This document shows, one piece after another, positions 1-64,000 of a DNA stretch of 64,000 nt. The translations under genes were made by a program, and so were the position numbers. Position 1 is the stretch's first letter, and each line of letters opens with the position of its first letter. This stretch comes from Armatimonadota bacterium. GTDB taxonomy: Bacteria; Armatimonadota; UBA5829; DTJY01. Where the stretch lies: NCBI GenBank assembly GCA_023511795.1, contig JAIMAU010000002.1, forward strand, positions 62,001-126,000, given 5' to 3'. The notes below the pieces were generated by a model. It made no database searches. It was not told the origin of the DNA and saw only the letters and a list, made by a program, of their open reading frames with translations.

Positions 1-326
1 GCAACTCCCGGATCACCAACGGCGATTTCAAGCCAAATGTCTTCATGTCCAGCGATGTCAGCCGGTGTGATTGGCTCGATTTCGGTTGTGAACACTCCAC
101 CGGAAGTTCTGACAGTTTTTTTAGTTGATGTCCAAAATGCGGTCCCTCCGCTCTCCTCTGAATATAATTTAAATTGAATTTGGTAATCGCCATCGGGTAC
201 AATCTGGCCTGCGGAGTCGGTTAATTTACCTTGGTAGCTGATTGCATTTGGAACAGTTTGTGCTGTTACCGACGAGGCGGCTAGAGCTAGGAGAATTGCA
301 AACAGACAAAAGCTTGGTATGCGCAT
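1..326 (-). CDS. Secreted hypothetical protein, 5' end only (runs off the window)
   Basis: An open frame starts at ATG 326 behind a strong AGGAGG ribosome site and stays open to the window edge, giving 108 visible residues. Residues 1-21 form a signal peptide (MRIPSFCLFAILLALAASSV) with cleavage likely before AQT. The following segment, ISYQGKLTDSAGQIVPDGDY then a beta-strand-rich stretch with FKLY and FWTS, resembles the N-terminal domain of many large secreted or surface proteins that begin with YQG-L-D-G-P. I do not recognise a function. It lies downstream of hslU on the same strand but has its own leader with two identical palindromes. The C-terminus is missing from the window. Confidence 0.72.
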   Translation of the reverse strand, partial: MRIPSFCLFAILLALAASSVTAQTVPNAISYQGKLTDSAGQIVPDGDYQIQFKLYSEESGGTAFWTSTKKTVRTSGGVFTTEIEPITPADIAGHEDIWLEIAVGDPGV

Positions 327-390
327 ACTGATCCTCCTCTGTTTTCGCTCATTTTTAGGAAAACCCTATTAGCACATGAGCTTGCTAGTT

Positions 391-419
391 GTGGTATATA
401 TCATTTATGCGCATACCAC
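391..419. promoter_or_regulatory. Inverted repeat upstream of the secreted-protein gene
   Basis: GTGGTAT at 391-397 and ATACCAC at 413-419 form a 7-bp inverted repeat around a TATATA-like -10 candidate of the minus-strand gene that starts at 326. The right arm overlaps the 10-bp palindrome TATGCGCATA (406-415), which recurs at 318-327 over the start codon of that gene. It may be an operator; alternatively it could be a weak 3' hairpin for hslU. No U-tract follows it on either strand. Confidence 0.4.
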
Positions 420-449
420 TAAATAATTAAACCAAAATTGCTTGTTTTA

Positions 450-1895
450 TTATAGGATATATTTGCTTAGGTCTTCATTTTTCACAATATTTTCAAGTTT
501 CTCGCGTACATAGGCAGCGTCAATTGTGATAGGGCTCGATGTTAGTTCGGGTGCGTTGAATGATATGTCCTCAAGTAGTCGCTCCATGACTGTGTGAAGG
601 CGCCGTGCGCCAATGTTTTCCGATTGGGCATTGACCTCCGCTGCGATTCTAGCGATTTCCGTGATGGCATCCTGCGTAAATGTTATGCTGACTCCTTCAG
701 TTGCCAATAGAGCGGTGTATTGCTTTACGAGCGCATTCTTAGGTTCGGTGAGTATTCGTTCGAAATCTTTTTCCTGTAAGGAGTCCAGCTCTACTCTGAT
801 AGGTAGGCGTCCCTGAAGCTCAGGAATAAGGTCCGAAGGTTTTGTTACATGGAAAGCACCGGCGGCGATAAACAGGATATGGTTCGTCCGTACGGGGCCA
901 TATTTTGTGATTACCGTTGAGCCTTCAATTATGGGAAGAATGTCACGCTGGACGCCTTCGCGGGAGACTTGTGGCCCGCCGTCGGTGCCCTTTTCTCTGC
1001 CTGCAATTTTGTCAAGCTCATCCACAAAAATTATGCCCGATTGTTCAGTGCGTTCAATTGCTTCACGGACTACTTGATCGTGGTCTACGAGCTTTTGGGC
1101 TTCCTCGAGGGCAATAATATCTTTTGCCTCACGTATTGTGACAGTTTTTGTCCTTCGGCGGCGAATTATTGGGCCAAGCATGTTCTGGATATCCATGCCC
1201 ATTTCCTCCATGCCTTGTGGCGTAAAGACTTGGAGGAAAGGCGGGCCGCCGCTCTCTTCGACCTCTATCTCAATTTTTTGGTCATCGAGGACCCCCTCAA
1301 TCAGCTGCTTTCTTAGTTTTGCTCGAATTCGCTCTTTGCGCTGGCGGTCCTCCCGTTCGAGCTGCTCAGATTCGGGGGTCTCTATATGCTCAGGCTGTGG
1401 TTTTTGCACGCCGAACAATTGGCCAACAATTTGATATGCCGCGTCGAATTCTCTTGGACGATGTTCTTTTTCAGGTTTGGAAATCGGTTCCATTATGTCG
1501 AGAATACGCTCGATTGCTAGATTTTTTGCTATGTCTTGTACCTCAGCAATCTTCTCGTTCTCGACCATTCGCACGGCAAGTTGAACTAAGTCTCTAACCA
1601 TTGAGTCGACGTCGCGTCCGACATAACCAACTTCTGTGAACTTTGTAGCTTCGACCTTGATAAACGGTGCGTTGGCTATTTGGGCCAGACGGCGGGCAAT
1701 TTCGGTTTTGCCGACGCCTGTTGGGCCGATCATTAAAATGTTTTTTGGGATGACCTCGTCTCGTATTTCCTCGCTTAGCAGTCGGCGCCTGTAGCGATTA
1801 CGTAGGGCAATTGCCACTGCGCGCTTTGCCCTTTCCTGCCCAATGATATATTTGTCCAATTCCTCGACTATTTGTCTAGGGGTAAGATCCTCCAT
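450..1895 (-). CDS. hslU: ATP-dependent protease ATPase subunit HslU
   Basis: HslU is the AAA+ unfoldase that feeds substrates to the HslV peptidase in the cytoplasm. The 481-residue protein has Walker A GPTGVGKT at about 57-64, the inserted I-domain at about 110-235 and Walker [11 protein letters not shown] near 288-297. It ends in EDLSKYIL, the tail that docks into HslV. An in-frame ATG exists at 1916, but MEDLTPRQI is the usual family start and has GAGGT five bases upstream, so 1895 is preferred. It is the last gene of xerC-hslV-hslU, 53 bp after hslV. Full length, nothing unusual. Confidence 0.97.
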
Positions 1896-1948
1896 GGTGA
1901 ACCTCGCTAGTAACAAGCACAGAACATATCAAAAATATTTTTCGATAA

Positions 1949-2476
1949 TTACTCGAGTACCTCCACTGTTATTTTATCATTTGTATATACGCAAATTGTA
2001 GATGCAATAAGCAGAGCTTCTTTGACAATCTTTTCCGCAGGCAAATTTGAATGGCGGGCTAACGCACGTGCCGCTGCCAGGGCGAAGCCGCCGCCAGAAC
2101 CTATTGCTGCGATTCCATCGTCTGGCTCGATTACCTCGCCATTCCCTGAAAGAACCAATACGTGTTCCTTATCTGCAACAATCATCAATGCCTCGAGTCG
2201 CCTAAGTATTCTATCAGTCCGCCATTCTTTTGCAAACTCTCGGACGGCGCGAAGGAGGTTTCCATGTGACTCTTCTAACTTTGCCTCGAATTTATCGGAG
2301 AGCGTGTATGCGTCAGCGACCGAACCGGCAATTCCGGCGAGGACCTTGCCGTCGTACATTCGACGAACTTTTTTTGCTCCTTGCTTCATTATTGTGTTCT
2401 CGATTGTTACCTGGCCGTCGCCTGCAATAGCTGTCTTGCCGTTGTGGTTTATTGCGACAATTGTAGTAGCGTGCAT
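1949..2476 (-). CDS. hslV: ATP-dependent protease peptidase subunit HslV
   Basis: HslV is the proteasome-like N-terminal-nucleophile peptidase that forms the double hexamer capped by HslU. The 175-residue frame starts [20 protein letters not shown]; by family comparison the nucleophile is Thr4, so a three-residue propeptide must be removed. The AGDGQVT and KKVRR segments carry the conserved Asp and Lys of the active site, and [16 protein letters not shown] is the usual central motif. The start at 2476 has an AGGAGG-type site, 15 bp after the xerC stop. The HATTI style of N-terminus is shared with Bacillus CodW. Confidence 0.97.
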
Positions 2477-2491
2477 GAAGATACCTCCTGG

Positions 2492-3454
2492 TCACGAGTG
2501 GTCGGAATCTTTATCGCCCAAAGGCCAGCTTTCAACACCATTTTCTTCCACTCGCGCCCTTGGGTGAGCCTGGTCATATACCTCTTTTAGGCGCTCGCGG
2601 GTGATATGGGTGTAAATTTGAGTTGTGGAGATGCTGGAATGTCCAAGTAATTCCTGAATTGAGCGCACATCTGCTCCGTGCTCGAGCATGTGCGTAGCAA
2701 AGGTATGGCGAAGAACATGAGGGCTAATCTTTATTTCTTCGCTTACGTCGTTGAAGTATTTGTCAAGCAGGCGGTGCACACTTCGCACGGTGAGCCTACG
2801 CCCAAATCTATTGAGAAAAAGCGCGTTTTCTGTGGCGCCATCCCTGCGTTTTGCTAGGAGTTTGGGGCGGCCGAAGTTGATATAGGCATCAAGGGCCTCT
2901 TGTGCTGGCCTTCCTATGAAGGTAATCCTTTCCTTGGAACCCTTTCCAAGCACTCGAATCTCGCCGTTGGTGAGGTCAAGGTCATGAAGATTGATACCCA
3001 CGATTTCGCTGACTCTTGCACCAGTGGCGTAGAGCACCTCGAGTATTGCCCTATCGCGCAAGCCGATTGGCTCAACCAAATTCGGCATTTGCATAAGTGC
3101 ATTGATTTGTTCTTCCCGCAGGAATTTCGGTAGCCTTTTTTCGATTCTTGGCCTAGATAACCCTATCGTTGGGTTGGAACTCATTAAGCCCCTTCGCACC
3201 AGATATTTAAAAAAGGCGCGTAGTGATGAAAGCTTTCGGGCACTAGATGTTTTGCCAATGCCAAGTCGATGTAGGCGCGCCATGTATCTTCGCACTACCT
3301 TTGAATCGATGTACCAAGGCTCAGTAACCAAACCTTCGTCATCAAGGAAGGCGAGAAACTGTTTGATATCCGTCGCATAGCTCCTGACCGTGTTCGGCGA
3401 GGCGTTCCTTATAGCTCGCAAGTGATTTATGAAACGCTCAAGTTCTTGGTGCAT
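2492..3454 (-). CDS. xerC: Tyrosine recombinase XerC
   Basis: Site-specific recombinase for chromosome-dimer resolution at dif. The 320-residue protein has an N-terminal SAM-like core-binding domain (1-95) and a catalytic domain. All catalytic residues are visible: Arg147 (ATGARVSE), Lys171 (GKGSKER), His246 and Arg249 (HVLRH), His272 (LGHSS) and Tyr281 (QIYTH). It is the first gene of xerC-hslV-hslU, the same order as codV-codW-codX of Bacillus subtilis, but codY does not follow. GGGAG precedes ATG 3454. XerC versus XerD cannot be settled from sequence alone; the context favours XerC. Confidence 0.93.
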   Translation of the reverse strand: MHQELERFINHLRAIRNASPNTVRSYATDIKQFLAFLDDEGLVTEPWYIDSKVVRRYMARLHRLGIGKTSSARKLSSLRAFFKYLVRRGLMSSNPTIGLSRPRIEKRLPKFLREEQINALMQMPNLVEPIGLRDRAILEVLYATGARVSEIVGINLHDLDLTNGEIRVLGKGSKERITFIGRPAQEALDAYINFGRPKLLAKRRDGATENALFLNRFGRRLTVRSVHRLLDKYFNDVSEEIKISPHVLRHTFATHMLEHGADVRSIQELLGHSSISTTQIYTHITRERLKEVYDQAHPRARVEENGVESWPLGDKDSDHS

Positions 3455-3546
3455 GGAACTCCCTGGAATATTTGATAGACAGCTAGGAATAACGGATATG
3501 ATGCAAAGGTTACCTTTGCTTGTTACTTTCCCAAACTGTCATTCTG

Positions 3547-4866
3547 TTATTCCAATCTCCCAAGCAAACCTTTATTCGCTTCGAACATTTCGTCGACCAT
3601 AGACTTTATCTCGGCCAAGCTAAGTACAGCCGAAGTTAGCGGATCGTAATAGATTGCGTGGTATATTTTTTCACGATTGCCCTGAAGGCAACCTTCGACT
3701 GCTAGCTCCTCACACTGGGCGCTGATGCTGTTCAAGAGCGCACACTGAGGTGGAAGTGGGCCGACTTTGATTGGGTCGAGGCCGCGTTTGGATGCAAGCA
3801 CGGGCACCTCTACGCAACAACCCTGTGGCAGGTTGTCTATGATACCATTGTTGCGCACATTGCCATTGAACTCAAACAAGGTGCCGTCGCCAAAAGTTGC
3901 ATTAAATATGCTTGCTGCGTATTCGTGTCCCCTTTCAAGCCGCACGGGTGCTTCGAGAGCTGCTTTGATGCTGTCCCTCCATGTGTCCTCTCGTCGGAGA
4001 TATTCATTTAGTATGTAGGCGTGGTGGCCTGGATTCCAGCCAGTTCCGGTGGTGCAGTATTTTTCAATTAAGTCTGGGCGTTTCCTAAACCAAGCTACAT
4101 ATTCGGAGTTGTGTCCGCTAGATTCGGTTACATAATACCCGAGATGCAAGAACATCTCATTTCTTACCTGTTCGTGGTTATATATTTCTGGTCTTGTTGT
4201 AATTGCCTCTCGAATGAGAGGATAGGCATCTTTGCCGTTCCATTTAAAGTCCAAATACCAAGCTTGGTGGTTGATTCCAGCACAATGGTATGTAATCTCC
4301 TCATATGGTGCGCCAATCCAGCTAGCAAGCATCATTGCTGTTCCTTGGACGCTATGGCACAAACCTGATATCGTCAGTTTTGGATACTCGCTTTGCATTG
4401 CTCGGCACAGCATTGCCATTGGGTTCGTGTAGTTTAGCACAATGGCATTAGGAGCATACTTTTCAATGTCTGCAGCAATTTCAAGCATCACTGGGATTGT
4501 TCTTATGGCTCGGAAAATACCTGAAGGCCCCCTTGTATCACCAACGTTAATGTCGACCCCATATTTTTTGGGAATTTCAATATCTGTGCGGAAAACTTGG
4601 GGGCCTCCTTGGAGAATGGTAATTAGAACGCCATCTGCGCCTTCTAGAGCTTCTTTGCGGTCAAGTGTAGTAATTACTTTTGCAGGGTATTTTCCTGCTT
4701 CTATGATTCGATTGACAGCAGCTTTGCTAAAGTCGAGGCGCTCTTGATCAATGTCCATGAGTGCAAGTGTGCTGTCTGCAAGAGCAGGGAACGTAAGAAT
4801 GTCCCTGACAAGGCCGCGAGTGAACCCGAAGCTTCCCGCTCCGATAAATGCAATTTTGCGTGGCAT
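3547..4866 (-). CDS. GH4 family alpha-galactosidase-like glycosidase
   Basis: Glycoside hydrolase family 4 enzymes cleave glycosides through an NAD+ and Mn2+ dependent oxidation-elimination mechanism in the cytoplasm. The 439-residue protein has an N-terminal Rossmann nucleotide site ([10 protein letters not shown], 9-18), NYTNPM (Asn148) and the metal/substrate motif CHSVQG (Cys170-His171-Ser172), then GINHQAW (Asn199-His200). CHS instead of CN-P points to MelA-like alpha-galactosidases acting on unphosphorylated sugars, though alpha-glucuronidase or galacturonidase activity is possible. A longer frame to 4902 exists; ATG 4866 with AAGGGG upstream fits the family start. It lies 92 bp upstream of xerC on the same strand. 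No sugar transporter is adjacent. Confidence 0.88.
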
Positions 4867-5464
4867 AATTAGAATTCCCCTTCTACTTTTATAGATTAGC
4901 AAAATGATGGAACCGTTTATCTTAAAGGCAACGAACCGGATTTCATGCTCATGCGAGGCATCGTTACCCGTCTAGCTCCACCATATCATTACTCCGCAAG
5001 TCATGAAATTTTCCTCCTAAGTTTACTATTTTTGTTGGTTTATTTGTCACGGTCTAGCATCCGGATGTGTATATTGTCTTGGGCTTGGTAGGACTTTGCT
5101 TGTATAGTACCGGCGTAGTGGCATGGTTCAGATTATCTTATTTTGTCAAGGGTGTTCGTTAAGTGCACACGAGATCAAGTATACAATTTGAAACTAAGTC
5201 AATTTTTTGTTTAGTTTCCAAAGGAATGTGATATGTTAATGTCGAAACGTTTATAAATGACTGGTGCGTCTCCTTACCAATTACTTAAAAAGCTCTCTCT
5301 TAATTTTTCAAGAGGCGGGAATTAATACTTTTAAAAAGGGCAAAAATTGCCTGGTTGGTTGCTATTTTGGCTTATATATGGTATCCTGAACTGCAAAAAT
5401 GCTGCTGAAATCATCCTCAATAGCGGGCAACTCAAAATACCTGCCGGGGAGCGAAGAGACTAAA
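4867..5464. other. Divergent intergenic region between the GH4 and histidine kinase genes
   Basis: About 600 bp between two divergent genes. It holds the small leader-like frame at 4972-5004 and AT-rich stretches near 5190-5390, including TATATATGGTATCCT just before 5390 that could serve the kinase. A TTGACA on minus near 5150 has no good -10 at the right distance. No RNA gene or convincing hairpin was seen. Confidence 0.5.
4972..5004 (-). CDS. Possible 10-residue leader peptide upstream of the GH4 gene
   Basis: A strong AGGAGG site lies nine bases upstream of ATG 5004 and opens a frame reading MTCGVMIWWS then TAG. It sits about 100 bp before the GH4 start on the same strand. It could be a regulatory leader peptide or chance. 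No attenuator hairpin with a U-tract was found after it. Confidence 0.25.
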   Translation of the reverse strand: MTCGVMIWWS

Positions 5465-6874
5465 ATGGAAAATTCGAAGGATGCCTCTGAGTTGCATCCT
5501 ACTATAGAGTTAAGCGAAGCTTTGAAAGAGGAAGCGCTCCGCATAATAAACATAAGCCTTGAGGAGGCGCGCACTCAACATCCCCTTGATGTACCTGGGA
5601 TTTTTTCATTTGAAAGACCAACTCTTGGACCGACAGTGCCGATAAAACTTTATCGTGCAGTACGCCTGCTTGCCTTTCGTGAATTGCTCGGGTCAAATCT
5701 TTCGGCGGCGATGTTGAACGTTGCCGGCCAAATGGTAGCGCAAAGGATAGGTATTCGTGGGCCTGCGGATGTTATTGATGCGCTTGAAGATTTTGGAGTG
5801 GGAAAGGGAACAATCAAAGAGCAAACTGATGACCATCTCGTCATAAGTTTGAATGAATGCGCAACGTGTTCTGGGGCGCCAAACATCGGCGAGCCGCTCT
5901 GTCATTTTGAATCGGGCATTATGTCTGCGGGCTTATCAGCTGGATTAGGCACAGAGTTTACAGTCGAGGAAACGCGGTGTTGGGGATTAGGTGATACGAC
6001 TTGCCTTTGGGTAGCTAGGCGTTCTGATGGGCAATCGAAAACTCTTAAAGACCTCGAACCACTTGAGATGGTAGCCATACTTGCAGGGAAAGCTGCTACT
6101 GCCCTTGATACCGCAGTTACAATACGAGAAAAGAATCGGCTTATCCGTGAGGCATATCATGAGCTCCGTCAGTCCGAACGAATGAAGAAGGATTTGATAG
6201 ATATGATAGTACATGATATGCGCACACCACTGTCTGCGGCCATCAGCTCGATGCTTACACTGGCGGAAATGACCAAGTCTAGGCTTTCCCCTCAAGAAGA
6301 GACTGTTTTGCAGATGGCGATTCACGGGGCTCAGACACTCCTTGGCATGATAAACGACCTCCTGGATGTTAGTAAAATGGAAAGCAATAAAGTCGCCTTA
6401 CACAAGACGCCTACTCGGGTAAACGAGGTGCTTCGAGAAGCCATTAGCCAGGTAGAGATTCTTGCTAAGCGCAAACGATTGGAGCTCCATCGCCGTGTTC
6501 AAAGGGGCTTGCCTGAGTTGGAAATAGACCGTGATAGGATAGTGAGGACGGTTGTTAATCTTTTAAGCAATGCGGTTCGCCATACGCCGCCAGGTGGGCG
6601 TATATCAGTTGAGGCAAATTTAACTGCTGATAAATCTTCGGTGGTGGTAAGCGTAAGTGATACAGGAGAGGGCATCCCAAAAGAATACCATGCACGAATC
6701 TTTGACAAGTTCGTCCAGGTCGAGCCCCAATGGTCGCGCAGAAAGCTGTCGACCGGCCTTGGTCTCGCTTTCTGTAAGCTCGTTGTCGAAGCTCACGGCG
6801 GCACAATCTCGGTGGAGAGCGAGCCAGGCTGCGGCAGCACTTTTACCTTCACGCTTCCTGTTCGAAGTAGCTAG
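5465..6874 (+). CDS. V4R-domain sensor histidine kinase
   Basis: The 469-residue protein has no membrane segment, so it is probably a cytoplasmic sensor. Residues about 60-185 form a V4R (4-vinyl reductase) small-molecule-binding domain with its conserved cysteines (CATCSG at 132-137, Cys146, Cys172, Cys180 in GDTTCLW). A short coiled coil leads to the HisKA domain with the phosphoacceptor His250 in MIVHDMRTPLS, then HATPase_c with NLLSNAVRH (N box), DTGEGIP (G1) and STGLGLAF (G2). No response regulator is adjacent, so it is an orphan kinase here. An upstream ATG at 5399 lacks a ribosome site; ATG 5465 has a modest GGGGAG/GAAGAG. V4R domains can bind hydrocarbons or metals; the ligand is unknown. 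Confidence 0.88.
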   Translation: MENSKDASELHPTIELSEALKEEALRIINISLEEARTQHPLDVPGIFSFERPTLGPTVPIKLYRAVRLLAFRELLGSNLSAAMLNVAGQMVAQRIGIRGPADVIDALEDFGVGKGTIKEQTDDHLVISLNECATCSGAPNIGEPLCHFESGIMSAGLSAGLGTEFTVEETRCWGLGDTTCLWVARRSDGQSKTLKDLEPLEMVAILAGKAATALDTAVTIREKNRLIREAYHELRQSERMKKDLIDMIVHDMRTPLSAAISSMLTLAEMTKSRLSPQEETVLQMAIHGAQTLLGMINDLLDVSKMESNKVALHKTPTRVNEVLREAISQVEILAKRKRLELHRRVQRGLPELEIDRDRIVRTVVNLLSNAVRHTPPGGRISVEANLTADKSSVVVSVSDTGEGIPKEYHARIFDKFVQVEPQWSRRKLSTGLGLAFCKLVVEAHGGTISVESEPGCGSTFTFTLPVRSS

Positions 6875-7314
6875 CATTAACCCGCACACCCCTGGTATTT
6901 TTACCTGTTTTTTTACAAAGTGTTTAAAATTCGCTTGAAGTGTGTTATTTTACTTGTAACATTACCAGAAAAGTGCAGGGTTGCGCGTATCTGGATCACT
7001 TCTTCACGTGGCCTGCGCACAGATATGAGCTTGGGCCGCTTCTCCTTAACCCAGCTATCCTATCTACCGCAATAGCAACCCAAGCCGCAAGGCAAACCTA
7101 GCCTTTTTTTGCAAGTGTTGTTCCCTGTTCAAAGTGTTCGTTTTCAAGCTTGGAATATGTTAGAAGACCAAGATAAGTCTTTTATAACTGTCTGACAATA
7201 GTATCGCCCAAATCGATGTTAGGGGGTGAGCACAGAGAGCGAATCTGATTCCTGGTTTTCGCAAGTGGCTGGGCTTACACAGCCAACAATTCGGAAGGAG
7301 AAGGAGGTTTTAGC
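6875..7314. other. Intergenic region between kinase and PEP-CTERM gene
   Basis: About 440 bp. A short hairpin with a T-run at 7089-7110 may end the kinase transcript. The segment just before the PEP-CTERM gene carries AAGGAGAAGGAGG as a strong ribosome site. I saw no sigma-54 -24/-12 motif here and no convincing sigma-70 promoter or riboswitch. Confidence 0.45.
7089..7110 (+). terminator. Weak rho-independent terminator after the histidine kinase gene
   Basis: AAGGC at 7089-7093 and GCCTT at 7101-7105 make a 5-bp stem around a 7-nt loop, continuing into a seven-T run. The stem is short, so the call is tentative. Confidence 0.35.
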
Positions 7315-8178
7315 ATGGGATCAAGACTGCTGACGGTCTTCCTATGCAGCTTATTAATGGTTGCTTGCGTGGCTGGCATTTGGGCACAAGAACCACCATC
7401 GTATGACGTACAGAAGGAGATTGCATTGTATGGCAATCTTAAGCAGGGCGATATTCCAGGTTGGGGAGGAGTTGCCTGCGGGCCGACTGCTGCGATTAAC
7501 TCGTTTGTCTACTTACAGAACAAGTACCCGAGTGTGTATGACAGCCATCTTATTGGCGATGCAGACGGTGACGGCGACTCCAATGATTATCAGGACCTCA
7601 TTGCAGTTGCTAACACGCTTGGTGGTCCCAACTACATGAAAACGATTATAAACAATACCACATGGCATGACGACTTTATTTGGGGCAAGCATGCGTACAT
7701 CGAGAATAAGATTCCGGGTTTAACGAGTTATCTTGCCCAGGACTTTTGGGGCTGGAACAATCCCCTAAGGCCTAAGCCATCGTGGGTGCAACAATGCTAT
7801 CCAACTTGGGACTTTCTATTCAACGAGTTGGCAAACTGCGAGGATGTAGAGATTCTACTTACCTGGGAGGATGGCGGCCATTATCTGACTCTCACCAGTT
7901 TCCATTGGGTTGACTTTGACTTCGATGGGATTATTGATCCCATTGAGAACGCGACAATTGACTACATTGATCCGTGCACCGGAGCTTGGGGACAGACCGG
8001 GATTTGGCATGCCGCTGTCGGGAACGACTGGAAAATCGAGACTGGTTATAATAGCTTCCAGCCATGGATTAGCATGGCCGTAAAGGAGAGCCCAGTACCC
8101 GAGCCTGCGTCACTGTTGGTGTTTGGCTCCGGCTTAGTTGGGCTGGCCGGCTTCATGCTAAGAAGGAAGACGCTCTAG
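7315..8178 (+). CDS. Secreted C39-like cysteine protease-fold protein with PEP-CTERM anchor
   Basis: The 287-residue protein has a signal peptide (1-24, ending GIWAQ) and a C-terminal PEP-CTERM sorting signal: VPEPAS (PEP at 262-264), a hydrophobic helix, then LRRKTL. This predicts handling by an exosortase at the outer surface of a diderm cell. The core resembles papain/C39-type peptidases: Cys55 in GVACGPTAA, His189 in DGGHYLTL and Asp219 in YIDPCTG could be a catalytic triad. An Asp-rich stretch DADGDGDSND (82-91) may bind calcium. AAGGAGG precedes the ATG. It stands alone and ends at a strong terminator. Activity is inferred only from motif spacing. Confidence 0.88.
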   Translation: MGSRLLTVFLCSLLMVACVAGIWAQEPPSYDVQKEIALYGNLKQGDIPGWGGVACGPTAAINSFVYLQNKYPSVYDSHLIGDADGDGDSNDYQDLIAVANTLGGPNYMKTIINNTTWHDDFIWGKHAYIENKIPGLTSYLAQDFWGWNNPLRPKPSWVQQCYPTWDFLFNELANCEDVEILLTWEDGGHYLTLTSFHWVDFDFDGIIDPIENATIDYIDPCTGAWGQTGIWHAAVGNDWKIETGYNSFQPWISMAVKESPVPEPASLLVFGSGLVGLAGFMLRRKTL

Positions 8179-8208
8179 TCGTTAAATTCGTTGGCTGAAC
8201 TATGGGGG

Positions 8209-8246
8209 CCCAAGAACTCTTATGCATAAGAGGTCTTGGGTTTTTT
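8209..8246 (+). terminator. Strong rho-independent terminator after the PEP-CTERM gene
   Basis: CCCAAGA at 8209-8215 pairs with TCTTGGG at 8234-8240, with an inner CTCTTATGCATAAGAG palindrome extending the stem, followed by six T at 8241-8246. It ends the PEP-CTERM transcription unit. Confidence 0.9.
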
Positions 8247-8368
8247 CGTTACATTTTTAATTTCTTAAAGGTAAATTCTTGCATGACCTCGTAGTGCCGA
8301 TAGGTTCTTTTGAATCAATGTTTTGCGGACGTCCTCTCGGTGCATTTGACACCTACTCTGGGTTGTGG

Positions 8369-8404
8369 CAGAATTTTAATGTAACCCTGGATAGAAAAAT
8401 TCTG
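8369..8404 (+). promoter_or_regulatory. Inverted repeat in the mtaB leader
   Basis: CAGAATTTT at 8369-8377 and AAAATTCTG at 8396-8404 are perfect 9-bp inverted arms, ending six bases before the mtaB ribosome site. A TTGACA at 8346-8351 is 17 bp upstream of CAGAAT (8369-8374), a moderate promoter that overlaps the left arm. Operator or leader hairpin are both possible. Confidence 0.45.
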
Positions 8405-8425
8405 GGGCGGAAGGAGAATTTTTAA

Positions 8426-9703
8426 GTGCCAAAGGTGGCAATTCATACTCTTGGTTGTAAGGTTAATCAGTACGAAACGCAGAGGATGGCGGAGGCACTG
8501 CGTGCTAGTGGGTATGATGTTGTGGACTTTGCTGATTCGGCCGACGTTTATATCATAAATAGTTGCTCGGTAACACATACTGCTGACAGCAAATCCCGGC
8601 AGGCTGTTAGAACGGTTGCACGCCGTCACCCAGGGGCATGTGTAGTACTCACCGGTTGCTATGCCGAGACATCGCCTAATGAAGCCAGTGAAATCGAGGG
8701 CGTATCGCTCGTATTGGGTAACCGGCACAAAGATGCCATCGTAGAATACATTGGGCGGCTTCTCCCTAGTAAGGTGAGTAAAACAGACATGGCGGCCTCG
8801 GTTTCAAGGACGGCTAGTGCTAGAACACGTGCACTGGTGAAGATCCAGGATGGATGCGACCAATTTTGCTCATATTGCATCGTGCCTTTTGCCAGGCCTA
8901 TGATGTGGTGTAAGCCGGCAAATGAGGTAGTTGACGAGGTTACTCAACTAGCCGACCGAGGATTCAAGGAAATTGTTCTCACTGGCATAAGGCTTGGGCG
9001 CTATGAATATGGTGGGACAAACCTTGTTGGACTTCTTCAATCACTTGTGAAAGTCTCGGGGATTGAACGTATCCGACTGAGCTCGATTGAAATGACCGAT
9101 GTGCCAGCTGGTCTTCTTGAAATAATGGCTAGCGAGAAAAAAATATGTCGCCACCTACATGTGCCGTTGCAAAGCGGCAACGATGGAGTACTTAAGCGAA
9201 TGAACCGGCCCTACACTGCGGAAGAGTTCGAACGGTTTGTTGAGGAGGCTCGTTTAAGGGTGTCCGATATTGCAATAACGACCGATATTATGGTAGGCTT
9301 CCCGGGCGAAACCATTGAGGAGTTTGAAGAGACGTACTGTCTTGCAGAGCGGCTGGAATTCTCACGGGCACACATATTCCGATTCTCACCAAGACAAGGT
9401 ACAGCAGCATCTATGATGCCGGATGATGTTTCACCGGTTGAGAAAAAGCGGCGGAGCGAGCTATTAATTGGATTGGCAAAGGCTCATTCTGAAAAGTTTG
9501 CAAAGCGGTTTATCGGTAAGACTTTGGCCGTATTGGTTGAGGGCAATAAAGAAAGCAAGCTTCGCTCAGGCTTTACCGATAATTATATTAAGGTTGTTTT
9601 TAAAAACGGCCCTAAATGCGAGGCTGGAGAAATTGTACTGGTTAGAATTGCCGATGTGAAGGAAAATCAAGTTTTTGGGGAAATCATAACGAGTAACGCG
9701 TGA
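8426..9703 (+). CDS. mtaB: tRNA N6-threonylcarbamoyladenosine (t6A37) methylthiotransferase MtaB
   Basis: Radical-SAM enzyme that converts t6A37 to ms2t6A in tRNAs reading ANN codons. The 425-residue protein starts at GTG 8426 after AAGGAG. The N-terminal UPF0004 domain carries its three cluster cysteines in HTLGCKVNQ, NSCSVT and LTGCYAE. The radical-SAM triad is in CDQFCSYC, and a C-terminal TRAM-like domain follows. The segment after the CxxxCxxC reads FARPMMWCKP where the family usually has a basic R-G-x-x-R-S-R-P motif, and LTGIRLGRY replaces LTGIHLG. It precedes a HIT gene by 44 bp. The family call is firm; the substituted motifs make activity less certain. Confidence 0.92.
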   Translation: MPKVAIHTLGCKVNQYETQRMAEALRASGYDVVDFADSADVYIINSCSVTHTADSKSRQAVRTVARRHPGACVVLTGCYAETSPNEASEIEGVSLVLGNRHKDAIVEYIGRLLPSKVSKTDMAASVSRTASARTRALVKIQDGCDQFCSYCIVPFARPMMWCKPANEVVDEVTQLADRGFKEIVLTGIRLGRYEYGGTNLVGLLQSLVKVSGIERIRLSSIEMTDVPAGLLEIMASEKKICRHLHVPLQSGNDGVLKRMNRPYTAEEFERFVEEARLRVSDIAITTDIMVGFPGETIEEFEETYCLAERLEFSRAHIFRFSPRQGTAASMMPDDVSPVEKKRRSELLIGLAKAHSEKFAKRFIGKTLAVLVEGNKESKLRSGFTDNYIKVVFKNGPKCEAGEIVLVRIADVKENQVFGEIITSNA

Positions 9704-9747
9704 TTATCGATAGAGTAACGTCTGCGCTACTTTGGGAGGTAGACTTC

Positions 9748-10092
9748 ATGGAAGGGTGCATATTCTGCAAAATTGTGCAACGTGAAATTCCAGCTCAAGT
9801 AGTTTATGAGGATGAAGTCATTCTCGCCTTTAGGGATGTGAATCCAGTAGCTCCGGTGCATGTGCTTATTATTCCGAAGGAGCACATAGCGGGGGTCCTT
9901 TCACTTAATCAGGAACATTCTGAAATAATAAAAGGGATTTGGCTAGTTATTCCAAAGCTTGCTCAAGAGCTTGGTATTGCGGACAGAGGCTTTAGGGTTG
10001 TAGTTAACTCGGGTCCGGCGGCAGGTCAGAGCGTGCCGCATTTGCATTTTCATCTGTTGGGAGGTAGGGCTTTTAGCTGGCCTCCAGGTTAG
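9748..10092 (+). CDS. HIT-family nucleotide hydrolase/transferase
   Basis: The 114-residue protein belongs to the HINT branch of the histidine triad family, which hydrolyses purine nucleoside phosphoramidates and acyl-adenylates. MEGCIFCKIVQREIPAQVVY includes the CxxC-type N-terminus, and VPHLHFHLLGG near the C-terminus is the catalytic HxHxH triad. A frame from GTG 9700 overlaps mtaB, but ATG 9748 has GGGAGG at the right distance and matches the family start. It is cotranscribed with mtaB. The cellular substrate is unknown, as for most bacterial HINTs. Confidence 0.93.
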   Translation: MEGCIFCKIVQREIPAQVVYEDEVILAFRDVNPVAPVHVLIIPKEHIAGVLSLNQEHSEIIKGIWLVIPKLAQELGIADRGFRVVVNSGPAAGQSVPHLHFHLLGGRAFSWPPG

Positions 10093-10094
10093 AC

Positions 10095-10123
10095 TTGACA
10101 ACGAAATTAAATAAATATATAAT
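10095..10123 (+). promoter_or_regulatory. Consensus sigma-70 promoter for rpsU
   Basis: TTGACA at 10095-10100 and TATAAT at 10118-10123 are separated by 17 bp, a perfect match to the consensus. Transcription should start near 10130, giving a leader of about 158 nt before rpsU. Confidence 0.9.
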
Positions 10124-10151
10124 GGTTTTGATTTCCAGCGACTGACAGTAG

Positions 10152-10171
10152 GGCTGCGCAGCCGCGCAGCC
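10152..10171 (+). promoter_or_regulatory. GC-rich hairpin in the rpsU leader
   Basis: GGCTGCGC (10152-10159) and GCGCAGCC (10164-10171) form a perfect 8-bp stem with an AGCC loop about 22 nt after the predicted start site. AGTTTTATT follows, a weak U-tract. It could be an attenuator or an autoregulatory leader structure for S21. Confidence 0.55.
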
Positions 10172-10287
10172 AGTTTTATTGCAGTAAAGTTTTTCCAACG
10201 GGGTTGAGTTTAAGGGTTCTTCAACCGAAACTCATATATGGAAAGTATTTTATTAAAGCGATTAAATAACGTAGGGAGGGACACTGA

Positions 10288-10476
10288 TTGGCGCAAGTCC
10301 AAGTGCGGGAAAACGAATCAATAGATAGCGCCCTAAAGCGATTCAAGAAAGAACTTCAACAGGCTGGCGTTCTGAAGGAAGCCCGCGAGCATGAGCACTA
10401 CGAGAAGCCTAGCGACAAGAAGCGCAAGGCCGAAGCTGCTCGGCGGCGCAAGCTCATGAAGCTCAACAAGGGTTAA
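10288..10476 (+). CDS. rpsU: 30S ribosomal protein S21
   Basis: Small basic ribosomal protein that helps mRNA initiation on the 30S subunit. The 62-residue product starts at TTG 10288, seven bases after GGGAGGG, and reads [20 protein letters not shown] with a Lys/Arg-rich tail [15 protein letters not shown] starts recur in this window (rpmF, fabG, iorA). The order rpsU-yqeY-pgpH is conserved in Bacillota and relatives. Confidence 0.96.
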
Positions 10477-10510
10477 TACCTAAGGTTTGCCAACCGCGAG
10501 GCAATTTGGT

Positions 10511-10966
10511 ATGTCGTTGCGGGAAAAGCTAGAAGAAGATTATAAAGCGGCGATGAAAGCCAAGGATACTCTCCGAGTATCTGTAATTCGTATGGCGCGT
10601 AGCGAGATCCGAAACGCGGAAATTGCTAAGCGCCGTTCTCTTACTGAGGAAGAAATCGCTGAGGTAATCACCCGTGAGATTAAGCGACGGCAGGAGTCCA
10701 TTGAGCAGTTCAAACAAGGCGGTCGGACTGATTTAGTTGATAAGGAAACCGCTGAGATGAAAATTCTCTCGGAATATTTGCCAGAACAGCTTTCTGAGGA
10801 CGAAATAGCCGGCATTGCGCAAGAGGTGATAGCAGAACTGAAAGCTGCGTCAAAGGCAGATAAGGGTCGGGTAATGAGCGCCCTTATGCCGCGCGTTCGT
10901 GGTCGGGCAGACGGAAGATTAGTCAGCGAGATAGTCGACCGCTTGCTTGAGCGCAGTTCTGCATAA
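10511..10966 (+). CDS. yqeY: GatB/YqeY-family protein
   Basis: The 151-residue protein matches the YqeY family, related to the tRNA-binding tail of GatB. It starts MSLREKLEEDYKAAMKAKDT, followed by the family motif LRVSVIRMARSEIRN, and ends in the helical region KADKGRVMSALMPRVRGRADG typical of the GatB tail. A longer frame from TTG 10487 exists; ATG 10511 with GAGG upstream fits the family. It lies 34 bp after rpsU and its stop almost touches the next gene. A role in tRNA amidation has been suggested for the family but not proven. Confidence 0.93.
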   Translation: MSLREKLEEDYKAAMKAKDTLRVSVIRMARSEIRNAEIAKRRSLTEEEIAEVITREIKRRQESIEQFKQGGRTDLVDKETAEMKILSEYLPEQLSEDEIAGIAQEVIAELKAASKADKGRVMSALMPRVRGRADGRLVSEIVDRLLERSSA

Positions 10967-10967
10967 T

Positions 10968-13217
10968 ATGATTATTTCTAACTCCGTTGCCCAACCTGGG
11001 CATCGCAAAAAGGACCTGGATAAGCGAAAATCGGCATTGTTGAGAGCAGGGGGTCCGCGTGTGATGTTGGGCCTCTGCGTTATACTCATCTTGTCGGTCC
11101 TCCTCTCAATGCATCTACTTCCTGAAAAGGTATCACTCCGAGTTGGCGATATCAGCAACGAAGAAATTCGTGCCCACAAAACGGTCCGTTATATCGACAC
11201 AATTGCAACAGAGCGTCTCAGACAGGAGGCGGCTAAAAAAACCGACAAGGTCTATACCATTGTTCCAAAGGCTGCTTCCGAGACTGGCGAGGATTTCGCC
11301 CAAATTATAGATGTCCTCAAGCGTGCTAGGCTCGACCCCACCCTATATTCCGACGAATCCAGGATTGCTTATGTGAGCCGCAACCTTCGCCCGGACTTGC
11401 AGGAGTGTGTGGACTCCGACGCTTTGAGAATTCTACTAAAAGCTGATGCAAAGACCTTTGACCAGATCCAGTCATACGCAGAACCGCTAATGCGTCAGAT
11501 TGTTGATAGGGAGATTCGTGACATTCCGGATGACGTTCCTATCGTGCGTGCAGAGTTTCGAAAGCGCCTTGTTGAAATTTTAGGAAGCACCAAGTATGCT
11601 GCCGCAGTCTCGAAGATAGGCGGCAGTCTTATAAGGCCGAACCGCCTATTCGACCCAGAAGCTACAAAGAAGGCTCAAGAGCGGGAGATGCGGATGGTGC
11701 CCCCCAAGTATGGTCAGATTCTCCTTGGCGAAGTGGTTATTTCCAAAGGCGAGCGCGTTACGCCTGAGCACATTGACAAGTTCACCGCATTGGGGCTAAG
11801 CCATCCGAAGGCAGATTATGTTATCATGATGTGCATAAGCATACTTGTTGCTTGTGTAGTGATTTTCACGCTTCTTTATCTTGCGCGATACCATGCACGG
11901 ATATACACGTCCACAAAGTTGCTTGGACTACTGTCTTTGATAGTAGTCCTAAGCGTTTTGGGGCTGAAGTTAGGCGGCGCAGCACTTGGTTTGAATTTAA
12001 GTGGCTCACAAAGCGGCTACTTTGGGATGATCTGGATTGCTACGGCGGGCATGCTTACTGCCACGCTGATTAATCCGCAGGTCGCCGTCATGATTGTGGC
12101 GCTTCTGTCAGCGATGACCGGATTTGCGATGAATCAGGAGCTACGATGGGCGTTGGCGGCGTTAGTTAGTGGTTTTGTGGCAATCTATTCGGTATCCGAC
12201 ATCCGCCACCGGTCGGACCTAATGACTGCGGCAATAATTGTGTCGTTAACCAACCTTGCGATAGTGTGGTTAATTGGGCGTGTAGGCGGCGACGATGTGA
12301 GGACGCTTTTTATAGGCTCGGGATGGGCTGTTGTTGGAGGAGTGAGTTCTATAGGTCTGTTTTGGCTAGGGACGACCGCATTGGAAAAGCCTTTCGGAAT
12401 CACAACCCACAATCGCCTCTTGGAACTGGCGGATACGAACAACCCTATATTGAAGCGGTTATTAATGGAGGCACCGGGTACATATAGTCATAGCATATTT
12501 GTGGGAAATATAGCAGCAGGTGCTGCTGAACAAATTGGGGCGGATCCGCTACTTGTTCGCGTTGCGGCATATTATCATGACGTTGGCAAGATGAAGCGGC
12601 CGCATTTCTTTGTGGAGAACCAGTATGTTGAAAATGCTCACGACGGGCTGAATCCCTCGCTTAGTGCATTGGTAATTAGGTCGCACATCAAAGACGGCCT
12701 CGAGCTTGCGAAGGAATACAAATTGCCGCCATTGATATGTGAACTAATGGCGCAACATCATGGCACGAGCGTTGTAAAATATTTTTACCATCAAGCTACA
12801 AGCGAAGGGAATAACGAGTCGGACATGCTCGAACAGCATTTCCGCTATGACGGAACCAAGCCGCAAAGTAAAGAGGCTGCTCTTTTGATGCTGGCTGATT
12901 CAGTCGAGGCTGCATCGCGGAGTTTATCAAAGCCGACGCCCAGCCACATAGAAAATCTTGTGGACAAAATCATCGATGATCGTTTAGCTGACGGCCAGCT
13001 TGATGAATCAGATTTGACTTTTAAGGATATAAGTCGAATTCGAGACTCATTCGTTCGAACGCTAACGAGCATGATGCATGCTCGTATCGAGTATCCTGAA
13101 CTTACAGGGACCGAAGGAAAGAAATCTGCAAATGGAAGTGCTAATAAAGAATCTTCAGAAGTGGCAAGTGAATCAGGAAAGGCTGAAAAAGGTCGTAGCC
13201 ACGTCACTGCAAGTTGA
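10968..13217 (+). CDS. pgpH: PgpH-type 7TM-HD membrane phosphodiesterase (YqfF)
   Basis: The 749-residue protein has one N-terminal membrane helix (about 25-45), an extracytoplasmic 7TMR-HDED domain, seven membrane helices (about 285-480) and a cytoplasmic HD domain. HD motifs are visible: YSHSIFVGN, then His537-Asp538 in YYHDVGK, and AQHHGT further on. Family members such as Listeria PgpH hydrolyse c-di-AMP. ATG 10968 overlaps nothing and follows the yqeY stop by one base; it has no clear ribosome site, so coupling to yqeY is likely. Its 3' end contains the start of ybeY. Confidence 0.92.
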   Translation: MIISNSVAQPGHRKKDLDKRKSALLRAGGPRVMLGLCVILILSVLLSMHLLPEKVSLRVGDISNEEIRAHKTVRYIDTIATERLRQEAAKKTDKVYTIVPKAASETGEDFAQIIDVLKRARLDPTLYSDESRIAYVSRNLRPDLQECVDSDALRILLKADAKTFDQIQSYAEPLMRQIVDREIRDIPDDVPIVRAEFRKRLVEILGSTKYAAAVSKIGGSLIRPNRLFDPEATKKAQEREMRMVPPKYGQILLGEVVISKGERVTPEHIDKFTALGLSHPKADYVIMMCISILVACVVIFTLLYLARYHARIYTSTKLLGLLSLIVVLSVLGLKLGGAALGLNLSGSQSGYFGMIWIATAGMLTATLINPQVAVMIVALLSAMTGFAMNQELRWALAALVSGFVAIYSVSDIRHRSDLMTAAIIVSLTNLAIVWLIGRVGGDDVRTLFIGSGWAVVGGVSSIGLFWLGTTALEKPFGITTHNRLLELADTNNPILKRLLMEAPGTYSHSIFVGNIAAGAAEQIGADPLLVRVAAYYHDVGKMKRPHFFVENQYVENAHDGLNPSLSALVIRSHIKDGLELAKEYKLPPLICELMAQHHGTSVVKYFYHQATSEGNNESDMLEQHFRYDGTKPQSKEAALLMLADSVEAASRSLSKPTPSHIENLVDKIIDDRLADGQLDESDLTFKDISRIRDSFVRTLTSMMHARIEYPELTGTEGKKSANGSANKESSEVASESGKAEKGRSHVTAS

Positions 13218-13584
13218 GGGATTTAACCGACCTGCAGAGGTTAGCATTGTCCTTACAGATGATGAGATGATTCGTGAATTGAATAAAGAATATAGAGGTG
13301 TAGATTCGCCGACAGATGTTCTTGCCTTCTCGCAATTGGAAAACAAGGAAGTAACTTATGAAAACGACCAGGTTGTGCTGGGTGATATAATAATTTCTGT
13401 GGAAACAGCCGAAAAACAGGCAAGGGAGCACGGCCATTCACTTGATGATGAAATCAGTCTATTAGTTGCACATGGAATGCTCCACCTTCTAGGTTATGGT
13501 GACCAGACTGAAGCGCAGGCAGCTGTAATGCGAGAACACGAAAAGGAGATTTTGGAACAATCAAACGATGGAAGATCTAACTAA
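13132..13584 (+). CDS. ybeY: Endoribonuclease YbeY with an altered zinc site
   Basis: YbeY is a metal-dependent RNase in 16S rRNA 3' maturation and ribosome quality control. The 150-residue protein has LTDDEMIRELNKEYRGVDSP and TDVLAFS, both typical. The zinc motif, normally HGxLHLxGYDH, reads HGMLHLLGYGD: two His are present but the third ligand position is Asp. ATG 13132 has AAGGAAAG upstream and overlaps the pgpH 3' end by 86 bp, so translation is probably coupled. An earlier in-frame ATG (13078) is less likely. Context pgpH-ybeY-dgkA is the usual one. The Asp may still bind metal. Confidence 0.93.
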   Translation: MEVLIKNLQKWQVNQERLKKVVATSLQVEGFNRPAEVSIVLTDDEMIRELNKEYRGVDSPTDVLAFSQLENKEVTYENDQVVLGDIIISVETAEKQAREHGHSLDDEISLLVAHGMLHLLGYGDQTEAQAAVMREHEKEILEQSNDGRSN

Positions 13585-14332
13585 AGAAGTAATTGATCAG
13601 TCTACGGATGATTCAGAAGCACCAAATGTCAAGCCAAGAGGCATTTTGGGAGGATTCAGGTATGCGGTTAATGGCATACTTGATGTCTTTCGCACACAGA
13701 AGCACATGCGCTTTCATTTTGTTATGGTTTTTCTTGTGCTTCTTGTTGCTCTCCTTTTCAATTTAGAGAAAAGGGACATGTTGGTGCTACTTTTTACGAT
13801 TTCACTTGTATTAGTTTGTGAGATGTTCAATTCAGCCATTGAGGCTGTTGTGGATATCATAGCGCCTACATATCACCCATTAGCAAAATTCGCCAAAGAT
13901 GCCGCGGCTGGTGCTGTTCTTATTTCGGCGGTAACGGCTGTCGTCGTTGGAGTCATATTATCTGCAGAGTACTTTGACCTAGGTAATTTTGGTGGTCCGG
14001 TTGTAGGAGAAAGACCAGGGCCGCTGATGCGGGTATTTCTCACCGGCGTAATCCTGCTGGTACTTATCACGATTATCAAAGTATTGGGTACGAAGGGAAA
14101 GCTGTTAAGAGGGGGAATTGTGAGCGGTCACACAGCCGCAGGTTTTTTCCTAGCAGCTTCGATTCTATACATCTCGAAAAACAATCTTGCCGCAATGCTA
14201 GGTGTTGTGCTTGCGCTCCTTATTGCCCAGAGTCGTGTTGAAGCCAAGATTCATTCACTGCAGGAAGTTATCATCGGCGCCGTGCTTGCAATGCTAGTCA
14301 CGGCTGTCGTTTATTGGTTTGCACCAGGCTAA
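13568..14332 (+). CDS. DgkA-type lipid kinase fused to a PAP2 phosphatase-like domain
   Basis: The 254-residue membrane protein has an N-terminal DgkA/undecaprenol-kinase domain (about 25-125). It carries GFRYAVNGI, then the catalytic-site motif EMFNSAIEAVVD, and KFAKDAAAGAVLI. After a linker (FDLGNFGGPVVGERP) come four membrane helices with PAP2-like motifs: SGHTAAG (residues about 191-197, lacking the usual Pro) and SRVEAKIHSLQEV (SR-x5-H). The product could phosphorylate undecaprenol or diacylglycerol and also dephosphorylate lipid phosphates. It overlaps ybeY by 17 bp. The kinase part is confident; the phosphatase activity is inferred. Confidence 0.88.
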   Translation: MEDLTKEVIDQSTDDSEAPNVKPRGILGGFRYAVNGILDVFRTQKHMRFHFVMVFLVLLVALLFNLEKRDMLVLLFTISLVLVCEMFNSAIEAVVDIIAPTYHPLAKFAKDAAAGAVLISAVTAVVVGVILSAEYFDLGNFGGPVVGERPGPLMRVFLTGVILLVLITIIKVLGTKGKLLRGGIVSGHTAAGFFLAASILYISKNNLAAMLGVVLALLIAQSRVEAKIHSLQEVIIGAVLAMLVTAVVYWFAPG

Positions 14333-14390
14333 GTTTAGACGGTGGTTAGTTCCATCCTTGTAATGTTCAGTTTAGGGGGTGTTTTACTAC

Positions 14391-15791
14391 TTGGGTACAG
14401 ATATTGACCCGTTCAGTTTTGCCGGGATGGTAGTAAGCACGGGCAATCCCGGCATAGTTAAGAGCGTTATTCTCATATTTCTGCTGCTTTTCTGCAATGC
14501 ATTCTTTTCTATGGCAGAGATAGCGATTGTATCCGTGCGCAAGACAAGAATAAAGCAGCTTGTGGACGAAGGCGTCTCGCGAGCAAAAGCGGTTCAAAGG
14601 CTGCTTGAAGACCCCACCCGCTTTTTGGCGACGGTGCAGATGGGCATCACCCTCGTTGGGTTTTTCGCCTCAGCGGCAGGTGCCGCTACGCTAGCCGAAC
14701 CGTTGGCAAAGTACCTTCAAGCGACAGGCATTCCAATCGTTGCTGACAACCCAATTGCGTCGGCGGTCGTACTCTTGACCCTTGTGATAGTCTTTCTCAG
14801 TTTAGTAATTGGTGAGACTGCTCCAAAAAGTCTGGCTCTCCAGCACGCCGAAAAAATTGCATTGTTGGTTGCCAGTCCAATGCTTTGGCTTTCATATCTC
14901 ACGGCACCGTTTGTTAAAACAATCACAGCCGCAAGCAATCTGTTTGTCAGGCCTTTCGGTGGCAGAGCTAGTTTCTCACCGCCGATTCTGACTGAGGAAG
15001 AGCTCAAAATGCTTGTGGAAGCCGGCGAGGAGGAAGGTGTTCTCGAAGAGGAAGAAAAAGAGATGATTCACTCCATCTTTGAGTTCACCGATACCGTCGT
15101 GCGAAAAGTTATGACGCCGCGGACTGATATGAAGTGCGTTGAGGTAAATGCCTCGGTTGATGAGCTTCTAGATGTGATAATCCGTGCAGGGCATTCACGC
15201 GTACCTATATACGAAGATACGGTGGATAATATCGTTGGCGTTGTTCATGCAAAAGACCTTCTGCGGGCGTTGCATGAAAATGGCAAGAAAGTCAACATTC
15301 GGGAGCTCATGCGACCGCCGTACATCGTTCCCGAAAACAAAAAGGTTGATGAGCTTCTTGCGGAGTTCAAGAAGAGCAAGATTCAAATGGCTATCGTTGT
15401 GGATGAATATGGCGGAACAGCTGGCTTAGTGACGATTGAGGATATTCTCGAAGAGATCGTTGGCGATATTATGGATGAGTATGATGTCGAAGAACCTATG
15501 ACTGAAATACTAGATGAAAATACTATGATAGTTGATGCGAGAATTCCCATCAGCGAAATAAACGAATTAATGGACATTCAGCTACCTGAGGAGGAATTCG
15601 ACACCATAGGTGGCTTTGTATTTGGTTTATTTGGGACCCAACCACACCAGGGTCAAGCGGTCGAATATAACGGCATAAAGTTCGTTGTAGAGAAAACCGA
15701 TGGCCGTCGTATTCAGAAAGTTCGCATTATAAAACCCCCTAAGTCGCCTGAGGATGAAGAAGAAATAGAAGGGGGCGGCTCTGTGCGGTAG
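14391..15791 (+). CDS. CorC/HlyC-family transporter (CNNM domain, CBS pair)
   Basis: The 466-residue protein has a DUF21/CNNM membrane domain (about 25-195, four helices, including SMAEIAIVSVRKTRI), a CBS pair (about 205-330, with VMTPRTDMKCV and VVDEYGGTAGLVTIEDI) and a C-terminal CorC_HlyC domain (about 350-430). Family members export Mg2+ or help with divalent-cation homeostasis; the old hemolysin name is misleading. GTG 14379 is possible, but AGGGGGTG lies eight bases before TTG 14391, so that start is preferred. It follows the dgkA fusion by 58 bp. Next comes a gap of 296 bp. Confidence 0.92.
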   Translation: MGTDIDPFSFAGMVVSTGNPGIVKSVILIFLLLFCNAFFSMAEIAIVSVRKTRIKQLVDEGVSRAKAVQRLLEDPTRFLATVQMGITLVGFFASAAGAATLAEPLAKYLQATGIPIVADNPIASAVVLLTLVIVFLSLVIGETAPKSLALQHAEKIALLVASPMLWLSYLTAPFVKTITAASNLFVRPFGGRASFSPPILTEEELKMLVEAGEEEGVLEEEEKEMIHSIFEFTDTVVRKVMTPRTDMKCVEVNASVDELLDVIIRAGHSRVPIYEDTVDNIVGVVHAKDLLRALHENGKKVNIRELMRPPYIVPENKKVDELLAEFKKSKIQMAIVVDEYGGTAGLVTIEDILEEIVGDIMDEYDVEEPMTEILDENTMIVDARIPISEINELMDIQLPEEEFDTIGGFVFGLFGTQPHQGQAVEYNGIKFVVEKTDGRRIQKVRIIKPPKSPEDEEEIEGGGSVR

Positions 15792-16087
15792 TATAGTTAT
15801 GCTGCCAATTTTTAGAATATTTTGCCTCCATAACAACCGTGCATGGTGAGAATTTCGGTGAAGTTTCGTTCATTATTGCTGCCTCCTTCCGTTCTTTGTT
15901 AGAGTTGGCATGTGTTTGAGCGTGCCATTTCATGTCTAGGATTGCCATCATGCTTTACAGCAAGGAACTTGGTTTCAAAAATCTCAGCGATTGTCTTTCT
16001 TGCAGCGTTTTTATATGCTTGGATTGCATAAACGAATTATATACTTAGTAGGCGCATGCCAAGGTCTGCCATTGCGGAGAATGTGGA
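15792..16087. other. Gap between corC and the glycosyltransferase cluster
   Basis: About 296 bp with no RNA gene. On minus there is a 44-codon frame (15739-15873) with AGGAGG upstream, but it runs antisense into corC and has no recognisable family. AT-rich ATTATATACTTAG at about 16035-16048 could be part of a promoter for the following gene. Confidence 0.4.
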
Positions 16088-18136
16088 ATGAAAAGTTTTT
16101 ACCAGCGCTTCTGGATTACGCTTGCGCTAATTGCCATTACCATCGGAGTTTTCCTGCCGGTGCTTCGAAATGACTTTATAAATTTCGATGATGGCGAGTA
16201 TGTGACAGAGAATGTACTTGTCAGAGCAGGATTAACATGGGAAGGTATTAAGTGGGCATTTGCAACTAGGCATGCAGCAAATTGGCATCCTATGACATGG
16301 ATTTCCCATATGCTCGATGTTGAAGTGTATGGCATGAAGCCATGGGGACACCACCTTACGAATCTTATTTTGCATCTGGCGACGACGCTTACTCTTTTTG
16401 GAATCCTCTTGAGTGTAACAGGCTATCCATGGCGAAGCGCGCTTGTTGCGGCCTTTTTTGCAATCCATCCGCTCCATGTAGAATCAATCGCTTGGGCGGC
16501 TGAAAGAAAGGATGTCTTGAGTGCTTTCTTCTGGATGGTCACCACGTGGTCGTACATCAGTTACGTAAAATCTCCTAGGGTTATGACTTACCTTCGAGTT
16601 ATGGTCTTATTTGCGCTTGGTCTTATGTCGAAACCTATGCTGGTTACCCTTCCGCTTGTTTTCCTGCTACTAGACTACTGGCCCTTGAGACGCATCAGCC
16701 TTGCTCGTCATTTATTGTCGGTTGCTACTTTAAATAAGCATGGCAATCTTATACTTGAGAAGGGGCCGCTATTCGTGCTCTCGGCCATATCATGTGTTAT
16801 AACATACATTGCCCAGCACGAGGGTGAGGCTGTGAGAACGCTTCAAAAGGTTACCTTCACTGACCGTATTTCAAATGCGCTTGTTTCTTACGTTGCATAT
16901 CTTGGCAAGATGATCTGGCCAAAAAACCTAGCGATTTTCTATCCATACCCAACAGAGGGATTACCAATTTGGCAAGTTGTTGGATCTGGTTTGATTCTCA
17001 TTTGCATAACTTTGCTGGCAGTCTACCTAGCGCATAGCAGGCGCTATCTGGTGGTTGGCTGGTTTTGGTATCTCTTTACTTTGGTCCCGGTAATTGGCAT
17101 AATCCAAGTTGGAAGCCAGGCAATGGCGGATAGATACACTTATATTCCACTCATTGGCATTTTCGTCGCGATTGTTTGGGGATTCCCCGAGCTTCTGGGA
17201 AATATTGGATTAAATGGAGCAAGAGAGGGAAGGAAGATTATCAATTTGCCTATTCTCCCATTCGCATCTGCTGTATCGCTTCTTGCCCTGGCAATCTGCA
17301 CACGCATCCAAGTCGGCTACTGGCGTGACAGTATCTCACTATTTGAACACACCCTTGCAGTGACAAAAAACAATGTCGTGGCTCATACAAGCCTTGGTGA
17401 TGCTTTAAGGGAGAAGGGCAAAGTAAAGCAGGCAATAGCGCACTACACAAGGGCGTTAGAAATCTATCCTTTCGATCCTAATGCAATACTCAATCTTGGC
17501 GTTGCCCTAGCCGAAGGAGGGATGGTAAAGGAGGCCATCTTGCAGTTTAAAAAAGCGTTGGAGGTCAATCCTAATGATGCTGATGCGTATAATAACCTAG
17601 GCTTGGCTCTTGCTTCACAGGGAAATCTATCTGAGGCAATCGAACATTATGGTAAAGCATTGGCGCTTAGGCCTGACTTCGCAAGCGCTCATGGCAATCT
17701 TGGGCTAGCATTGGCGACGCAGGGCCGTATTGATGAGGCAATCGAACACTATAAAAATGCTATACGGCTAAATCCTAACATTGCAGAGGTTTACAATGAC
17801 CTCGGATTGGCGCTAGCATTTAAGGGTGACCTTGATGGAGCAGTGCGCCAATTTAGAATAGCGGTTCAAAAGCAACCACAGTTCGTATCTGCTTACTACA
17901 ATTTAGGGGTTGCTCTTGGTCAGTTAGGCAAGTTGGATGCGGCAATTCAAGCCTACCGGATGGCGATTCGACTTAATCCTAGGCACGCAAGCGCCCACAA
18001 AAATTTAGCTATTGCGCTGTACGAAAAAGGGGACTATGCGGGGGCGTGGCGGGAAATCCGCCTATATGAAGAATATGGTGGAAAGCCTTCCAAAACTTTT
18101 TTGAAGGCACTCTCTGAGAAAATGCCTGAAAACTGA
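16088..18136 (+). CDS. TMTC-like GT-C O-mannosyltransferase with TPR tail, copy 1
   Basis: The 682-residue protein has about ten N-terminal membrane helices of the GT-C type. The first periplasmic loop holds the acidic pair in NFDDGEYVTEN, and the next segments hold IHPLHVESIAWAAERKDVLS and GLMSKPMLVTLP, which mark the TMTC/DUF1736 family. From about residue 430 there are seven TPR repeats (for example ALEVNPNDADAYNNLGLALA). Eukaryotic TMTCs add O-mannose to proteins from a lipid-linked donor; the bacterial substrate is unknown. GGAG precedes the ATG. It is the first gene of a three-gene unit and shares its C-terminal tail motif FLKALSEKMPE with copy 2. Confidence 0.85.
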   Translation: MKSFYQRFWITLALIAITIGVFLPVLRNDFINFDDGEYVTENVLVRAGLTWEGIKWAFATRHAANWHPMTWISHMLDVEVYGMKPWGHHLTNLILHLATTLTLFGILLSVTGYPWRSALVAAFFAIHPLHVESIAWAAERKDVLSAFFWMVTTWSYISYVKSPRVMTYLRVMVLFALGLMSKPMLVTLPLVFLLLDYWPLRRISLARHLLSVATLNKHGNLILEKGPLFVLSAISCVITYIAQHEGEAVRTLQKVTFTDRISNALVSYVAYLGKMIWPKNLAIFYPYPTEGLPIWQVVGSGLILICITLLAVYLAHSRRYLVVGWFWYLFTLVPVIGIIQVGSQAMADRYTYIPLIGIFVAIVWGFPELLGNIGLNGAREGRKIINLPILPFASAVSLLALAICTRIQVGYWRDSISLFEHTLAVTKNNVVAHTSLGDALREKGKVKQAIAHYTRALEIYPFDPNAILNLGVALAEGGMVKEAILQFKKALEVNPNDADAYNNLGLALASQGNLSEAIEHYGKALALRPDFASAHGNLGLALATQGRIDEAIEHYKNAIRLNPNIAEVYNDLGLALAFKGDLDGAVRQFRIAVQKQPQFVSAYYNLGVALGQLGKLDAAIQAYRMAIRLNPRHASAHKNLAIALYEKGDYAGAWREIRLYEEYGGKPSKTFLKALSEKMPEN

Positions 18137-18143
18137 GGTAGGT

Positions 18144-20123
18144 ATGTTCGAAAGACGACTTAACCTAATAATCTGCTTAGCGCTGCTTCTCTTAATATTT
18201 GCTACGTTTTGCCGTGTGCTCAACAACGAATTTCTCTCCTATGATGATCCGGAATATGTCGTAAATAATGTAAACGTGCACGGCCTTAACGTGCGAAATA
18301 TCAGCTGGGCTTTTAGGACTGTATATCAAGGCACTTGGCAGCCAATGGTTTGGCTGTCGTATATGTTTGAATGGGAACTTTTTCGTCTGGGGCCTTTTGG
18401 ATACCATTTGACCAATCTGCTGCTTCATTCTGCCAACACGGTTATGCTTTTTTTAGTCCTCGTTCGCATGACTGGCTTGCCTTGGCAGAGTGGCTTTGTG
18501 GCAGCGCTTTTTGCAATACACCCTTTACATATTGAGTCGGTTGCTTGGATAGCCGAGAGAAAGGACGTCTTAAGCACACTTTTTTGGATGCTTGCGCTGT
18601 GGGCATATGCCCGATATGTCCAAATTCCCAAGGTTTCGACCTATGCTCCAATTATTATTTTCTTTGCCCTTGGCCTAATGTCAAAGCCAATGCTTGTAAC
18701 TCTCCCATTCGTGCTTCTACTTTTGGATTACTGGCCACTCTGCCGCAGCACACTTGCTAATCGCTCGCCTACTGCTTGGAATTTGAAATTAAGTACGAAG
18801 ACTACCTCGCACCTGATTATTGAGAAGTTGCCGCTTTTCGGAATGGTGTTGGTCTCTTGCTATATTGCATACTATGCCCAGCAGAAGGGTGGAGCGATAA
18901 GCTCGTTTGAAGCCATACCGTTTGGCATTAGGGTTTCTAATGCGATTGTCTCCTATGTCCTGTATATTTTAAAGATGCTATGGCCGCAGAAGCTTGCAGT
19001 TATCTACCCCCATCCTCTCAATAAGATACCGGAGTGGCAGGTGGTAGCTTCTGGATTGGCGCTTGCGATTTTGTTATATTTTGCCTTCCGAGCATCTAAA
19101 CGCCGGCCGTACGTCGGCGTTGGGTGGTTGTGGTTTATGGGCACCCTTGTTCCTGTAATTGGTCTGGTGCAGTTTGGCATGCATGCCATGGCAGATCGTT
19201 TTACCTACATTCCCTTGATTGGCCTTTTTATAGTAATCGCATGGGGAATCCCGGATTTAACTGGAAGCTTAAGTAGAAATAAAGTAATGGAAGAAAGCAA
19301 AAAGGCTAGCTACTTCTTCAACGGTTTCCTCCATTCTTCCGTTCTTCCTTTAAGTGCTATTATATCGCTTGTTTGTCTTTCTACTTGTACTTTTATTCAA
19401 TTGGGTTATTGGAAAAATAGCGTTGCGATTTTTACTCGGGCTCTTGAGGTAACATCGGAAAACTCGGTTGCTCATACGAACCTTGGTACTGCTTTAGCCG
19501 AGAAAAAAGACTATAAAACAGCTGCGAAACATTTCGAAGCCGCACTCAGAATCATGCCAGACCAGCCGAAGACTCGTTTTAATTTAGGGAATGCATTTTA
19601 TGGAATGGGAAAAATTGACCTGGCAATCGCTCATTTTACAGAGGCGCTGAGGCTAAATCCTAATTTCGAAGACGCTCGGGTTAACCTAATCGCCGCCACT
19701 GCAGAGAAGCGGCGGCGCGCTAGTGCCAATATGGTGCGGCAAGTTGTGAGGTCAAAGCAACGTGAAAACGCACTGAAACATTACCGTAAAGGCTTGGATT
19801 TTGACTTACAGGGCAACCTTAATGAGGCTATGAAAGAATATCAAGAGGCGATAAGGATTGATCCAACGTTTGCAGAGGCCCATAGCAACCTTGGGGTAAT
19901 TCTTAAAGAATTAGGCAAGCTTGACGAAGCAATAGGGGAATACCGCAAGGCAATCAGGCTTGATCCAACGCTTGGAGAAGCCCACAACAACCTTGCTATA
20001 GCCCTATATTTCAAGGGTGATTATGCAGGTGCATGGAGAGAGGTCGAGCTGTGTCGCAAATACGGGGTTATACCTCATCCTGATTTTTTAAAAGCACTCT
20101 CCGAAAGAATGCCGGAGCCATAA
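18144..20123 (+). CDS. TMTC-like GT-C O-mannosyltransferase with TPR tail, copy 2
   Basis: The 659-residue paralogue of the preceding gene has the same layout: GT-C membrane domain with YDDPEYVVNN, IHPLHIESVAWIAERKDVLS and GLMSKPMLVTLP, then TPR repeats from about residue 430. The TPR block is interrupted by a basic helical linker (KRRRASANMVRQVVRSKQRE, near 520-540). It ends FLKALSERMPEP, like copy 1. ATG 18144 has GAGGTAGGT upstream and follows copy 1 by seven bases, so the two are cotranscribed. Tandem duplication followed by divergence is the simplest origin. Acceptor proteins are not known. Confidence 0.85.
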   Translation: MFERRLNLIICLALLLLIFATFCRVLNNEFLSYDDPEYVVNNVNVHGLNVRNISWAFRTVYQGTWQPMVWLSYMFEWELFRLGPFGYHLTNLLLHSANTVMLFLVLVRMTGLPWQSGFVAALFAIHPLHIESVAWIAERKDVLSTLFWMLALWAYARYVQIPKVSTYAPIIIFFALGLMSKPMLVTLPFVLLLLDYWPLCRSTLANRSPTAWNLKLSTKTTSHLIIEKLPLFGMVLVSCYIAYYAQQKGGAISSFEAIPFGIRVSNAIVSYVLYILKMLWPQKLAVIYPHPLNKIPEWQVVASGLALAILLYFAFRASKRRPYVGVGWLWFMGTLVPVIGLVQFGMHAMADRFTYIPLIGLFIVIAWGIPDLTGSLSRNKVMEESKKASYFFNGFLHSSVLPLSAIISLVCLSTCTFIQLGYWKNSVAIFTRALEVTSENSVAHTNLGTALAEKKDYKTAAKHFEAALRIMPDQPKTRFNLGNAFYGMGKIDLAIAHFTEALRLNPNFEDARVNLIAATAEKRRRASANMVRQVVRSKQRENALKHYRKGLDFDLQGNLNEAMKEYQEAIRIDPTFAEAHSNLGVILKELGKLDEAIGEYRKAIRLDPTLGEAHNNLAIALYFKGDYAGAWREVELCRKYGVIPHPDFLKALSERMPEP

Positions 20124-20129
20124 GTGATT

Positions 20130-22505
20130 ATGAAACACTATAGTGTTCGAAAAAACAAAAAAAGCGACAAATCAAGGTTAGAAGGATATCGTTTAGGAAG
20201 CGTTCCATTTGTAAGCAATTCCAGGGCGACTATTGCAATATCGGCTGTATTGATTATCATCCTAACTGTATTAATGCTTGCAGGTTCTATTTTTGCTAGC
20301 AAGGATGTTATTATTTCCCGTAACCGAGGGGATATCTGCCTACACTACGTTCATTTGAGGGAGTTTGGATTCCGCGAACTTAGGAACGGCAACCTAGCAT
20401 TGTGGAATCCGTATGTTTTCTCTGGTAGCCCGTTTTTCGGTTTTTTTCAGTCTGCGCTCTTATATCCTCCAAATTGGTTGCATTTGATACTTTCAGTTTC
20501 AAGGGCGATCAATCTTTTGGTTGCGGTGCACATCATTCTTGCAGGTTTGTTTATGTATCTCTGGGTAGCACATCGTAGGCTACACCCGGGGGCATGTTTT
20601 CTTTCGGCAATTTTGTGGATGTTTTCTGCGCCTCTATTTATGCATGTGTATGCTGGTCATTTGCCTGTGATATGCGTTATGGCATGGGCACCACTGGTAC
20701 TACTTGCGATTGATGGTATGTTTGACAAGCCATCGCTATCATGGTTCTTGTTGGGAGCATTTGCAATTGCAATGCAAGGGCTAGCTGGTTTTCCACAGTG
20801 CATGTTTTACACCCTGGTGGCGGTGGTTTTCTACTCTGGGATTCGGATAATAAAAACAGAAAAGAGACTCATTACAGGGCTTTGCGTGATAGGGATGTAT
20901 GTTGCGGGAGGCGCGCTATCTGCCGTCCAGATTCTAACGGGGCTTCAGGCGGCGGCCGAGAGCATTCGCGGCGGGGGTGTAAAGTATGACTATGCGGCAA
21001 TGTTCTCGTTCCCTCCTGAGAATTTGATTACCTTGCTGGTCCCTGGGTTTTTTGGAAATATGATTAAATTCCCCTATTGGGGGCGTTGTTTCTTGTGGGA
21101 AATGTCGCTTTATATAGGGGTGAGTGGCTTCTTCCTAGCAATTTATGGAGCGGTATTTGGCGACAAACAGGTCCGACGTCTCTCACTTGCAATGATGTTC
21201 ATCCTTATTGTGCTTGCCTTGGGATCGCATACTCCGCTTTTCAATATTTTGTATTATTGGGTTCCTGGCTTTAGCTCATTTCGCGGGATGTCGAAGTTTA
21301 TACTTCAAGCCACGCTTTTTACAATTATGTTAGCAGGGGTCGGTTTTGACCGGATGTTAAAAAAGCCGCCGGAAAGACGGGCTTTTGTTGCAAGTGTTCT
21401 ATGCGTTGGTTTAATTCTCGGCATTTTGGCGTTTTTTATCCGAACGTCGGCAGCAAATCCAAATGGATTATGGAAGAGATTTTCTACAGCTATTACCAGT
21501 TCAGCTGAGTGCTATGTTGGCAGGCACGGAATCTTAGAGTCAGATTTCTTCCTGCAAGCTGGGAACTTTGCCTCTGAGTCTTTGGTCATTTCTGCCGGAG
21601 TTTGTCTATTATTATTTGTTCTCCTTGTGATTGCAAAGAAGGAAAGACGAGCTGTATACGCGATTGGTATGTTGACAGCGGTTGAGATTCTTGTTTTTGC
21701 TCGCACGCTCTGTGTGAGCTTTGATTCAAAGCTGGCAGATAATCCAAGTCTGAGCGCTTTTCTTGCGAAGAATCCGGGGGATTACCGGATTCTTTGGCCA
21801 GATAATCCAAACCACGCTATGTGCGTTGGCAGGTATGATGTATGGGGTTATGATGCGCTTGTTCTTCGCCGATATGCAGAATTTATTGCGTTTATAAATG
21901 GAAAAGACCCTGATGAAGCGAAGGCCGAGATACGTTCATTTAGCACACATCCTCTAGCGAGCCTAATCAGATGCAGATACATTTTCATTCCTCAGGGAGG
22001 TGCTGTGCAGGTCTTCGAGTTGCCTAATCCTTTGCCGTTGTTAAATTTAGTTCAAGACTGGAAGGTTGCCACTAACCGTGACGATGTCCTTGCCAAAATG
22101 AGTGAGAAAGGGTTTGATCCAAGAAAGACTGTTGTTCTTGAGTCGGAGCCATATCCCAAGCCAGTTCCATCGGGAAGAATCGGCAAGGCAAGACTTTTGA
22201 AGCGTTCGACAGATGAGCTGGTTGTGGAGGCTGAGCTACCTGACCCGGCGATATTACTCATAACGGATGCGTACTCTAGAGGCTGGCGTGCAAAGCCACT
22301 GCCTGGGAGCGACCAAAGAAGGTACAACCTAATGCCTGCAGATTATATTCTCCGCGCAATTCCGCTTTCAGCGGGACATCACAAAATAAAAATCGAATAC
22401 GCCCCTTCAGCATTCACAACGGGAAAATGGATTTCAATCGTGTCTAGTATTATTTACCTTTTTGCCGTTGCGGTGTACGCCAGAAGGTCAAGAAAACTTA
22501 TTTAG
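20130..22505 (+). CDS. YfhO-type polytopic membrane protein, probable GT-C glycosyltransferase
   Basis: The 791-residue protein has a basic cytoplasmic N-terminus, then about twelve membrane helices. The first large loop carries RNRGDICLHYVHLREFGF and GNLALWNPYVFSGSPFFG, the D-x-x-x-x and W-NP-F-SG signature of the YfhO/GT-C group. A soluble C-terminal domain (about 550-760) and a final helix follow. YfhO of Bacillus takes part in lipoteichoic acid glycosylation. GTG 20124 directly follows the copy-2 stop; ATG 20130 is chosen, with no strong ribosome site, consistent with coupled translation. It probably acts with the two TMTC-like proteins on envelope glycans. Confidence 0.82.
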   Translation: MKHYSVRKNKKSDKSRLEGYRLGSVPFVSNSRATIAISAVLIIILTVLMLAGSIFASKDVIISRNRGDICLHYVHLREFGFRELRNGNLALWNPYVFSGSPFFGFFQSALLYPPNWLHLILSVSRAINLLVAVHIILAGLFMYLWVAHRRLHPGACFLSAILWMFSAPLFMHVYAGHLPVICVMAWAPLVLLAIDGMFDKPSLSWFLLGAFAIAMQGLAGFPQCMFYTLVAVVFYSGIRIIKTEKRLITGLCVIGMYVAGGALSAVQILTGLQAAAESIRGGGVKYDYAAMFSFPPENLITLLVPGFFGNMIKFPYWGRCFLWEMSLYIGVSGFFLAIYGAVFGDKQVRRLSLAMMFILIVLALGSHTPLFNILYYWVPGFSSFRGMSKFILQATLFTIMLAGVGFDRMLKKPPERRAFVASVLCVGLILGILAFFIRTSAANPNGLWKRFSTAITSSAECYVGRHGILESDFFLQAGNFASESLVISAGVCLLLFVLLVIAKKERRAVYAIGMLTAVEILVFARTLCVSFDSKLADNPSLSAFLAKNPGDYRILWPDNPNHAMCVGRYDVWGYDALVLRRYAEFIAFINGKDPDEAKAEIRSFSTHPLASLIRCRYIFIPQGGAVQVFELPNPLPLLNLVQDWKVATNRDDVLAKMSEKGFDPRKTVVLESEPYPKPVPSGRIGKARLLKRSTDELVVEAELPDPAILLITDAYSRGWRAKPLPGSDQRRYNLMPADYILRAIPLSAGHHKIKIEYAPSAFTTGKWISIVSSIIYLFAVAVYARRSRKLI

Positions 22506-22536
22506 AAACGGGATTCAGACTGAGAATCAATTTCCT

Positions 22537-23601
22537 TTACTCAGCCTCGGGGTACGACCCAAGCACCGTAACGAACAGCGTGTACTCCTTGAGCGCGTTC
22601 AAAGCTTTTTGAATTGGTGCGTCTTTGAAATGACCCTGGCAGTCCACAAAGAAGACGTATTCCCATGGCGTTAGTTTTGTTGGGCGTGATTCAATCATTG
22701 TGAGATTAATGTCGTATTTCTCGAATGCACTCAATGCGCGGAAAAGCGAGCCGGCTTTATGTGCAACTGAGAACATAAGCGATGTTTTGTCCTTTCCGCT
22801 CGGTGCTGGCTCGTTATAGCCAACGACGAGGAAGCGGGTTCGGTTTTGGGGATTATCTTCAATATGTTCTGCCAGCATTTTAAGGCCATAATACTCAGCT
22901 GCTAAGCTTGTGGCTATTGCTGCTGAACCCTTTTCAGTTGCGCAGATTTGGGCGGCTTTGGCGGTTGTGGACACTTCCTTTATTTCTGCATTTGGAAGGT
23001 TTGCCCTTAACCAATTTCGACACTGTGCAGCCGCCGTGGGAATTGAGTAAACGCACTTTATTTCTGAAAGGTCCTCAGCCAAAGATAATAGGTTGTGGGT
23101 GATTGGAAGGTAGACCTCCGAGCAAATCTTCAACTTTGACTGCAAGAATGTGTCTAGCGTGTGATTTATGACCCCTTCGGTTGAGTTTTCGATAGGGACA
23201 ACGCCGAAGTCGGCTCGTTCGCGCTCGACCTCGCTAAATACGTCTGGTATGGTATCCATTGAGACGAAAGAGCATGATGAGCCGAACTTGCTTATGGCTG
23301 CCATGTGAGTGTTGGTGGCAGGTGGCCCCCAATAGGCAATTGTTAGCGGTTTCTCAAGTGCTCTTGAGGCTGAGATTATTTCGCGATAGATTGCCCGGAG
23401 AGCTGAGTTTGGCAATGGCCCAGTATTCGCATGAATTAGCTTTGTAAGCACTTGTCGTTCGCGCTCAGGTGCGAAAGTGCTTTTCTTCATCCTTGCCTTG
23501 TATTTGCCAATCTCAAGGGCGAGCTCAGCACGCTTGTTCAATAGTTCAAGGATTTGCTGGTCAATTTTGTCTATTTGTTTCCTTATGCTTGCTATGTCCA
23601 T
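22537..23601 (-). CDS. pheA: Bifunctional chorismate mutase / prephenate dehydratase
   Basis: Catalyses chorismate to prephenate to phenylpyruvate in phenylalanine synthesis. The 354-residue protein has an AroQ chorismate mutase (1-90, with IRKQIDKIDQQILELLNKRA), a prephenate dehydratase domain (about 95-270, with NSTEGVINHTLD and NRTRFLVVG, the TRF motif) and an ACT domain (about 272-350, with the ESRP motif for Phe binding). Feedback inhibition by Phe is therefore expected. GGGGAAG precedes ATG 23601. It is convergent with the YfhO-type gene, only 31 bp apart. Full length. Confidence 0.96.
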   Translation of the reverse strand: MDIASIRKQIDKIDQQILELLNKRAELALEIGKYKARMKKSTFAPERERQVLTKLIHANTGPLPNSALRAIYREIISASRALEKPLTIAYWGPPATNTHMAAISKFGSSCSFVSMDTIPDVFSEVERERADFGVVPIENSTEGVINHTLDTFLQSKLKICSEVYLPITHNLLSLAEDLSEIKCVYSIPTAAAQCRNWLRANLPNAEIKEVSTTAKAAQICATEKGSAAIATSLAAEYYGLKMLAEHIEDNPQNRTRFLVVGYNEPAPSGKDKTSLMFSVAHKAGSLFRALSAFEKYDINLTMIESRPTKLTPWEYVFFVDCQGHFKDAPIQKALNALKEYTLFVTVLGSYPEAE

Positions 23602-23793
23602 GAACTTCCCCGCGACTACTTATTAGTTTTAGCAACATTACTATAAATGATTTTGCCTGTAAGAGCAAGGGTGTGCTTGAAATTGTGACATTCTTGCATA
23701 GCAGTGAACAATTTATCAGAGCCTTGCCACAGAATTTGTATAAGTTGGTTGAAAATTTCTGGTTGCGGATTGCTTTTCGCCGTCATATTAATT

Positions 23794-23825
23794 GATAAGG
23801 CTCGTCCGCGTGGACGAGCCTTATC
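23794..23825. repeat. 14-bp-stem palindrome downstream of tRNA-His
   Basis: GATAAGGCTCGTCC (23794-23807) and its reverse complement (23812-23825) flank a GCGT loop. It lies ten bases beyond the tRNA-His CCA end on the transcribed side, so it may protect or terminate the tRNA transcript, although no U-tract follows on minus. Confidence 0.65.
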
Positions 23826-23834
23826 GTATACTGA

Positions 23835-23912
23835 TGGGGCGAGAAATGGGATTCGAACCCACGACCTCCAGGGCCACAACCTGGCGCTCTAACCGGCTGA
23901 GCTATTCCCGCC
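23835..23912 (-). tRNA. tRNA-His (anticodon GTG)
   Basis: A full cloverleaf: acceptor GCGGGAA/TTCTCGC, anticodon arm CCAGG-TTGTGGC-CCTGG with GTG, and T arm GGTTCGAATCC. It has the His identity pair, an extra G at -1 (23912) opposite C73, and an encoded CCA (23837-23835). It is the last of three clustered tRNAs. Confidence 0.97.
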
Positions 23913-23922
23913 GCGACCTAGG

Positions 23923-23998
23923 TGGCGCCCCCGACAGGATTCGAACCTGTGGCCCACTGCTTAGAAGGCAGTTGCTCTGTCCCCTGAGCTACGGGGGC
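23923..23998 (-). tRNA. tRNA-Arg (anticodon TCT)
   Basis: Cloverleaf with acceptor GCCCCCG/CGGGGGC, anticodon arm ACTGC-CTTCTAA-GCAGT (TCT), T-loop GGTTCGAATCC, G73 and an encoded CCA. It decodes AGA/AGG and lies 10 bp before tRNA-His on the transcript. Confidence 0.97.
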
Positions 23999-24010
23999 CC
24001 ATTTGCAAAG

Positions 24011-24040
24011 AAAAAAAGCACCTTCCACCCATCGGTGCTT
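24011..24040 (-). terminator. Rho-independent terminator after tRNA-Gly
   Basis: Read on minus, AAGCACC (24040-24034) pairs with GGTGCTT (24022-24016) and runs into a seven-T tract. It separates tRNA-Gly from tRNA-Arg and may cause partial termination, because no promoter is obvious between them. Confidence 0.75.
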
Positions 24041-24053
24041 GCTTTCGAATTGA

Positions 24054-24129
24054 TGGAGCGGGAGACGGGGATCGAACCCGCGACATCCAGCTTGGAAGGC
24101 TAGCGCTCTACCAACTGAGCTACTCCCGC
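24054..24129 (-). tRNA. tRNA-Gly (anticodon TCC)
   Basis: Cloverleaf with acceptor GCGGGAG/CTCCCGC, anticodon loop CTTCCAA (TCC), T-loop GGTTCGATCCC, T73 and an encoded CCA. It is the first tRNA behind the strong promoter at 24159-24186. Confidence 0.97.
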
Positions 24130-24158
24130 ATTTTAATAGCTTTGCTCTGTGCAAATGT

Positions 24159-24186
24159 ATTATACCACAATTCGAACTAATGTCAA
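24159..24186 (-). promoter_or_regulatory. Consensus promoter of the tRNA cluster
   Basis: On minus, TTGACA (24186-24181) and TATAAT (24164-24159) with a 16-bp spacer, start site expected near 24152. The -35 overlaps the stop region of the upstream membrane-protein gene. Confidence 0.9.
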
Positions 24187-24596
24187 GAGACTGTGCCTGC
24201 AGTTTTGACGTTAGTAGTTTCTTCGTTCGATTCTTCTGCAGCGAGGATGTCTTCTTCCTCACTTCTTGTGTCGTAAACCAATCCAAATGCCAGTCGTCCT
24301 ACAAGTGGCATTTTGTGCTCCTCGCCGTAATAAGCCTTAAGCATAGAAGTGCCTGCGAACAAGAGCATCGAGAGCCCGGGTAGCCACCAAAGAAAAGAGA
24401 GGGCTGGTATGCATTTGATGGTAATTAACAAAAGTGTTAAAAATGTGAACCCGAACGTTGATTGAAGGGCATGAAAACGGACAAAATGGCTTTTTTTCTC
24501 AAGTATCAGGATGATAAAGCCGAGAAGATAAAAATACGATGCTACTGCAATGATGTTTTCTTCGAATCCTAAGCTTGATTGACCGTAATCATCCAT
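24183..24596 (-). CDS. DUF4870-type small membrane protein
   Basis: The 137-residue protein has three or four membrane helices and the family pattern GFEENIIAVASYFYLLGFI, ILEKKSHFVRFHALQS and YGEEHKMPLVGRLA. The acidic C-terminal tail (SEEEDILAAEESNEE) is probably cytoplasmic. Function of the family is unknown. ATG 24596 is preferred over ATG 24614 because GGTGG lies upstream and the family begins with a short N-terminus before G-EEN. It has its own promoter at 24674-24702 and a short leader hairpin (AACTCTAA/TTAGAGTT, 24619-24641). Confidence 0.8.
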   Translation of the reverse strand: MDDYGQSSLGFEENIIAVASYFYLLGFIILILEKKSHFVRFHALQSTFGFTFLTLLLITIKCIPALSFLWWLPGLSMLLFAGTSMLKAYYGEEHKMPLVGRLAFGLVYDTRSEEEDILAAEESNEETTNVKTAGTVS

Positions 24597-24673
24597 GCAA
24601 AAACCACCACACATGGATAACTCTAATCAACGTTTAGAGTTTGTTGCGAGTACCTATATTGTTATGCTTAGCT

Positions 24674-24702
24674 AGTATAGCACAAGAGCATCAGGTTTTC
24701 AA
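24674..24702 (-). promoter_or_regulatory. Sigma-70 promoter of the DUF4870 gene
   Basis: TTGAAA (24702-24697) and TATACT (24679-24674) with a 17-bp spacer on minus, predicting a leader of about 70 nt. Confidence 0.75.
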
Positions 24703-24754
24703 CGTGGATTTCACATTCTTAGCCCAGGACTTATGTAGCTGAAATTTCCTGTTT

Positions 24755-25468
24755 CTAGCTGCTTCTATAAGGCTCAAGAACATCGAAAAGACGGTTGAGC
24801 TTGGCAGGGTCTTTTTTCCCAATTGAGGATTCCACCCCTGTGCAGACGTCTATTCCATTTGGCCGAACTGCTTGCAATGCCATAATGACATTTCCATCGT
24901 TTATTCCGCCAGCCAATATGCCAGGGACCGTTCTGTCTTTAAGAAGGGCTCGTATTGCGTTCCAATCGCCAACCATGCCGGTACCGCCAAGCATTGTCTT
25001 AGTGCCGGTAGTATCAAGCGTGTCCACGGCGATTGCGTCGACTCCTGAGTTCTCGAGGTCTTCTGCGAGCGTAATTAAAAACTCAAGATCCACTGCTCCG
25101 TGGCCTTTTGGGGGGAGGTGGAGGCACTTCCAGATCCGACAGTCCAAGGCACTTTTCAAGGTAGCAATGAATTCAGGAGGCTCATTGCCGAGAAGCTGGA
25201 TTGCAAAAGGGTTGAGCTCATCTACGATTTTGCGGATGCGATCCAGGCTGCTGTTGAATACAAGCGCTACGCCGGGGATAGGTGGAGATTTGAAGAGCTT
25301 GCCAGCTTGTGTAAGAGAAATCGAGCGTGGGGAGTAGGCTACATCAATGAGTACACCAAAGTAGTCTGCACCGGCCTCTGCAACGAGATCGCGGTCCTCG
25401 GCGCTTGTGATACCGCAAATCTTGACAAAGTCAAGTCGGTAGGCGCCAAGCGTCGAATTGTGTGGCAT
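24755..25468 (-). CDS. trpF: Phosphoribosylanthranilate isomerase
   Basis: Third step of the tryptophan branch, PRA to CdRP. The 237-residue TIM barrel has FVKICGITSAEDRDLVAEAG near the N-terminus (catalytic Cys in KICG), a central AVDTLD strand carrying the catalytic Asp, GILAGGIN and GIDVCTGVESSIGKKD as phosphate-binding loops. A longer frame begins at 25525, but ATG 25468 has AGGAG ten bases upstream. A TATAAT (25553-25548) may be its -10. It stands apart from any trp operon, as is common for trpF. Confidence 0.93.
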   Translation of the reverse strand: MPHNSTLGAYRLDFVKICGITSAEDRDLVAEAGADYFGVLIDVAYSPRSISLTQAGKLFKSPPIPGVALVFNSSLDRIRKIVDELNPFAIQLLGNEPPEFIATLKSALDCRIWKCLHLPPKGHGAVDLEFLITLAEDLENSGVDAIAVDTLDTTGTKTMLGGTGMVGDWNAIRALLKDRTVPGILAGGINDGNVIMALQAVRPNGIDVCTGVESSIGKKDPAKLNRLFDVLEPYRSS

Positions 25469-25721
25469 GGGTTTGGGCTCCTTTCGATAGTTCAATGGAA
25501 ATTCCCGAGAGGGCCAAGATGGCACATTTATCCGCGCCTATATGGGGATTATAGGACATAGGTGTGTGCTTCATCGCCTCGTAGGCTCCAGGTTGGCAAT
25601 TTGCCTGAAGCAACCCAACGGTTGTGATATTTTAGCATGCCAAAGCTGTATAGTCAATTGTTTTTTCGATATGGTAATGTGTGAAATTTTTAGTTGCTTG
25701 CCATTATTATATTTTGGGTAT

Positions 25722-26798
25722 CTAGGCTGAAAATTTGAAGAAGACGATGTCTCCGTCTTGAAGTATATATTCCCGGCCTTCTAATCTAATTTTTCCAAGA
25801 TGTCGGGCATTTACCCATGAGCCTGAGGCTTTGAGGTCTTCGTAAGAGACAACCTCGGCTTTTATGAAGCCCTTTTGGATATCTTTGTGTATCATTCCGG
25901 CGGCGTGATAGGCATCCGCCCCCCGGCGTATTGGCCATGCGGTTACACATCTCCCGACGATTGTGTAGAAAGTGATAAGGTCAAGAAGCCTGTAGGCTGC
26001 AATTAAAATCTCTGCAAGAGCATTTGTAGGCATTCCAAATTCGTTCGCAAACTCCTCAGCCTCTTCTGGTGAAAGTTCTGCTAAATCGCAAGCTAATTTG
26101 CATGGGAGCTCATATAGCAGTTCCCCGTGCTCCTTTGCCCATTCTCGAAGACGTAGAAGATACTCATTCTCGCATTGGTCCCCAATGTTCGCCACTAGCA
26201 TTCGTGACTTTGCCGATAGGAGATTTAGAGGGTCGGCTTTTGACATTAATTCGGGGGCAACCACTCCGCTTCGCAAGTTTTTTCCGGAATTTAAGGCATC
26301 GAAGATAGCTAGCAATGCCTCACGTTCTTCTTTCTGCTCTTTTAGACTTGGGTTCTTGCCAATTTTGTCTAGCCTTCGGTCGAGCACAACAAGGTCTGCG
26401 AGTCGAAGCTCAGTGTCAATGATCTCAAGATCGCGAATAGGGTCTGGTTCTCCTTCTACGTGGGAAATGTGCGGTGCCTCAAAGCACCTCAGGACTTGGA
26501 TTATTGCATCTACATTTCGGATATAGCCAAGGAACTCATTACCGAGACCCTCGCCTTTGCTGGCGCCGCGGACTAAGCCTGCGATGTCAACCAGGCGGAA
26601 AGTGGCCGGACGAGCTTCTTCCTGTTCGGCAATAATCTTTAAGTCGTCTAGGCGTGCGTCGGGAACAGGAACGATTGCTTCGTTTTTCCCAACAGTAGTG
26701 AACGGATAGTTTGAGACTTCCGCACTAGCTCGTGTTATTGCATTGAAAAAAGTTGTCTTGCCGACGTTAGGCAAGCCGACAATGCCACATGAAACCAT
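25722..26798 (-). CDS. ychF: YchF/OLA1 ribosome-associated ATPase
   Basis: Obg-family P-loop protein that prefers ATP and binds ribosomes. The 358-residue protein has the G1 motif GLPNVGKTTFFNAIT, G3 DIAGLVRGASKGEGLGNEFL, NIGD in place of the usual NKxD, a coiled-coil insert (about 130-200) and a C-terminal TGS domain (about 275-355) with GWPIRRGAD-like and LQDGDIVFF elements. The leader holds a 13-bp palindrome AGAGTCAGACTCT (26812-26824) and two TATAAT hexamers (26842-26837 and 26850-26845). Confidence 0.96.
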   Translation of the reverse strand: MVSCGIVGLPNVGKTTFFNAITRASAEVSNYPFTTVGKNEAIVPVPDARLDDLKIIAEQEEARPATFRLVDIAGLVRGASKGEGLGNEFLGYIRNVDAIIQVLRCFEAPHISHVEGEPDPIRDLEIIDTELRLADLVVLDRRLDKIGKNPSLKEQKEEREALLAIFDALNSGKNLRSGVVAPELMSKADPLNLLSAKSRMLVANIGDQCENEYLLRLREWAKEHGELLYELPCKLACDLAELSPEEAEEFANEFGMPTNALAEILIAAYRLLDLITFYTIVGRCVTAWPIRRGADAYHAAGMIHKDIQKGFIKAEVVSYEDLKASGSWVNARHLGKIRLEGREYILQDGDIVFFKFSA

Positions 26799-27103
26799 TA
26801 CGTGATCCTAAAGAGTCAGACTCTAGAGCTTAGTCTATTATATCATTATAGGGTTCTTATTTCCCACAAAATTTAACGGTGTCGGATTTCAACATATACA
26901 GAAGCTGGTCAGGTTTTGGGCAAGAAAGTGTTTTTCGGATTCTGGTTACATCCTGGCTGAAACCAAGGGTAGCGTTGTGTTCCAGCTGAGGGTGCCTTTT
27001 GTGAGTGCGTTCGGGCATGACAGGGAAATCGAGTTTTGCGAGATTAAAAGCTTTTTGCAGGAAGCCCGACTTTTGCGGATTAACATATCCATCGGTGAAA
27101 AGT
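26799..27103. other. Divergent region between ychF and the C39 peptidase gene
   Basis: About 305 bp. On the ychF side there are two TATAAT-like -10 elements and a small palindrome. On the peptidase side I see no clear promoter and no RNA structure; open frames here are short extensions of the peptidase frame. Confidence 0.45.
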
Positions 27104-28297
27104 ATGAAACATGTATTATTGGCAACGATGCTTATCTTTTTAATTACCACGACCAGCCAGGCGGGCATTGTTGGTGGAAGAAGGCTGTTTAAGTTTGAAA
27201 ATAAGAAAGATTTTGAGTTGTTTTGGCTTACCCATGCTAGGTGGAACTCAGCCGCTGGCGGCGTCGAAGCTAAATTTGCGGAAGATGGCAATAAGAACAA
27301 CAAAACTCTTGCTTCCTCACCAATTGATAATCCATATCCATCGGCTTTGATAGAATCACCCGTGGTAGAAATCGGCTTCCCTTGCAGTGAGATTATTGTT
27401 TCGTGGAATGCAGTTACTCCGTTGGGAAGCTATCTACGAGTGTATGTGCAGACGCGCTCAGCCGGCGTTTGGAGCAAAAGGTTTACTGTTGCCATCTGGA
27501 GTCGTGAATCCCGCGCTGATTTTCGAACTAGCCTCAGGCTGCAAAAAGATATGTTTGCAAGGATAGAATCCGATACGCTGTTTCTTACAAAACCTGCCGA
27601 TGCGTTTCGGGTTTTGGCGGAGCTTTCAACGAGGGATGGGAAGACTTATCCAATTCTTAAGATGCTCACAGTTCATGCTATTGCCAAAGATGCTCGCCCT
27701 GGTAGGCTTAGGAAACACCGGGAAGTTTGGGGAAAAGACCTTCTCGTTCCCGAACGATCCCAGCTTACCGTTCCCGAAGGCTATCGGTTTTGCAGTGCTA
27801 CTTCGACTGCGATGGTGCTCGATTGGTGGGCGCAGAAGCTTGGGCGGCCTGAGCTTTCTGTGCCGCTCCAAACAGCGGTAGATGGCATTTATGACAAGGG
27901 CTGGGGTGGAACAGGCAATTGGACTTTCAATACAGCGTACGCTGCGGAGTTCGGCGGCCTTAAGGCGTATGTCACGAGGCTTTCGAGTGTATCTCAGATT
28001 GAGCAGTGGATTGCTAAGGATGTTCCAGTAATCGTTAGCCTTGATTACAATGTCCTCCGTGGAAAAGCAGGTAGGGACATGGGCCATTTAACGGTAGTCC
28101 GCGGCTTTACTGAGGAAGGAGATCCTATCTTTAATGACCCATATACTTTCCTTGACAAGGGAGAATGTGTGCGCAAAGTTTTCCCCCGGTCAAATTTAGA
28201 AGCTTCTTGGCTTACCGAGGAAGGTTCAAAAGGCACTGTTTACCTAATCTACCCGGAAGGCTGGGAAATACCTCGAAACAGGTATCTGGATTGGTAA
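27104..28297 (+). CDS. Secreted C39-family peptidase-like protein
   Basis: The 397-residue protein has a signal peptide (1-20, ending TTSQA). Residues about 25-200 form a beta-rich domain with no recognised family. Residues about 215-385 match the C39_2 peptidase fold: Cys230 in GYRFCSATSTAMVLDWW, His328 in DMGHLTVVRGF and Asn344-Asp345 in IFNDPY, a complete catalytic set. It is probably exported. ATG 27104 follows GGTGA, and upstream in-frame codons lack a signal peptide. No bacteriocin precursor or ABC transporter is nearby, so a cell-wall or extracellular protein substrate is more likely than leader-peptide removal. Confidence 0.87.
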   Translation: MKHVLLATMLIFLITTTSQAGIVGGRRLFKFENKKDFELFWLTHARWNSAAGGVEAKFAEDGNKNNKTLASSPIDNPYPSALIESPVVEIGFPCSEIIVSWNAVTPLGSYLRVYVQTRSAGVWSKRFTVAIWSRESRADFRTSLRLQKDMFARIESDTLFLTKPADAFRVLAELSTRDGKTYPILKMLTVHAIAKDARPGRLRKHREVWGKDLLVPERSQLTVPEGYRFCSATSTAMVLDWWAQKLGRPELSVPLQTAVDGIYDKGWGGTGNWTFNTAYAAEFGGLKAYVTRLSSVSQIEQWIAKDVPVIVSLDYNVLRGKAGRDMGHLTVVRGFTEEGDPIFNDPYTFLDKGECVRKVFPRSNLEASWLTEEGSKGTVYLIYPEGWEIPRNRYLDW

Positions 28298-28511
28298 GGC
28301 ACAGGTTATTTGTTTCGAAGTTGCTTTCTGTGGGTTTAAAATTATGTCTGAATGCGTTAAGTCTGTAACTTCCAAGTATGCTTTTCATCATGTCATTTTC
28401 TGGTTTACCCCTCTTAAATTACTTGCCGCATTACAAGAAGAAAGCTGAGCCTTGACCAATGCGTGTTCTAGCAGGATTTGATTTTAGGGAAGTAGTCTAG
28501 CAGATATTAAC

Positions 28512-30467
28512 CTAGAAGATGAATTGCCTGTATATTGGTATACCTAGTGCCCATCCAATTAGTGTCCACGTGCTGGCGATGACATAATCTCCGAGAATAA
28601 GGCCCATGAAGAACGGAAGAAGTGTCCGATAAAGCTTGATTCCGCCATATCGGAGTGTAAGAACCTTGCAAAACCAGCCGATGAATGCAGTAAACCAAAA
28701 GTAATCCATCGCATAACTTACTGCAAGCCCATAGCCAATAGGATGAAATGGCCACCAGAGAAAGCGTGATTTCATAATTGTCAAGAATATGGCAAATGCA
28801 CCGCCAGAAACCATTGCAGTCAGTGCCGCGCCATCTGGTTTCTTGGGGTTTAACACCCAGCTGTTCAGCCTATCGAAGGCATAGCTTCCGATACTCGTCC
28901 GATAGCCAGCAATGATCTTGGCGGTTGCCGCTCCATTGATATAGTACATATGGAGGAGTGACCAGAAGGTTGATAAAATGCCCAGCACAACAGCAACCAT
29001 TATTATTACTGTAAGCTTGCGGCCACTTGATTTGCATACCTCGCCGATTTTGAAAGCCTCGAGTTGATGAGGCGCAACAAGGTTTCGGTAGCCGCGGTTG
29101 AACCAATAGAAGTAGCTTATTATGGTGAGATTTCTTATCCCGAGGGCTTGAGTCCCAAAGGCAGCCGTCATTATCTCTTCGGGCCGGTAGAAGTTCAACT
29201 CATGTGCAGGTGGGCCTAGCTCTGCGCGAATACGTGTGATGGCGATTGCCACGATAAAGTATAGTGCAAAGAAAACCACTGGGACAAATGGTGATGCGCC
29301 AGCAAGAATGCAAAATATATAGAGGAACGCCAATCCAAAGCCGATTCCTATGAAAGCTGTTCGGTATGACATAGGCTCGGTCGAATCGTCGATTTCGGAC
29401 TCTTGTCCAAGTGCGCGCTTTATAACCTCCCGAAGGTAGTTCCGACTTCCATACACCATTATTAGTGCTAGAATTATCCATGCTCCGTCTGCCTGCTCGG
29501 CGAAGTACGGAAACCTTTGCATTGCTGGGCTTGCGCCGGCATCGCGCCAACCCATTGCGACCGCAAAAACGTCAAGCATTTTGCGGAATAAGTAGAAAAA
29601 CCAGCAGCTAAATGACAAATCCGCAGGCAGGAAGAAAGTCAGCCCGATTGCGAAGGGGTAGAAGGAAATCGGGAACCAGCCGACGCCGTTCCATGGGCGA
29701 TTCTGGATGAACTGTCCTATATTGTAGACCTTAATTTGGATATAAGGCACAGATGGATAGAAGAAGTTCAGGTTGTTTAGCGTCTCAATTAATACTGGAA
29801 TAATGAAGCCAATCCAAAGGAACTTGTTTTTGAAAAAACCTGACTGGCCTCCTTCTTTGGTCATTTCGAGCGGCATTTGAATTATCGGAAAGCTTAGGCG
29901 CTCGCGGTCGCTCCACTGCTTGCGGACAATTACGTTAATGCAGAGGAGTGTAAAAGCAATCACAACCATGAACGTACCCCAAACGGCGATTGGTGTGAGC
30001 CATGCTAGGATGTGTTCTTTTGTATAGAATGTCGAGTTGCCCTCATAAAACCCTCTGAGCACTTCTTTATCTCGAACCGCGAACCATTTTGGGATGTAGC
30101 GGTGGAATTTCTGCCAGTCGTTTTGTGGATTGTCAAACCAGAAGACATTTGTGATGTTTGGGAGGAGATTGCCCATCATGTCATGGCCACACATGGCGGT
30201 AGAAATGCTGAGCATAATGTAGACCACCATCAGCTCGCCTTGGTTCAGCGCTAAGCCGGGGAAACGCTTAGCGATAAGGAGGTTGGCAATGGTTAAGACG
30301 AAGAGGAGAAAAACAACTGTCATAAATAAGGAAACACAGGTGCTGTCGTTGCTACACCATTTGATTTCGGTGATTGTAACCCAGTAGCAGTTAAACGGCA
30401 CGAGAATCAGGCCGAGGAGGATTGCTCTGAACCTGATGCCGTACTTAGGAGTTTTTGCTTTGTCCAA
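28512..30467 (-). CDS. DUF6785/DUF6784-type polytopic membrane protein
   Basis: The 651-residue protein has about fourteen membrane helices, for example GIRFRAILLGLILVPFNCYW at the start and the cytosolic segment WSDRERLSFPIIQMPLEM, which recalls OPT-family transporters. Large families of this type are frequent in Armatimonadota and Planctomycetes but have no assigned function; transport of oligopeptides or other organic solutes is a guess. The frame opens at TTG 30506, but the promoter at 30506-30534 overlaps that codon. TTG 30467, with CAGGA six bases upstream, is therefore the likely start. It is divergent from etfB. Confidence 0.85.
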   Translation of the reverse strand: MDKAKTPKYGIRFRAILLGLILVPFNCYWVTITEIKWCSNDSTCVSLFMTVVFLLFVLTIANLLIAKRFPGLALNQGELMVVYIMLSISTAMCGHDMMGNLLPNITNVFWFDNPQNDWQKFHRYIPKWFAVRDKEVLRGFYEGNSTFYTKEHILAWLTPIAVWGTFMVVIAFTLLCINVIVRKQWSDRERLSFPIIQMPLEMTKEGGQSGFFKNKFLWIGFIIPVLIETLNNLNFFYPSVPYIQIKVYNIGQFIQNRPWNGVGWFPISFYPFAIGLTFFLPADLSFSCWFFYLFRKMLDVFAVAMGWRDAGASPAMQRFPYFAEQADGAWIILALIMVYGSRNYLREVIKRALGQESEIDDSTEPMSYRTAFIGIGFGLAFLYIFCILAGASPFVPVVFFALYFIVAIAITRIRAELGPPAHELNFYRPEEIMTAAFGTQALGIRNLTIISYFYWFNRGYRNLVAPHQLEAFKIGEVCKSSGRKLTVIIMVAVVLGILSTFWSLLHMYYINGAATAKIIAGYRTSIGSYAFDRLNSWVLNPKKPDGAALTAMVSGGAFAIFLTIMKSRFLWWPFHPIGYGLAVSYAMDYFWFTAFIGWFCKVLTLRYGGIKLYRTLLPFFMGLILGDYVIASTWTLIGWALGIPIYRQFIF

Positions 30468-30505
30468 TCGTTTTCCTGCCGAAGTAGAGTAATCGTCCGA
30501 CCTCA

Positions 30506-30534
30506 ACTATATCAAGGGCAGCGTAGGGTGTCAA
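30506..30534 (-). promoter_or_regulatory. Sigma-70 promoter of the DUF6785 gene
   Basis: On minus, TTGACA (30534-30529) and TATAGT (30511-30506), spacer 17 bp. Transcription should begin near 30499, which excludes the upstream TTG at 30506 as a start codon. Confidence 0.85.
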
Positions 30535-30567
30535 GGATGCGCCGTGTAAGATAGCCTTTTTGGGGGT

Positions 30568-30596
30568 TTGACCATAATTACCCAATAGTGTAGAAT
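30568..30596 (+). promoter_or_regulatory. Sigma-70 promoter of etfBA
   Basis: TTGACC (30568-30573) and TAGAAT (30591-30596) with a 17-bp spacer. The leader of about 110 nt contains a hairpin closed by GGGGCA (30624-30629) and TGCCCC (30668-30673), with AAGTC/GACTT pairing inside. Confidence 0.75.
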
Positions 30597-30714
30597 TATG
30601 GCCGAGACTAAATACGAGTTTCTGGGGCAGTAAAATCGAAGTCATTGGCGACTTTGGTTTTCCACAATGCCCCAATATTATGTTACATCGGCATTCTATT
30701 TTAGGTTGGTGGTT

Positions 30715-31515
30715 ATGTTCAAAATTTGTGTATGCATCAAGCAGGTTCCTGCGACCACGGAGGTAAAGTTCGATCCTGAGACAAACACACTAATTCGCGA
30801 AGGCGTTGAGACCCAGATTAACCCTTTTGACCTGTATGCACTGGAGGAGGCAGTTCGGATGAAGGAACGCCTTCAGGAGCAAGGTGAGGAAGCGACCGTT
30901 ACAGCGGTCACGATGGGTCCACCTCAGGCTGAGGAAGCCCTGAGAGAAGCAATTTCGCTCGGTGCGGATGGTGGAATACTGCTGTCTGACCGAGCCTTCG
31001 CCGGTGCGGATACTTGGGCAACGTCCTACACGCTTGCGAAAGCCCTTGCGAAGCTCGAGCCGGCTCTCGTATTTTGTGGGATGCAGGCGATTGATGGTGA
31101 CACTGGTCAAGTTGGGCCAGGTATAGCGGTGCACCTAGATTATGCCCAGGCAACCTATGTGGCAAAAATTGAGTCCTTTGACAAGAAGAAGTTGACCGTC
31201 AGGCGGCTGCTTGAGAATGGCTATGAGGTTTGTTCTGTTCGCCTGCCGGCTGTTCTAACTGTGGTAAAGGAGATTAACGAGCCTAGAACCCCTTCTCTGC
31301 GAGGAAAGATGAATGCGAAGAAGGCGCAAATACCCGTCTGGAAGCCAGACGACATAGATGCTTCTCCCGAGAAGATAGGGCTTCAAGGTTCACCAACGCA
31401 GGTAATCAAAGTTTTTTCACCGCCTCGCCGAGAGGGCGGAGAAAAATTCACAGGCGAGCCAGATGAGCTTGCTGACAAGCTTTTAAACGTACTGAAGGAG
31501 ATGGAGATAGTCTAG
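30715..31515 (+). CDS. etfB: Electron transfer flavoprotein subunit beta
   Basis: The 266-residue EtfB pairs with EtfA in a flavoprotein dimer that carries electrons between acyl-CoA dehydrogenases and other carriers. It begins MFKICVCIKQVPATTEVKFD and has NPFDLYALEEAVRMKE, VTMGPPQAEEALREAISLGAD and the signature VRRLLENGYEVCSVRLPAVLTV. ATG 30715 is the family start; a frame from 30667 has no support. It overlaps etfA by one base. The ferredoxin-fused EtfA next door suggests a bifurcating or ferredoxin-coupled complex. Confidence 0.95.
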   Translation: MFKICVCIKQVPATTEVKFDPETNTLIREGVETQINPFDLYALEEAVRMKERLQEQGEEATVTAVTMGPPQAEEALREAISLGADGGILLSDRAFAGADTWATSYTLAKALAKLEPALVFCGMQAIDGDTGQVGPGIAVHLDYAQATYVAKIESFDKKKLTVRRLLENGYEVCSVRLPAVLTVVKEINEPRTPSLRGKMNAKKAQIPVWKPDDIDASPEKIGLQGSPTQVIKVFSPPRREGGEKFTGEPDELADKLLNVLKEMEIV

Positions 31516-32720
31516 TGGCAATCCGAGTTATAGAAAGCAAATGCAATGGTTGCGGATTATGTGTAAAAGCATGTCCGCTTAATGCAATTACCGTTGATAA
31601 CAAGCTGGCAATCATTGACCTTGACATTTGTAACTACTGTGGTTCGTGCGTGAGCGCCTGTCGGCTTCGTGCGATAGCCATCGAGATTGAGAAGCAACCA
31701 GCCGAAGATCTTGGGCAATATAGGGGAGTCTGGGTTTTTGGCGAGCAGTTCCGTGGCAAAATTGCTCCTGTCGTGTTTGAGCTCATAGGTGTTGGTCGCA
31801 GGCTTGCCGACGATCGCGGGGCAGAGTTGGCAGTTATCGTTCTTGGAAATAATCTTGGCGATGCAGCCGCCGAACTCGCTGAATATCCGGTTGACAAGGT
31901 TTACCTTTATGAAGCTCCTGAACTGGCCCGGTATGATGGAGAGCGGTATTCTCGAATCTTAGCAGATGTTATCCGTGAGCTGAAGCCGGAGATTATGCTT
32001 GCAGGTGCAACAACAACGGGGCGGTCGTTCCTTTCGCAAGTGGCAATTCGTCTATATACAGGGTTGACCGCCGACTGCACCGGTTTGGCGATAGGTAAAG
32101 ATGATGGTCTGCTATACCAGACACGCCCGGCGTACGGTGGCAACGTGATGGCAACCATTCTTTGTCCATATACCCGCCCACAGATGGCAACCGTGCGGCA
32201 TAAGGTATTCCCGATAAGCCCGAAGCGGAGCGATGGGAAGAAAGCACAGATTATAAACCTTAACCCCAAGCCTCAACTTTTTAGTTCTCGTAGCGAGATT
32301 CTCGACTTCATTGAGCAGTGCGAGTCGACGGTCAACCTCGTCGAGGCGGATATCATTGTATCTGGCGGCCGGGGCATTCAGGATCCCTCAAACTTTTCAA
32401 TGCTTGAGGAGTTGGCAAAACTGCTTGGTGGTGCAGTCGGTGCGAGCAGGGCGGCTGTGGACGCAGGATGGATTCCATACTGCCATCAGGTTGGACAAAC
32501 AGGAAAGACTGTCTGTCCAAAACTCTATATTGCATGTGGAATTAGCGGTGCAGTTCAGCATCTTGCGGGGATGTCGTCTTCAGATACTATCATTGCAATC
32601 AACAAAGATCCTGATGCACCAATCTTCGGCGTTGCAGATGTGGGCTTTGTCGGCGACTGCCTTGAAATCATACCTTTGTTAACCAAAAAGATAAAGGCGA
32701 TGCGAGGACTCGAAACCTGA
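31515..32720 (+). CDS. etfA: Electron transfer flavoprotein subunit alpha with N-terminal 2x[4Fe-4S] ferredoxin domain
   Basis: The 401-residue protein is longer than classic EtfA (about 320). Residues 1-60 are a ferredoxin domain with two clusters: Cys10, 13, 16, 20 and Cys39, 42, 45, 49. EtfA proper follows, with the FAD-binding C-terminal half carrying SGGRGIQDP, GASRAAVDAGW and GQTGKTVCPKLYIACGISGA. This fusion is known from anaerobes such as caffeyl-CoA reductase EtfA in Acetobacterium, where it goes with flavin-based electron bifurcation. GTG 31515 overlaps the etfB stop (TAGTG). No acyl-CoA dehydrogenase is adjacent, so the partner is elsewhere. Confidence 0.95.
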   Translation: MAIRVIESKCNGCGLCVKACPLNAITVDNKLAIIDLDICNYCGSCVSACRLRAIAIEIEKQPAEDLGQYRGVWVFGEQFRGKIAPVVFELIGVGRRLADDRGAELAVIVLGNNLGDAAAELAEYPVDKVYLYEAPELARYDGERYSRILADVIRELKPEIMLAGATTTGRSFLSQVAIRLYTGLTADCTGLAIGKDDGLLYQTRPAYGGNVMATILCPYTRPQMATVRHKVFPISPKRSDGKKAQIINLNPKPQLFSSRSEILDFIEQCESTVNLVEADIIVSGGRGIQDPSNFSMLEELAKLLGGAVGASRAAVDAGWIPYCHQVGQTGKTVCPKLYIACGISGAVQHLAGMSSSDTIIAINKDPDAPIFGVADVGFVGDCLEIIPLLTKKIKAMRGLET

Positions 32721-32776
32721 CGACTGACAACCACGTATTGTAATTGAAATATGGCTTGACAAACTCTGCAGTTAAA

Positions 32777-33514
32777 ATGCGTAGTGTTTTAAAGTTAGTA
32801 GTTTTAATTATTTTGCTATCGCTTTTGGCTACTTTTGGGCAGACTGACCCCGAAATACGCGCCCAAGTTCGCCAAGCGACTCAAGCTTTCAAGGATATAA
32901 CTCTGACGTGTCGGGTTTTGTATGCAAATATTCCCGAGCTAAAGAAAATTGGAAAGGACTTCCCGAATAGCTACGAGTTCAAATCCACCACAATCAAATA
33001 CAAAGCCCCTGACAAAATGAAAATTGAGGGCAAGCTTGGGCTGGTAACAGTCGCAATTGTAATAAATGGAGACGTTAAGTCAATTAAGGCGCCGGGATTG
33101 CATATATCAAAGAAGGAGAACATTGCTAGGCAACCCCATAAGCGGCAGGGAGACCTTGACATTGGTATCTTTACCGACCAGCTTTGGCAGGATTACATAG
33201 TTACTAATGTAGAGACCGAAGAAGGACAGAACGGCAAGCTCTACAGAATTGCTTTTGTTAGGTCAAATTCAAAGAACAAAAAGCTAGTCCTGTGGGCTGA
33301 GCCGAAGACTTGGAAGCTACTTAAGTTAGAGAAATATGAAGATGATGGCACATTGAAGTCACGCTACATATACTCAAACCACAGACGCTACGGCCCAATT
33401 TGGGTCCCAGGGCACATAGATGTCTACAACCGGGACGGCAAGCTAGCCGGCTCGACAATGTATGAAAATATCAAAGTTAATTCTGGAATCCCCGACTCTG
33501 AGTTCAAACCTTAA
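32777..33514 (+). CDS. LolA-like/outer-membrane lipoprotein-sorting-type secreted protein
   Basis: The 245-residue protein has a signal peptide (1-22, LKLVVLIILLSLLATFGQ). The mature part fits the LolA/LolB/DUF2092-like half-barrel seen in outer-membrane lipoprotein-sorting proteins: TQAFKDITLTCRVLY, YKAPDKMKIEG, KLVLWAEPKTWKLLKLEKYE and SRYIYSNHRRYGPIWVPGHI. A role in lipoprotein transfer is plausible but many such proteins are uncharacterised. ATG 32777 has no ribosome site; a TTG start at 32744 would put residues before the signal peptide. It lies 56 bp after etfA and before the recG promoter. Confidence 0.72.
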   Translation: MRSVLKLVVLIILLSLLATFGQTDPEIRAQVRQATQAFKDITLTCRVLYANIPELKKIGKDFPNSYEFKSTTIKYKAPDKMKIEGKLGLVTVAIVINGDVKSIKAPGLHISKKENIARQPHKRQGDLDIGIFTDQLWQDYIVTNVETEEGQNGKLYRIAFVRSNSKNKKLVLWAEPKTWKLLKLEKYEDDGTLKSRYIYSNHRRYGPIWVPGHIDVYNRDGKLAGSTMYENIKVNSGIPDSEFKP

Positions 33515-33608
33515 CGCCCACAAGGCAGGGAATTCGAAGCACTAAAAGCAAGTCAGCGGTAGACAAAGAATTTGAGGCACACTTTGAAAGCGACTGCCGC
33601 AATGCTTA

Positions 33609-33632
33609 GTCAAGGAAGGTAGAAACCTTGAC
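33609..33632 (+). promoter_or_regulatory. Inverted repeat over the recG -35
   Basis: GTCAAGG (33609-33615) and CCTTGAC (33626-33632) are perfect 7-bp arms with a 10-bp gap; the right arm covers the -35 hexamer. It is placed as an operator would be. Confidence 0.45.
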
Positions 33633-33657
33633 AAAGAACGCAGTACGTCACTATAAT
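33628..33657 (+). promoter_or_regulatory. Consensus sigma-70 promoter of recG
   Basis: TTGACA (33628-33633) and TATAAT (33652-33657), 18-bp spacer. Start expected near 33664, giving a leader of about 19 nt before ATG 33683. Confidence 0.88.
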
Positions 33658-33682
33658 GTCCCGGTGTTTCGTGAGGCATTAG

Positions 33683-35812
33683 ATGGAGCGAGCAGGCAGG
33701 TCCGCAGCCGGCCCGAAAAAGGAGACTTCTCGCCCCGATCCCAGCTTGGACACAGACGTCCGCTATGCTAAGGGAGTGGGAGAGCGCCTGGCGAAGGTTT
33801 TTAGCAAGCTAGGCATTTTTACGGTTCGAGATCTCCTGACGCATTTCCCCCGCCGCTATGAGGATCGGCGGCATATGCGCCGGATTGCGCAGCTTAAGCC
33901 TGGAGAAACGGCAACGGTCGCTGGAAGAGTGGTTGTTGCTGACAACCTGCGGACTCCTCGAAGCCAGATGCTTTTGACAAAAGTAGCGATCCAGGATGAC
34001 TCCGGAATCGCATACTTAGTTTGGTTCAATCAATGGTATCTGAAAAATAAGTTTGTAAAGCTCCTTGGAAAAAAAATAGTTGTATATGGAACTGCGCAGC
34101 CTGGAATTCACGGCATAGAGATAATAAATCCTGAGTGGGAAGAGGTCGATGAGGGCGTTGACCCTCTCTCATCCAACCGAATAGTGCCAGTCTATCCACT
34201 GACGGAAGGGTTGTATCAGGGTACCGTTAGGAGAATAATCTACCAGGCGTTAGAAAGGTTTTTGCCGAGCGTTCATGACATCCTACCCGAGGAGATTCGC
34301 GAGCGCCGCAGTCTGGTTGGTTTGTCAGAGGCTCTGCTAAACATTCATTTTCCGGAAAGCGAGACGGTGCTCGGGAAGGCGCGATTTAGGTTGGTATATG
34401 AGGAATTCTTTCTGCTTCAGCTTGCATTGGCGCTGAGGAGGCAGAGTTTCACAGCAGGTGAGCCGGGAATCGCATTCCGAGTGACACCTGAGTGTACAAA
34501 GGCGCTCTATGATGTTTTGCCGTTTGAGCTAACTAACGCGCAGAAACGCGTTATTGCCGAGATTGAGCGAGACATGGCAAGTCCAAGGGCGATGAACCGC
34601 CTCCTGCAAGGCGATGTCGGGTCGGGGAAGACGATAGTCGCTGTTGCCGCAATTATGATAGCCGTCCATAACGGCTACCAAGCGGCGCTGATGGCGCCGA
34701 CGGAAATTTTGGCCGAACAGCACTACCTCGTACTGAGGCGGATGCTTGAAGCACTTGGCTTGGATGTTGTTTTGCTGACAGGCAGCCTTCCAGCGAAGGA
34801 AAAGCGCTTGGCTAAGGAAAAAACGGCGTCTGGATTGGCGAATATCGTGATTGGAACGCATGCGCTGATACAGGAAGACGTCGAGTTTGCAAAGCTTGGG
34901 CTGGTGATTGTTGATGAACAGCACCGGTTTGGCGTTCTTCAAAGAGCCGCTCTAAGGCAAAAAGGTTGGAATCCAGACGTGCTGGTAATGACAGCCACGC
35001 CGATTCCGCGGACCTTGGCATTGACGGTGTATGGTGACCTTGATCTTTCGGTTATTGACGAGATGCCGCCGGGGCGGAAACCTATAAAGACTCACTTTAA
35101 GCCAACGAGTGAGCGGCCTAGGGTATATGAAGCTATTAGAAAGCTTGTTGATCAGGGGCGGCAAGTATATATAGTCTGTCCGCTCATAGAGGAATCCGAA
35201 AAACTTCAGGCGAAAGCTGCCACGGAGCTGGCTGAGCACTTGGCTAACGATGTGTTTCCAAACTATAGGCTTGGGCTGCTCCATGGACAGATGAAACCCG
35301 CAGAGAAGGATGAGGTCATGAGCCGTTTTCGGAACGGCGAAATTCAGATTCTCGTCTCGACTACGGTAATTGAGGTCGGTGTAGATGTTCCAAATGCCTG
35401 CGTAATGGTTATAGAAGATGCTGAAAGGTTCGGCATGGCGCAGCTTCACCAATTGAGGGGACGTGTTGGCAGGGGCGAACATCAATCTTTCTGTGTGTTG
35501 ATTGGAGACCCAACGACCGAAGAGGCTAGGCGGCGACTGGAAGTAATTTCAGCTACCAACAATGGATTCCAGATTGCAGAGGAAGACCTGAAAATCAGAG
35601 GGCCAGGAGAGTTTTATGGTACGCGGCAGAGCGGCCTGCCGTCGCTCCGAATTGCGGATGTACTGCAGGATGTTGATATTCTTGAGATGAGCCGCCAGGA
35701 TGCGTTCGAGCTTGTGAAGCGCGATTCCAATCTGACTGCGCCTGAGCACCAGGGACTGAAGCAGGAAGTAATGAGGAGATTTGAGGGCTACGAATTGGTC
35801 TCGGTGAGTTGA
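33683..35812 (+). CDS. recG: ATP-dependent DNA helicase RecG
   Basis: RecG remodels stalled replication forks and branched recombination intermediates. The 709-residue protein has an N-terminal helix-hairpin-like segment (VRYAKGVGERLAKVFSKLGI), the wedge/OB domain (about 60-190) and two RecA-like domains. Walker A is GDVGSGKT, Walker B is VDEQHRFG, motif III is MTATPIPRTLALT, and motif VI is HQLRGRVGRGEHQSFC. The TRG motif region with GPGEFYGTRQSGLPSLRIAD is present near the C-terminus. GAGG precedes the ATG. Full length; recG-coaD order is common. Confidence 0.97.
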   Translation: MERAGRSAAGPKKETSRPDPSLDTDVRYAKGVGERLAKVFSKLGIFTVRDLLTHFPRRYEDRRHMRRIAQLKPGETATVAGRVVVADNLRTPRSQMLLTKVAIQDDSGIAYLVWFNQWYLKNKFVKLLGKKIVVYGTAQPGIHGIEIINPEWEEVDEGVDPLSSNRIVPVYPLTEGLYQGTVRRIIYQALERFLPSVHDILPEEIRERRSLVGLSEALLNIHFPESETVLGKARFRLVYEEFFLLQLALALRRQSFTAGEPGIAFRVTPECTKALYDVLPFELTNAQKRVIAEIERDMASPRAMNRLLQGDVGSGKTIVAVAAIMIAVHNGYQAALMAPTEILAEQHYLVLRRMLEALGLDVVLLTGSLPAKEKRLAKEKTASGLANIVIGTHALIQEDVEFAKLGLVIVDEQHRFGVLQRAALRQKGWNPDVLVMTATPIPRTLALTVYGDLDLSVIDEMPPGRKPIKTHFKPTSERPRVYEAIRKLVDQGRQVYIVCPLIEESEKLQAKAATELAEHLANDVFPNYRLGLLHGQMKPAEKDEVMSRFRNGEIQILVSTTVIEVGVDVPNACVMVIEDAERFGMAQLHQLRGRVGRGEHQSFCVLIGDPTTEEARRRLEVISATNNGFQIAEEDLKIRGPGEFYGTRQSGLPSLRIADVLQDVDILEMSRQDAFELVKRDSNLTAPEHQGLKQEVMRRFEGYELVSVS

Positions 35813-35857
35813 TAAGCTAATCTCGTTCGATGATGTTAGAGGATGGGTTGGAATAAC

Positions 35858-36358
35858 ATGATAAGAGCCGTATATCCCGGAAGCTTTGATCCGGTAACAA
35901 ATGGCCATATGGATATAATAAAGCGCGCGGCAAGCCTATTTGACGAGCTGATAGTTGCGGTCGCACCGAATATCGGAAAAAAGCCTCTTTTTGATGTAGT
36001 AGAGCGCGTTGAGATGCTCCGAGAAGTATGCCGTAGTTTACCGAATGTAAGGGTAGACTCGTTCACAGGTCTTTTGGTTCGATATGCCAAAGCCCAAGGT
36101 GCTACGGTAATCGTGAAGGGTTTGAGAGCGCTTTCGGATTTCGAGTTTGAGTTTGAAATGGCTTTGATGAATCGCCGCCTCGACTCGGGCATCGAGACAG
36201 TTTTCATGATGACAAACGCAGAATATTCATATCTTAGTTCTAGCATTGTAAGGGAGGTAGCTAGCTTCGGCGGCTCTGTGAAGGGCTTGGTTCCAGAGAT
36301 AGTCGAGAAGCGCCTGATTTCTAAATTCAAAGTAGGAGGTTCGGAGGCAGAAGGTTAG
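35858..36358 (+). CDS. coaD: Phosphopantetheine adenylyltransferase
   Basis: Penultimate step of coenzyme A synthesis. The 166-residue nucleotidyltransferase has [16 protein letters not shown] with the (T/H)xGH motif, [20 protein letters not shown] and the ATP-site segment [16 protein letters not shown]. Two ATGs are possible: 35843 and 35858. The second gives [12 protein letters not shown], the usual family N-terminus, so it is preferred, although no strong ribosome site precedes either. It follows recG by 45 bp. Confidence 0.95.
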
Positions 36359-36490
36359 ATTACCAAGGTGCTTTTTACCATTCGAGGGCACTTCTGGATG
36401 ACCAACCGCAAACCGGGAACTTGGATGCCTTGGTTTTACAGTTTAGACTTCCTAACAGCAAGGGGGGCGATTTAGATAGACACCTTCGAA

Positions 36491-36970
36491 TTGTTGGACA
36501 AGCTAGAGGATCTTGTTGAGAACAGTAGGCAATGGTTTAACAAAGCATTCGTCAACGTGGATGATTTCGACGACTTGCTCAAGCGGATTCGTGCTTCGCT
36601 TCCGGAGGATATGAAGTCGGCTTCCAGAATAGTGCGCGACGCCGAGCACATTATTAATGATGCTAAGGAACAAGCGGCGCAAATTATCGACGAGGCTAGG
36701 GCTGAGAGGGAAAAAATCCTTGAGGAAGCGAGAGCCGAAGCTGCGCGGCTTGTTGACCAAAGTGAAATCAAGCGACTTGCTACAGCTCAAGCTAAAGAAA
36801 TCATTGCTAGCGCCGAGGAAACTGCTCGAGCCACTAAGTCTGGAGCAGATGAGTATGCACGTGAAGTGCTAACGGACTTGGAAAATTTTGTAGGAAAGGT
36901 AATGGGCACAATTCAGCGGGGGCGCGAAAAACTGGAAAACAAAGTAGCTGAGGAAAGTAAAAATGAATAG
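36491..36970 (+). CDS. Coiled-coil ATPase-like protein of the coaD-pta neighbourhood
   Basis: The 159-residue protein is almost entirely helical with heptad character. The N-terminal segment LEDLVENSRQWFNKAFVNVD and RIRASLPEDMKSASRIVRDAE match the short proteins often annotated ATPase or ATP synthase b-like next to coaD in Bacillota. The middle (INDAKEQAAQIIDEARAERE) is a long amphipathic coiled coil like that of F0 subunit b or DivIVA. No nucleotide motif is visible. It starts at TTG 36491; the only Shine-Dalgarno candidate, AAGGGGGG, is about 20 bases away, so the start is uncertain. It overlaps pta by 8 bp. Function unknown. Confidence 0.75.
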   Translation: MLDKLEDLVENSRQWFNKAFVNVDDFDDLLKRIRASLPEDMKSASRIVRDAEHIINDAKEQAAQIIDEARAEREKILEEARAEAARLVDQSEIKRLATAQAKEIIASAEETARATKSGADEYAREVLTDLENFVGKVMGTIQRGREKLENKVAEESKNE

Positions 36971-37958
36971 CATAATGGATGTCGTATATAAACGCGCTCG
37001 AGAAGCAAAGAAGAGGATTGTGCTACCTGAGGGTACTGACCCGCGGGTTGTCAAGGCTGCAGCTGAAGTTCGAGCACAAGGTTTGGCCATCCCTATTATT
37101 CTTGGGCCGCCTGATACCGTGCGCCAGCTTGCAAAAGAACAGGGCGTCGACATCTCGGGCATAGAAATTATTGACCCTGCTACGTCCCCAAAGCGAGAGC
37201 AATATGCACAACTGCTTTGCGAACTTAGGAAGGCCAAGGGGGTAACGCAAGAGCAGGCATTTGAGATGGCTGGTGACATCCTATACTACGGCGTTTTGAT
37301 GGTGAAGGCTGGCGATGCAGATGGCGAGGTGTCAGGTGCTACTCATTCAACAGCTGATACTGTGCGGCCAGCTTTGCAGGTGCTTAAGAGTGCTCCGGGC
37401 GTAAGTTTGGTTTCGTCATTTTTTGTTATGATTGTACCTGACACGAGCTATGGTGAAAAAGGTTTGTTTATTTATGCTGACTCCGGCCTTGTGGTAAATC
37501 CCAACGCAGATGAGCTTGCCGAGATTGCCGTCAGTAGCGGAAGGACTATGCGGCAACTTTTCGATGTAGAGCCACGCGTTGCTCTGTTGTCATTCTCAAC
37601 TAAAGGTAGTGCAAAAGGCCCATTAGTTGATAAAGTTGTCGAAGCAACGCGCCTTGCGCAGAGAAAAGCACCGGATATGCTAATTGACGGTGAGCTCCAG
37701 GCGGATGCTGCCATAGTACCTTGGGTTGCGGAAAAAAAGGCTCCGGGCAGTCCGGTGGCGGGGCGTGCTAATGTGCTTATATTCCCGGACTTGCAAGCCG
37801 GAAACATAGCTTATAAACTTACGGAGCGACTTGCACATGCAAGGGCTTTTGGGCCCATTCTGCAAGGGTTATCCAAGCCAGTAAATGACCTCTCTCGGGG
37901 ATGTGACTGGGAATCGATAGTGAATGTGGTAGCAATTACCGCAGCACAAGCGGCTTAA
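36963..37958 (+). CDS. pta: Phosphate acetyltransferase
   Basis: Converts acetyl-CoA and phosphate to acetyl-phosphate. The 331-residue protein is the short catalytic PTA_PTB domain without the extra N-terminal part of the E. coli type. Motifs include RIVLPEGTDPRVVKAA, KAGDADGEVSGATHSTADTV, SFFVMIVPD, LSFSTKGSAKGPLVDKVVEA, GELQADAA and FPDLQAGNIAYKL. GAGGAAAG precedes ATG 36963. With ackA 17 bp downstream it forms the acetate/ATP module, and acetyl-phosphate can also feed signalling. Confidence 0.96.
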   Translation: MNSIMDVVYKRAREAKKRIVLPEGTDPRVVKAAAEVRAQGLAIPIILGPPDTVRQLAKEQGVDISGIEIIDPATSPKREQYAQLLCELRKAKGVTQEQAFEMAGDILYYGVLMVKAGDADGEVSGATHSTADTVRPALQVLKSAPGVSLVSSFFVMIVPDTSYGEKGLFIYADSGLVVNPNADELAEIAVSSGRTMRQLFDVEPRVALLSFSTKGSAKGPLVDKVVEATRLAQRKAPDMLIDGELQADAAIVPWVAEKKAPGSPVAGRANVLIFPDLQAGNIAYKLTERLAHARAFGPILQGLSKPVNDLSRGCDWESIVNVVAITAAQAA

Positions 37959-37975
37959 TCGAAGGAAGAAGAGAA

Positions 37976-39208
37976 ATGTTGGTACTAGTGGTAAACGCTG
38001 GAAGTTCGTCATTAAAATACCAGCTTATAGATATGTCGAACGAAAAGGTAATGGCTAAGGGTATTGTTGAGCGCATTGGTGAGTCAGGTGCGAATGGTGC
38101 GGAACTTACTCACGAGGCTTTTGGAAAGAAAAGGCTAAAGGTCAAAGCCAATATTGCCGACCATATGCAAGCCATGCGCCTGGTTTTTGATACCCTTATT
38201 AACGAAGAGACAGGGTCGATTAAAGACATTTCAGAGATTTCCGCTATTGGTCATAGGGTTGTTCATGGCGGTGAAACTTTCTTCGACTCTGTTATAATCG
38301 ACGACAAAGTTGTGGATACAATCGCGCGCCTGACCCAGCTAGCACCATTGCACAATCCGCCAAACTTAATGGGTATCGAAGCCGCGATGCGAATAATGCC
38401 AAATGTGCCACATGTTGCAGTCTTTGATACGGCATTTCACCACACACTTCCTCGGCATGCGTACATTTATGCCCTGCCGTATGAGTTTTACCAGAAACAC
38501 GGTGTCAGACGATATGGTTTCCACGGCACATCACACAAGTATGTATCCTCTAGAGCTATAAAGATGCTAATGGCACAAGGAAAGGATAAGGAGTCGCTTA
38601 AAATAATAACCTGTCACCTAGGAAACGGCGCGAGCATGGCGGCAGTTGTGGGCGGTAAATCCATTGATACGAGCATGGGACTTACGCCGGTCGAAGGTTT
38701 GGTGATGGGAACAAGATGTGGAGATATTGATCCGGCGATAATTCCTTTCCTCCAGAAGGAGCTTGGCTACAGTGCTGATGATATTGATAATATCATTAAC
38801 AAAAAGAGCGGCTTACTAGGAATTTCTGGCATAAGCAACGATATGCGAGATATTGTTGCTGAGGCGGAAGCAGGCCACAAGCGCTCACAGTTGGCACTCG
38901 ACATATTTTGTTATAGAATTCGTAAATATATCGGTGCTTATGTAGCGGCAATGGGCGGGCTAGACGCGATTGTGTTCACAGCTGGCATTGGTGAACACTC
39001 GCCGACTGTCCGTGCTCGAATTTGCGAGGGCCTTGAATTCTTTGGCATCGAACTTGATGCAGAAAAGAACGCTGTGTGTCAGGGCGAGTGTGATATAAGC
39101 AAGGAGACAGCCAGGACACGGGTGCTTGTCATTCCAACAAATGAAGAGATTGCTATTGCGCGGGAAACGGTCCGCATCATTACCGGTGAAAGTGAGAATT
39201 CAACATAG
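37976..39208 (+). CDS. ackA: Acetate kinase
   Basis: Makes ATP and acetate from acetyl-phosphate. The 410-residue protein starts VLVVNAGSSSLKYQLIDM, the phosphate-binding N-terminal signature, and has GHRVVHGGE, VAVFDTAFHHTLP, RYGFHGTSHKYV, CHLGNGASMAAV, TGLTPVEG-like DTSMGLTPVEGLVMGTRCGD and FTAGIGEHSP. GGAAGAAGAG precedes the ATG. It directly follows pta and its stop abuts the yceD start. Confidence 0.97.
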   Translation: MLVLVVNAGSSSLKYQLIDMSNEKVMAKGIVERIGESGANGAELTHEAFGKKRLKVKANIADHMQAMRLVFDTLINEETGSIKDISEISAIGHRVVHGGETFFDSVIIDDKVVDTIARLTQLAPLHNPPNLMGIEAAMRIMPNVPHVAVFDTAFHHTLPRHAYIYALPYEFYQKHGVRRYGFHGTSHKYVSSRAIKMLMAQGKDKESLKIITCHLGNGASMAAVVGGKSIDTSMGLTPVEGLVMGTRCGDIDPAIIPFLQKELGYSADDIDNIINKKSGLLGISGISNDMRDIVAEAEAGHKRSQLALDIFCYRIRKYIGAYVAAMGGLDAIVFTAGIGEHSPTVRARICEGLEFFGIELDAEKNAVCQGECDISKETARTRVLVIPTNEEIAIARETVRIITGESENST

Positions 39209-39742
39209 ATGAAACTTGACCTTTCAGAAATTGTACGAACCCCTGGAATGCAGGTGAGGCAGAAAATCGATGAGCCTTTTCATCCTGCTGAGTTTGGTTT
39301 CGACTGCATCTCGCCTATTACAGGGAGCATAGAGTTTACCAATACTGGCGATGTTTTGCTTGCTAGAGGTAAGGTTGGCGCAAGTATTAGGTTGCAATGC
39401 AGCCGTTGCGTGGTAGACTTTGTTGTCATGCTTACCGCAAACATCGAGGAGCAGTTTAGGTTGGTGCATATGGGCGACCAAATCATGGCGATGCCTTTGG
39501 ATGAGGAAGATATGGTAGGTGGGCTTCTTAGCAACAATATATTAGATGTGGAGGAACTCATCAGGCAGAGCCTGTTGACCGAGGTCCCTATCCAACCGCT
39601 ATGCAAACCGGACTGCAAGGGATTGTGCCCGATTTGCGGCCAAAACCTAAGTGAAGGCCAGTGCTCTTGTCATCAGGAAATGTATAATTCGGCTTTCCAA
39701 GCGCTGGCAATTTTGCTAGAAGACGAAGAAGCTGAAGACTGA
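39209..39742 (+). CDS. yceD: DUF177 (YceD) family protein
   Basis: The 177-residue protein belongs to the DUF177/YceD family, which nearly always precedes rpmF and is thought to help 23S rRNA or large-subunit biogenesis. It has LQCSRCVVDFVVMLTANIEEQF and LDVEELIRQSLLTEVPIQPLC, then a C-terminal zinc-ribbon-like cysteine set: CKPDCKGLCPICGQNLSEGQ. ATG 39209 abuts the ackA stop, so translation is probably coupled. The Cys pattern is typical for the family. Confidence 0.92.
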   Translation: MKLDLSEIVRTPGMQVRQKIDEPFHPAEFGFDCISPITGSIEFTNTGDVLLARGKVGASIRLQCSRCVVDFVVMLTANIEEQFRLVHMGDQIMAMPLDEEDMVGGLLSNNILDVEELIRQSLLTEVPIQPLCKPDCKGLCPICGQNLSEGQCSCHQEMYNSAFQALAILLEDEEAED

Positions 39743-39779
39743 TCACGCTGTGCGTGTGGTTTGAAAGAGGTGAAAACGA

Positions 39780-39974
39780 TTGGCACTTCCTAAGAGGAGA
39801 CATTCCAAGACCCGACAAGCAAAGCGAAGAACTCATTGGAAGCTGAGTGTTCCGACTGTGGTGGATTGTCCGCGGTGCCATGCGCCGCGTTTACCGCACC
39901 ATGTATGCCCAAGCTGTGGGTTCTACAATGGAAGACTAGTGCTGGAAGTAAAGGAAAAAGAAAAGAAGGAATAG
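39780..39974 (+). CDS. rpmF: 50S ribosomal protein L32 (zinc form)
   Basis: The 64-residue product starts at TTG 39780, seven bases after GAGGTG. It reads ALPKRRHSKTRQAKRRTHWK and has the four-Cys zinc ribbon CPRC/CPSC (CPRCHAPRLPHHVCPSCG), so it is the C+ paralogue that binds zinc. The tail is Lys/Glu rich (VKEKEKKE). yceD-rpmF-plsX is a classic order that links ribosome and lipid genes. Confidence 0.96.
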   Translation: MALPKRRHSKTRQAKRRTHWKLSVPTVVDCPRCHAPRLPHHVCPSCGFYNGRLVLEVKEKEKKE

Positions 39975-39995
39975 CAAGGAGCGGACAAGCCCTCT

Positions 39996-41105
39996 ATGAA
40001 GATAGCAGTTGATGCTATGGGTGGCGACTATGCACCAGCCCAAGTAGTGGAGGGAGCGGTTGAGGCAGCCAGCGTCGACCACATTCCAGTTATACTGGTG
40101 GGTGATGAGAAAGCCATTAAGCAGGAGCTGGCAAGGTATCCAACCAACTCGAGGGTCGAGATACGCCACGCTTCCGAAGTAGTAGGGATGGATGAGTATC
40201 CAGCGACTGCCATTCGTCGGAAGGTAGACTCTTCCATTGTTGTTGCTGCCAACCTAGTTCTTGCGGGTGAAGCACAAGCCATAGTAAGCGTCGGAAATAC
40301 TGGTGCGGCTATGGCTGTTGCTTTACTTAAGTTTGGGAGGATACAAGGCATTGACCGTCCAGCTATTTGTGTCCTTTTGCCGACAATAAATGGCAAAGCT
40401 ATACTAATCGATGCTGGGGCCAATGTTGACTGCTCCGTTGAAAACTTAATTCAATTTGCAATTATGGGCAAGGAGTACGCCGAGCAGGTTTTGAAACTTC
40501 CTAATCCACGAATTGGTTTGTTGAGCATTGGTGAGGAACCCACAAAAGGCAATGAGGTCACTAAAGCTACGAATGCACGCCTTAGAGCGACAGCTGGGCT
40601 GAACTTTATTGGCAATGTCGAGGGGAAGGATATATTTCGTGGTGTTGCCGACGTAGTCGTTTGCGATGGATTTGATGGCAACATGGTTCTGAAGGTTAGC
40701 GAGGGTATGGCAGAGTTTGTTCTTACTTCCCTTAAGCAGGAGATTGAACGTGGTATCGTTTCCAAGATAGGAGCTCTACTTGCAATGCCAGCCCTCAAGC
40801 GAGCCAAATCCAAGCTTGACTATGCCGAGTATGGCGGCGCGCCTCTACTTGGCGTAAATGGCGTGTGTGTTATCGGTCATGGGAGGTCGAACGGGCGGGC
40901 TATCCGAAACGCGATACGGGCAGCTGCAAAAGCCGTTGAAAATAATGTAGTTGGGTGCATTAGTACAGCACTACAGCAAAGAGGTCTTGCGCGCAGAGGA
41001 GATGATCAGTCTGGTGCAAGAATACAACATTGCGAGCAAGCCGAATTTTGTGCTGAGGAGACAGCCTTGCCAAACCAACCTCCCAACGTGAGGGACAATT
41101 ATTAG
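39996..41105 (+). CDS. plsX: Phosphate acyltransferase PlsX
   Basis: Makes acyl-phosphate from acyl-ACP for phosphatidate synthesis with PlsY. The 369-residue protein starts MKIAVDAMGGDYAPAQVVEG and has SVGNTGAAMAVALLKFGRI, ILIDAGANVDC, LLSIGEEPTKGN, ADVVVCDGFDGNMVLK and APLLGVNGVCVIGHGRS. The last 35 residues are an unrecognised extension beyond the usual family end near AAKAVENNVV. It is the first lipid gene of the fab cluster, 21 bp after rpmF, with 13 bp to fabH. Confidence 0.96.
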   Translation: MKIAVDAMGGDYAPAQVVEGAVEAASVDHIPVILVGDEKAIKQELARYPTNSRVEIRHASEVVGMDEYPATAIRRKVDSSIVVAANLVLAGEAQAIVSVGNTGAAMAVALLKFGRIQGIDRPAICVLLPTINGKAILIDAGANVDCSVENLIQFAIMGKEYAEQVLKLPNPRIGLLSIGEEPTKGNEVTKATNARLRATAGLNFIGNVEGKDIFRGVADVVVCDGFDGNMVLKVSEGMAEFVLTSLKQEIERGIVSKIGALLAMPALKRAKSKLDYAEYGGAPLLGVNGVCVIGHGRSNGRAIRNAIRAAAKAVENNVVGCISTALQQRGLARRGDDQSGARIQHCEQAEFCAEETALPNQPPNVRDNY

Positions 41106-41118
41106 AAGAGGAGAGCAC

Positions 41119-42132
41119 ATGGCGCATAAATCACGACGCGCGGGGATAGTGGGAATAGGGTCATTTGCTCCGCAGAAAGTTCTCACCAATGCCGATTTGG
41201 AGAAGATTGTAGATACGACGAACGAATGGATTGTCACAAGGTCGGGAATTCGTGAAAGGCGCATAGTTGAAAATGGAATGGCGGCCTCCGACCTTGCAGT
41301 TGAAGCCGCGAAGAAAGCATTATCGACTGCATCACTGCAAGCAGAAAAGCTTGATTTAATAATCTGCGCCACAATAACCGGTGATTATCCCTTCCCAGCA
41401 ACCTCTTGTCTGATTCAGGACAGAATAGGAGCCAAGAATGCCGCCGCCTTTGACCTTCAAGCTGGCTGTTCTGGGTGGGTTTATTCTCTTTCAACCGCAG
41501 CCCAATTCATCGAGACAGGCGCATATGAAAAAATCCTGGTTGTGGGCGTAGATGTTCTTTCCAGCTTTACAGATTGGACCGATCGTTCTACCTGTGTCCT
41601 CTTTGGTGATGCTGCTGGTGCGGCTGTGGTTGCACCTGTGGAACCTGATATGGGTTTGCTGTCTTTTTGTCTCGGTGCGGATGGATCTGGCGGCGACCTG
41701 CTGAAAATTCCCGCAGGAGGGTCAAAGAATCCTCCGAGCGAAGAAACAATACTCGGCCGCCAACATTACATTAAGATGGAAGGCAGAGAAGTTTTCAAGT
41801 TCGCCGTCAGAATAATGGGTGAAGCCTCGCTAGCGGCATTGGCGTCTTCTGGCTTGACGCCGGAAGATGTTAGCCTCTTCGTTCCGCACCAAGCAAATAT
41901 TCGCATAATTGAAGCGGCGGCGGAGCGATTGAACCTTCCGCCTGAGAAGGTTTTCGTTAATGTTCAGAGCTATGGAAACACATCGGCAGCGTCGATACCG
42001 CTGGCTTTAGACGAAGCATATCAGTTGGGACGCCTCAAATATGGCGATGTAGTTGTAGTAGTAGGATTCGGCGCAGGGCTAACATGGGCGTCCGGTGTAA
42101 TAAAGTGGACAATGCCATATTTGAAAGAATAG
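41119..42132 (+). CDS. fabH: Beta-ketoacyl-ACP synthase III
   Basis: Condenses acetyl-CoA with malonyl-ACP to start fatty-acid synthesis. The 337-residue protein has the triad: Cys in FDLQAGCSGWVY (about 120), His in VPHQANIRII (about 255) and Asn in SYGNTSAASIP (about 285). GIRERRIVENG and FGDAAGAAVVAP are also typical. GAGGAG precedes ATG 41119. The specificity for acetyl versus branched primers cannot be read from the sequence. Confidence 0.97.
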   Translation: MAHKSRRAGIVGIGSFAPQKVLTNADLEKIVDTTNEWIVTRSGIRERRIVENGMAASDLAVEAAKKALSTASLQAEKLDLIICATITGDYPFPATSCLIQDRIGAKNAAAFDLQAGCSGWVYSLSTAAQFIETGAYEKILVVGVDVLSSFTDWTDRSTCVLFGDAAGAAVVAPVEPDMGLLSFCLGADGSGGDLLKIPAGGSKNPPSEETILGRQHYIKMEGREVFKFAVRIMGEASLAALASSGLTPEDVSLFVPHQANIRIIEAAAERLNLPPEKVFVNVQSYGNTSAASIPLALDEAYQLGRLKYGDVVVVVGFGAGLTWASGVIKWTMPYLKE

Positions 42133-42145
42133 GAAGCGAGCTTCT

Positions 42146-43111
42146 ATGTTAACCCAAAGCATGAAGAAAATTGCTTTCGTATTCCCAGGCCAGGGTTCGC
42201 AGCATGTTGGCATGGGAAAAGACCTTTATGAAGGATTTCCGGAGGTTCGGGAGATTTATGAAAATGCCGACCGTATTTTAGGGTTCAATCTCAGCCAGCT
42301 CTGCTTTTTGGGGCCTGATGACGAACTTCGTCTCACGTCTAACACACAGCCAGCCATCTTCACAACCAGCATAGCCATTCTTCGTCTTATAGAGAAGCAT
42401 GGCATTCGGCCTGATGTAGTCGCCGGCCACAGCATCGGCGAGTATGCTGCCATAGTAGCGGCCGGGGCATTGTCATTCGAAGATGCATTGCGCCTAGTTC
42501 GCAAGAGGGGAGAGCTGATGCAAGAAGCTGGCTTGAAGCAGCCAGGTACTATGGCGGCTATTATTGGCCTTGATGCAAATGAGGTGGCTGGGATTTGCAG
42601 TCGCGCGAGCAGTGCAGGCATCATTGATGTTGCCAACTACAACTCGCCAGGCCAAATTGTTATTTCAGGCGAAACCAAAGCGGTTGAGCTAGCCCTAGAA
42701 TACGCCCGCGCAGCTGGCGCACGGAAGGTCGTTCCACTGAATGTTAGCGGAGCGTTTCACTCGCGGCTTATGAGTCCTGCCGCAAGGGCATTGGCTGAAG
42801 AGTTGAAGAAAACTGCTCTAAAAGATGCTAGGGTTCCTATAATTGCGAACTTTACGGGGGACTTTGTTCACAAGAGTGATGAAATTAGAGATACCCTAGC
42901 GCAGCAAATTATTGGAAGCGTTCGTTGGGAAGAAACTATTCGACGTATGGAGGCCGACGGCGTTGAAATGTATGTAGAGATAGGGCCAGGTAAGGTGCTC
43001 GCTGGTCTTATCAAGCGAACTGTTAGCTCGGCTGAGGTGCATAGTGTTGGCGATATGTTATCTCTTAATGAATTTATGAGTAAATTGGGAAATAAGGTTG
43101 AGCAAAATTAA
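42146..43111 (+). CDS. fabD: Malonyl-CoA:ACP transacylase
   Basis: Loads malonate onto ACP. The 321-residue protein has FVFPGQGSQHVGMGKDLYEG, the nucleophile elbow GHSIGEYAA (Ser about 97), and NVSGAFHSRLMSPAA with the catalytic His. A second ATG at 42161 is a possible start. It follows fabH by 13 bp and precedes fabG by 30 bp in the same cluster. Confidence 0.96.
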   Translation: MLTQSMKKIAFVFPGQGSQHVGMGKDLYEGFPEVREIYENADRILGFNLSQLCFLGPDDELRLTSNTQPAIFTTSIAILRLIEKHGIRPDVVAGHSIGEYAAIVAAGALSFEDALRLVRKRGELMQEAGLKQPGTMAAIIGLDANEVAGICSRASSAGIIDVANYNSPGQIVISGETKAVELALEYARAAGARKVVPLNVSGAFHSRLMSPAARALAEELKKTALKDARVPIIANFTGDFVHKSDEIRDTLAQQIIGSVRWEETIRRMEADGVEMYVEIGPGKVLAGLIKRTVSSAEVHSVGDMLSLNEFMSKLGNKVEQN

Positions 43112-43141
43112 AAGAAAAGCAATAGAGGGGGATCAATCATC

Positions 43142-43891
43142 TTGAAACTTGAAGGAAAAGTTGCTATAGTAACGGGAGCTGGAAGGGAAGGCAAAGGAAT
43201 CGGGCGGTCCATAGCTCTTGCCCTCGCCCGCGAAGGCGCTGATATCGTTATCGCCGACTATGTTGCCGAAGCCGCCGAGGCCGTTGCCGAGGAGGTCAGG
43301 TCATTTGGGAGACGTGCAGTTGCCGTACGTGCAAATGTTGCTAATCCAGCTGATGCCGAAGCTATTGTTCAAAAGGCGTTGGATGAATTTGGCAAAATTG
43401 ATATACTAGTAAACAACGCTGGAATCACCAGAGATGCACTTATGATAAAAATGTCTGAGGAAGACTGGGATCTGGTGATTAATACGAACTTGAAAGGTAC
43501 TTTCAACTGTACCAAAGCAGTCATTCGGCCGATGCTAAAGCAGCGTAGTGGCAAGATTGTAAACGTAGCTTCTGTTATGGGAATCATAGGAAATATTGGT
43601 CAGGCAAACTACTCGGCGTCTAAGGCGGGGATAATAGGACTCACAAAAACAACTGCCCGCGAGCTTGGCTCACGAGGCATAAACGTAAATGCGGTAGCAC
43701 CTGGGTTTATCCAGACTGCGATGACCGATGAGCTACCTGAAGACATAAGAGAGAATATAAGCAAACAAATTCCGCTACAAAGGCTCGGGACACCGGACGA
43801 CGTTGCCGGGCTTATAGTTTTTTTGTGTAGCGAGGACTCATCTTATATCACCGGACAGGTGATAAACGTTGACGGCGGCATGGTAATGTAA
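43142..43891 (+). CDS. fabG: 3-oxoacyl-ACP reductase FabG
   Basis: NADPH-dependent reduction of beta-ketoacyl-ACP. The 249-residue SDR protein has the cofactor loop TGAGREGKGIGRSIA, NNAGITRD, the catalytic Ser in IVNVASVMG and YSASKAG with Tyr and Lys, and ends NVDGGMVM. The loop has two extra residues (REG) compared with the plain TGxxxGIG. TTG 43142 with GAGGGGG upstream is the start. Followed after 12 bp by acpP. Confidence 0.96.
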   Translation: MKLEGKVAIVTGAGREGKGIGRSIALALAREGADIVIADYVAEAAEAVAEEVRSFGRRAVAVRANVANPADAEAIVQKALDEFGKIDILVNNAGITRDALMIKMSEEDWDLVINTNLKGTFNCTKAVIRPMLKQRSGKIVNVASVMGIIGNIGQANYSASKAGIIGLTKTTARELGSRGINVNAVAPGFIQTAMTDELPEDIRENISKQIPLQRLGTPDDVAGLIVFLCSEDSSYITGQVINVDGGMVM

Positions 43892-43903
43892 GGAGGTGAA
43901 AAG

Positions 43904-44140
43904 GTGTCAACTTTTGATAGAGTAAAGAAGGTTGTCGTCGAGCAACTGGACGTCAATGAAGAAGAAGTAACCGAAGATGCTTCGTTTGTAGATGATCTTG
44001 GTGCGGATTCGCTTGACGTTGTAGAACTAGTAATGGGACTTGAGGAGGAGTTTGATCTGGAAATTCCGGACGAGGACGCGGAGAAAATCGTCACAGTAGC
44101 CGACGCAGTTAAGTACATTGAAGAAAAAACTAAAGCATAA
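43904..44140 (+). CDS. acpP: Acyl carrier protein
   Basis: The 78-residue acidic protein carries the phosphopantetheine Ser in [17 protein letters not shown] 43904 sits after AGGAGGTGAAAAG, one of the strongest ribosome sites in the window, fitting the high abundance of ACP. Between fabG and fabF as usual. Confidence 0.97.
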
Positions 44141-44152
44141 GATAAGCATGTG

Positions 44153-44203
44153 CACGGGCACGGTTAGTAGCGCTTTGTAAGGACGCATTTAACCGTGTCC
44201 GTG
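44153..44203. repeat. Hairpin between acpP and fabF
   Basis: CACGGGCACGGTTA (44153-44166) and TAACCGTGTCCGTG (44190-44203) form a 14-bp stem with one G-U pair and a 23-nt loop. No T-tract follows, so it may act as an mRNA-processing or stabilising element that lets acpP be made in excess over fabF. Confidence 0.65.
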
Positions 44204-44225
44204 TTGCAAACGGCAGGAGAGTTTG

Positions 44226-45467
44226 ATGGAACGAAAAAGGGTAGTAGTAACCGGAATGGCGCCAATTACGCCTGTTGGCACTGGCACTGAGAAATATTGG
44301 CAAGCGCTATTGAATGGCGTCTCAGGAGTTGGGTTAATAACTCATTTTGACGCATCCGATTATTCCACCCAGATAGCGGCAGAGATAAAAGATTTCGACC
44401 CTGAGGAGTATATAGACCGCAAAGAAGCAAAGCGGATGGACCGCTTTGCCCAGTTCGCAGTTGCCGCAAGCATTCTTGCAATCCGGGACTCCGGGCTTCA
44501 AATAACCAACGAAAACGCTGAACGGGTGGGAGTCTTGATTGGGTCTGGCATTGGTGGTACTAGCACCTGGGAGGAGCAGCATAGAACGCTAATTGAGAAA
44601 GGCCCAAGGCGTGTAAGTCCTTTCTTTGTCCCTATGCTAATTTCCGATATGGCATCAGGCATGGCGTCGATAATTCTAGGAGCAAAGGGGCCTAATCTTG
44701 CGATTGTTACTGCCTGCGCAACAGCCACCCATGCCATTGGTGAGGCAGCAAAAATTATTCAGAGGGGGGATGCTGATGTAATGGTTGCGGGTGGTTCGGA
44801 GGCAGCCATCACGCCACTTGCGGTCGCTGGATTCTGTGCGGCTAGGGCATTTTCGACAAGAAACGACGAACCAGAGCGGGCAAGCCGGCCTTTTGACTTA
44901 AACCGCGATGGCTTTGTTATAGGTGAGGGCGCCGGTGTATTGATACTCGAGTCACTAGAGCATGCGCTAGCGCGTGGCGCAAAAATCTACTGTGAGATCA
45001 CAGGCTTTGGTATGAGCGGCGATGCTTTCCATATAACGGCACCAGCGCCAGAAGGCGAGGGAGCAGCGAGATCAATGGCTGCTGCTCTTAAGGATGCCGG
45101 CATAAAGCCTGAGGATGTTGATTATATCAACGCACATGGAACGTCCACGCCGGATAATGATAAAACCGAGACAATGGCTATCAAGCGAGTCTTCGGCGAT
45201 TATGCATACAAGGTTGCAATCAGTTCCACAAAGTCCATGATTGGCCACCTACTTGGCGCCGCGGGAGCAGTTGAAGCAATCGCATGCATTTGTGCGATTA
45301 GAGATGGCATTATTCCGCCAACAATAAACTATGAGACGCCCGACCCTGAATGTGATTTGGACTACGTACCGAATGAACCAAGGAAAATGCCTGTAAAAAT
45401 AGCAATGTCAAATTCATTTGGTTTTGGAGGCCACAACGCAACCCTCATATTGGCTAAATATGAGTAG
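44226..45467 (+). CDS. fabF: Beta-ketoacyl-ACP synthase II
   Basis: Elongating condensing enzyme. The 413-residue protein has Cys in [13 protein letters not shown], His in [15 protein letters not shown] and [15 protein letters not shown] with Lys and His. It ends [20 protein letters not shown] 44226 with AGGAGA upstream is the start. It is the last fab gene; 9 bp later comes a zinc-ribbon gene. Confidence 0.97.
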
Positions 45468-45476
45468 GAGGATGCC

Positions 45477-45911
45477 ATGCAGATATGCCCAAGATGCGGT
45501 TCTGAAAATGAAGACAACCGTGCAGCTTGCTGGAACTGCTTTGCTCAATTGAGCAAGCCTGCGGCAGGCAAGCAGTTTAAGCAACTCCCTAAGGCTGCTG
45601 AGACCCGACGGGAAGAGATTCTGGCACCACCTACGACAGAAGCACCGCCTTCGTCCGAGGAAAGTGCTCAGGTTTCTAAGGTTTCACCGGAAGAAGAGAC
45701 ATCTACTTTTGGACTTGCTACTGCAGAAGCAGAAGAAGCAGTTCCAAGTAAAGAAGAGGATTCCGAACCGTTTGCCCCATTTGTTTTTGATCTTGATAAG
45801 GAAACTGAACCTGAAAGTGGTACTTCTGTCAGGGAGCTAGAGTTGAGTCCATCGGACGATATACTGCCGACTAAAGAAGAAGAGCAAGAAAAAAAAGGAG
45901 GCTGTTTATAA
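45477..45911 (+). CDS. Zinc-ribbon protein with a long acidic disordered tail
   Basis: The 144-residue protein starts MQICPRCGSENEDNRAACWN with a CxxC...CxxC ribbon (Cys4, 7, 19, 22). The rest is rich in Glu, Pro and Ser and looks disordered, ending EEQEKKGGCL. I do not recognise a family beyond the N-terminal zinc ribbon. It lies 9 bp after fabF and overlaps the next ATG by one base, so it is part of the operon. GGAGG precedes the ATG. Confidence 0.75.
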   Translation: MQICPRCGSENEDNRAACWNCFAQLSKPAAGKQFKQLPKAAETRREEILAPPTTEAPPSSEESAQVSKVSPEEETSTFGLATAEAEEAVPSKEEDSEPFAPFVFDLDKETEPESGTSVRELELSPSDDILPTKEEEQEKKGGCL

Positions 45912-47104
45912 TGATCTCTCAGAGGGCGGCGAGGGTCAACCCTTCGCCAACGCTGGCGATCACCGCCAAGGCAAAAAAGATGAAAGCTGATGGGATAGAT
46001 GTTATCAGCTTCGGCGCTGGCGAGCCCGATTTCGACACTCCACAGAATGTCAAGGACGCCGCAATAAAAGCACTCCAACAGGGCGCGACTAAATATACTG
46101 CTTCGTCGGGCCTTATCGAGCTTAAGCAGGCGGTTGCCGCAAAACTTAAGCGGGACAACGGTTTAGATTATCCGCCAACGCAGATTATCGTATCAAATGG
46201 CGCAAAGCATTCTATCTATAATGCCATCCTAGCCCTGTGCGACCCTGGCGACGAAGTCATAATTCCTGCACCGTATTGGGTGTCATATCCTGAGTTTGTA
46301 AAATTGGCGGATGGGGTGCCTGTCTTCGTACAGACAGATGAGAGTACCGGTTTCAGAATGACGCCCGATATGCTTTTGGACGCCATCACACCAAGGACAA
46401 AGATTTTAATTTTAAACAGCCCTAGCAATCCTACTGGTGCGGTCTATACCCCCGAGGTTATTGAAGCGTTTGCCGAAATTGCCGTTGCGAAGGGCATATA
46501 TGTTATTTCAGATGAAATATATGAAAAAATCATTTATGATGGCAATAAACATTTGAGCATAGCTTCCCTCGGCGAGGACATAAAGAAACTGACAGTTACG
46601 ATAAATGGCCTTTCAAAGAGCCACTCAATGACTGGTTGGCGAGTTGGTTTTGCTGCCGCTGAAAAGGAAATTGTTGATGCAATGGAACGCATCCAGGACA
46701 ACTCCACATCGAATCCCGTATCTTTTGTTCAGTATGGTGCAATTGAGGCGCTAAATGGCCCTCAAGATTTCACCGAAATGATGGTTCGAGAATTCAATGA
46801 GCGGCGCAAGGTCATGGTGGCGGGCTTGAACGCAATCCCTGGAATTGTATGCCCAGAGCCTGGTGGTGCATTTTACGTTTTCCCGAACATATCAGGCGTC
46901 ATCGGCAAAACGTACGACGGCGGGGTGATAACTGGATCAGACTCATTTGCAGAATATCTACTCAGCGGCGACTCGAAGGTTGCTGTCATACCGGGGTCGG
47001 GATTTGGCGCCGACCAAAACATTCGGTTATCGTATGCAACCTCAATGGAAAACATTAAGGAAGGCGTCAAGCGAATCGCAGAGGCTGTTGCAAAACTTAA
47101 ATAA
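45911..47104 (+). CDS. Aspartate/aromatic aminotransferase (class I, subgroup Ib)
   Basis: PLP enzyme that transfers the amino group between an amino acid and 2-oxoglutarate. The 397-residue protein has SFGAGEPDFDTP, NGAKHSIYNA, NSPSNPTGAVY, VISDEIYEKI and the Schiff-base Lys in NGLSKSHSMTGWRVGF. The pattern is that of thermophile-type AspC. Substrate is most likely aspartate. ATG 45911 overlaps the zinc-ribbon stop, so translation is coupled. Confidence 0.93.
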   Translation: MISQRAARVNPSPTLAITAKAKKMKADGIDVISFGAGEPDFDTPQNVKDAAIKALQQGATKYTASSGLIELKQAVAAKLKRDNGLDYPPTQIIVSNGAKHSIYNAILALCDPGDEVIIPAPYWVSYPEFVKLADGVPVFVQTDESTGFRMTPDMLLDAITPRTKILILNSPSNPTGAVYTPEVIEAFAEIAVAKGIYVISDEIYEKIIYDGNKHLSIASLGEDIKKLTVTINGLSKSHSMTGWRVGFAAAEKEIVDAMERIQDNSTSNPVSFVQYGAIEALNGPQDFTEMMVREFNERRKVMVAGLNAIPGIVCPEPGGAFYVFPNISGVIGKTYDGGVITGSDSFAEYLLSGDSKVAVIPGSGFGADQNIRLSYATSMENIKEGVKRIAEAVAKLK

Positions 47105-47114
47105 CGGGGGCTGT

Positions 47115-47825
47115 ATGCCGCTTTCACCGCTGGCGAGAGTAGCTCGAAAGGTAAAAATAAAGAAGGAGAATTGGGGCATTTTGCGGCAAGCCCTCACGCA
47201 CAAATCATACTTGGGTGAAGTCTCCGGGATAGAGAGTAATGAAAGGTTGGAGTTCCTTGGTGATGCCGTACTTGGCATGATAGTTTCGGAGCATCTATTC
47301 GCCAAGTTTGCAGAGAAGCGGGAGGGTGAACTAGCAAAAGCAAAAGCTGTCGCAGTGAGCGAGCCGGTTCTGGCTGAGGCGGCAAAGAAGCTTCTTATAC
47401 CTCATGCTTTGCTTCTTAGCAGTGGCGAGGAAGCCTCAGGCGGCAGAAACCGGCCGTCAATCCTTGCCGATGCATTCGAAGCAGTGATTGCCGCGGTATA
47501 TTTAAGCGAGGGACTAGATGTTGCCAGACAAGTGGTGCTAAGCGTTCTTCGTCAGACTTTGGAGGACATTGAGCGTGAGGAGCACCATCGGAATTACAAG
47601 TCCCTTCTTCAGGAATTGAGCCAGAGCCTCTACAAGCGAGCACCAAGATACGTCGTCATTAGCGAGTCTGGAGCTGACCATGATAAAACTTTTGTGGTCG
47701 AAGCCCAGCTAGATGGCATATCACTGGGCGTTGGAACTGGAAAAAGCAAGAAGCAGGCAGAGCAAGCGGCGGCATTTGAGGCGCTACAACATCCACATTT
47801 CGATAAGTTGCAGAGGAAGGAATAG
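47115..47825 (+). CDS. rnc: Ribonuclease III
   Basis: Cleaves double-stranded RNA in rRNA and mRNA processing. The 236-residue protein has the signature NERLEFLGDAVLGMIVSEHL, catalytic residues in DAFEAVIAAVYLSEG, and a C-terminal dsRBD (about 160-230) ending GKSKKQAEQAAAFEAL. A longer frame overlaps the aminotransferase, but ATG 47115 with GGGGG upstream is correct for the family. rnc next to fab genes is common. Confidence 0.96.
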   Translation: MPLSPLARVARKVKIKKENWGILRQALTHKSYLGEVSGIESNERLEFLGDAVLGMIVSEHLFAKFAEKREGELAKAKAVAVSEPVLAEAAKKLLIPHALLLSSGEEASGGRNRPSILADAFEAVIAAVYLSEGLDVARQVVLSVLRQTLEDIEREEHHRNYKSLLQELSQSLYKRAPRYVVISESGADHDKTFVVEAQLDGISLGVGTGKSKKQAEQAAAFEALQHPHFDKLQRKE

Positions 47826-47830
47826 TAAGC

Positions 47831-48637
47831 ATGAAGGAAGCTCGAGCGGAGATAGGTGTTTACGGTGGCTCAGGTTTTTATTCTTTTCTCGACGATGTCG
47901 ATGAAATTAAGGTCGAGACCCCATATGGCGCGCCTAGTGATTTAATTGCGTTGGCGACGGTTGCTGGGAAAAGAGTAGCATTTCTTCCAAGGCATGGCCG
48001 CCGTCATCAGCATCCACCACATATGATTCCCTACCGTGCGAATGCTTTTGCAATGAAGAAGCTTGGCGTATCGAGGATTATTGCTCCCAGCGCTTGCGGA
48101 AGCCTTCAACCGCATATCAAACCAGGTGATTTTGTGGTCTGCGATCAATTTGTTGACCGAACTTCAGGAAGGAAAGACACCTTCTACGACGGCCCCATCA
48201 CGACACACATTATGGGTGCGAATCCATATTGTAGCCAACTACGCAAGCTGGCAGTGGAAATTATCAAATCAAATGGCATAACATGCCATGAGCAAGGTAC
48301 GGTCGTTGTAATTCAGGGCCCAAGATTTTCTACAAAGGCTGAGAGTAGTTGGTACACAAGAATGGGCTGGGAAATCATCAATATGACTCAATACCCTGAG
48401 GTAATACTTGCTCGTGAGCTTGAAATGTGTTATGTGAATATCTCGCTAGTTACCGATTGGGATGCAGGATGTGTTGGGCTACCTGGCGTGGAGCCGGTAA
48501 CAGCTGAGGAGATTATCAAGGTGCTTGAGGCAAACAATGAACGCGTTCGGAAGGTTATTTTGCAGATGATTGAACAGATGCCCGTGGGGCCCTGTGACGA
48601 ATGTGGCAGAGCATTGGAGCACGCAAGGTTGGATTAA
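47831..48637 (+). CDS. mtnP: 5'-methylthioadenosine phosphorylase family protein
   Basis: Phosphorolyses methylthioadenosine to adenine in sulfur salvage. The 268-residue protein has GVYGGSGFYSFLDD, LPRHGRRHQHPPHMIPYRAN (the MTAP/PNP-II motif), QGPRFSTKAES, and LVTDWDAG, whose Asp marks purine-6-amino specificity. The tail CDECGRALEHARLD has a CxxC. Hypoxanthine-type specificity (MTIP) cannot be ruled out. AAGGAATAG precedes the ATG, 5 bp after rnc. Confidence 0.92.
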   Translation: MKEARAEIGVYGGSGFYSFLDDVDEIKVETPYGAPSDLIALATVAGKRVAFLPRHGRRHQHPPHMIPYRANAFAMKKLGVSRIIAPSACGSLQPHIKPGDFVVCDQFVDRTSGRKDTFYDGPITTHIMGANPYCSQLRKLAVEIIKSNGITCHEQGTVVVIQGPRFSTKAESSWYTRMGWEIINMTQYPEVILARELEMCYVNISLVTDWDAGCVGLPGVEPVTAEEIIKVLEANNERVRKVILQMIEQMPVGPCDECGRALEHARLD

Positions 48638-48693
48638 CATTTAGTGTCAGGGAGGCAAGGTTTAGATTTAGGAGGGTTCTTGATTCGGCAAGT

Positions 48694-50091
48694 ATGAGTT
48701 TCATGGAATATTGGCTAAAAATTCTGTTCGCATGCATGGTGATTCCGTTTGCCGCAATAGCTGCGTCGAAACCTATTGCTTCAAAGGCTGAAGGTTACCG
48801 AGGAATCTGGTATTCAAATCAGCCCTCGGGTGATGAATATGCATTTAAATATAGTGGGGGGCTCGGAACATACTGCGCCGACCACATACCTCTAGCTATC
48901 TATGCTTCGAAGGCAGGCAAAACGTTCTTTGTCTATGGTGGGTCAAAGGGCCTAGAAAGTCCAAAACCGCTCCTAGAAATGGTTGGCTATTATGACCACA
49001 AGACAAAAAGGGTTCCAAAACCAACCATTGTAATGGAGAAAGGGACGGCGGATGCGCACCACAATCCCGTAATTTCGATTGACAAAGATGGTTATCTTTG
49101 GGTGTTTTGCGCATCACATGGCGGCAAGGATGGTTTCATATACCGAAGCGACGCTCCCTATTCTATTGACCGCTTTGACCGAGTAATGCAGCGCGAGTTT
49201 AGCTATCCTCAGCCCTGGTATTTCGAGGATTTTGGTTTTGTATTCCTCTTTACCAAATACACGCGTGGGCGGGAGCTCTATGTGAGCACCAGCATAGATG
49301 GCAAGAAATGGACTCAGGACCGCAAGATTGTCGGCTTCGACGGTCATTATCAGGTGAGTTGGAAACGCGAAAAGAAATTGGGAACGGCGTTCAACTGGCA
49401 CCCACAAGGCAACTTGAACGCTCGCACAAATCTCTATTACATAGAAACCCGCGATTATGGAAGAACATGGGTGAACGCAGCCGGAAAACCACTAAAAATA
49501 CCGCTTGAAACTGTTCAAAACGATGCCCTTGTGCACGATTACCAAAAAGAAGGTTTTCTAGTATATATAAACGATGTCAACTTTGACCGGGATGGCAATC
49601 CAGTCATATTCTACGTATTAAGTAGGGGATTCGAGTCCGGTCCCAAGAATGGGCCCCGTACGTGGATGACTGCCCGTTGGAACGGCAAGCAGTGGGAGAT
49701 TCGTAGAGTAACAACCTGCGACCACAATTATGATATGGGGTCGTTATATATCGAAGACGACGGAGTGTGGCGAATCATCGGTCCTTCTGACCCTGGGCCG
49801 CAGGCATGGTGCACGGGCGGTGAGATGGTAATGTGGATTAGTCGCAATCAAGGGAAGACTTGGGTAAGGATTCGCACACTCACAAGGAATAGCAAGCACA
49901 ATCACACATACGCTCGTCGGGTTGTTGATGGCCATCCCGATTTCTACGCCCTCTGGGCTGATGGCAATGCGCTCAAGCCATCAGAATCTCACCTTTATTT
50001 TGCTTCGAAAACGGGAGATGTTTATGCGCTACCCTTTAGCATGCGGGCAGAAGCTGAGAAACCCCAACGAGTAGCTGGCGGTCATAAGTAA
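48694..50091 (+). CDS. Secreted BNR-repeat (BNR_4-type) protein
   Basis: The 465-residue protein has a hydrophobic signal segment near residues 8-25 and then a beta-propeller-like BNR_4 domain: EGYRGIWYSNQPSGDEYAFK and SGGLGTYCADHIPLAIY open it, and repeats such as IETRDYGRTWVNAAG and ISRNQGKTWVRIRTL have the S-x-D-x-G-x-T-W Asp-box shape. Such proteins are predicted carbohydrate-active or binding proteins, with no tested function I can name. AGGAGG lies 18 bases before ATG 48694, so start choice is uncertain (48703 also possible). Confidence 0.8.
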   Translation: MSFMEYWLKILFACMVIPFAAIAASKPIASKAEGYRGIWYSNQPSGDEYAFKYSGGLGTYCADHIPLAIYASKAGKTFFVYGGSKGLESPKPLLEMVGYYDHKTKRVPKPTIVMEKGTADAHHNPVISIDKDGYLWVFCASHGGKDGFIYRSDAPYSIDRFDRVMQREFSYPQPWYFEDFGFVFLFTKYTRGRELYVSTSIDGKKWTQDRKIVGFDGHYQVSWKREKKLGTAFNWHPQGNLNARTNLYYIETRDYGRTWVNAAGKPLKIPLETVQNDALVHDYQKEGFLVYINDVNFDRDGNPVIFYVLSRGFESGPKNGPRTWMTARWNGKQWEIRRVTTCDHNYDMGSLYIEDDGVWRIIGPSDPGPQAWCTGGEMVMWISRNQGKTWVRIRTLTRNSKHNHTYARRVVDGHPDFYALWADGNALKPSESHLYFASKTGDVYALPFSMRAEAEKPQRVAGGHK

Positions 50092-50223
50092 TATCCAATT
50101 TTTTGTATGGTAGAAGACTTGCAGCAAAATTAAGTAGTTTCTCCTATTTTTCTCCTCATTCTTATAGGCTTTGGTGAGTTAGCATTGAAAATCTTCTGCG
50201 TTACCTGAGGCCCTTTCATTTGC

Positions 50224-50253
50224 TTGACCGATAAGCACGCGACGTGATAGGAT
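50224..50253 (+). promoter_or_regulatory. Sigma-70 promoter of the iorAB operon
   Basis: TTGACC (50224-50229) and TAGGAT (50248-50253) with an 18-bp spacer, 33 bp before the iorA start codon. Confidence 0.65.
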
Positions 50254-50286
50254 ACTTCAAAGTTAACTCAGAGGGATTAGTAAATC

Positions 50287-52041
50287 TTGAAAGATGTAGT
50301 ATTGTTCTCGGGTAATGAAGCTATCGCCCGCGGTGCCTTCGAGGCGGGCGTTCGGGTGGCGGCAGGATACCCCGGAACCCCAAGTACTGAAATTCTTGAA
50401 AACATAGTTCAATACAGCTCGATTTATGCCGAATGGGCACCAAATGAGAAAGTCGCTTTTGAAGTTGCGCTCGGAGCTGCATATGGTGGCGCTAGGGCCC
50501 TGGCGGCCATGAAACATGTTGGAGTGAATGTGGCTTCAGATCCTCTTCTTACTGCTTCCTATACGGGTGTCAATGCTGGCCTTGTACTAGTAAGCGCTGA
50601 TGATCCAGGCATGCACAGCTCGCAAAATGAACAAGATAATCGCCATTACGCTCGGTTTGCCAAGATTCCAATGTTTGAGCCAAGCGACAGTCAGGAGGCA
50701 AAAGATTTCACTATCCGGGCGTTCGAAGTCAGCGAGGAATACGATACGCCGGTATTGCTCCGAACGACCACACGCGTGAATCACGGCAAGTCGGTTGTCA
50801 GGCTTTCAAAGCCAAAGGTTAATACAAGAGGACGATTTGAGCGCAATTTTTGCAAATACGTGATGGTTCCTGCCCATGGGATCAAGCGCCACGCGATTGT
50901 TGAGGAACGTCTCATTCGACTTAGGGATCTATCAAATTCTATTGATTTGAACTTCATCGAATGGGGCTATTCCTCTATAGGGATAATCACTTCAGGAGTA
51001 AGCTACCATTATGTAAAGGAAGTACTTCCTGATGCTTCAGTGCTGAAGCTAGGTATGACGTATCCACTTCCAGATAAGCTAATACAAAGTTTTGCTGGAA
51101 AGGTCAAAACGCTTTACGTCGTTGAGGAGCTTGATCCATTCCTTGAAGACCAGATTCGGGCACTGGGCATAAATGTCATTGGGAAAGAGCGTTTCCCAAA
51201 AATCGGCGAGCTTAATCCGACATTGGTAGCAATGGGCTTAGGGGTTGAAATACCCAAACAAGAGGCGGAAACCGTACCTGTTCCCCCTCGCCCCCCGACA
51301 CTTTGTGCTGGATGTCCACACAGGGGATTCTTTTATGTTCTTCGCAAGCTTGGGGCGATTGTAGCAGGTGATATTGGCTGCTACACATTAAGCGTTCTTC
51401 CGCCGCTTGAAACTATGGACACGTGCGTATGTATGGGGGCTTCCATCGGGAATGCTCTTGGTATTAAGAGAGCAATGCCGCAGGATGACAATAGACCAGT
51501 GATAGCCGTAATTGGAGATTCGACCTTCGTACATGCTGGAATACCTGGCCTAATTGACGCCGTTTACAACGGTACGGCGATAACAGTTTGCATTCTCGAT
51601 AATCATACGACCGCTATGACTGGTGGTCAGAATCACCCCGCGTCCGGCAAGACGCTCCGCGGAGAAGATGCGCCACGCCTTGATTTAGTGGCTTTGGTTC
51701 GGGCGGTTGGCGTTGAAGATGTGTATATTGTCGATCCTTACGACCTCGCCGCTCTTGAAGTGGCGCTCCGCAATGCAATACAAGCTGGGAAGCCTTCGGT
51801 AGTAATTACCAATCGCCCATGTCTTTTAAATGATAAAAAGATTAAAAACAGAGCTATCGCAGTTAATCTTGAAGCTTGCACTGGTTGTTGTCTCTGTTTC
51901 AAGCTTGGCTGCCCGGCAATCGAGTCCATTTGTACAGATGGGAATAGACTGAAAGCCAAAATAAATGCTGATTTGTGTTCAGGATGTGAAGTCTGTATTC
52001 AAGTCTGCCGCTCGGGTGCAATTCAGTGTGAGAAAGAATGA
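50287..52041 (+). CDS. iorA: Indolepyruvate:ferredoxin oxidoreductase subunit alpha
   Basis: Oxidative decarboxylation of aryl pyruvates to aryl-acetyl-CoA with reduction of ferredoxin. The 584-residue protein has the pyrimidine-binding domain start LFSGNEAIARGAFEAGV and GYPGTPSTEI, a TPP pyrophosphate site (GDSTFVHAGIPGLIDAVYN), and a C-terminal ferredoxin domain with CTGCCLCFKLGCPAI and CSGCEVCIQVC. TTG 50287 with GAGGG upstream is the start. It is the first gene of iorA-iorB-paaK-ACT and overlaps iorB by 4 bp. Confidence 0.95.
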   Translation: MKDVVLFSGNEAIARGAFEAGVRVAAGYPGTPSTEILENIVQYSSIYAEWAPNEKVAFEVALGAAYGGARALAAMKHVGVNVASDPLLTASYTGVNAGLVLVSADDPGMHSSQNEQDNRHYARFAKIPMFEPSDSQEAKDFTIRAFEVSEEYDTPVLLRTTTRVNHGKSVVRLSKPKVNTRGRFERNFCKYVMVPAHGIKRHAIVEERLIRLRDLSNSIDLNFIEWGYSSIGIITSGVSYHYVKEVLPDASVLKLGMTYPLPDKLIQSFAGKVKTLYVVEELDPFLEDQIRALGINVIGKERFPKIGELNPTLVAMGLGVEIPKQEAETVPVPPRPPTLCAGCPHRGFFYVLRKLGAIVAGDIGCYTLSVLPPLETMDTCVCMGASIGNALGIKRAMPQDDNRPVIAVIGDSTFVHAGIPGLIDAVYNGTAITVCILDNHTTAMTGGQNHPASGKTLRGEDAPRLDLVALVRAVGVEDVYIVDPYDLAALEVALRNAIQAGKPSVVITNRPCLLNDKKIKNRAIAVNLEACTGCCLCFKLGCPAIESICTDGNRLKAKINADLCSGCEVCIQVCRSGAIQCEKE

Positions 52042-52658
52042 GTAATAACGCAATGAACATACGACTGGCAGGTGTTGGAGGCCAGGGCATTCTTGTCGCG
52101 AGTGAAATCTTGTGTGACATGCTTCTTGCAAGTGGCCTGGATGTAAAGAAGACGGAAGTTCACGGAATGGCTCAGCGTGGTGGCACAGTTATTAGTGATG
52201 TTCGTTTTGGCCCTAAGGTCTATTCGCCGATAGTTCCAGAGGGTAAGGTAGATATACTCCTGGCGTTCGAGCAGATGGAGGCGCTCCGATATCTTCCTTC
52301 ACTCAAACCGGGGGGCACGGTAATAGTAAATGAACAACGGATATTTCCTTCATCGGTTGCTTCGGGCAAAATAGATTACCCAGAAGAAATTGAGAAATGC
52401 CTAATGACTGTTGCAGCAAATGTTATCTCGATTAATGCGCTGGCGTTGGCTAAGAAGGCTGGATTGGTGAAAGCAGTAAATGTTTGCCTTCTGGGCGCAC
52501 TGGCGACGTGTCTAAATATAAACGAACCAATTTGGGAGGCTGTCATAGCTGAGAAGTTTAAGGGCAGAAACCTAGATGCAAATCTCAGAGCTTTTGAGCT
52601 AGGGTGCGAGGCATCCTTAATGAGAGATTTAAAATTAGGAGTGGTGATTCCTAAATGA
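52038..52658 (+). CDS. iorB: Indolepyruvate:ferredoxin oxidoreductase subunit beta
   Basis: The 206-residue gamma-domain subunit of the 2-oxoacid:ferredoxin oxidoreductase. It has [40 protein letters not shown] and the [13 protein letters not shown] strand. ATGA overlaps join it to iorA upstream and paaK downstream, so the three genes are translationally coupled. Confidence 0.95.
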
Positions 52659-53956
52659 TTTGGAATATAGAAGCTGAGTGTATGCCAATAGAGCAGCGAA
52701 GGGAACTGCAGTCGGCACTGCTTCAGAAAACAGTTCGGCGCTGCTATGAGAAGGTTCCAGTCTATCGAAAAAAGTTCGATGAGGCTGGAATCAAGCCAGA
52801 GGATATACGCTCGGTTGATGACATTAAATATCTGCCCTTCACAACGAGGGAGGATTTAATCGAGAACTATCCATTCGGCATGTTTGCCGTGCCTATGGAG
52901 GAAGTCGTGCGCATACATTCGTCCTCAGGCACCACTGGCAAGCCCAAAGTCGTTGGCTATACCAAGAACGACATCAACGTTTGGGCAGAGGTGATGGCTA
53001 GAACAATCGGATGTGGTGGCGCTGGAAAGAACGATATTGTCCAAAATGCGTATGGCTATGGCTTGTTCACTGGTGGATTGGGCATCCATTACGGCGCAGA
53101 GAAAATTGGTGCCACGGTTATTCCGATTTCCGGCGGTAACACAAAGCGGCAGATTATGGTCATGCAAGACTTTGGTTCCACTATGCTTGCTTGCACGCCT
53201 TCCTACGCACTGTATATCGCAGATACCGCAGCTGAGATGGGTGTTGATATTCGAAAGCTGCCGCTAAAATATGGAATTTTTGGCGCGGAGCCTTGGACCG
53301 ACAGCCTCCGCAAAGAAATTGAAGAAAAAATGGGAATCCACGCAACCGACATCTACGGTCTGAGCGAAATCATCGGTCCTGGCGTTTCTGGCGAGTGTGA
53401 GGTTCAGAATGGCTTGCACGTATTTGACGACCATTTTCTGCCGGAAGTGATTGACCCTAATACGCTTGAAGTCCTTCCTCCAAACACGCCCGGTGAGCTT
53501 GTGTTTACATCATTAACCAAGGAAGCTTTTCCAATTATCCGCTATCGGACAAGGGACCTTTCCATGCTGATGACAGACCCGTGCCCATGCGGTCGTACTC
53601 ATTTTAGAATGGGAAGAATCACTGGTAGGACGGATGACATGCTTATCATCCGCGGGGTGAATGTTTTTCCAAGTCAGATTGAAAGTGTATTGCTTGGGGT
53701 TGAAGGCATTGCACCTCATTACCTTATCGTTGTTGATCGAGTTGATTCCCTTGACTCTCTTGAGGTTTGGGTTGAGGTTAGCGAAAAAGTCTTTTCAGAC
53801 GAAATTAAGGTGTTAGAAGCCCTTGAAAAAAGGATTGAGCGTGAGATCGAAAGTGTACTCGGCTTGAGCGTGGCAGTCCGTCTAAAAGAGCCAAAGACTA
53901 TCGAGCGGAGCGAGGGAAAGGCAAAGAGGGTTCTGGATAAGCGGCCGAAAACGTAG
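52655..53956 (+). CDS. paaK: Phenylacetate-CoA ligase
   Basis: AMP-forming ligase that activates phenylacetate to phenylacetyl-CoA. The 433-residue protein has the P-loop motif [28 protein letters not shown], and [19 protein letters not shown] with the hinge to the C-terminal domain. With IorAB it could form or use aryl-acetyl-CoA: IorAB from aryl pyruvate, PaaK from the free acid. In many anaerobes this pair serves aromatic amino-acid metabolism in either direction. Overlaps iorB by 4 bp. Confidence 0.95.
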
Positions 53957-54011
53957 GACATGAGGCTCGTTGGCACTTGATGTCTTGGTCTCACTCTAAA
54001 GGAGGCGAACA

Positions 54012-54443
54012 ATGAAAGTCAAGCAGCTTTCGATATTCTTAGAAAATCAGTCAGGCCGTTTGGCTGAAGTGGCAGGTGCTCTCGGTTCCGAGGGAATTAA
54101 TATTCGTGCGCTCTCGCTTGCGGATACTTCGGGTTTTGGTATACTTCGATTGATTGTAAATGATATAGCAAAGGCCCGCAAAGTGCTTCAGGGTAAGGGT
54201 TTTATTGTGAAAGAGACTAATGTAATTGCTGTTGAAGTGCCTGATCGTCCTGGTGGCCTTGCAAGTGTTTTGAACGCTTTAGCGGCCGAAAAAATCAACA
54301 TTGAGTATATGTATGCGTTTGTTGAAAAATCATCGGAGGATGCAATCGTAATTTTCCGAATCGAAAACATTGATGAGGGGATAAGAGCACTGCTATCAAA
54401 AGGCATAAACATCCTCACTGCAGAGCAAGTATATGCACTTTAA
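54012..54443 (+). CDS. Tandem ACT-domain protein
   Basis: The 143-residue protein is two ACT domains (about 1-70 and 71-143): [20 protein letters not shown] and [20 protein letters not shown]. Proteins of this form often follow iorAB-paaK and probably sense an aromatic amino acid. It is a small-molecule sensor without an output domain. AAAGGAGG precedes ATG 54012. Confidence 0.9.
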
Positions 54444-54455
54444 TCTTTGAAGTAA

Positions 54456-54489
54456 GAGGTAGTGGAGTGATAAGCAGCTCCACTACCTC
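54456..54489. terminator. Bidirectional hairpin between the ACT gene and the SASP-like gene
   Basis: GAGGTAGTGGAG (54456-54467) and CTCCACTACCTC (54478-54489) form a perfect 12-bp stem with a 10-nt loop between convergent genes. There is no T-tract on either strand, so termination is inferred from position. Confidence 0.6.
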
Positions 54490-54526
54490 AATTAGTCATA
54501 TGCGAGAGGAGGCTATGATCGTATGT

Positions 54527-54700
54527 TTATTCTCCTCTTTCCTCTCGCAGGGCTCGTTCACCACGCTCGATCAGCTTTTTAACCATGTAGCCACCGAGCT
54601 TTCCAGCTTCCTCTGTGGTCATTTCCGGGCCGATTCGCTGGATTCCCAGCTCGCGGCGCACTTCCTCTTCGAGGCGCTTCATCATCTCCTCTTCCTCCAC
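54527..54700 (-). CDS. Alpha/beta-type small acid-soluble spore protein-like protein
   Basis: A 57-residue frame too short for usual ORF calls. GTG 54700 lies after GGGAGGTGAT, an excellent ribosome site. After a Glu-rich start (VEEEEMMKRLEEEVRRELGI), the segment TTEEAGKLGGYMVKKLIERG matches the conserved core of alpha/beta SASPs (G-x-x-GG-x-hydrophobic-x-K/R), the DNA-binding region. The E-F-G-like turn (RELGI) is also there; the GPR cleavage pattern is degenerate (EEVR). SASPs coat DNA in dormant Bacillota spores. In a diderm, PEP-CTERM-bearing genome the role is unclear, perhaps a general DNA-binding protein. Low similarity, but the core motif and ribosome site make the gene likely. Confidence 0.75.
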   Translation of the reverse strand: MEEEEMMKRLEEEVRRELGIQRIGPEMTTEEAGKLGGYMVKKLIERGERALREERGE

Positions 54701-54874
54701 CTATATCACCTCCCTTTTCTATGGTGTTTCAAACGCAAATATGGCATTGTAGCTTTGTTGTGAAATTCAGTCCATTCTCGAAGACATGAATGCTTTATCC
54801 AATATAGGCTTTAGCCTAAACCAGGAATTTGTGCTCTTTGGTTACGATTTTATCGAGAAATTCGATAATTTTGG

Positions 54875-54903
54875 TTGACAATGCATAGAGTTTTGGGTAT
54901 AAG
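54875..54903 (+). promoter_or_regulatory. Sigma-70 promoter of marR
   Basis: TTGACA (54875-54880) and TATAAG (54898-54903), spacer 17 bp. Start near 54910, inside the operator repeats. Confidence 0.85.
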
Positions 54904-54932
54904 TTAAGTAACTTAATCAATAAGTATCTTAA
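54904..54932 (+). promoter_or_regulatory. Repeated operator-like palindrome in front of marR
   Basis: TTAAGTAACTTAA (54904-54916) is a perfect 13-bp palindrome. A second, imperfect copy ATAAGTATCTTAA lies at 54920-54932, offset by 16 bp. Seen as direct repeats, AAGTAACTTAATC and AAGTATCTTAATC differ at one base. They start directly after the -10 and cover the start site, as an autorepressor operator would. Confidence 0.65.
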
Positions 54933-54965
54933 TCTTCTGCAGGGTTCTTTCGGAGGACCATGTTG

Positions 54966-55514
54966 ATGAAAAAGGACTCAATAGCCTACGCTGAGCATGT
55001 GCTTGATCTTTTTACTGAGATTTTGCACAAAGCAATCATAGTTGGCCCACTCCGCGAAGTTGGTCTGGGTATTACTCCCGCACTGGCGCAGGGGATTCAG
55101 TTTATACACCAGCATGGTGTATGCTCTGTTAAGGATATTGCCGAGGGGCTTTCGATGACGTATTCGGCTGCGAGCCAGCTTACTGATCGTCTTGTAAAGA
55201 AGGGTTTGGTTACTCGCCGCGAAAATGCGCGCGACCGCAGGCTAACCGAGATTGAATTAACCAACGATGGGTTTAAGCTTGCTGAGAAGATTAGGCTGCG
55301 GCGTGTAACCGAGATGTCTCGAATACTAGGCCGCATGAGACCTGCTAGTCGAGAGATGCTCGTGCAAACTTTAGAGGATTTTATCACAGCGGTTGTAAAG
55401 GATGACAGGACGGCGCTTGAAGTTTGTTCTCATTGTGGCCGAGACCATGTGCCGGAATGTGTAATCAACGAGGTATATCAGGCAGCTACTGGAATGCCAA
55501 TCCGGCGAACATAA
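54966..55514 (+). CDS. MarR-family regulator with a C-terminal Cys/His motif
   Basis: The 182-residue protein has a winged-helix DNA-binding domain: recognition helix SMTYSAASQLTDRLVKKGLV (about 63-82) and wing RRENARDRRLTEIELT. The C-terminus carries CSHCGRDHVPEC (Cys154, Cys157, Cys165 with His156 and His161), which could bind an Fe-S cluster or a metal. It precedes iscU by 24 bp and then nfu and cysE. The operator repeats at 54904-54932 suggest autoregulation. ATG 54966 with GGAGG nine bases upstream is a better start than ATG 54960, which is too close. A role as an Fe-S or thiol sensor for this operon is inference. Confidence 0.85.
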   Translation: MKKDSIAYAEHVLDLFTEILHKAIIVGPLREVGLGITPALAQGIQFIHQHGVCSVKDIAEGLSMTYSAASQLTDRLVKKGLVTRRENARDRRLTEIELTNDGFKLAEKIRLRRVTEMSRILGRMRPASREMLVQTLEDFITAVVKDDRTALEVCSHCGRDHVPECVINEVYQAATGMPIRRT

Positions 55515-55538
55515 TTGGCCGATTAGGAGGAAAAGAAT

Positions 55539-55955
55539 ATGAGCATTCAATACAGCGAAAAGGTCATGGAGCATTTTATGAATCCTCGCAATGTAGGCGA
55601 GATTCCAGATGCCGATGGCATAGGCAATGTTGGCAATCCTGTATGTGGCGACATTATGCGCATGTACATAAAAGTCAAAGATGGGGTAATTGTAGATGCA
55701 AAGTTCAAAACTTTTGGGTGCGGTGCTGCAATTGCCACAAGCAGTATGGCGACAGAGATGATAAAGGGCAAGACAATAGAAGAGGCTCTAAAGCTCAGCA
55801 ACAAGGCTGTGGCTGAGGCCCTGGGAGGCTTACCGCCGGTTAAGATGCACTGCTCAGTCTTGGCAGAGGAGGCAATTGAGGCTGCTATAGATGATTATCT
55901 AAGGAAAACTACCGGCAAAGGCCTCGATTTTGAGAAGAATAGATATCTAAAATAA
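55539..55955 (+). CDS. iscU: IscU/NifU-type Fe-S cluster scaffold
   Basis: The 138-residue scaffold has all three cluster Cys: Cys36 in NPVCGDIM (with the adjacent Asp38), Cys in FGCGAAIATSS and Cys in LPPVKMHCSVLAEEA. It is the standalone IscU type. AGGAGG precedes ATG 55539. No IscS/NifS cysteine desulfurase or chaperone gene is in the window. Neighbours are a MarR regulator and nfu. Confidence 0.95.
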   Translation: MSIQYSEKVMEHFMNPRNVGEIPDADGIGNVGNPVCGDIMRMYIKVKDGVIVDAKFKTFGCGAAIATSSMATEMIKGKTIEEALKLSNKAVAEALGGLPPVKMHCSVLAEEAIEAAIDDYLRKTTGKGLDFEKNRYLK

Positions 55956-55977
55956 ACACGAACTAGGAGGAAATCAA

Positions 55978-56229
55978 ATGCGAGAAAAGGTTGAAGAAGT
56001 ACTGAATGAGATTAGGCCAGCTTTGCAAGCCGATGGTGGGGATATCGAACTAGTAGATGTTAATGAGGAGACTGGCATTGTAACGGTAAAGCTTGTTGGA
56101 GCATGTGCGGGGTGTCCAATGTCCCAAATGACTCTGCAGATGGGCGTTGAGCGCGTGATAAAATCAAGAGTCCCCGAGGTGCAGAAGGTTGAGGCTGTAC
56201 CATTTGCTGGGACAGCAGTGGATCTTTAA
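55978..56229 (+). CDS. NifU-like C-terminal domain (Nfu) Fe-S carrier
   Basis: The 83-residue protein is a single Nfu domain: EIRPALQADGGDIELVDV and GACAGCPMSQMTLQMGVE with the CxxC that binds a bridging [4Fe-4S]. It is a carrier from IscU to target apoproteins. AGGAGGAAAT precedes ATG 55978, 22 bp after iscU. Confidence 0.94.
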   Translation: MREKVEEVLNEIRPALQADGGDIELVDVNEETGIVTVKLVGACAGCPMSQMTLQMGVERVIKSRVPEVQKVEAVPFAGTAVDL

Positions 56230-56331
56230 GAATAAAAAAAGCGTTGACAGTTCGTTAGATAGTGGAAATTTCCCTTTACTGTTGAAGTAGGGTAACTGAT
56301 CGAGTGGTGCTAGAATACTAGATTAAATCAA

Positions 56332-56350
56332 CCACCTTTAAGGGAGGTGG
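56332..56350 (+). promoter_or_regulatory. Hairpin that pairs with the cysE ribosome site
   Basis: CCACCT (56332-56337) and AGGTGG (56345-56350) form a 6-bp stem with a 7-nt loop. The right arm lies within GGGAGGTGG, the cysE Shine-Dalgarno, seven bases before the ATG. It would hide the ribosome site. Confidence 0.55.
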
Positions 56351-56356
56351 CTTGGC

Positions 56357-57037
56357 ATGTTTGAGACGTTAAAGCGAGATATACAAGCTGTAAAAGAAAG
56401 AGATCCAGCGTGCCGTAGCACGCTTGAGATAATTACGTGCTACCCCGGTTTTCACATACTTTTTTTCCATCGACTGGCGCATTGGCTGTGGAATCATCAA
56501 TTAAAGTTGCTTGCTCGGATTATTTCTCAGATTGGGCGTTTTTTCACGGGCATCGAAATTCACCCAGGAGCCAAGATTGGGCCAGGCTTTTTCATTGACC
56601 ATGGCATGGGCGTGGTGATTGGCGAGACGGCAGAGATTGGCGAGAACGTTACCCTCTACCATGGGGTGACTTTGGGCGGCACTAGCTGGAAAAAGGAAAA
56701 GCGTCACCCAACGATTGGCAATAATGTGGTAATAGGCGCAGGCGCAAAGATCCTAGGACCATTTAAGGTGGGCGATAACAGCAGAATCGGTGCTGGTTCG
56801 GTCGTGGTTCATGAGGTTCCGCCGAATTCGGTTGTTGTCGGTGTGCCTGGCCGCGTCACGTATCGAGATGGTCGAAGAGTTATGGGGGAAGTTGACCTAG
56901 AGCAGCATGAGCTTCCCGACCCCGTCGCTAAAGCTGTCGAGTGCATCCTCGAGCGGCTTCGCCATTTGGAGGATGAGATAAAGAAGCTCAAGGACGCGGC
57001 TCATCTGGGTGAAGCTGTGGAGGAAAACAAGGTGTGA
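56357..57037 (+). CDS. cysE: Serine O-acetyltransferase
   Basis: Acetylates serine in cysteine synthesis. The 226-residue protein has the N-terminal helical domain ([15 protein letters not shown]) and a left-handed beta helix of hexapeptide repeats ([54 protein letters not shown]). The His in DHGMG and HGVTLGG form the active site. A C-terminal helix ([20 protein letters not shown]) is extended. It follows nfu by 127 bp, so a separate control by the hairpin at 56332-56350 is possible. Confidence 0.95.
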
Positions 57038-57052
57038 TTGGTGTAAAGAAAA

Positions 57053-57085
57053 GCCCCGGTCGGTTAAGAAACGCCCGGCCGGGGC
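57053..57085 (+). terminator. GC-rich hairpin after cysE
   Basis: GCCCCGGTCGG (57053-57063) and CCGGCCGGGGC (57075-57085) form an 11-bp stem with one G-U pair. No U-tract follows, so it is an intrinsic-like or processing structure. A 12-bp palindrome GGGTATATACCC follows at 57109-57120. Confidence 0.6.
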
Positions 57086-57262
57086 GATGGAAGGAGGTCG
57101 GATTGCTAGGGTATATACCCATGGAACGCTGGTACTATACAAAAACCCCCTTGTGTTCGCTTCAATTTTTTGACGCTTAAGTTTAGTTAAAAGTTCCAAA
57201 CAGCTATACTTTTTAGCTGAATATTTGTCAAGAGTATGCCTTTGGCGAATAGCTCTTCCTTG

Positions 57263-57279
57263 TTGGCATAAATCTTGCA
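57263..57279 (+). promoter_or_regulatory. Sigma-54 promoter of the 1030-residue secreted protein
   Basis: TGGCATAAATCTTGCA (57264-57279) has the -24 GG (57265-57266) and -12 GC (57277-57278) exactly ten bases apart and matches the TGGCAY-R-N4-TTGCW consensus. The start site should be near 57290, just before GGAGGTG and ATG 57305. Sigma-54 promoters need an enhancer-binding activator, not in this window. Confidence 0.85.
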
Positions 57280-57304
57280 CGCTCAATTCTTGGAGGTGCC
57301 CCAC

Positions 57305-60300
57305 ATGTTTATAAGACGTCACCACAGCCGTTTGATATTCTTGCTTGCTGTCTTCTTTGTGCTCTTTGTTTCTAACTTAGCAAAAGCCGAATGCCTCATA
57401 TTTTCGGACAGCTTCGATGATGGCGATTGGACTCACAATCCAAAGTGGGAATTCTCAATCGAAGGTCCGATTACGGTGAGCAATGAACGCTCGGTGTCGC
57501 CTCCTTATAGCTTAAATGTTTCAACGAACAACCAGCCGGGAGCGATATATGCGTATTCTTGCCTTACTTCAGCTACCCAAAGTTTTTCGTGCACATTTAA
57601 CTTGTACATAGAATCTATGGGCGATGAAGCGATTCCATGGTGTCTTCGATCAACCAGCGGTGGTGTCGCGGCAATCATTTTCATACTGCCAGGCGGAACA
57701 GTTCAGCTATTTGTCTTGGATTCCACCAGCGGTTGGAGTGGGAAAGCTTCAAATGTTCCGTTCCCTCTTACTTATGGAGCTTGGCATTCATTTCGAATTA
57801 CATATGATGGCTCAATAACCAATTTGTATCTCGATGGCCATACAGAGCCAGATGCTAGCGTGGCGCAAACATATGTGTACGTGCCGTCACGAGTAAGCAT
57901 TGGAAACATCAGCCTGCCGCACACGAGCACCTTTTATGTCGATGACTTGGCGTTTTACACCTCCACTCAATATGAACCCGGCCGAGTCTACGTACAGATA
58001 TGCTCCGATACCTCAACCGGCGGAATAAATGTGAGTAACCACTATAATAATTTCCCTGCGGACGATTATACATATACTTCTCCGGAAGGCCAGGGGGCGC
58101 AGGTTATGGCTGAGTCATATAGAGAAGGTTTGCGAGACAGCCTTGGCAATCCAATTAAGTTCACATGGTATATGAATTTGGGTTCTTTGTATTCTTGTGG
58201 TGTGAGCACCGGACCACTTTTACCTCTTGACCTTATGGTAGACAACCATGGCGACTCGATTGAGCGGTGGGGTGATGAGTTAGCATATCATTATCATACG
58301 TGGATATGGAGTGATCCGGATGGGGATTCGGTGTACCATTGGAATCAAGCGCCTGACTTTACATATTGCGTAGATGACTTTGAGACAACTGTTGCTCACA
58401 TGATTCTTGATCGAATGTTCTATCCTTCGTCATTTAGGAGCGGCTGGCATGGCATGGATAACTTTTTCCAGTCATATCTTGATGACTGGTTTCCATATCG
58501 TTTTGAGAATGCATGGCCAGCTTATCGCGAGGATCCGACAGAGCCTGTTGACAATGTTTACGACTGGAGGCGTGCTCCTTCTGAATGGGTGCCTTATCAT
58601 CCCGATGCAAATGACTATCAGGTGCCCGGCAATCTGCGTGGTTGGGAATCACGCTGTGCGTATATGAACAGCATTACAGCGTCCGAGGTGGAAAATATTT
58701 TTCTAAAAGCACTTGCCGGTACCTCTCAGATTGTCACAGCATTTTCGCATCTAAAGGAGGCAGATTTTCCTGCGCAAGTGGTAAACCTGCATGCTCGTCT
58801 TACCGATGCAGCTGATAAAATTCCATGCGTTAAATTTGAATATCTTACGGGTCGCGAATGCATGATGAAATGGCGAAACGGGACGGATGTGACGCCGCCA
58901 ACAATCCAATATTCAGTCTCTGATTCGGGGGGTGTTCGGACTGTAACTTTTAGTACCGATGAAGAGATATATCAGGTTCAGCCATTTGTCGCACGAAAAG
59001 GCAGTGACGGGACGTACGCCCGGATGGATAGCGTGCCGGTTGGAATAAACCAGTGGCGCATTCAATATAATCTTTTGGATACTGTGGCAATTGCAGTTGG
59101 GGTTACGGATTGGTTTGGCAATCCGCGCGTTCGGTTTTTCCCTGTTCCCTTGAGGATTGGAGATACGCGTGTTAGCACAACTACCAATTCGGCAGAGGTA
59201 ACCTGGACGACAAATAACCCAGCAGACTCAAAGGTTGAGTACCAGCTTGCTTCGTCTGGAGGTACGACGAGTGTTTACTCGAGTAAGAAGGTTCTGAAGC
59301 ATCGCGTGGTTTTGACGGGTCTCATGCCTGGGAGTGTCTATAAAATAAGCATTTCATCGGAAGATGAGTTTGGTGAGCTGGTCGAGGTTAAGGATATCTA
59401 TGTCCTAACAAAGCTATCTGGTGCTGTTGTGATAGACAACGTTGACGCAGGCTTTTCCACAGTTGGGAGCTGGTCCACAGGCTCAACTGCTCCTGGGAAA
59501 TATGGCTCTGACTATTGTTATGCGATGACTAGTCCCACTGGTACCTCAAGCGCATACTGGACATGGCAGGTGGCAGAAACTGGCATTTACAGAATCTGCG
59601 CCTGGTGGTCAGAGGGAACAAACCGTTCCACAACTGCGAGGTACTCGGTCATCTATGGTGGAACTGAGGAAGAAAAGATAGTTAATCAGCAAACTGATGG
59701 AGGGAAATGGAATTCCTTAGGAATATATTATCTGGAAGCAGGGAACACAGTTCAGGTTAAGTTATCAAATAAAGCGCCGTCAGGATACGTAGTGATTGCA
59801 GATGCAGTAAAGTTTGAACAGGCGTATACATCTATATCGAACATCGGACTGGCACGACGTTTGGAAGACGGAAATAGTATTCGAATCTCAAACGTTGCGG
59901 TCACTGCCGTGTTTGATTCGGCGTTTTACATTGAAGAGATTGGGCGTTCGGCTGGTTTGAAAGTAGAAGGCTCTGGCGTCAGCGTCGGCGATATAGTGCA
60001 GGTATCTGGCGAACTTGCAACGATTGGTGGCGAGCGCACGATAATTAATCCGCTAGTGGAAAAGATGGAAGGGAGTGCTTTTCTTAAACCACTTGCAATT
60101 ACAGCCAGAGATATAAACCTTGGTGCTTGCGAGGGTGTGACGACCGCAGGACTGCTGGTTACAGTTTGGGGTAAGGTGAGTTCCGTTGGCGTTGATTACT
60201 TCTATGTGGACGATGGCTCATCCCTAGAGGATGGTAGCTCAAACGTCGGGCTTAGGATTGATGCCTCTATCTTGTCATCCCCGCCTCAAATTAGCGATTT

Positions 60301-60397
60301 TGCAATGGTCACGGGTGTGGTCGGAGCACAAGATCTCGATGTCGGGACGGTTCCTATAATCCGCCCGCGCAGTAGTGGTGAAATAATTTTTTACTAA
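57305..60397 (+). CDS. Large secreted multidomain protein (LamG-like, deacetylase-like barrel, Fn3, golvesin-like, OB-fold)
   Basis: The 1030-residue protein has a signal peptide (1-28). Visible regions are: a LamG/concanavalin-like beta sandwich (31-216, FSDSFDDGDWTHNP to VDDLAFY); a deacetylase-like barrel (about 225-525) with HYHTWIWSD and FRSGWHGMDN; a beta domain (about 530-615); an Fn3-like domain (617-705, NSAEVTWTTNNPADSKVEYQ); a golvesin-type domain (706-842); and an OB-fold-like region (843-1030). It is probably an exported carbohydrate-active or matrix protein. ATG 57305 behind GGAGGTG is preferred over ATG 57275, which lies before the predicted sigma-54 start site. Catalytic residues of the barrel are not certain. 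Confidence 0.85.
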   Translation: MFIRRHHSRLIFLLAVFFVLFVSNLAKAECLIFSDSFDDGDWTHNPKWEFSIEGPITVSNERSVSPPYSLNVSTNNQPGAIYAYSCLTSATQSFSCTFNLYIESMGDEAIPWCLRSTSGGVAAIIFILPGGTVQLFVLDSTSGWSGKASNVPFPLTYGAWHSFRITYDGSITNLYLDGHTEPDASVAQTYVYVPSRVSIGNISLPHTSTFYVDDLAFYTSTQYEPGRVYVQICSDTSTGGINVSNHYNNFPADDYTYTSPEGQGAQVMAESYREGLRDSLGNPIKFTWYMNLGSLYSCGVSTGPLLPLDLMVDNHGDSIERWGDELAYHYHTWIWSDPDGDSVYHWNQAPDFTYCVDDFETTVAHMILDRMFYPSSFRSGWHGMDNFFQSYLDDWFPYRFENAWPAYREDPTEPVDNVYDWRRAPSEWVPYHPDANDYQVPGNLRGWESRCAYMNSITASEVENIFLKALAGTSQIVTAFSHLKEADFPAQVVNLHARLTDAADKIPCVKFEYLTGRECMMKWRNGTDVTPPTIQYSVSDSGGVRTVTFSTDEEIYQVQPFVARKGSDGTYARMDSVPVGINQWRIQYNLLDTVAIAVGVTDWFGNPRVRFFPVPLRIGDTRVSTTTNSAEVTWTTNNPADSKVEYQLASSGGTTSVYSSKKVLKHRVVLTGLMPGSVYKISISSEDEFGELVEVKDIYVLTKLSGAVVIDNVDAGFSTVGSWSTGSTAPGKYGSDYCYAMTSPTGTSSAYWTWQVAETGIYRICAWWSEGTNRSTTARYSVIYGGTEEEKIVNQQTDGGKWNSLGIYYLEAGNTVQVKLSNKAPSGYVVIADAVKFEQAYTSISNIGLARRLEDGNSIRISNVAVTAVFDSAFYIEEIGRSAGLKVEGSGVSVGDIVQVSGELATIGGERTIINPLVEKMEGSAFLKPLAITARDINLGACEGVTTAGLLVTVWGKVSSVGVDYFYVDDGSSLEDGSSNVGLRIDASILSSPPQISDFAMVTGVVGAQDLDVGTVPIIRPRSSGEIIFY

Positions 60398-60577
60398 ATA
60401 GTGAATAATTGTTCAATTTTCTTTGCCTATTGGGAACATTTGAACCATCACGGCCGTATAAATAAATGGAAATGCACACATTCGTGATGCAGTTTGCTCC
60501 TTTCCAAATACCTCCTTGCCCAGGCCGGGCCGCCGGTTGTTGAATAGGTCCCGAGCGCCGGCGACTCGGCTAGTTTT

Positions 60578-60606
60578 GAGCCCCGTTTCTTCGGGGCTCT
60601 TTTTTT
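60578..60606 (+). terminator. Rho-independent terminator of the large secreted protein gene
   Basis: GAGCCCCG (60578-60585), loop TTTCTT, CGGGGCTC (60592-60599) followed by seven T. It is 180 bp after the stop codon, so the mRNA has a structured 3' UTR or a small RNA ends here. Confidence 0.92.
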
Positions 60607-60837
60607 ATCAATTTTGGTTCAAACTTTCAGAATCAGGTATTATTAACAGTTATCTACCATATTCCAAGTGGCTAAAATATACGCGGTGTTGCTGAACTTG
60701 AGGCGCTTTGAGAGCTAGGAAAATGAAGTGATCAAATGGATTTTAGCACAAAGTGTGAACACTGTATGAATTGAGGGCAGTTTTTTTCGACATAGATGGA
60801 ACCTTTTTTGGCGATTTGTTGTCAAACTTAAATGGAT

Positions 60838-60986
60838 GTGCCCCTAGCAGAGGGTGCACTACAGAGGGGGCGAGAAGCAGTTCGAATGGCTAGCGCCAAC
60901 GGGGGGTTGGAATCTGCTCTCGCCTCCGAGACACGTAACGTGCTGGAAGCAAGAAAGCCGGCTAAAAGGCCGGCTTTCTTGCTTTT
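60838..60986 (+). ncRNA. Candidate structured noncoding RNA with its own terminator
   Basis: Four consecutive stem-loops fill 149 nt: GTGC-CCCT/AGGG-GCAC (60838-60859, with a bulged T), a long stem GGCGAGA-GCAG/CTGC-TCTCGCC (60866-60927, bulged A) with a CCAAC/GTTGG inner hairpin, CACG/CGTG (60932-60942), and a 14-bp GC-rich terminator stem with TTTT (60949-60986). No gene follows on plus, so it would be a free-standing RNA rather than a riboswitch. I could not match it to 6S, SRP, tmRNA or RNase P motifs. No clear promoter is seen. Confidence 0.5.
60949..60986 (+). terminator. Strong terminator of the RNA candidate
   Basis: GCAAGAAAGCCGGC (60949-60962), loop TAAAAG, GCCGGCTTTCTTGC (60969-60982), then TTTT. 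The 14-bp perfect stem in a gene-free stretch implies a transcript that must end here. Confidence 0.85.
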
Positions 60987-61059
60987 GTCAGGGAGTCTAA
61001 ATTCAAGAGAGAGGCTTTAGAAGCGAGAGCAATCCTTTTGTGAAAATTGGGTGAAATGG

Positions 61060-61099
61060 TATTTAAGGGTGGGACAACTAGTTGTCCCACCCTTAAATA
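61060..61099. repeat. Perfect 40-bp palindrome downstream of serA
   Basis: The 20-bp arms TATTTAAGGGTGGGACAACT and its reverse complement meet with no spacer at the central CTAG. It lies 17 bp beyond the serA stop and probably serves as its transcript end, although the T-tract is poor (TTAAATA). Confidence 0.85.
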
Positions 61100-61116
61100 T
61101 GATTAAGCATTGTCTT

Positions 61117-62706
61117 TTAATTTTGGTTGAACTGCACAAGTTTTGCGGTTTCTATGCCATCTAGCTTTCTAATCTCATCCATTACTAGGTCCGGCACTGG
61201 GTCGTCAACGTTTAGAACCATTACTGCTTCCTTGCCGATGCCTGCTCTGCCAACATGCATACCGGCGATGTTTATGTTGTGGTTACCGAGAAGTGTCCCT
61301 ACTCGGCCAATAACTCCCGGTTTATCTATGTGGGTTGTGACAAGCATTGCTCCGTCGGGAACTACGTCAATCATAAATCCATCAATCTTTACTATTCTGA
61401 AATCTCTTTTTCCGAAGACTGTTCCCTCAATTAGCTTTTCGCCCTTGTCAGTCTTTACCTTGACGGCTAGAAGGCTGGTATAGTCTTCTGGTCCTACACT
61501 TTTGCTTTCTGTAATCCGTATGCCTCTGGATTCGGCAATGACTGGGGCGTTGACTAGGTTCACCGGTTCTGTAAGAATCGGTTGGAGCAGGCCTTTTAGT
61601 ACAGAGCGCCCGACCGGACCGTACTCCATGGTGGAAAGATCGCCGCAGTAAGCAATTTCGATAGACTTGACAGCACCATCCGTAAGTTGTGTTGCCATCA
61701 TACCAATCCGTTCGCCGAGAAGCATGAATGGTTCCACTGCAGCTAGTACTTCGGCGCTCAGAGCTGGCATGTTTACTGCACTGCGAGCAGGCTTGCCATT
61801 AAGGACATCTACAATCTGCTCAGCGACGTCAATTGCGACATTAATCTGAGCTTCCTCGGTTGATGCTCCTAAGTGCGGAGTGGTGATTGCTTTGTCCAGC
61901 TTGAGCAGCGGGTTGTCTGGAGGGGGTGGTTCTGACTCATAAACGTCGAAGGCTATTCCAGCTACCTTACCTTCCTCGACTGCTTTTGCCAGGGCGGCTT
62001 CGTCGACAATTCCTCCTCGGGCAACATTAATGATGCGCACTCCTGGCTTCATTTTTTCAATCTCATCTTTGCCGATTGAGCCCTTTGTATCTTTTGTTGC
62101 TGGTACGTGGATTGTAATATAGTCACTTCTTCTAAGGAGTTCATCCATGCTAACAAGCTCGACGCCTATCTTGCTGGCGTACTCTTCGGAAACGAATGGA
62201 TCGTATGCTATGATGTCCATCTCGAAGCTTTGCGCCCGCTTGGCAACAGCGCTTCCAATCTTTCCAAGCCCATAGATACCCAGCGTTTTTCCATAGAGCT
62301 CATTACCGACGAATTTGCTTCGTTTCCACTCGCCAGCGCGCAATGAGGCATGCCCTTGGGGGATATTCCGTGCGAGAGCTAGCATCATTGCCATCGTAAG
62401 CTCAGCAGCAGCAATAGTGTTCCCGCCGGGTGAATTGACAACAATGATTCCTTTCTCGGTAGCAACAGGGACATCAATGTTGTCTACGCCGACGCCTGCC
62501 CGGCCGATGATTTTCATGTTTTTTGCTGCTTCGAGAACATCGGCTGTGACTTTTGTCTCGCTTCGAACAATCAGAGCATCATAGTCGCCGATAATCTCGA
62601 TTAGCTTGGATTTCTCCAATCCGGTCTTTACATCTACGTCGAAATGCTTCTGGAGAATTTCAATTCCTTCTTTTGCGACAGGATCGCTTACTAAGATCCT
62701 TGGCAT
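61117..62706 (-). CDS. serA: D-3-phosphoglycerate dehydrogenase
   Basis: First step of serine synthesis. The 529-residue long-form enzyme has the substrate domain, a Rossmann domain (YGKTLGIYGLGKIGSAVAKR), NVARGGIVDEAAL, the catalytic His in TTPHLGASTEEAQ, the ASB domain (about 320-450) and a C-terminal ACT domain (VTTHIDKPGVIGRVGTLLGN) for serine feedback. ATG 62706 has GAGGTGG upstream; an in-frame ATG at 62781 is unlikely because it adds 25 residues absent from the family. It has its own promoter at 62803-62832. Confidence 0.96.
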   Translation of the reverse strand: MPRILVSDPVAKEGIEILQKHFDVDVKTGLEKSKLIEIIGDYDALIVRSETKVTADVLEAAKNMKIIGRAGVGVDNIDVPVATEKGIIVVNSPGGNTIAAAELTMAMMLALARNIPQGHASLRAGEWKRSKFVGNELYGKTLGIYGLGKIGSAVAKRAQSFEMDIIAYDPFVSEEYASKIGVELVSMDELLRRSDYITIHVPATKDTKGSIGKDEIEKMKPGVRIINVARGGIVDEAALAKAVEEGKVAGIAFDVYESEPPPPDNPLLKLDKAITTPHLGASTEEAQINVAIDVAEQIVDVLNGKPARSAVNMPALSAEVLAAVEPFMLLGERIGMMATQLTDGAVKSIEIAYCGDLSTMEYGPVGRSVLKGLLQPILTEPVNLVNAPVIAESRGIRITESKSVGPEDYTSLLAVKVKTDKGEKLIEGTVFGKRDFRIVKIDGFMIDVVPDGAMLVTTHIDKPGVIGRVGTLLGNHNINIAGMHVGRAGIGKEAVMVLNVDDPVPDLVMDEIRKLDGIETAKLVQFNQN

Positions 62707-62802
62707 ACCCACCTCGTCCTTCCAGTTCTTGCCATCTACTCCTTTGGCACATATGCCAGGCATGCCTGGAGTAGCCGGCAATTAGTTTACCCGAACAATG
62801 AG

Positions 62803-62832
62803 ATGATACACCAAGCTAAGTGAAAATGTCAA
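62803..62832 (-). promoter_or_regulatory. Sigma-70 promoter of serA
   Basis: On minus, TTGACA (62832-62827) and TATCAT (62808-62803), 18-bp spacer, just after the tsaB stop. It predicts a leader of about 90 nt, so serA need not rely on tsaB transcription. Confidence 0.8.
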
Positions 62833-62837
62833 TCGAA

Positions 62838-63572
62838 CTATTGGCCATGCTCGAGCCGCATCTCGGGAGCAGAGCGGTGGATGTAAAAAGGAACGAGCAA
62901 AAGGGGGTCGGATGTTTCACCGGCAGCAATTTTTTCTAAGGTCAGCCTCGCTAGAATTGAAGCCTTTGGATAGGAAAGCCATTTGGATGCCGGGACTACC
63001 CGGTCGCCAAGCGACTTGCTTAGTTCTTCCAAGGCGTCCTCTACGCCGTCCCCGCAGAAAATGATTCTGCGCTCTGATTTCTGGCTTTTTGTTTTGGGAT
63101 GTGGGGAGAGATTCTGGGCCATCTTAATTACTTCATTTATTGGTCCAGCCGAGTAGTCGGTAATCTGCTTAATTTTTCCATTGCATGTGTGAAAGAAAGC
63201 CCAGTATACCTCACCCTTTCGAACTTTCACAAGCGGACAGACGGTCGCATTGGGAAGGTAATCGAATTGATGGGCTAGAAGGTCGAGTGTGATGATTCCA
63301 ACGATTGGGATATTGAGCACTTGAGCAAGGGTTTTTGCTGTTGCAACTCCGATTCGCAAGCCAGTAAACGATCCAGGTCCGAGTGAAACCCCAATGCAGT
63401 TAAGGTCTTTAATTCTCAGGGTGCAGTCTTTAAGCATTGAAACAATATCTGGCATCAACCGCCGAGAGAGGTCCATTTTGTGAGCAAAGTTGTATTCGGC
63501 GAGTAGGTTATTCTCGTCGGCAACTGCGATGCTTGAGGTGTCTGTTGTTGTATCTAATGTCAATACTTTCAT
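62838..63572 (-). CDS. tsaB: tRNA threonylcarbamoyladenosine biosynthesis protein TsaB
   Basis: Partner of TsaD and TsaE in making t6A37, the substrate of MtaB at 8426. The 244-residue ASKHA-fold protein starts MKVLTLDTTTDTSSIAVADE and has GVSLGPGSFTGLRIGVATAK, the dimer-contact signature. The C-terminal half is less conserved. ATG 63572 is taken; GTG 63578 lies at or before the predicted transcription start. tsaD and tsaE are not in the window. Confidence 0.92.
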   Translation of the reverse strand: MKVLTLDTTTDTSSIAVADENNLLAEYNFAHKMDLSRRLMPDIVSMLKDCTLRIKDLNCIGVSLGPGSFTGLRIGVATAKTLAQVLNIPIVGIITLDLLAHQFDYLPNATVCPLVKVRKGEVYWAFFHTCNGKIKQITDYSAGPINEVIKMAQNLSPHPKTKSQKSERRIIFCGDGVEDALEELSKSLGDRVVPASKWLSYPKASILARLTLEKIAAGETSDPLLLVPFYIHRSAPEMRLEHGQ

Positions 63573-63583
63573 TGGCACATGTA

Positions 63584-63612
63584 ATTATATTCCCACGTGT
63601 CGATACGGTCAA
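63584..63612 (-). promoter_or_regulatory. Sigma-70 promoter immediately before tsaB
   Basis: On minus, TTGACC (63612-63607) and TATAAT (63589-63584), 17-bp spacer. The start site falls about five bases before ATG 63572, so the tsaB mRNA would be nearly leaderless. Confidence 0.8.
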
Positions 63613-63711
63613 TGTTGCCAAACCAAGGCTTGCGTGGTAGAATGCGAATAGTAGACCCTCAGTTTGGGCATATACGCCTTAGGCATTTTCTACAATTAAG
63701 GAGTGATAACC

Positions 63712-64000
63712 TTGAGGGTGCCCGTAAAATTAGGATTCCTCTTGTATTTGATACTAATTCTTGCCTTCGCGTTGCCTGCGGTTGCTCAGAAGACTTTTGA
63801 CTTTGAGAAACTCAAGAAGCAAGTGGACATTACGCTTGTTAACGGGTCAATGGTGGATGCAATGGAGGCGTTAGCAAAGCAGGCGGATATTGAGATTGCC
63901 GCTCCTGCTTTTCCCGAAAAAGGTATTAGCACGAGCCTAAAGGGTCAGCCGCTCAAGGTGGTCCTCGATATGCTTACGAAGATGACAGGTCTGTCTTGGT
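63712..64000 (+). CDS. Secreted STN/secretin-type protein, 5' end only
   Basis: The frame starts at TTG 63712, eight bases after AAGGAG, and runs off the window (96 residues seen). Residues 1-26 are a signal peptide (FLLYLILILAFALPAVAQ). The mature start has a Secretin/TonB short N-terminal (STN) domain: VDITLVNGSMVDAMEALAKQ, then ISTSLKGQPLKVVLDMLTKM. STN domains begin secretins (type II/IV pili) and TonB receptors, and occur in outer-membrane-type proteins. Which one cannot be told from this fragment. Confidence 0.75.
   Translation, partial: MRVPVKLGFLLYLILILAFALPAVAQKTFDFEKLKKQVDITLVNGSMVDAMEALAKQADIEIAAPAFPEKGISTSLKGQPLKVVLDMLTKMTGLSW

Follow-up and report, generated by a model that had tools for sequence, protein, structure and literature searches.

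A conserved small-RNA gene of Armatimonadota with an ECF-sigma-like promoter, linked to two sister RNA genes and possibly acting as a sponge

We analyzed a 64,000-nt stretch of an Armatimonadota genome (the window; its genome is G000) and, within it, the structured element at positions 60838-60986 on the plus strand, here named RNA2. Judged from genome comparison, RNA2 is a real, conserved RNA gene: its core stem is preserved with covarying pairs in a second genus, its promoter layout is common to two sister RNA genes, and all three belong to a linked unit. It is best described as an independent, stand-alone small-RNA gene with a predicted transcript of ~150 nt, probably driven by an ECF sigma factor. 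More tentatively, RNA2 may act in trans as a sponge for its C-rich neighbors.

Structure and conservation of RNA2

The predicted parts of RNA2, in window coordinates, are as follows.

60832-60986, plus: predicted transcript of ~150 nt, its start placed from the -10 position and its end from the terminator
60838-60859, plus: 5' hairpin; a hairpin of different sequence occupies the equivalent place in G003
60866-60927, plus: core stem with bulged A at 60876 and inner hairpin, supported by fold and covariation
60886-60911, plus: invariant core ATGGCTnnnGCCAACGGGGGGTTGGA, with a possible hairpin CCAAC-GGGGG-GTTGG; proposed pairing site
60946-60985, plus: terminator hairpin of 16-18 bp with a short U tract; G003 has its own long terminator in the same place

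The minimum free energy (MFE) of 60838-60986 is -81 kcal/mol, versus -52.9 ± 4.0 for dinucleotide shuffles (z = -7.1). The terminator hairpin accounts for much of this signal (z = -7.7 by itself). For RNA2 minus the terminator (60838-60945) z is -3.2, a value matched by 0 of 200 shuffles, and for the core stem it is -3.3. Four consecutive stem-loops had been noted in a preliminary description, and these are present, at 60838-60859, 60866-60927, ~60931-60942 and 60946-60985. The third is weak (-3.7 kcal/mol) and lies at chance level, being equaled by 23 of 200 shuffles. The long stem with a single bulged A and an internal hairpin was recovered as well, and in the fold ensemble the G loop stays largely unpaired. 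The terminator, previously given as 14 bp, has in fact a perfect stem of 16 bp, or 18 bp in the MFE structure. Calling it near-ideal was too strong, since the U tract that follows is short (UUUUG, with two U within the stem); for the same reason it is missing from the list produced by a simple terminator scan.

To assess conservation, we compared G000 with G001, from the same genus, G003, from a second genus of the family, and G002, from a third genus. In G001, RNA2 lies in the same place and differs by three substitutions and one deletion in 149 nt, versus 28 differences in 250 nt of flanking DNA (∼11%; Fisher p = 0.002). The low-difference stretch begins near 60797, and 60798-60837 is identical in both genomes. 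G003 matches the 62-nt core (60866-60927; blastn E = 3.7e-5). In an unforced alignment of the three genomes, all 14 of 14 core-stem pairs are kept and none is broken, with four changed on both sides and two on one side; slid-partner controls gave 41-54% paired. The bulged A is retained in G003, and the inner segment AUGGCUnnnGCCAACGGGGGGUUGGA is unchanged across all three genomes. The CCAAC/GUUGG inner hairpin is likewise invariant, so the alignment holds no covariation for or against it. An alignment of orthologs over the 866-927 stem had been suggested as a check on the element, and it came out positive, with conservation and compensatory pair changes in relatives. Because the core in G003 is also preceded by a hairpin, of other sequence, and followed by a long terminator particular to that genome, the architecture of RNA2 is the same in the two genera.

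When a covariance model built on the core was run over 291 phylum genomes, RNA2 was identified in G000, G001 and G003 only. It is absent from G002 and G004, near-complete genomes of the same family, even with lax filters, and it is single-copy apart from its own palindrome. Weaker matches in G120, G181 and G182 (E = 0.02-0.03) were rejected, their contexts being coding-like or unrelated. A 2-mismatch pattern run over the phylum gave no further copy with the G6 run. The matches listed for a loose DNA pattern in GTDB genomes include coding-like and unrelated ones, and all seven matches to an IMG/VR pattern are without the flanking stem. A repeated element, ACATCCGCCGGAGGCTTNGGCCAACANGATGTTGGTCACTCAGGCGTTGCCG, unrelated to RNA2, occurs in several Sporosarcina, Psychrobacillus and Metasolibacillus contigs (L050, L060, L068, L102, L103, L104, L132, L136 and L157).

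RNA2 had been called an unassigned structured RNA, and this description holds: it scores below the gathering threshold for all 4227 families of Rfam 15, the search originally proposed, and it is conserved with compensatory changes in relatives. The window as a whole matches no family at cut-off apart from three tRNAs, a lax search of the RNA2 region gave only sub-threshold, chance-level matches, and the G003 homolog is also without a family match. The view that RNA2 is neither 6S nor SRP RNA proved right. There is no match to 6S RNA (RF00013) at 60838-60986, and the genome's 6S RNA is at C2:143182-143376; the bacterial small SRP RNA (RF00169) is at C1:74713-74813. Both RNAs lie apart from RNA2 in every family genome tested. 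Moreover, the absence of RNA2 from two near-complete genomes of its own family is a misfit for a housekeeping RNA.

The linked unit and its promoters

RNA2 belongs to a four-part unit found in both genera: RNA3 (on the minus strand), a gene for a golvesin-domain protein, RNA1 and RNA2. The features of the locus are listed below.

57045-57165, minus: RNA3, third sRNA gene, with conserved GCAAUCCGACCUCCUUCC; terminator 57085-57045
57172-57197, minus: RNA3 promoter, GGAAC-N17-CGTC, the same in G001 and G003
57275-60397, plus: golvesin-domain/LamG-type protein gene, between RNA3 and RNA1
60432-60458, plus: RNA1 promoter, GGGAAC-N17-CGTA, in identical layout in G001, G002 and G003
60466-60607, plus: RNA1, second sRNA gene, with C-rich UGCUCCUUUCCAAAUACCUCCUUGCCC; stem 60525-60571, terminator 60578-60607
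60798-60823, plus: RNA2 promoter, ECF-sigma-like, GGAAC-N17-TGTC; in G003, GGGAAC-N17-CGTCA at equal distance
61117-62781, minus: serA (phosphoglycerate dehydrogenase), convergent neighbor

The preliminary description placed RNA2 in a gene-free stretch between convergent genes. The convergent arrangement stands, the golvesin-domain gene ending at 60397 on the plus strand and serA at 61117 on the minus strand; the gap is not gene-free, as RNA1 (~60466-60607) lies in it. That description had also overlooked RNA3 and the promoter at 60798-60823, and it had proposed no function. RNA1 and its terminator separate RNA2 from the golvesin-domain gene in both genera, and serA is convergent, which argues that RNA2 stands alone. 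It has its own promoter motif, its own terminator and a reading frame broken in relatives, the sequence features expected of a trans-acting sRNA.

The G003 gene upstream of RNA2 is the ortholog of the golvesin-domain gene (56% identity). The G003 stretches compared contain no other gene with an ortholog in the window. Only one more match was seen, that of the preceding ORF, which matches the C-terminal part of the golvesin protein at 30%. serA is outside the conserved unit, being on another contig in G003, where a 3-keto-disaccharide hydrolase gene lies downstream of RNA2, 250 nt away. In the window, a serine acetyltransferase gene precedes the golvesin-domain gene, with RNA3 between them. The ORF tool starts the golvesin-domain gene at TTG 57275; an ATG at ∼57305 is the likelier start. 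A sigma54-like promoter, TTGGCATAAATCTTGCA, is seen upstream of this gene (∼57264-57280, plus), and its equivalent in G003 is TTGGCACGATTCTTGCA. Between RNA2 and serA, at 61055-61104, lies a 25-bp palindrome with no loop. Its arms differ in G001 and still pair partly (once with G-C for A-T), as if the structure were kept.

RNA1 is better conserved than RNA2, with zero differences between G000 and G001 over 120 nt (60478-60597). Common to it in G003 are UGCUCCUUUCCAA(A)UACCUCCUUGCCCAGGCCGGGC, then a stem, then a strong terminator. Three pairs of the stem are changed on both sides, in a comparison of two sequences only, a level also reached by 62 of 500 shuffles. RNA1 is also present in G002, which lacks RNA2, adjoining a serine acetyltransferase-like gene (by ORF reading; E = 1.5e-9). 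Other matches to the RNA1 model (E = 1e-4 to 0.1) were coding- or repeat-like in those examined. A weak likeness to Rfam SorY (RF02651) lies in RNA1, not RNA2, and comes from its CCUCC segment and terminator; with a score of 27.6 bits where the cut-off is 111, RNA1 is not a member. It was the shared promoter motif that led to RNA3, whose GCAAUCCGACCUCCUUCC and terminator are conserved in G001 and G003, in the same place and on the same strand. Both RNA1 and RNA3 bear C-rich, anti-Shine–Dalgarno-like segments, to which RNA2 bears the G-rich counterpart. The C-rich segment of RNA1 is predicted to be mostly unpaired; the CCUCC segment of RNA3 is predicted to be paired in the window.

ECF sigma promoters are characterized by GGAAC at -35 and CGT at -10. 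The motif GGAAC-N17-(C/T)GT(A/C) heads RNA1, RNA2 and RNA3 in each of G000, G001 and G003. Ungapped alignments place GGGAAC-N17-CGTAT 5' of RNA1 in G000, G001, G003 and G002, and GGAAC-N17-(T/C)GTCA 5' of RNA2 in G000, G001 and G003, each at constant distance. Three genera thus keep motif and spacing for RNA1, and two do so for RNA2 and RNA3. A scan of the window gave four matches versus 1.1 expected, namely those of RNA1, RNA2 and RNA3 (the last on the minus strand, upstream of the golvesin-domain gene) and one at 35331; three of the four fall within ∼1 kb of intergenic DNA. The two corresponding intergenic regions of G003 contain three matches, one per RNA, and none besides. Genome-wide, GGGAAC-N17-CGTA is not enriched over a reversed control, and a single match therefore carries little weight unless it is conserved. 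A sigma70 scan near RNA2 gave one match, at 60667-60639 on the opposite strand, and its total was no higher than in shuffles. We conclude that RNA2 is probably an ECF-driven sRNA, a dependence read from the promoter only. In G002 (C227:33308 onward), an ECF sigma gene (with Sigma70_r2 and r4_2) has the motif GGGAAC-N17-CGTA ∼170 nt upstream and is followed by a zf-HC2 zinc-finger anti-sigma-like gene. This sigma gene is a candidate driver of the regulon.

Pairing partners and alternative explanations

The segments GGGGGGUUGGAU of RNA2 and AUCCGACCUCCU of RNA3 are complementary: in G003 they could form 12 pairs without interruption, and in the window the same duplex with a single bulge. When columns of the RNA3 segment were permuted jointly in both species, equal or better energy was seen in 1.9% of cases (p = 0.019), a result that is suggestive only, because two partners were tried and the sequences are not independent. 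By rank, RNA3 is 12 of ∼2270 30-nt places in the window (34 kb) and 27 of ∼1370 in G003 (∼20.7 kb). For RNA1, column permutation gave p ∼0.2, no better than composition predicts; its plain duplex energy with RNA2 was not significant versus shuffles, it ranks only in the top 2-7%, and cofolding of RNA1 with RNA2 gave no core contact. RNA2 likewise showed no significant pairing with the leader of the golvesin mRNA.

These data can be accommodated in a model in which transcription of RNA2 would start from the ECF-sigma-type promoter GGAAC-N17-YGTC and stop at the hairpin terminator that RNA2 itself carries. RNA2 would then pair in trans through the invariant G-rich core AACGGGGGGUUGGA, which a stable stem displays at its end. 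Its most probable partners would be the C-rich anti-Shine–Dalgarno-like segments of the neighboring sRNAs, RNA3 first and RNA1 second, and RNA2, as a sponge, would limit or end their action on mRNAs. We chose this reading for the RNA3 complementarity and for its likeness to the CrfA and RosA design described below. We hold it with slightly less than even confidence, and the predicted pairing lends the sponge step weak support.

A related possibility is that RNA2 is an ECF-driven trans-acting sRNA whose core pairs with C-rich sites of mRNAs, or with another partner, rather than sponging its neighbors. All the evidence for an RNA gene and its promoter fits this explanation, AUGGCUnnnGCCAAC is strictly conserved besides the G run, and pairing with RNA1 is at chance level. 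Yet complementarity to RNA3 exceeds permutation (p = 0.019), and the G-rich core opposes two C-rich neighbors that share its promoter and a conserved linkage; we consider this reading somewhat less likely than the sponge. The invariance of the inner 26 nt goes beyond the needs of simple pairing and extends to each arm of GGC/GCC and CCAAC/GUUGG, small hairpins that exclude one another. Together with the retained bulged A, this would suit a protein site, with RNA2 titrating or guiding a putative partner protein. RNA2 is, however, without the repeated sites of CsrB- or CrcZ-type decoys, and we consider protein binding unlikely.

Two further explanations treat RNA2 as something other than an independent sRNA. 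Its position downstream of the golvesin-domain gene in both genera, where the other neighbors differ, could mean that it is a 3' UTR element of that gene or a cis-regulator of a neighbor. But RNA1, with its own promoter and terminator, intervenes in both genera; on the downstream side the window has a convergent gene, and G003 has the 3-keto-disaccharide hydrolase gene, 250 nt off; and in a more distant genome the protein gene occurs without the RNA. This explanation is very unlikely. The other takes the locus for a small protein gene, given a 62-aa ORF with an ATG start (60832-61020) that overlaps RNA2, or for an inert inverted-repeat element. In G003, an in-frame TAG directly follows the shared ATGGCT, in G001 a one-base deletion falls within the ORF, the ORF has no Pfam match, and the element is single-copy. 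These observations render a small protein or an inert repeat highly improbable.

Relation to known systems

In Caulobacter crescentus, CrfA sponges SisA-D, which share UUUCCUCCCU, via a G/A-rich stem-loop (PMC12559287). CrfA and SisA-D (alpha-r8 sRNAs) resemble the present case in that a stand-alone sRNA has a G-rich stem-loop opposing a CCUCC-type segment of several sRNAs, and SisA-D, like RNA1 and RNA3, have rho-independent terminators (PMC12559287). CrfA differs in coming from an unrelated phylum, in being induced by carbon starvation and in acting on scattered siblings (PMC12559287), whereas the RNAs described here are linked and have a common ECF-like promoter, and their pairing is predicted from sequence. 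RosA of Bacillus subtilis sponges RoxS and FsrA, both C-rich, by means of its G-rich regions (PMC8216469). Here, too, G-rich regions of one sRNA face C-rich regions of others; RosA, however, has a sigma-A promoter, several G-rich regions in place of the one G-rich core of RNA2, and no linkage to its targets. If the pairing holds, RNA2 would work like CrfA or RosA, and it is a member of neither, the sequences being unrelated.

With respect to transcription, sRNAs made by ECF sigma factors provide a parallel. RybB and MicA of E. coli are under sigmaE. Pos19 of the RpoE regulon in Rhodobacter is reported to be a sigma factor-controlled stress sRNA (PMC5036791). The likeness consists in ECF-sigma transcription, which for RNA2 is deduced from the promoter; these sRNAs have no known sequence relation to RNA2.

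A limited literature search returned no description of a regulatory sRNA in Armatimonadota. RNA2 is of a known kind (an sRNA, possibly a sponge), and its family and the linked three-RNA unit are new within the literature searched. Three linked sRNA genes come into view together at this locus; their promoters, cores and terminators are conserved from one genus to another, a related genome supplies a candidate ECF sigma factor, and the proposed pairing lends itself to testing. Should RNA2 prove to be a sponge, the design of C-rich sRNAs and a G-rich sponge, seen in Alphaproteobacteria and Firmicutes, would have one more, unrelated instance, making three in all, and in this instance alone would the sponge lie together with the sRNAs under the same type of promoter. 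A broader and rather unlikely proposal is a compact stress unit, new to Armatimonadota, in which one ECF sigma factor would drive at least two C-rich sRNAs and a linked G-rich sponge around a sigma54-type extracellular protein gene. In such a unit, activation and a built-in brake would be made together.

Elsewhere in these genomes, at G000:C11:13166 and G003:C9:105847 (minus), we observed candidate sRNAs that have GGGAAC-N17-CGTA, a CUCCUUU segment and a terminator.
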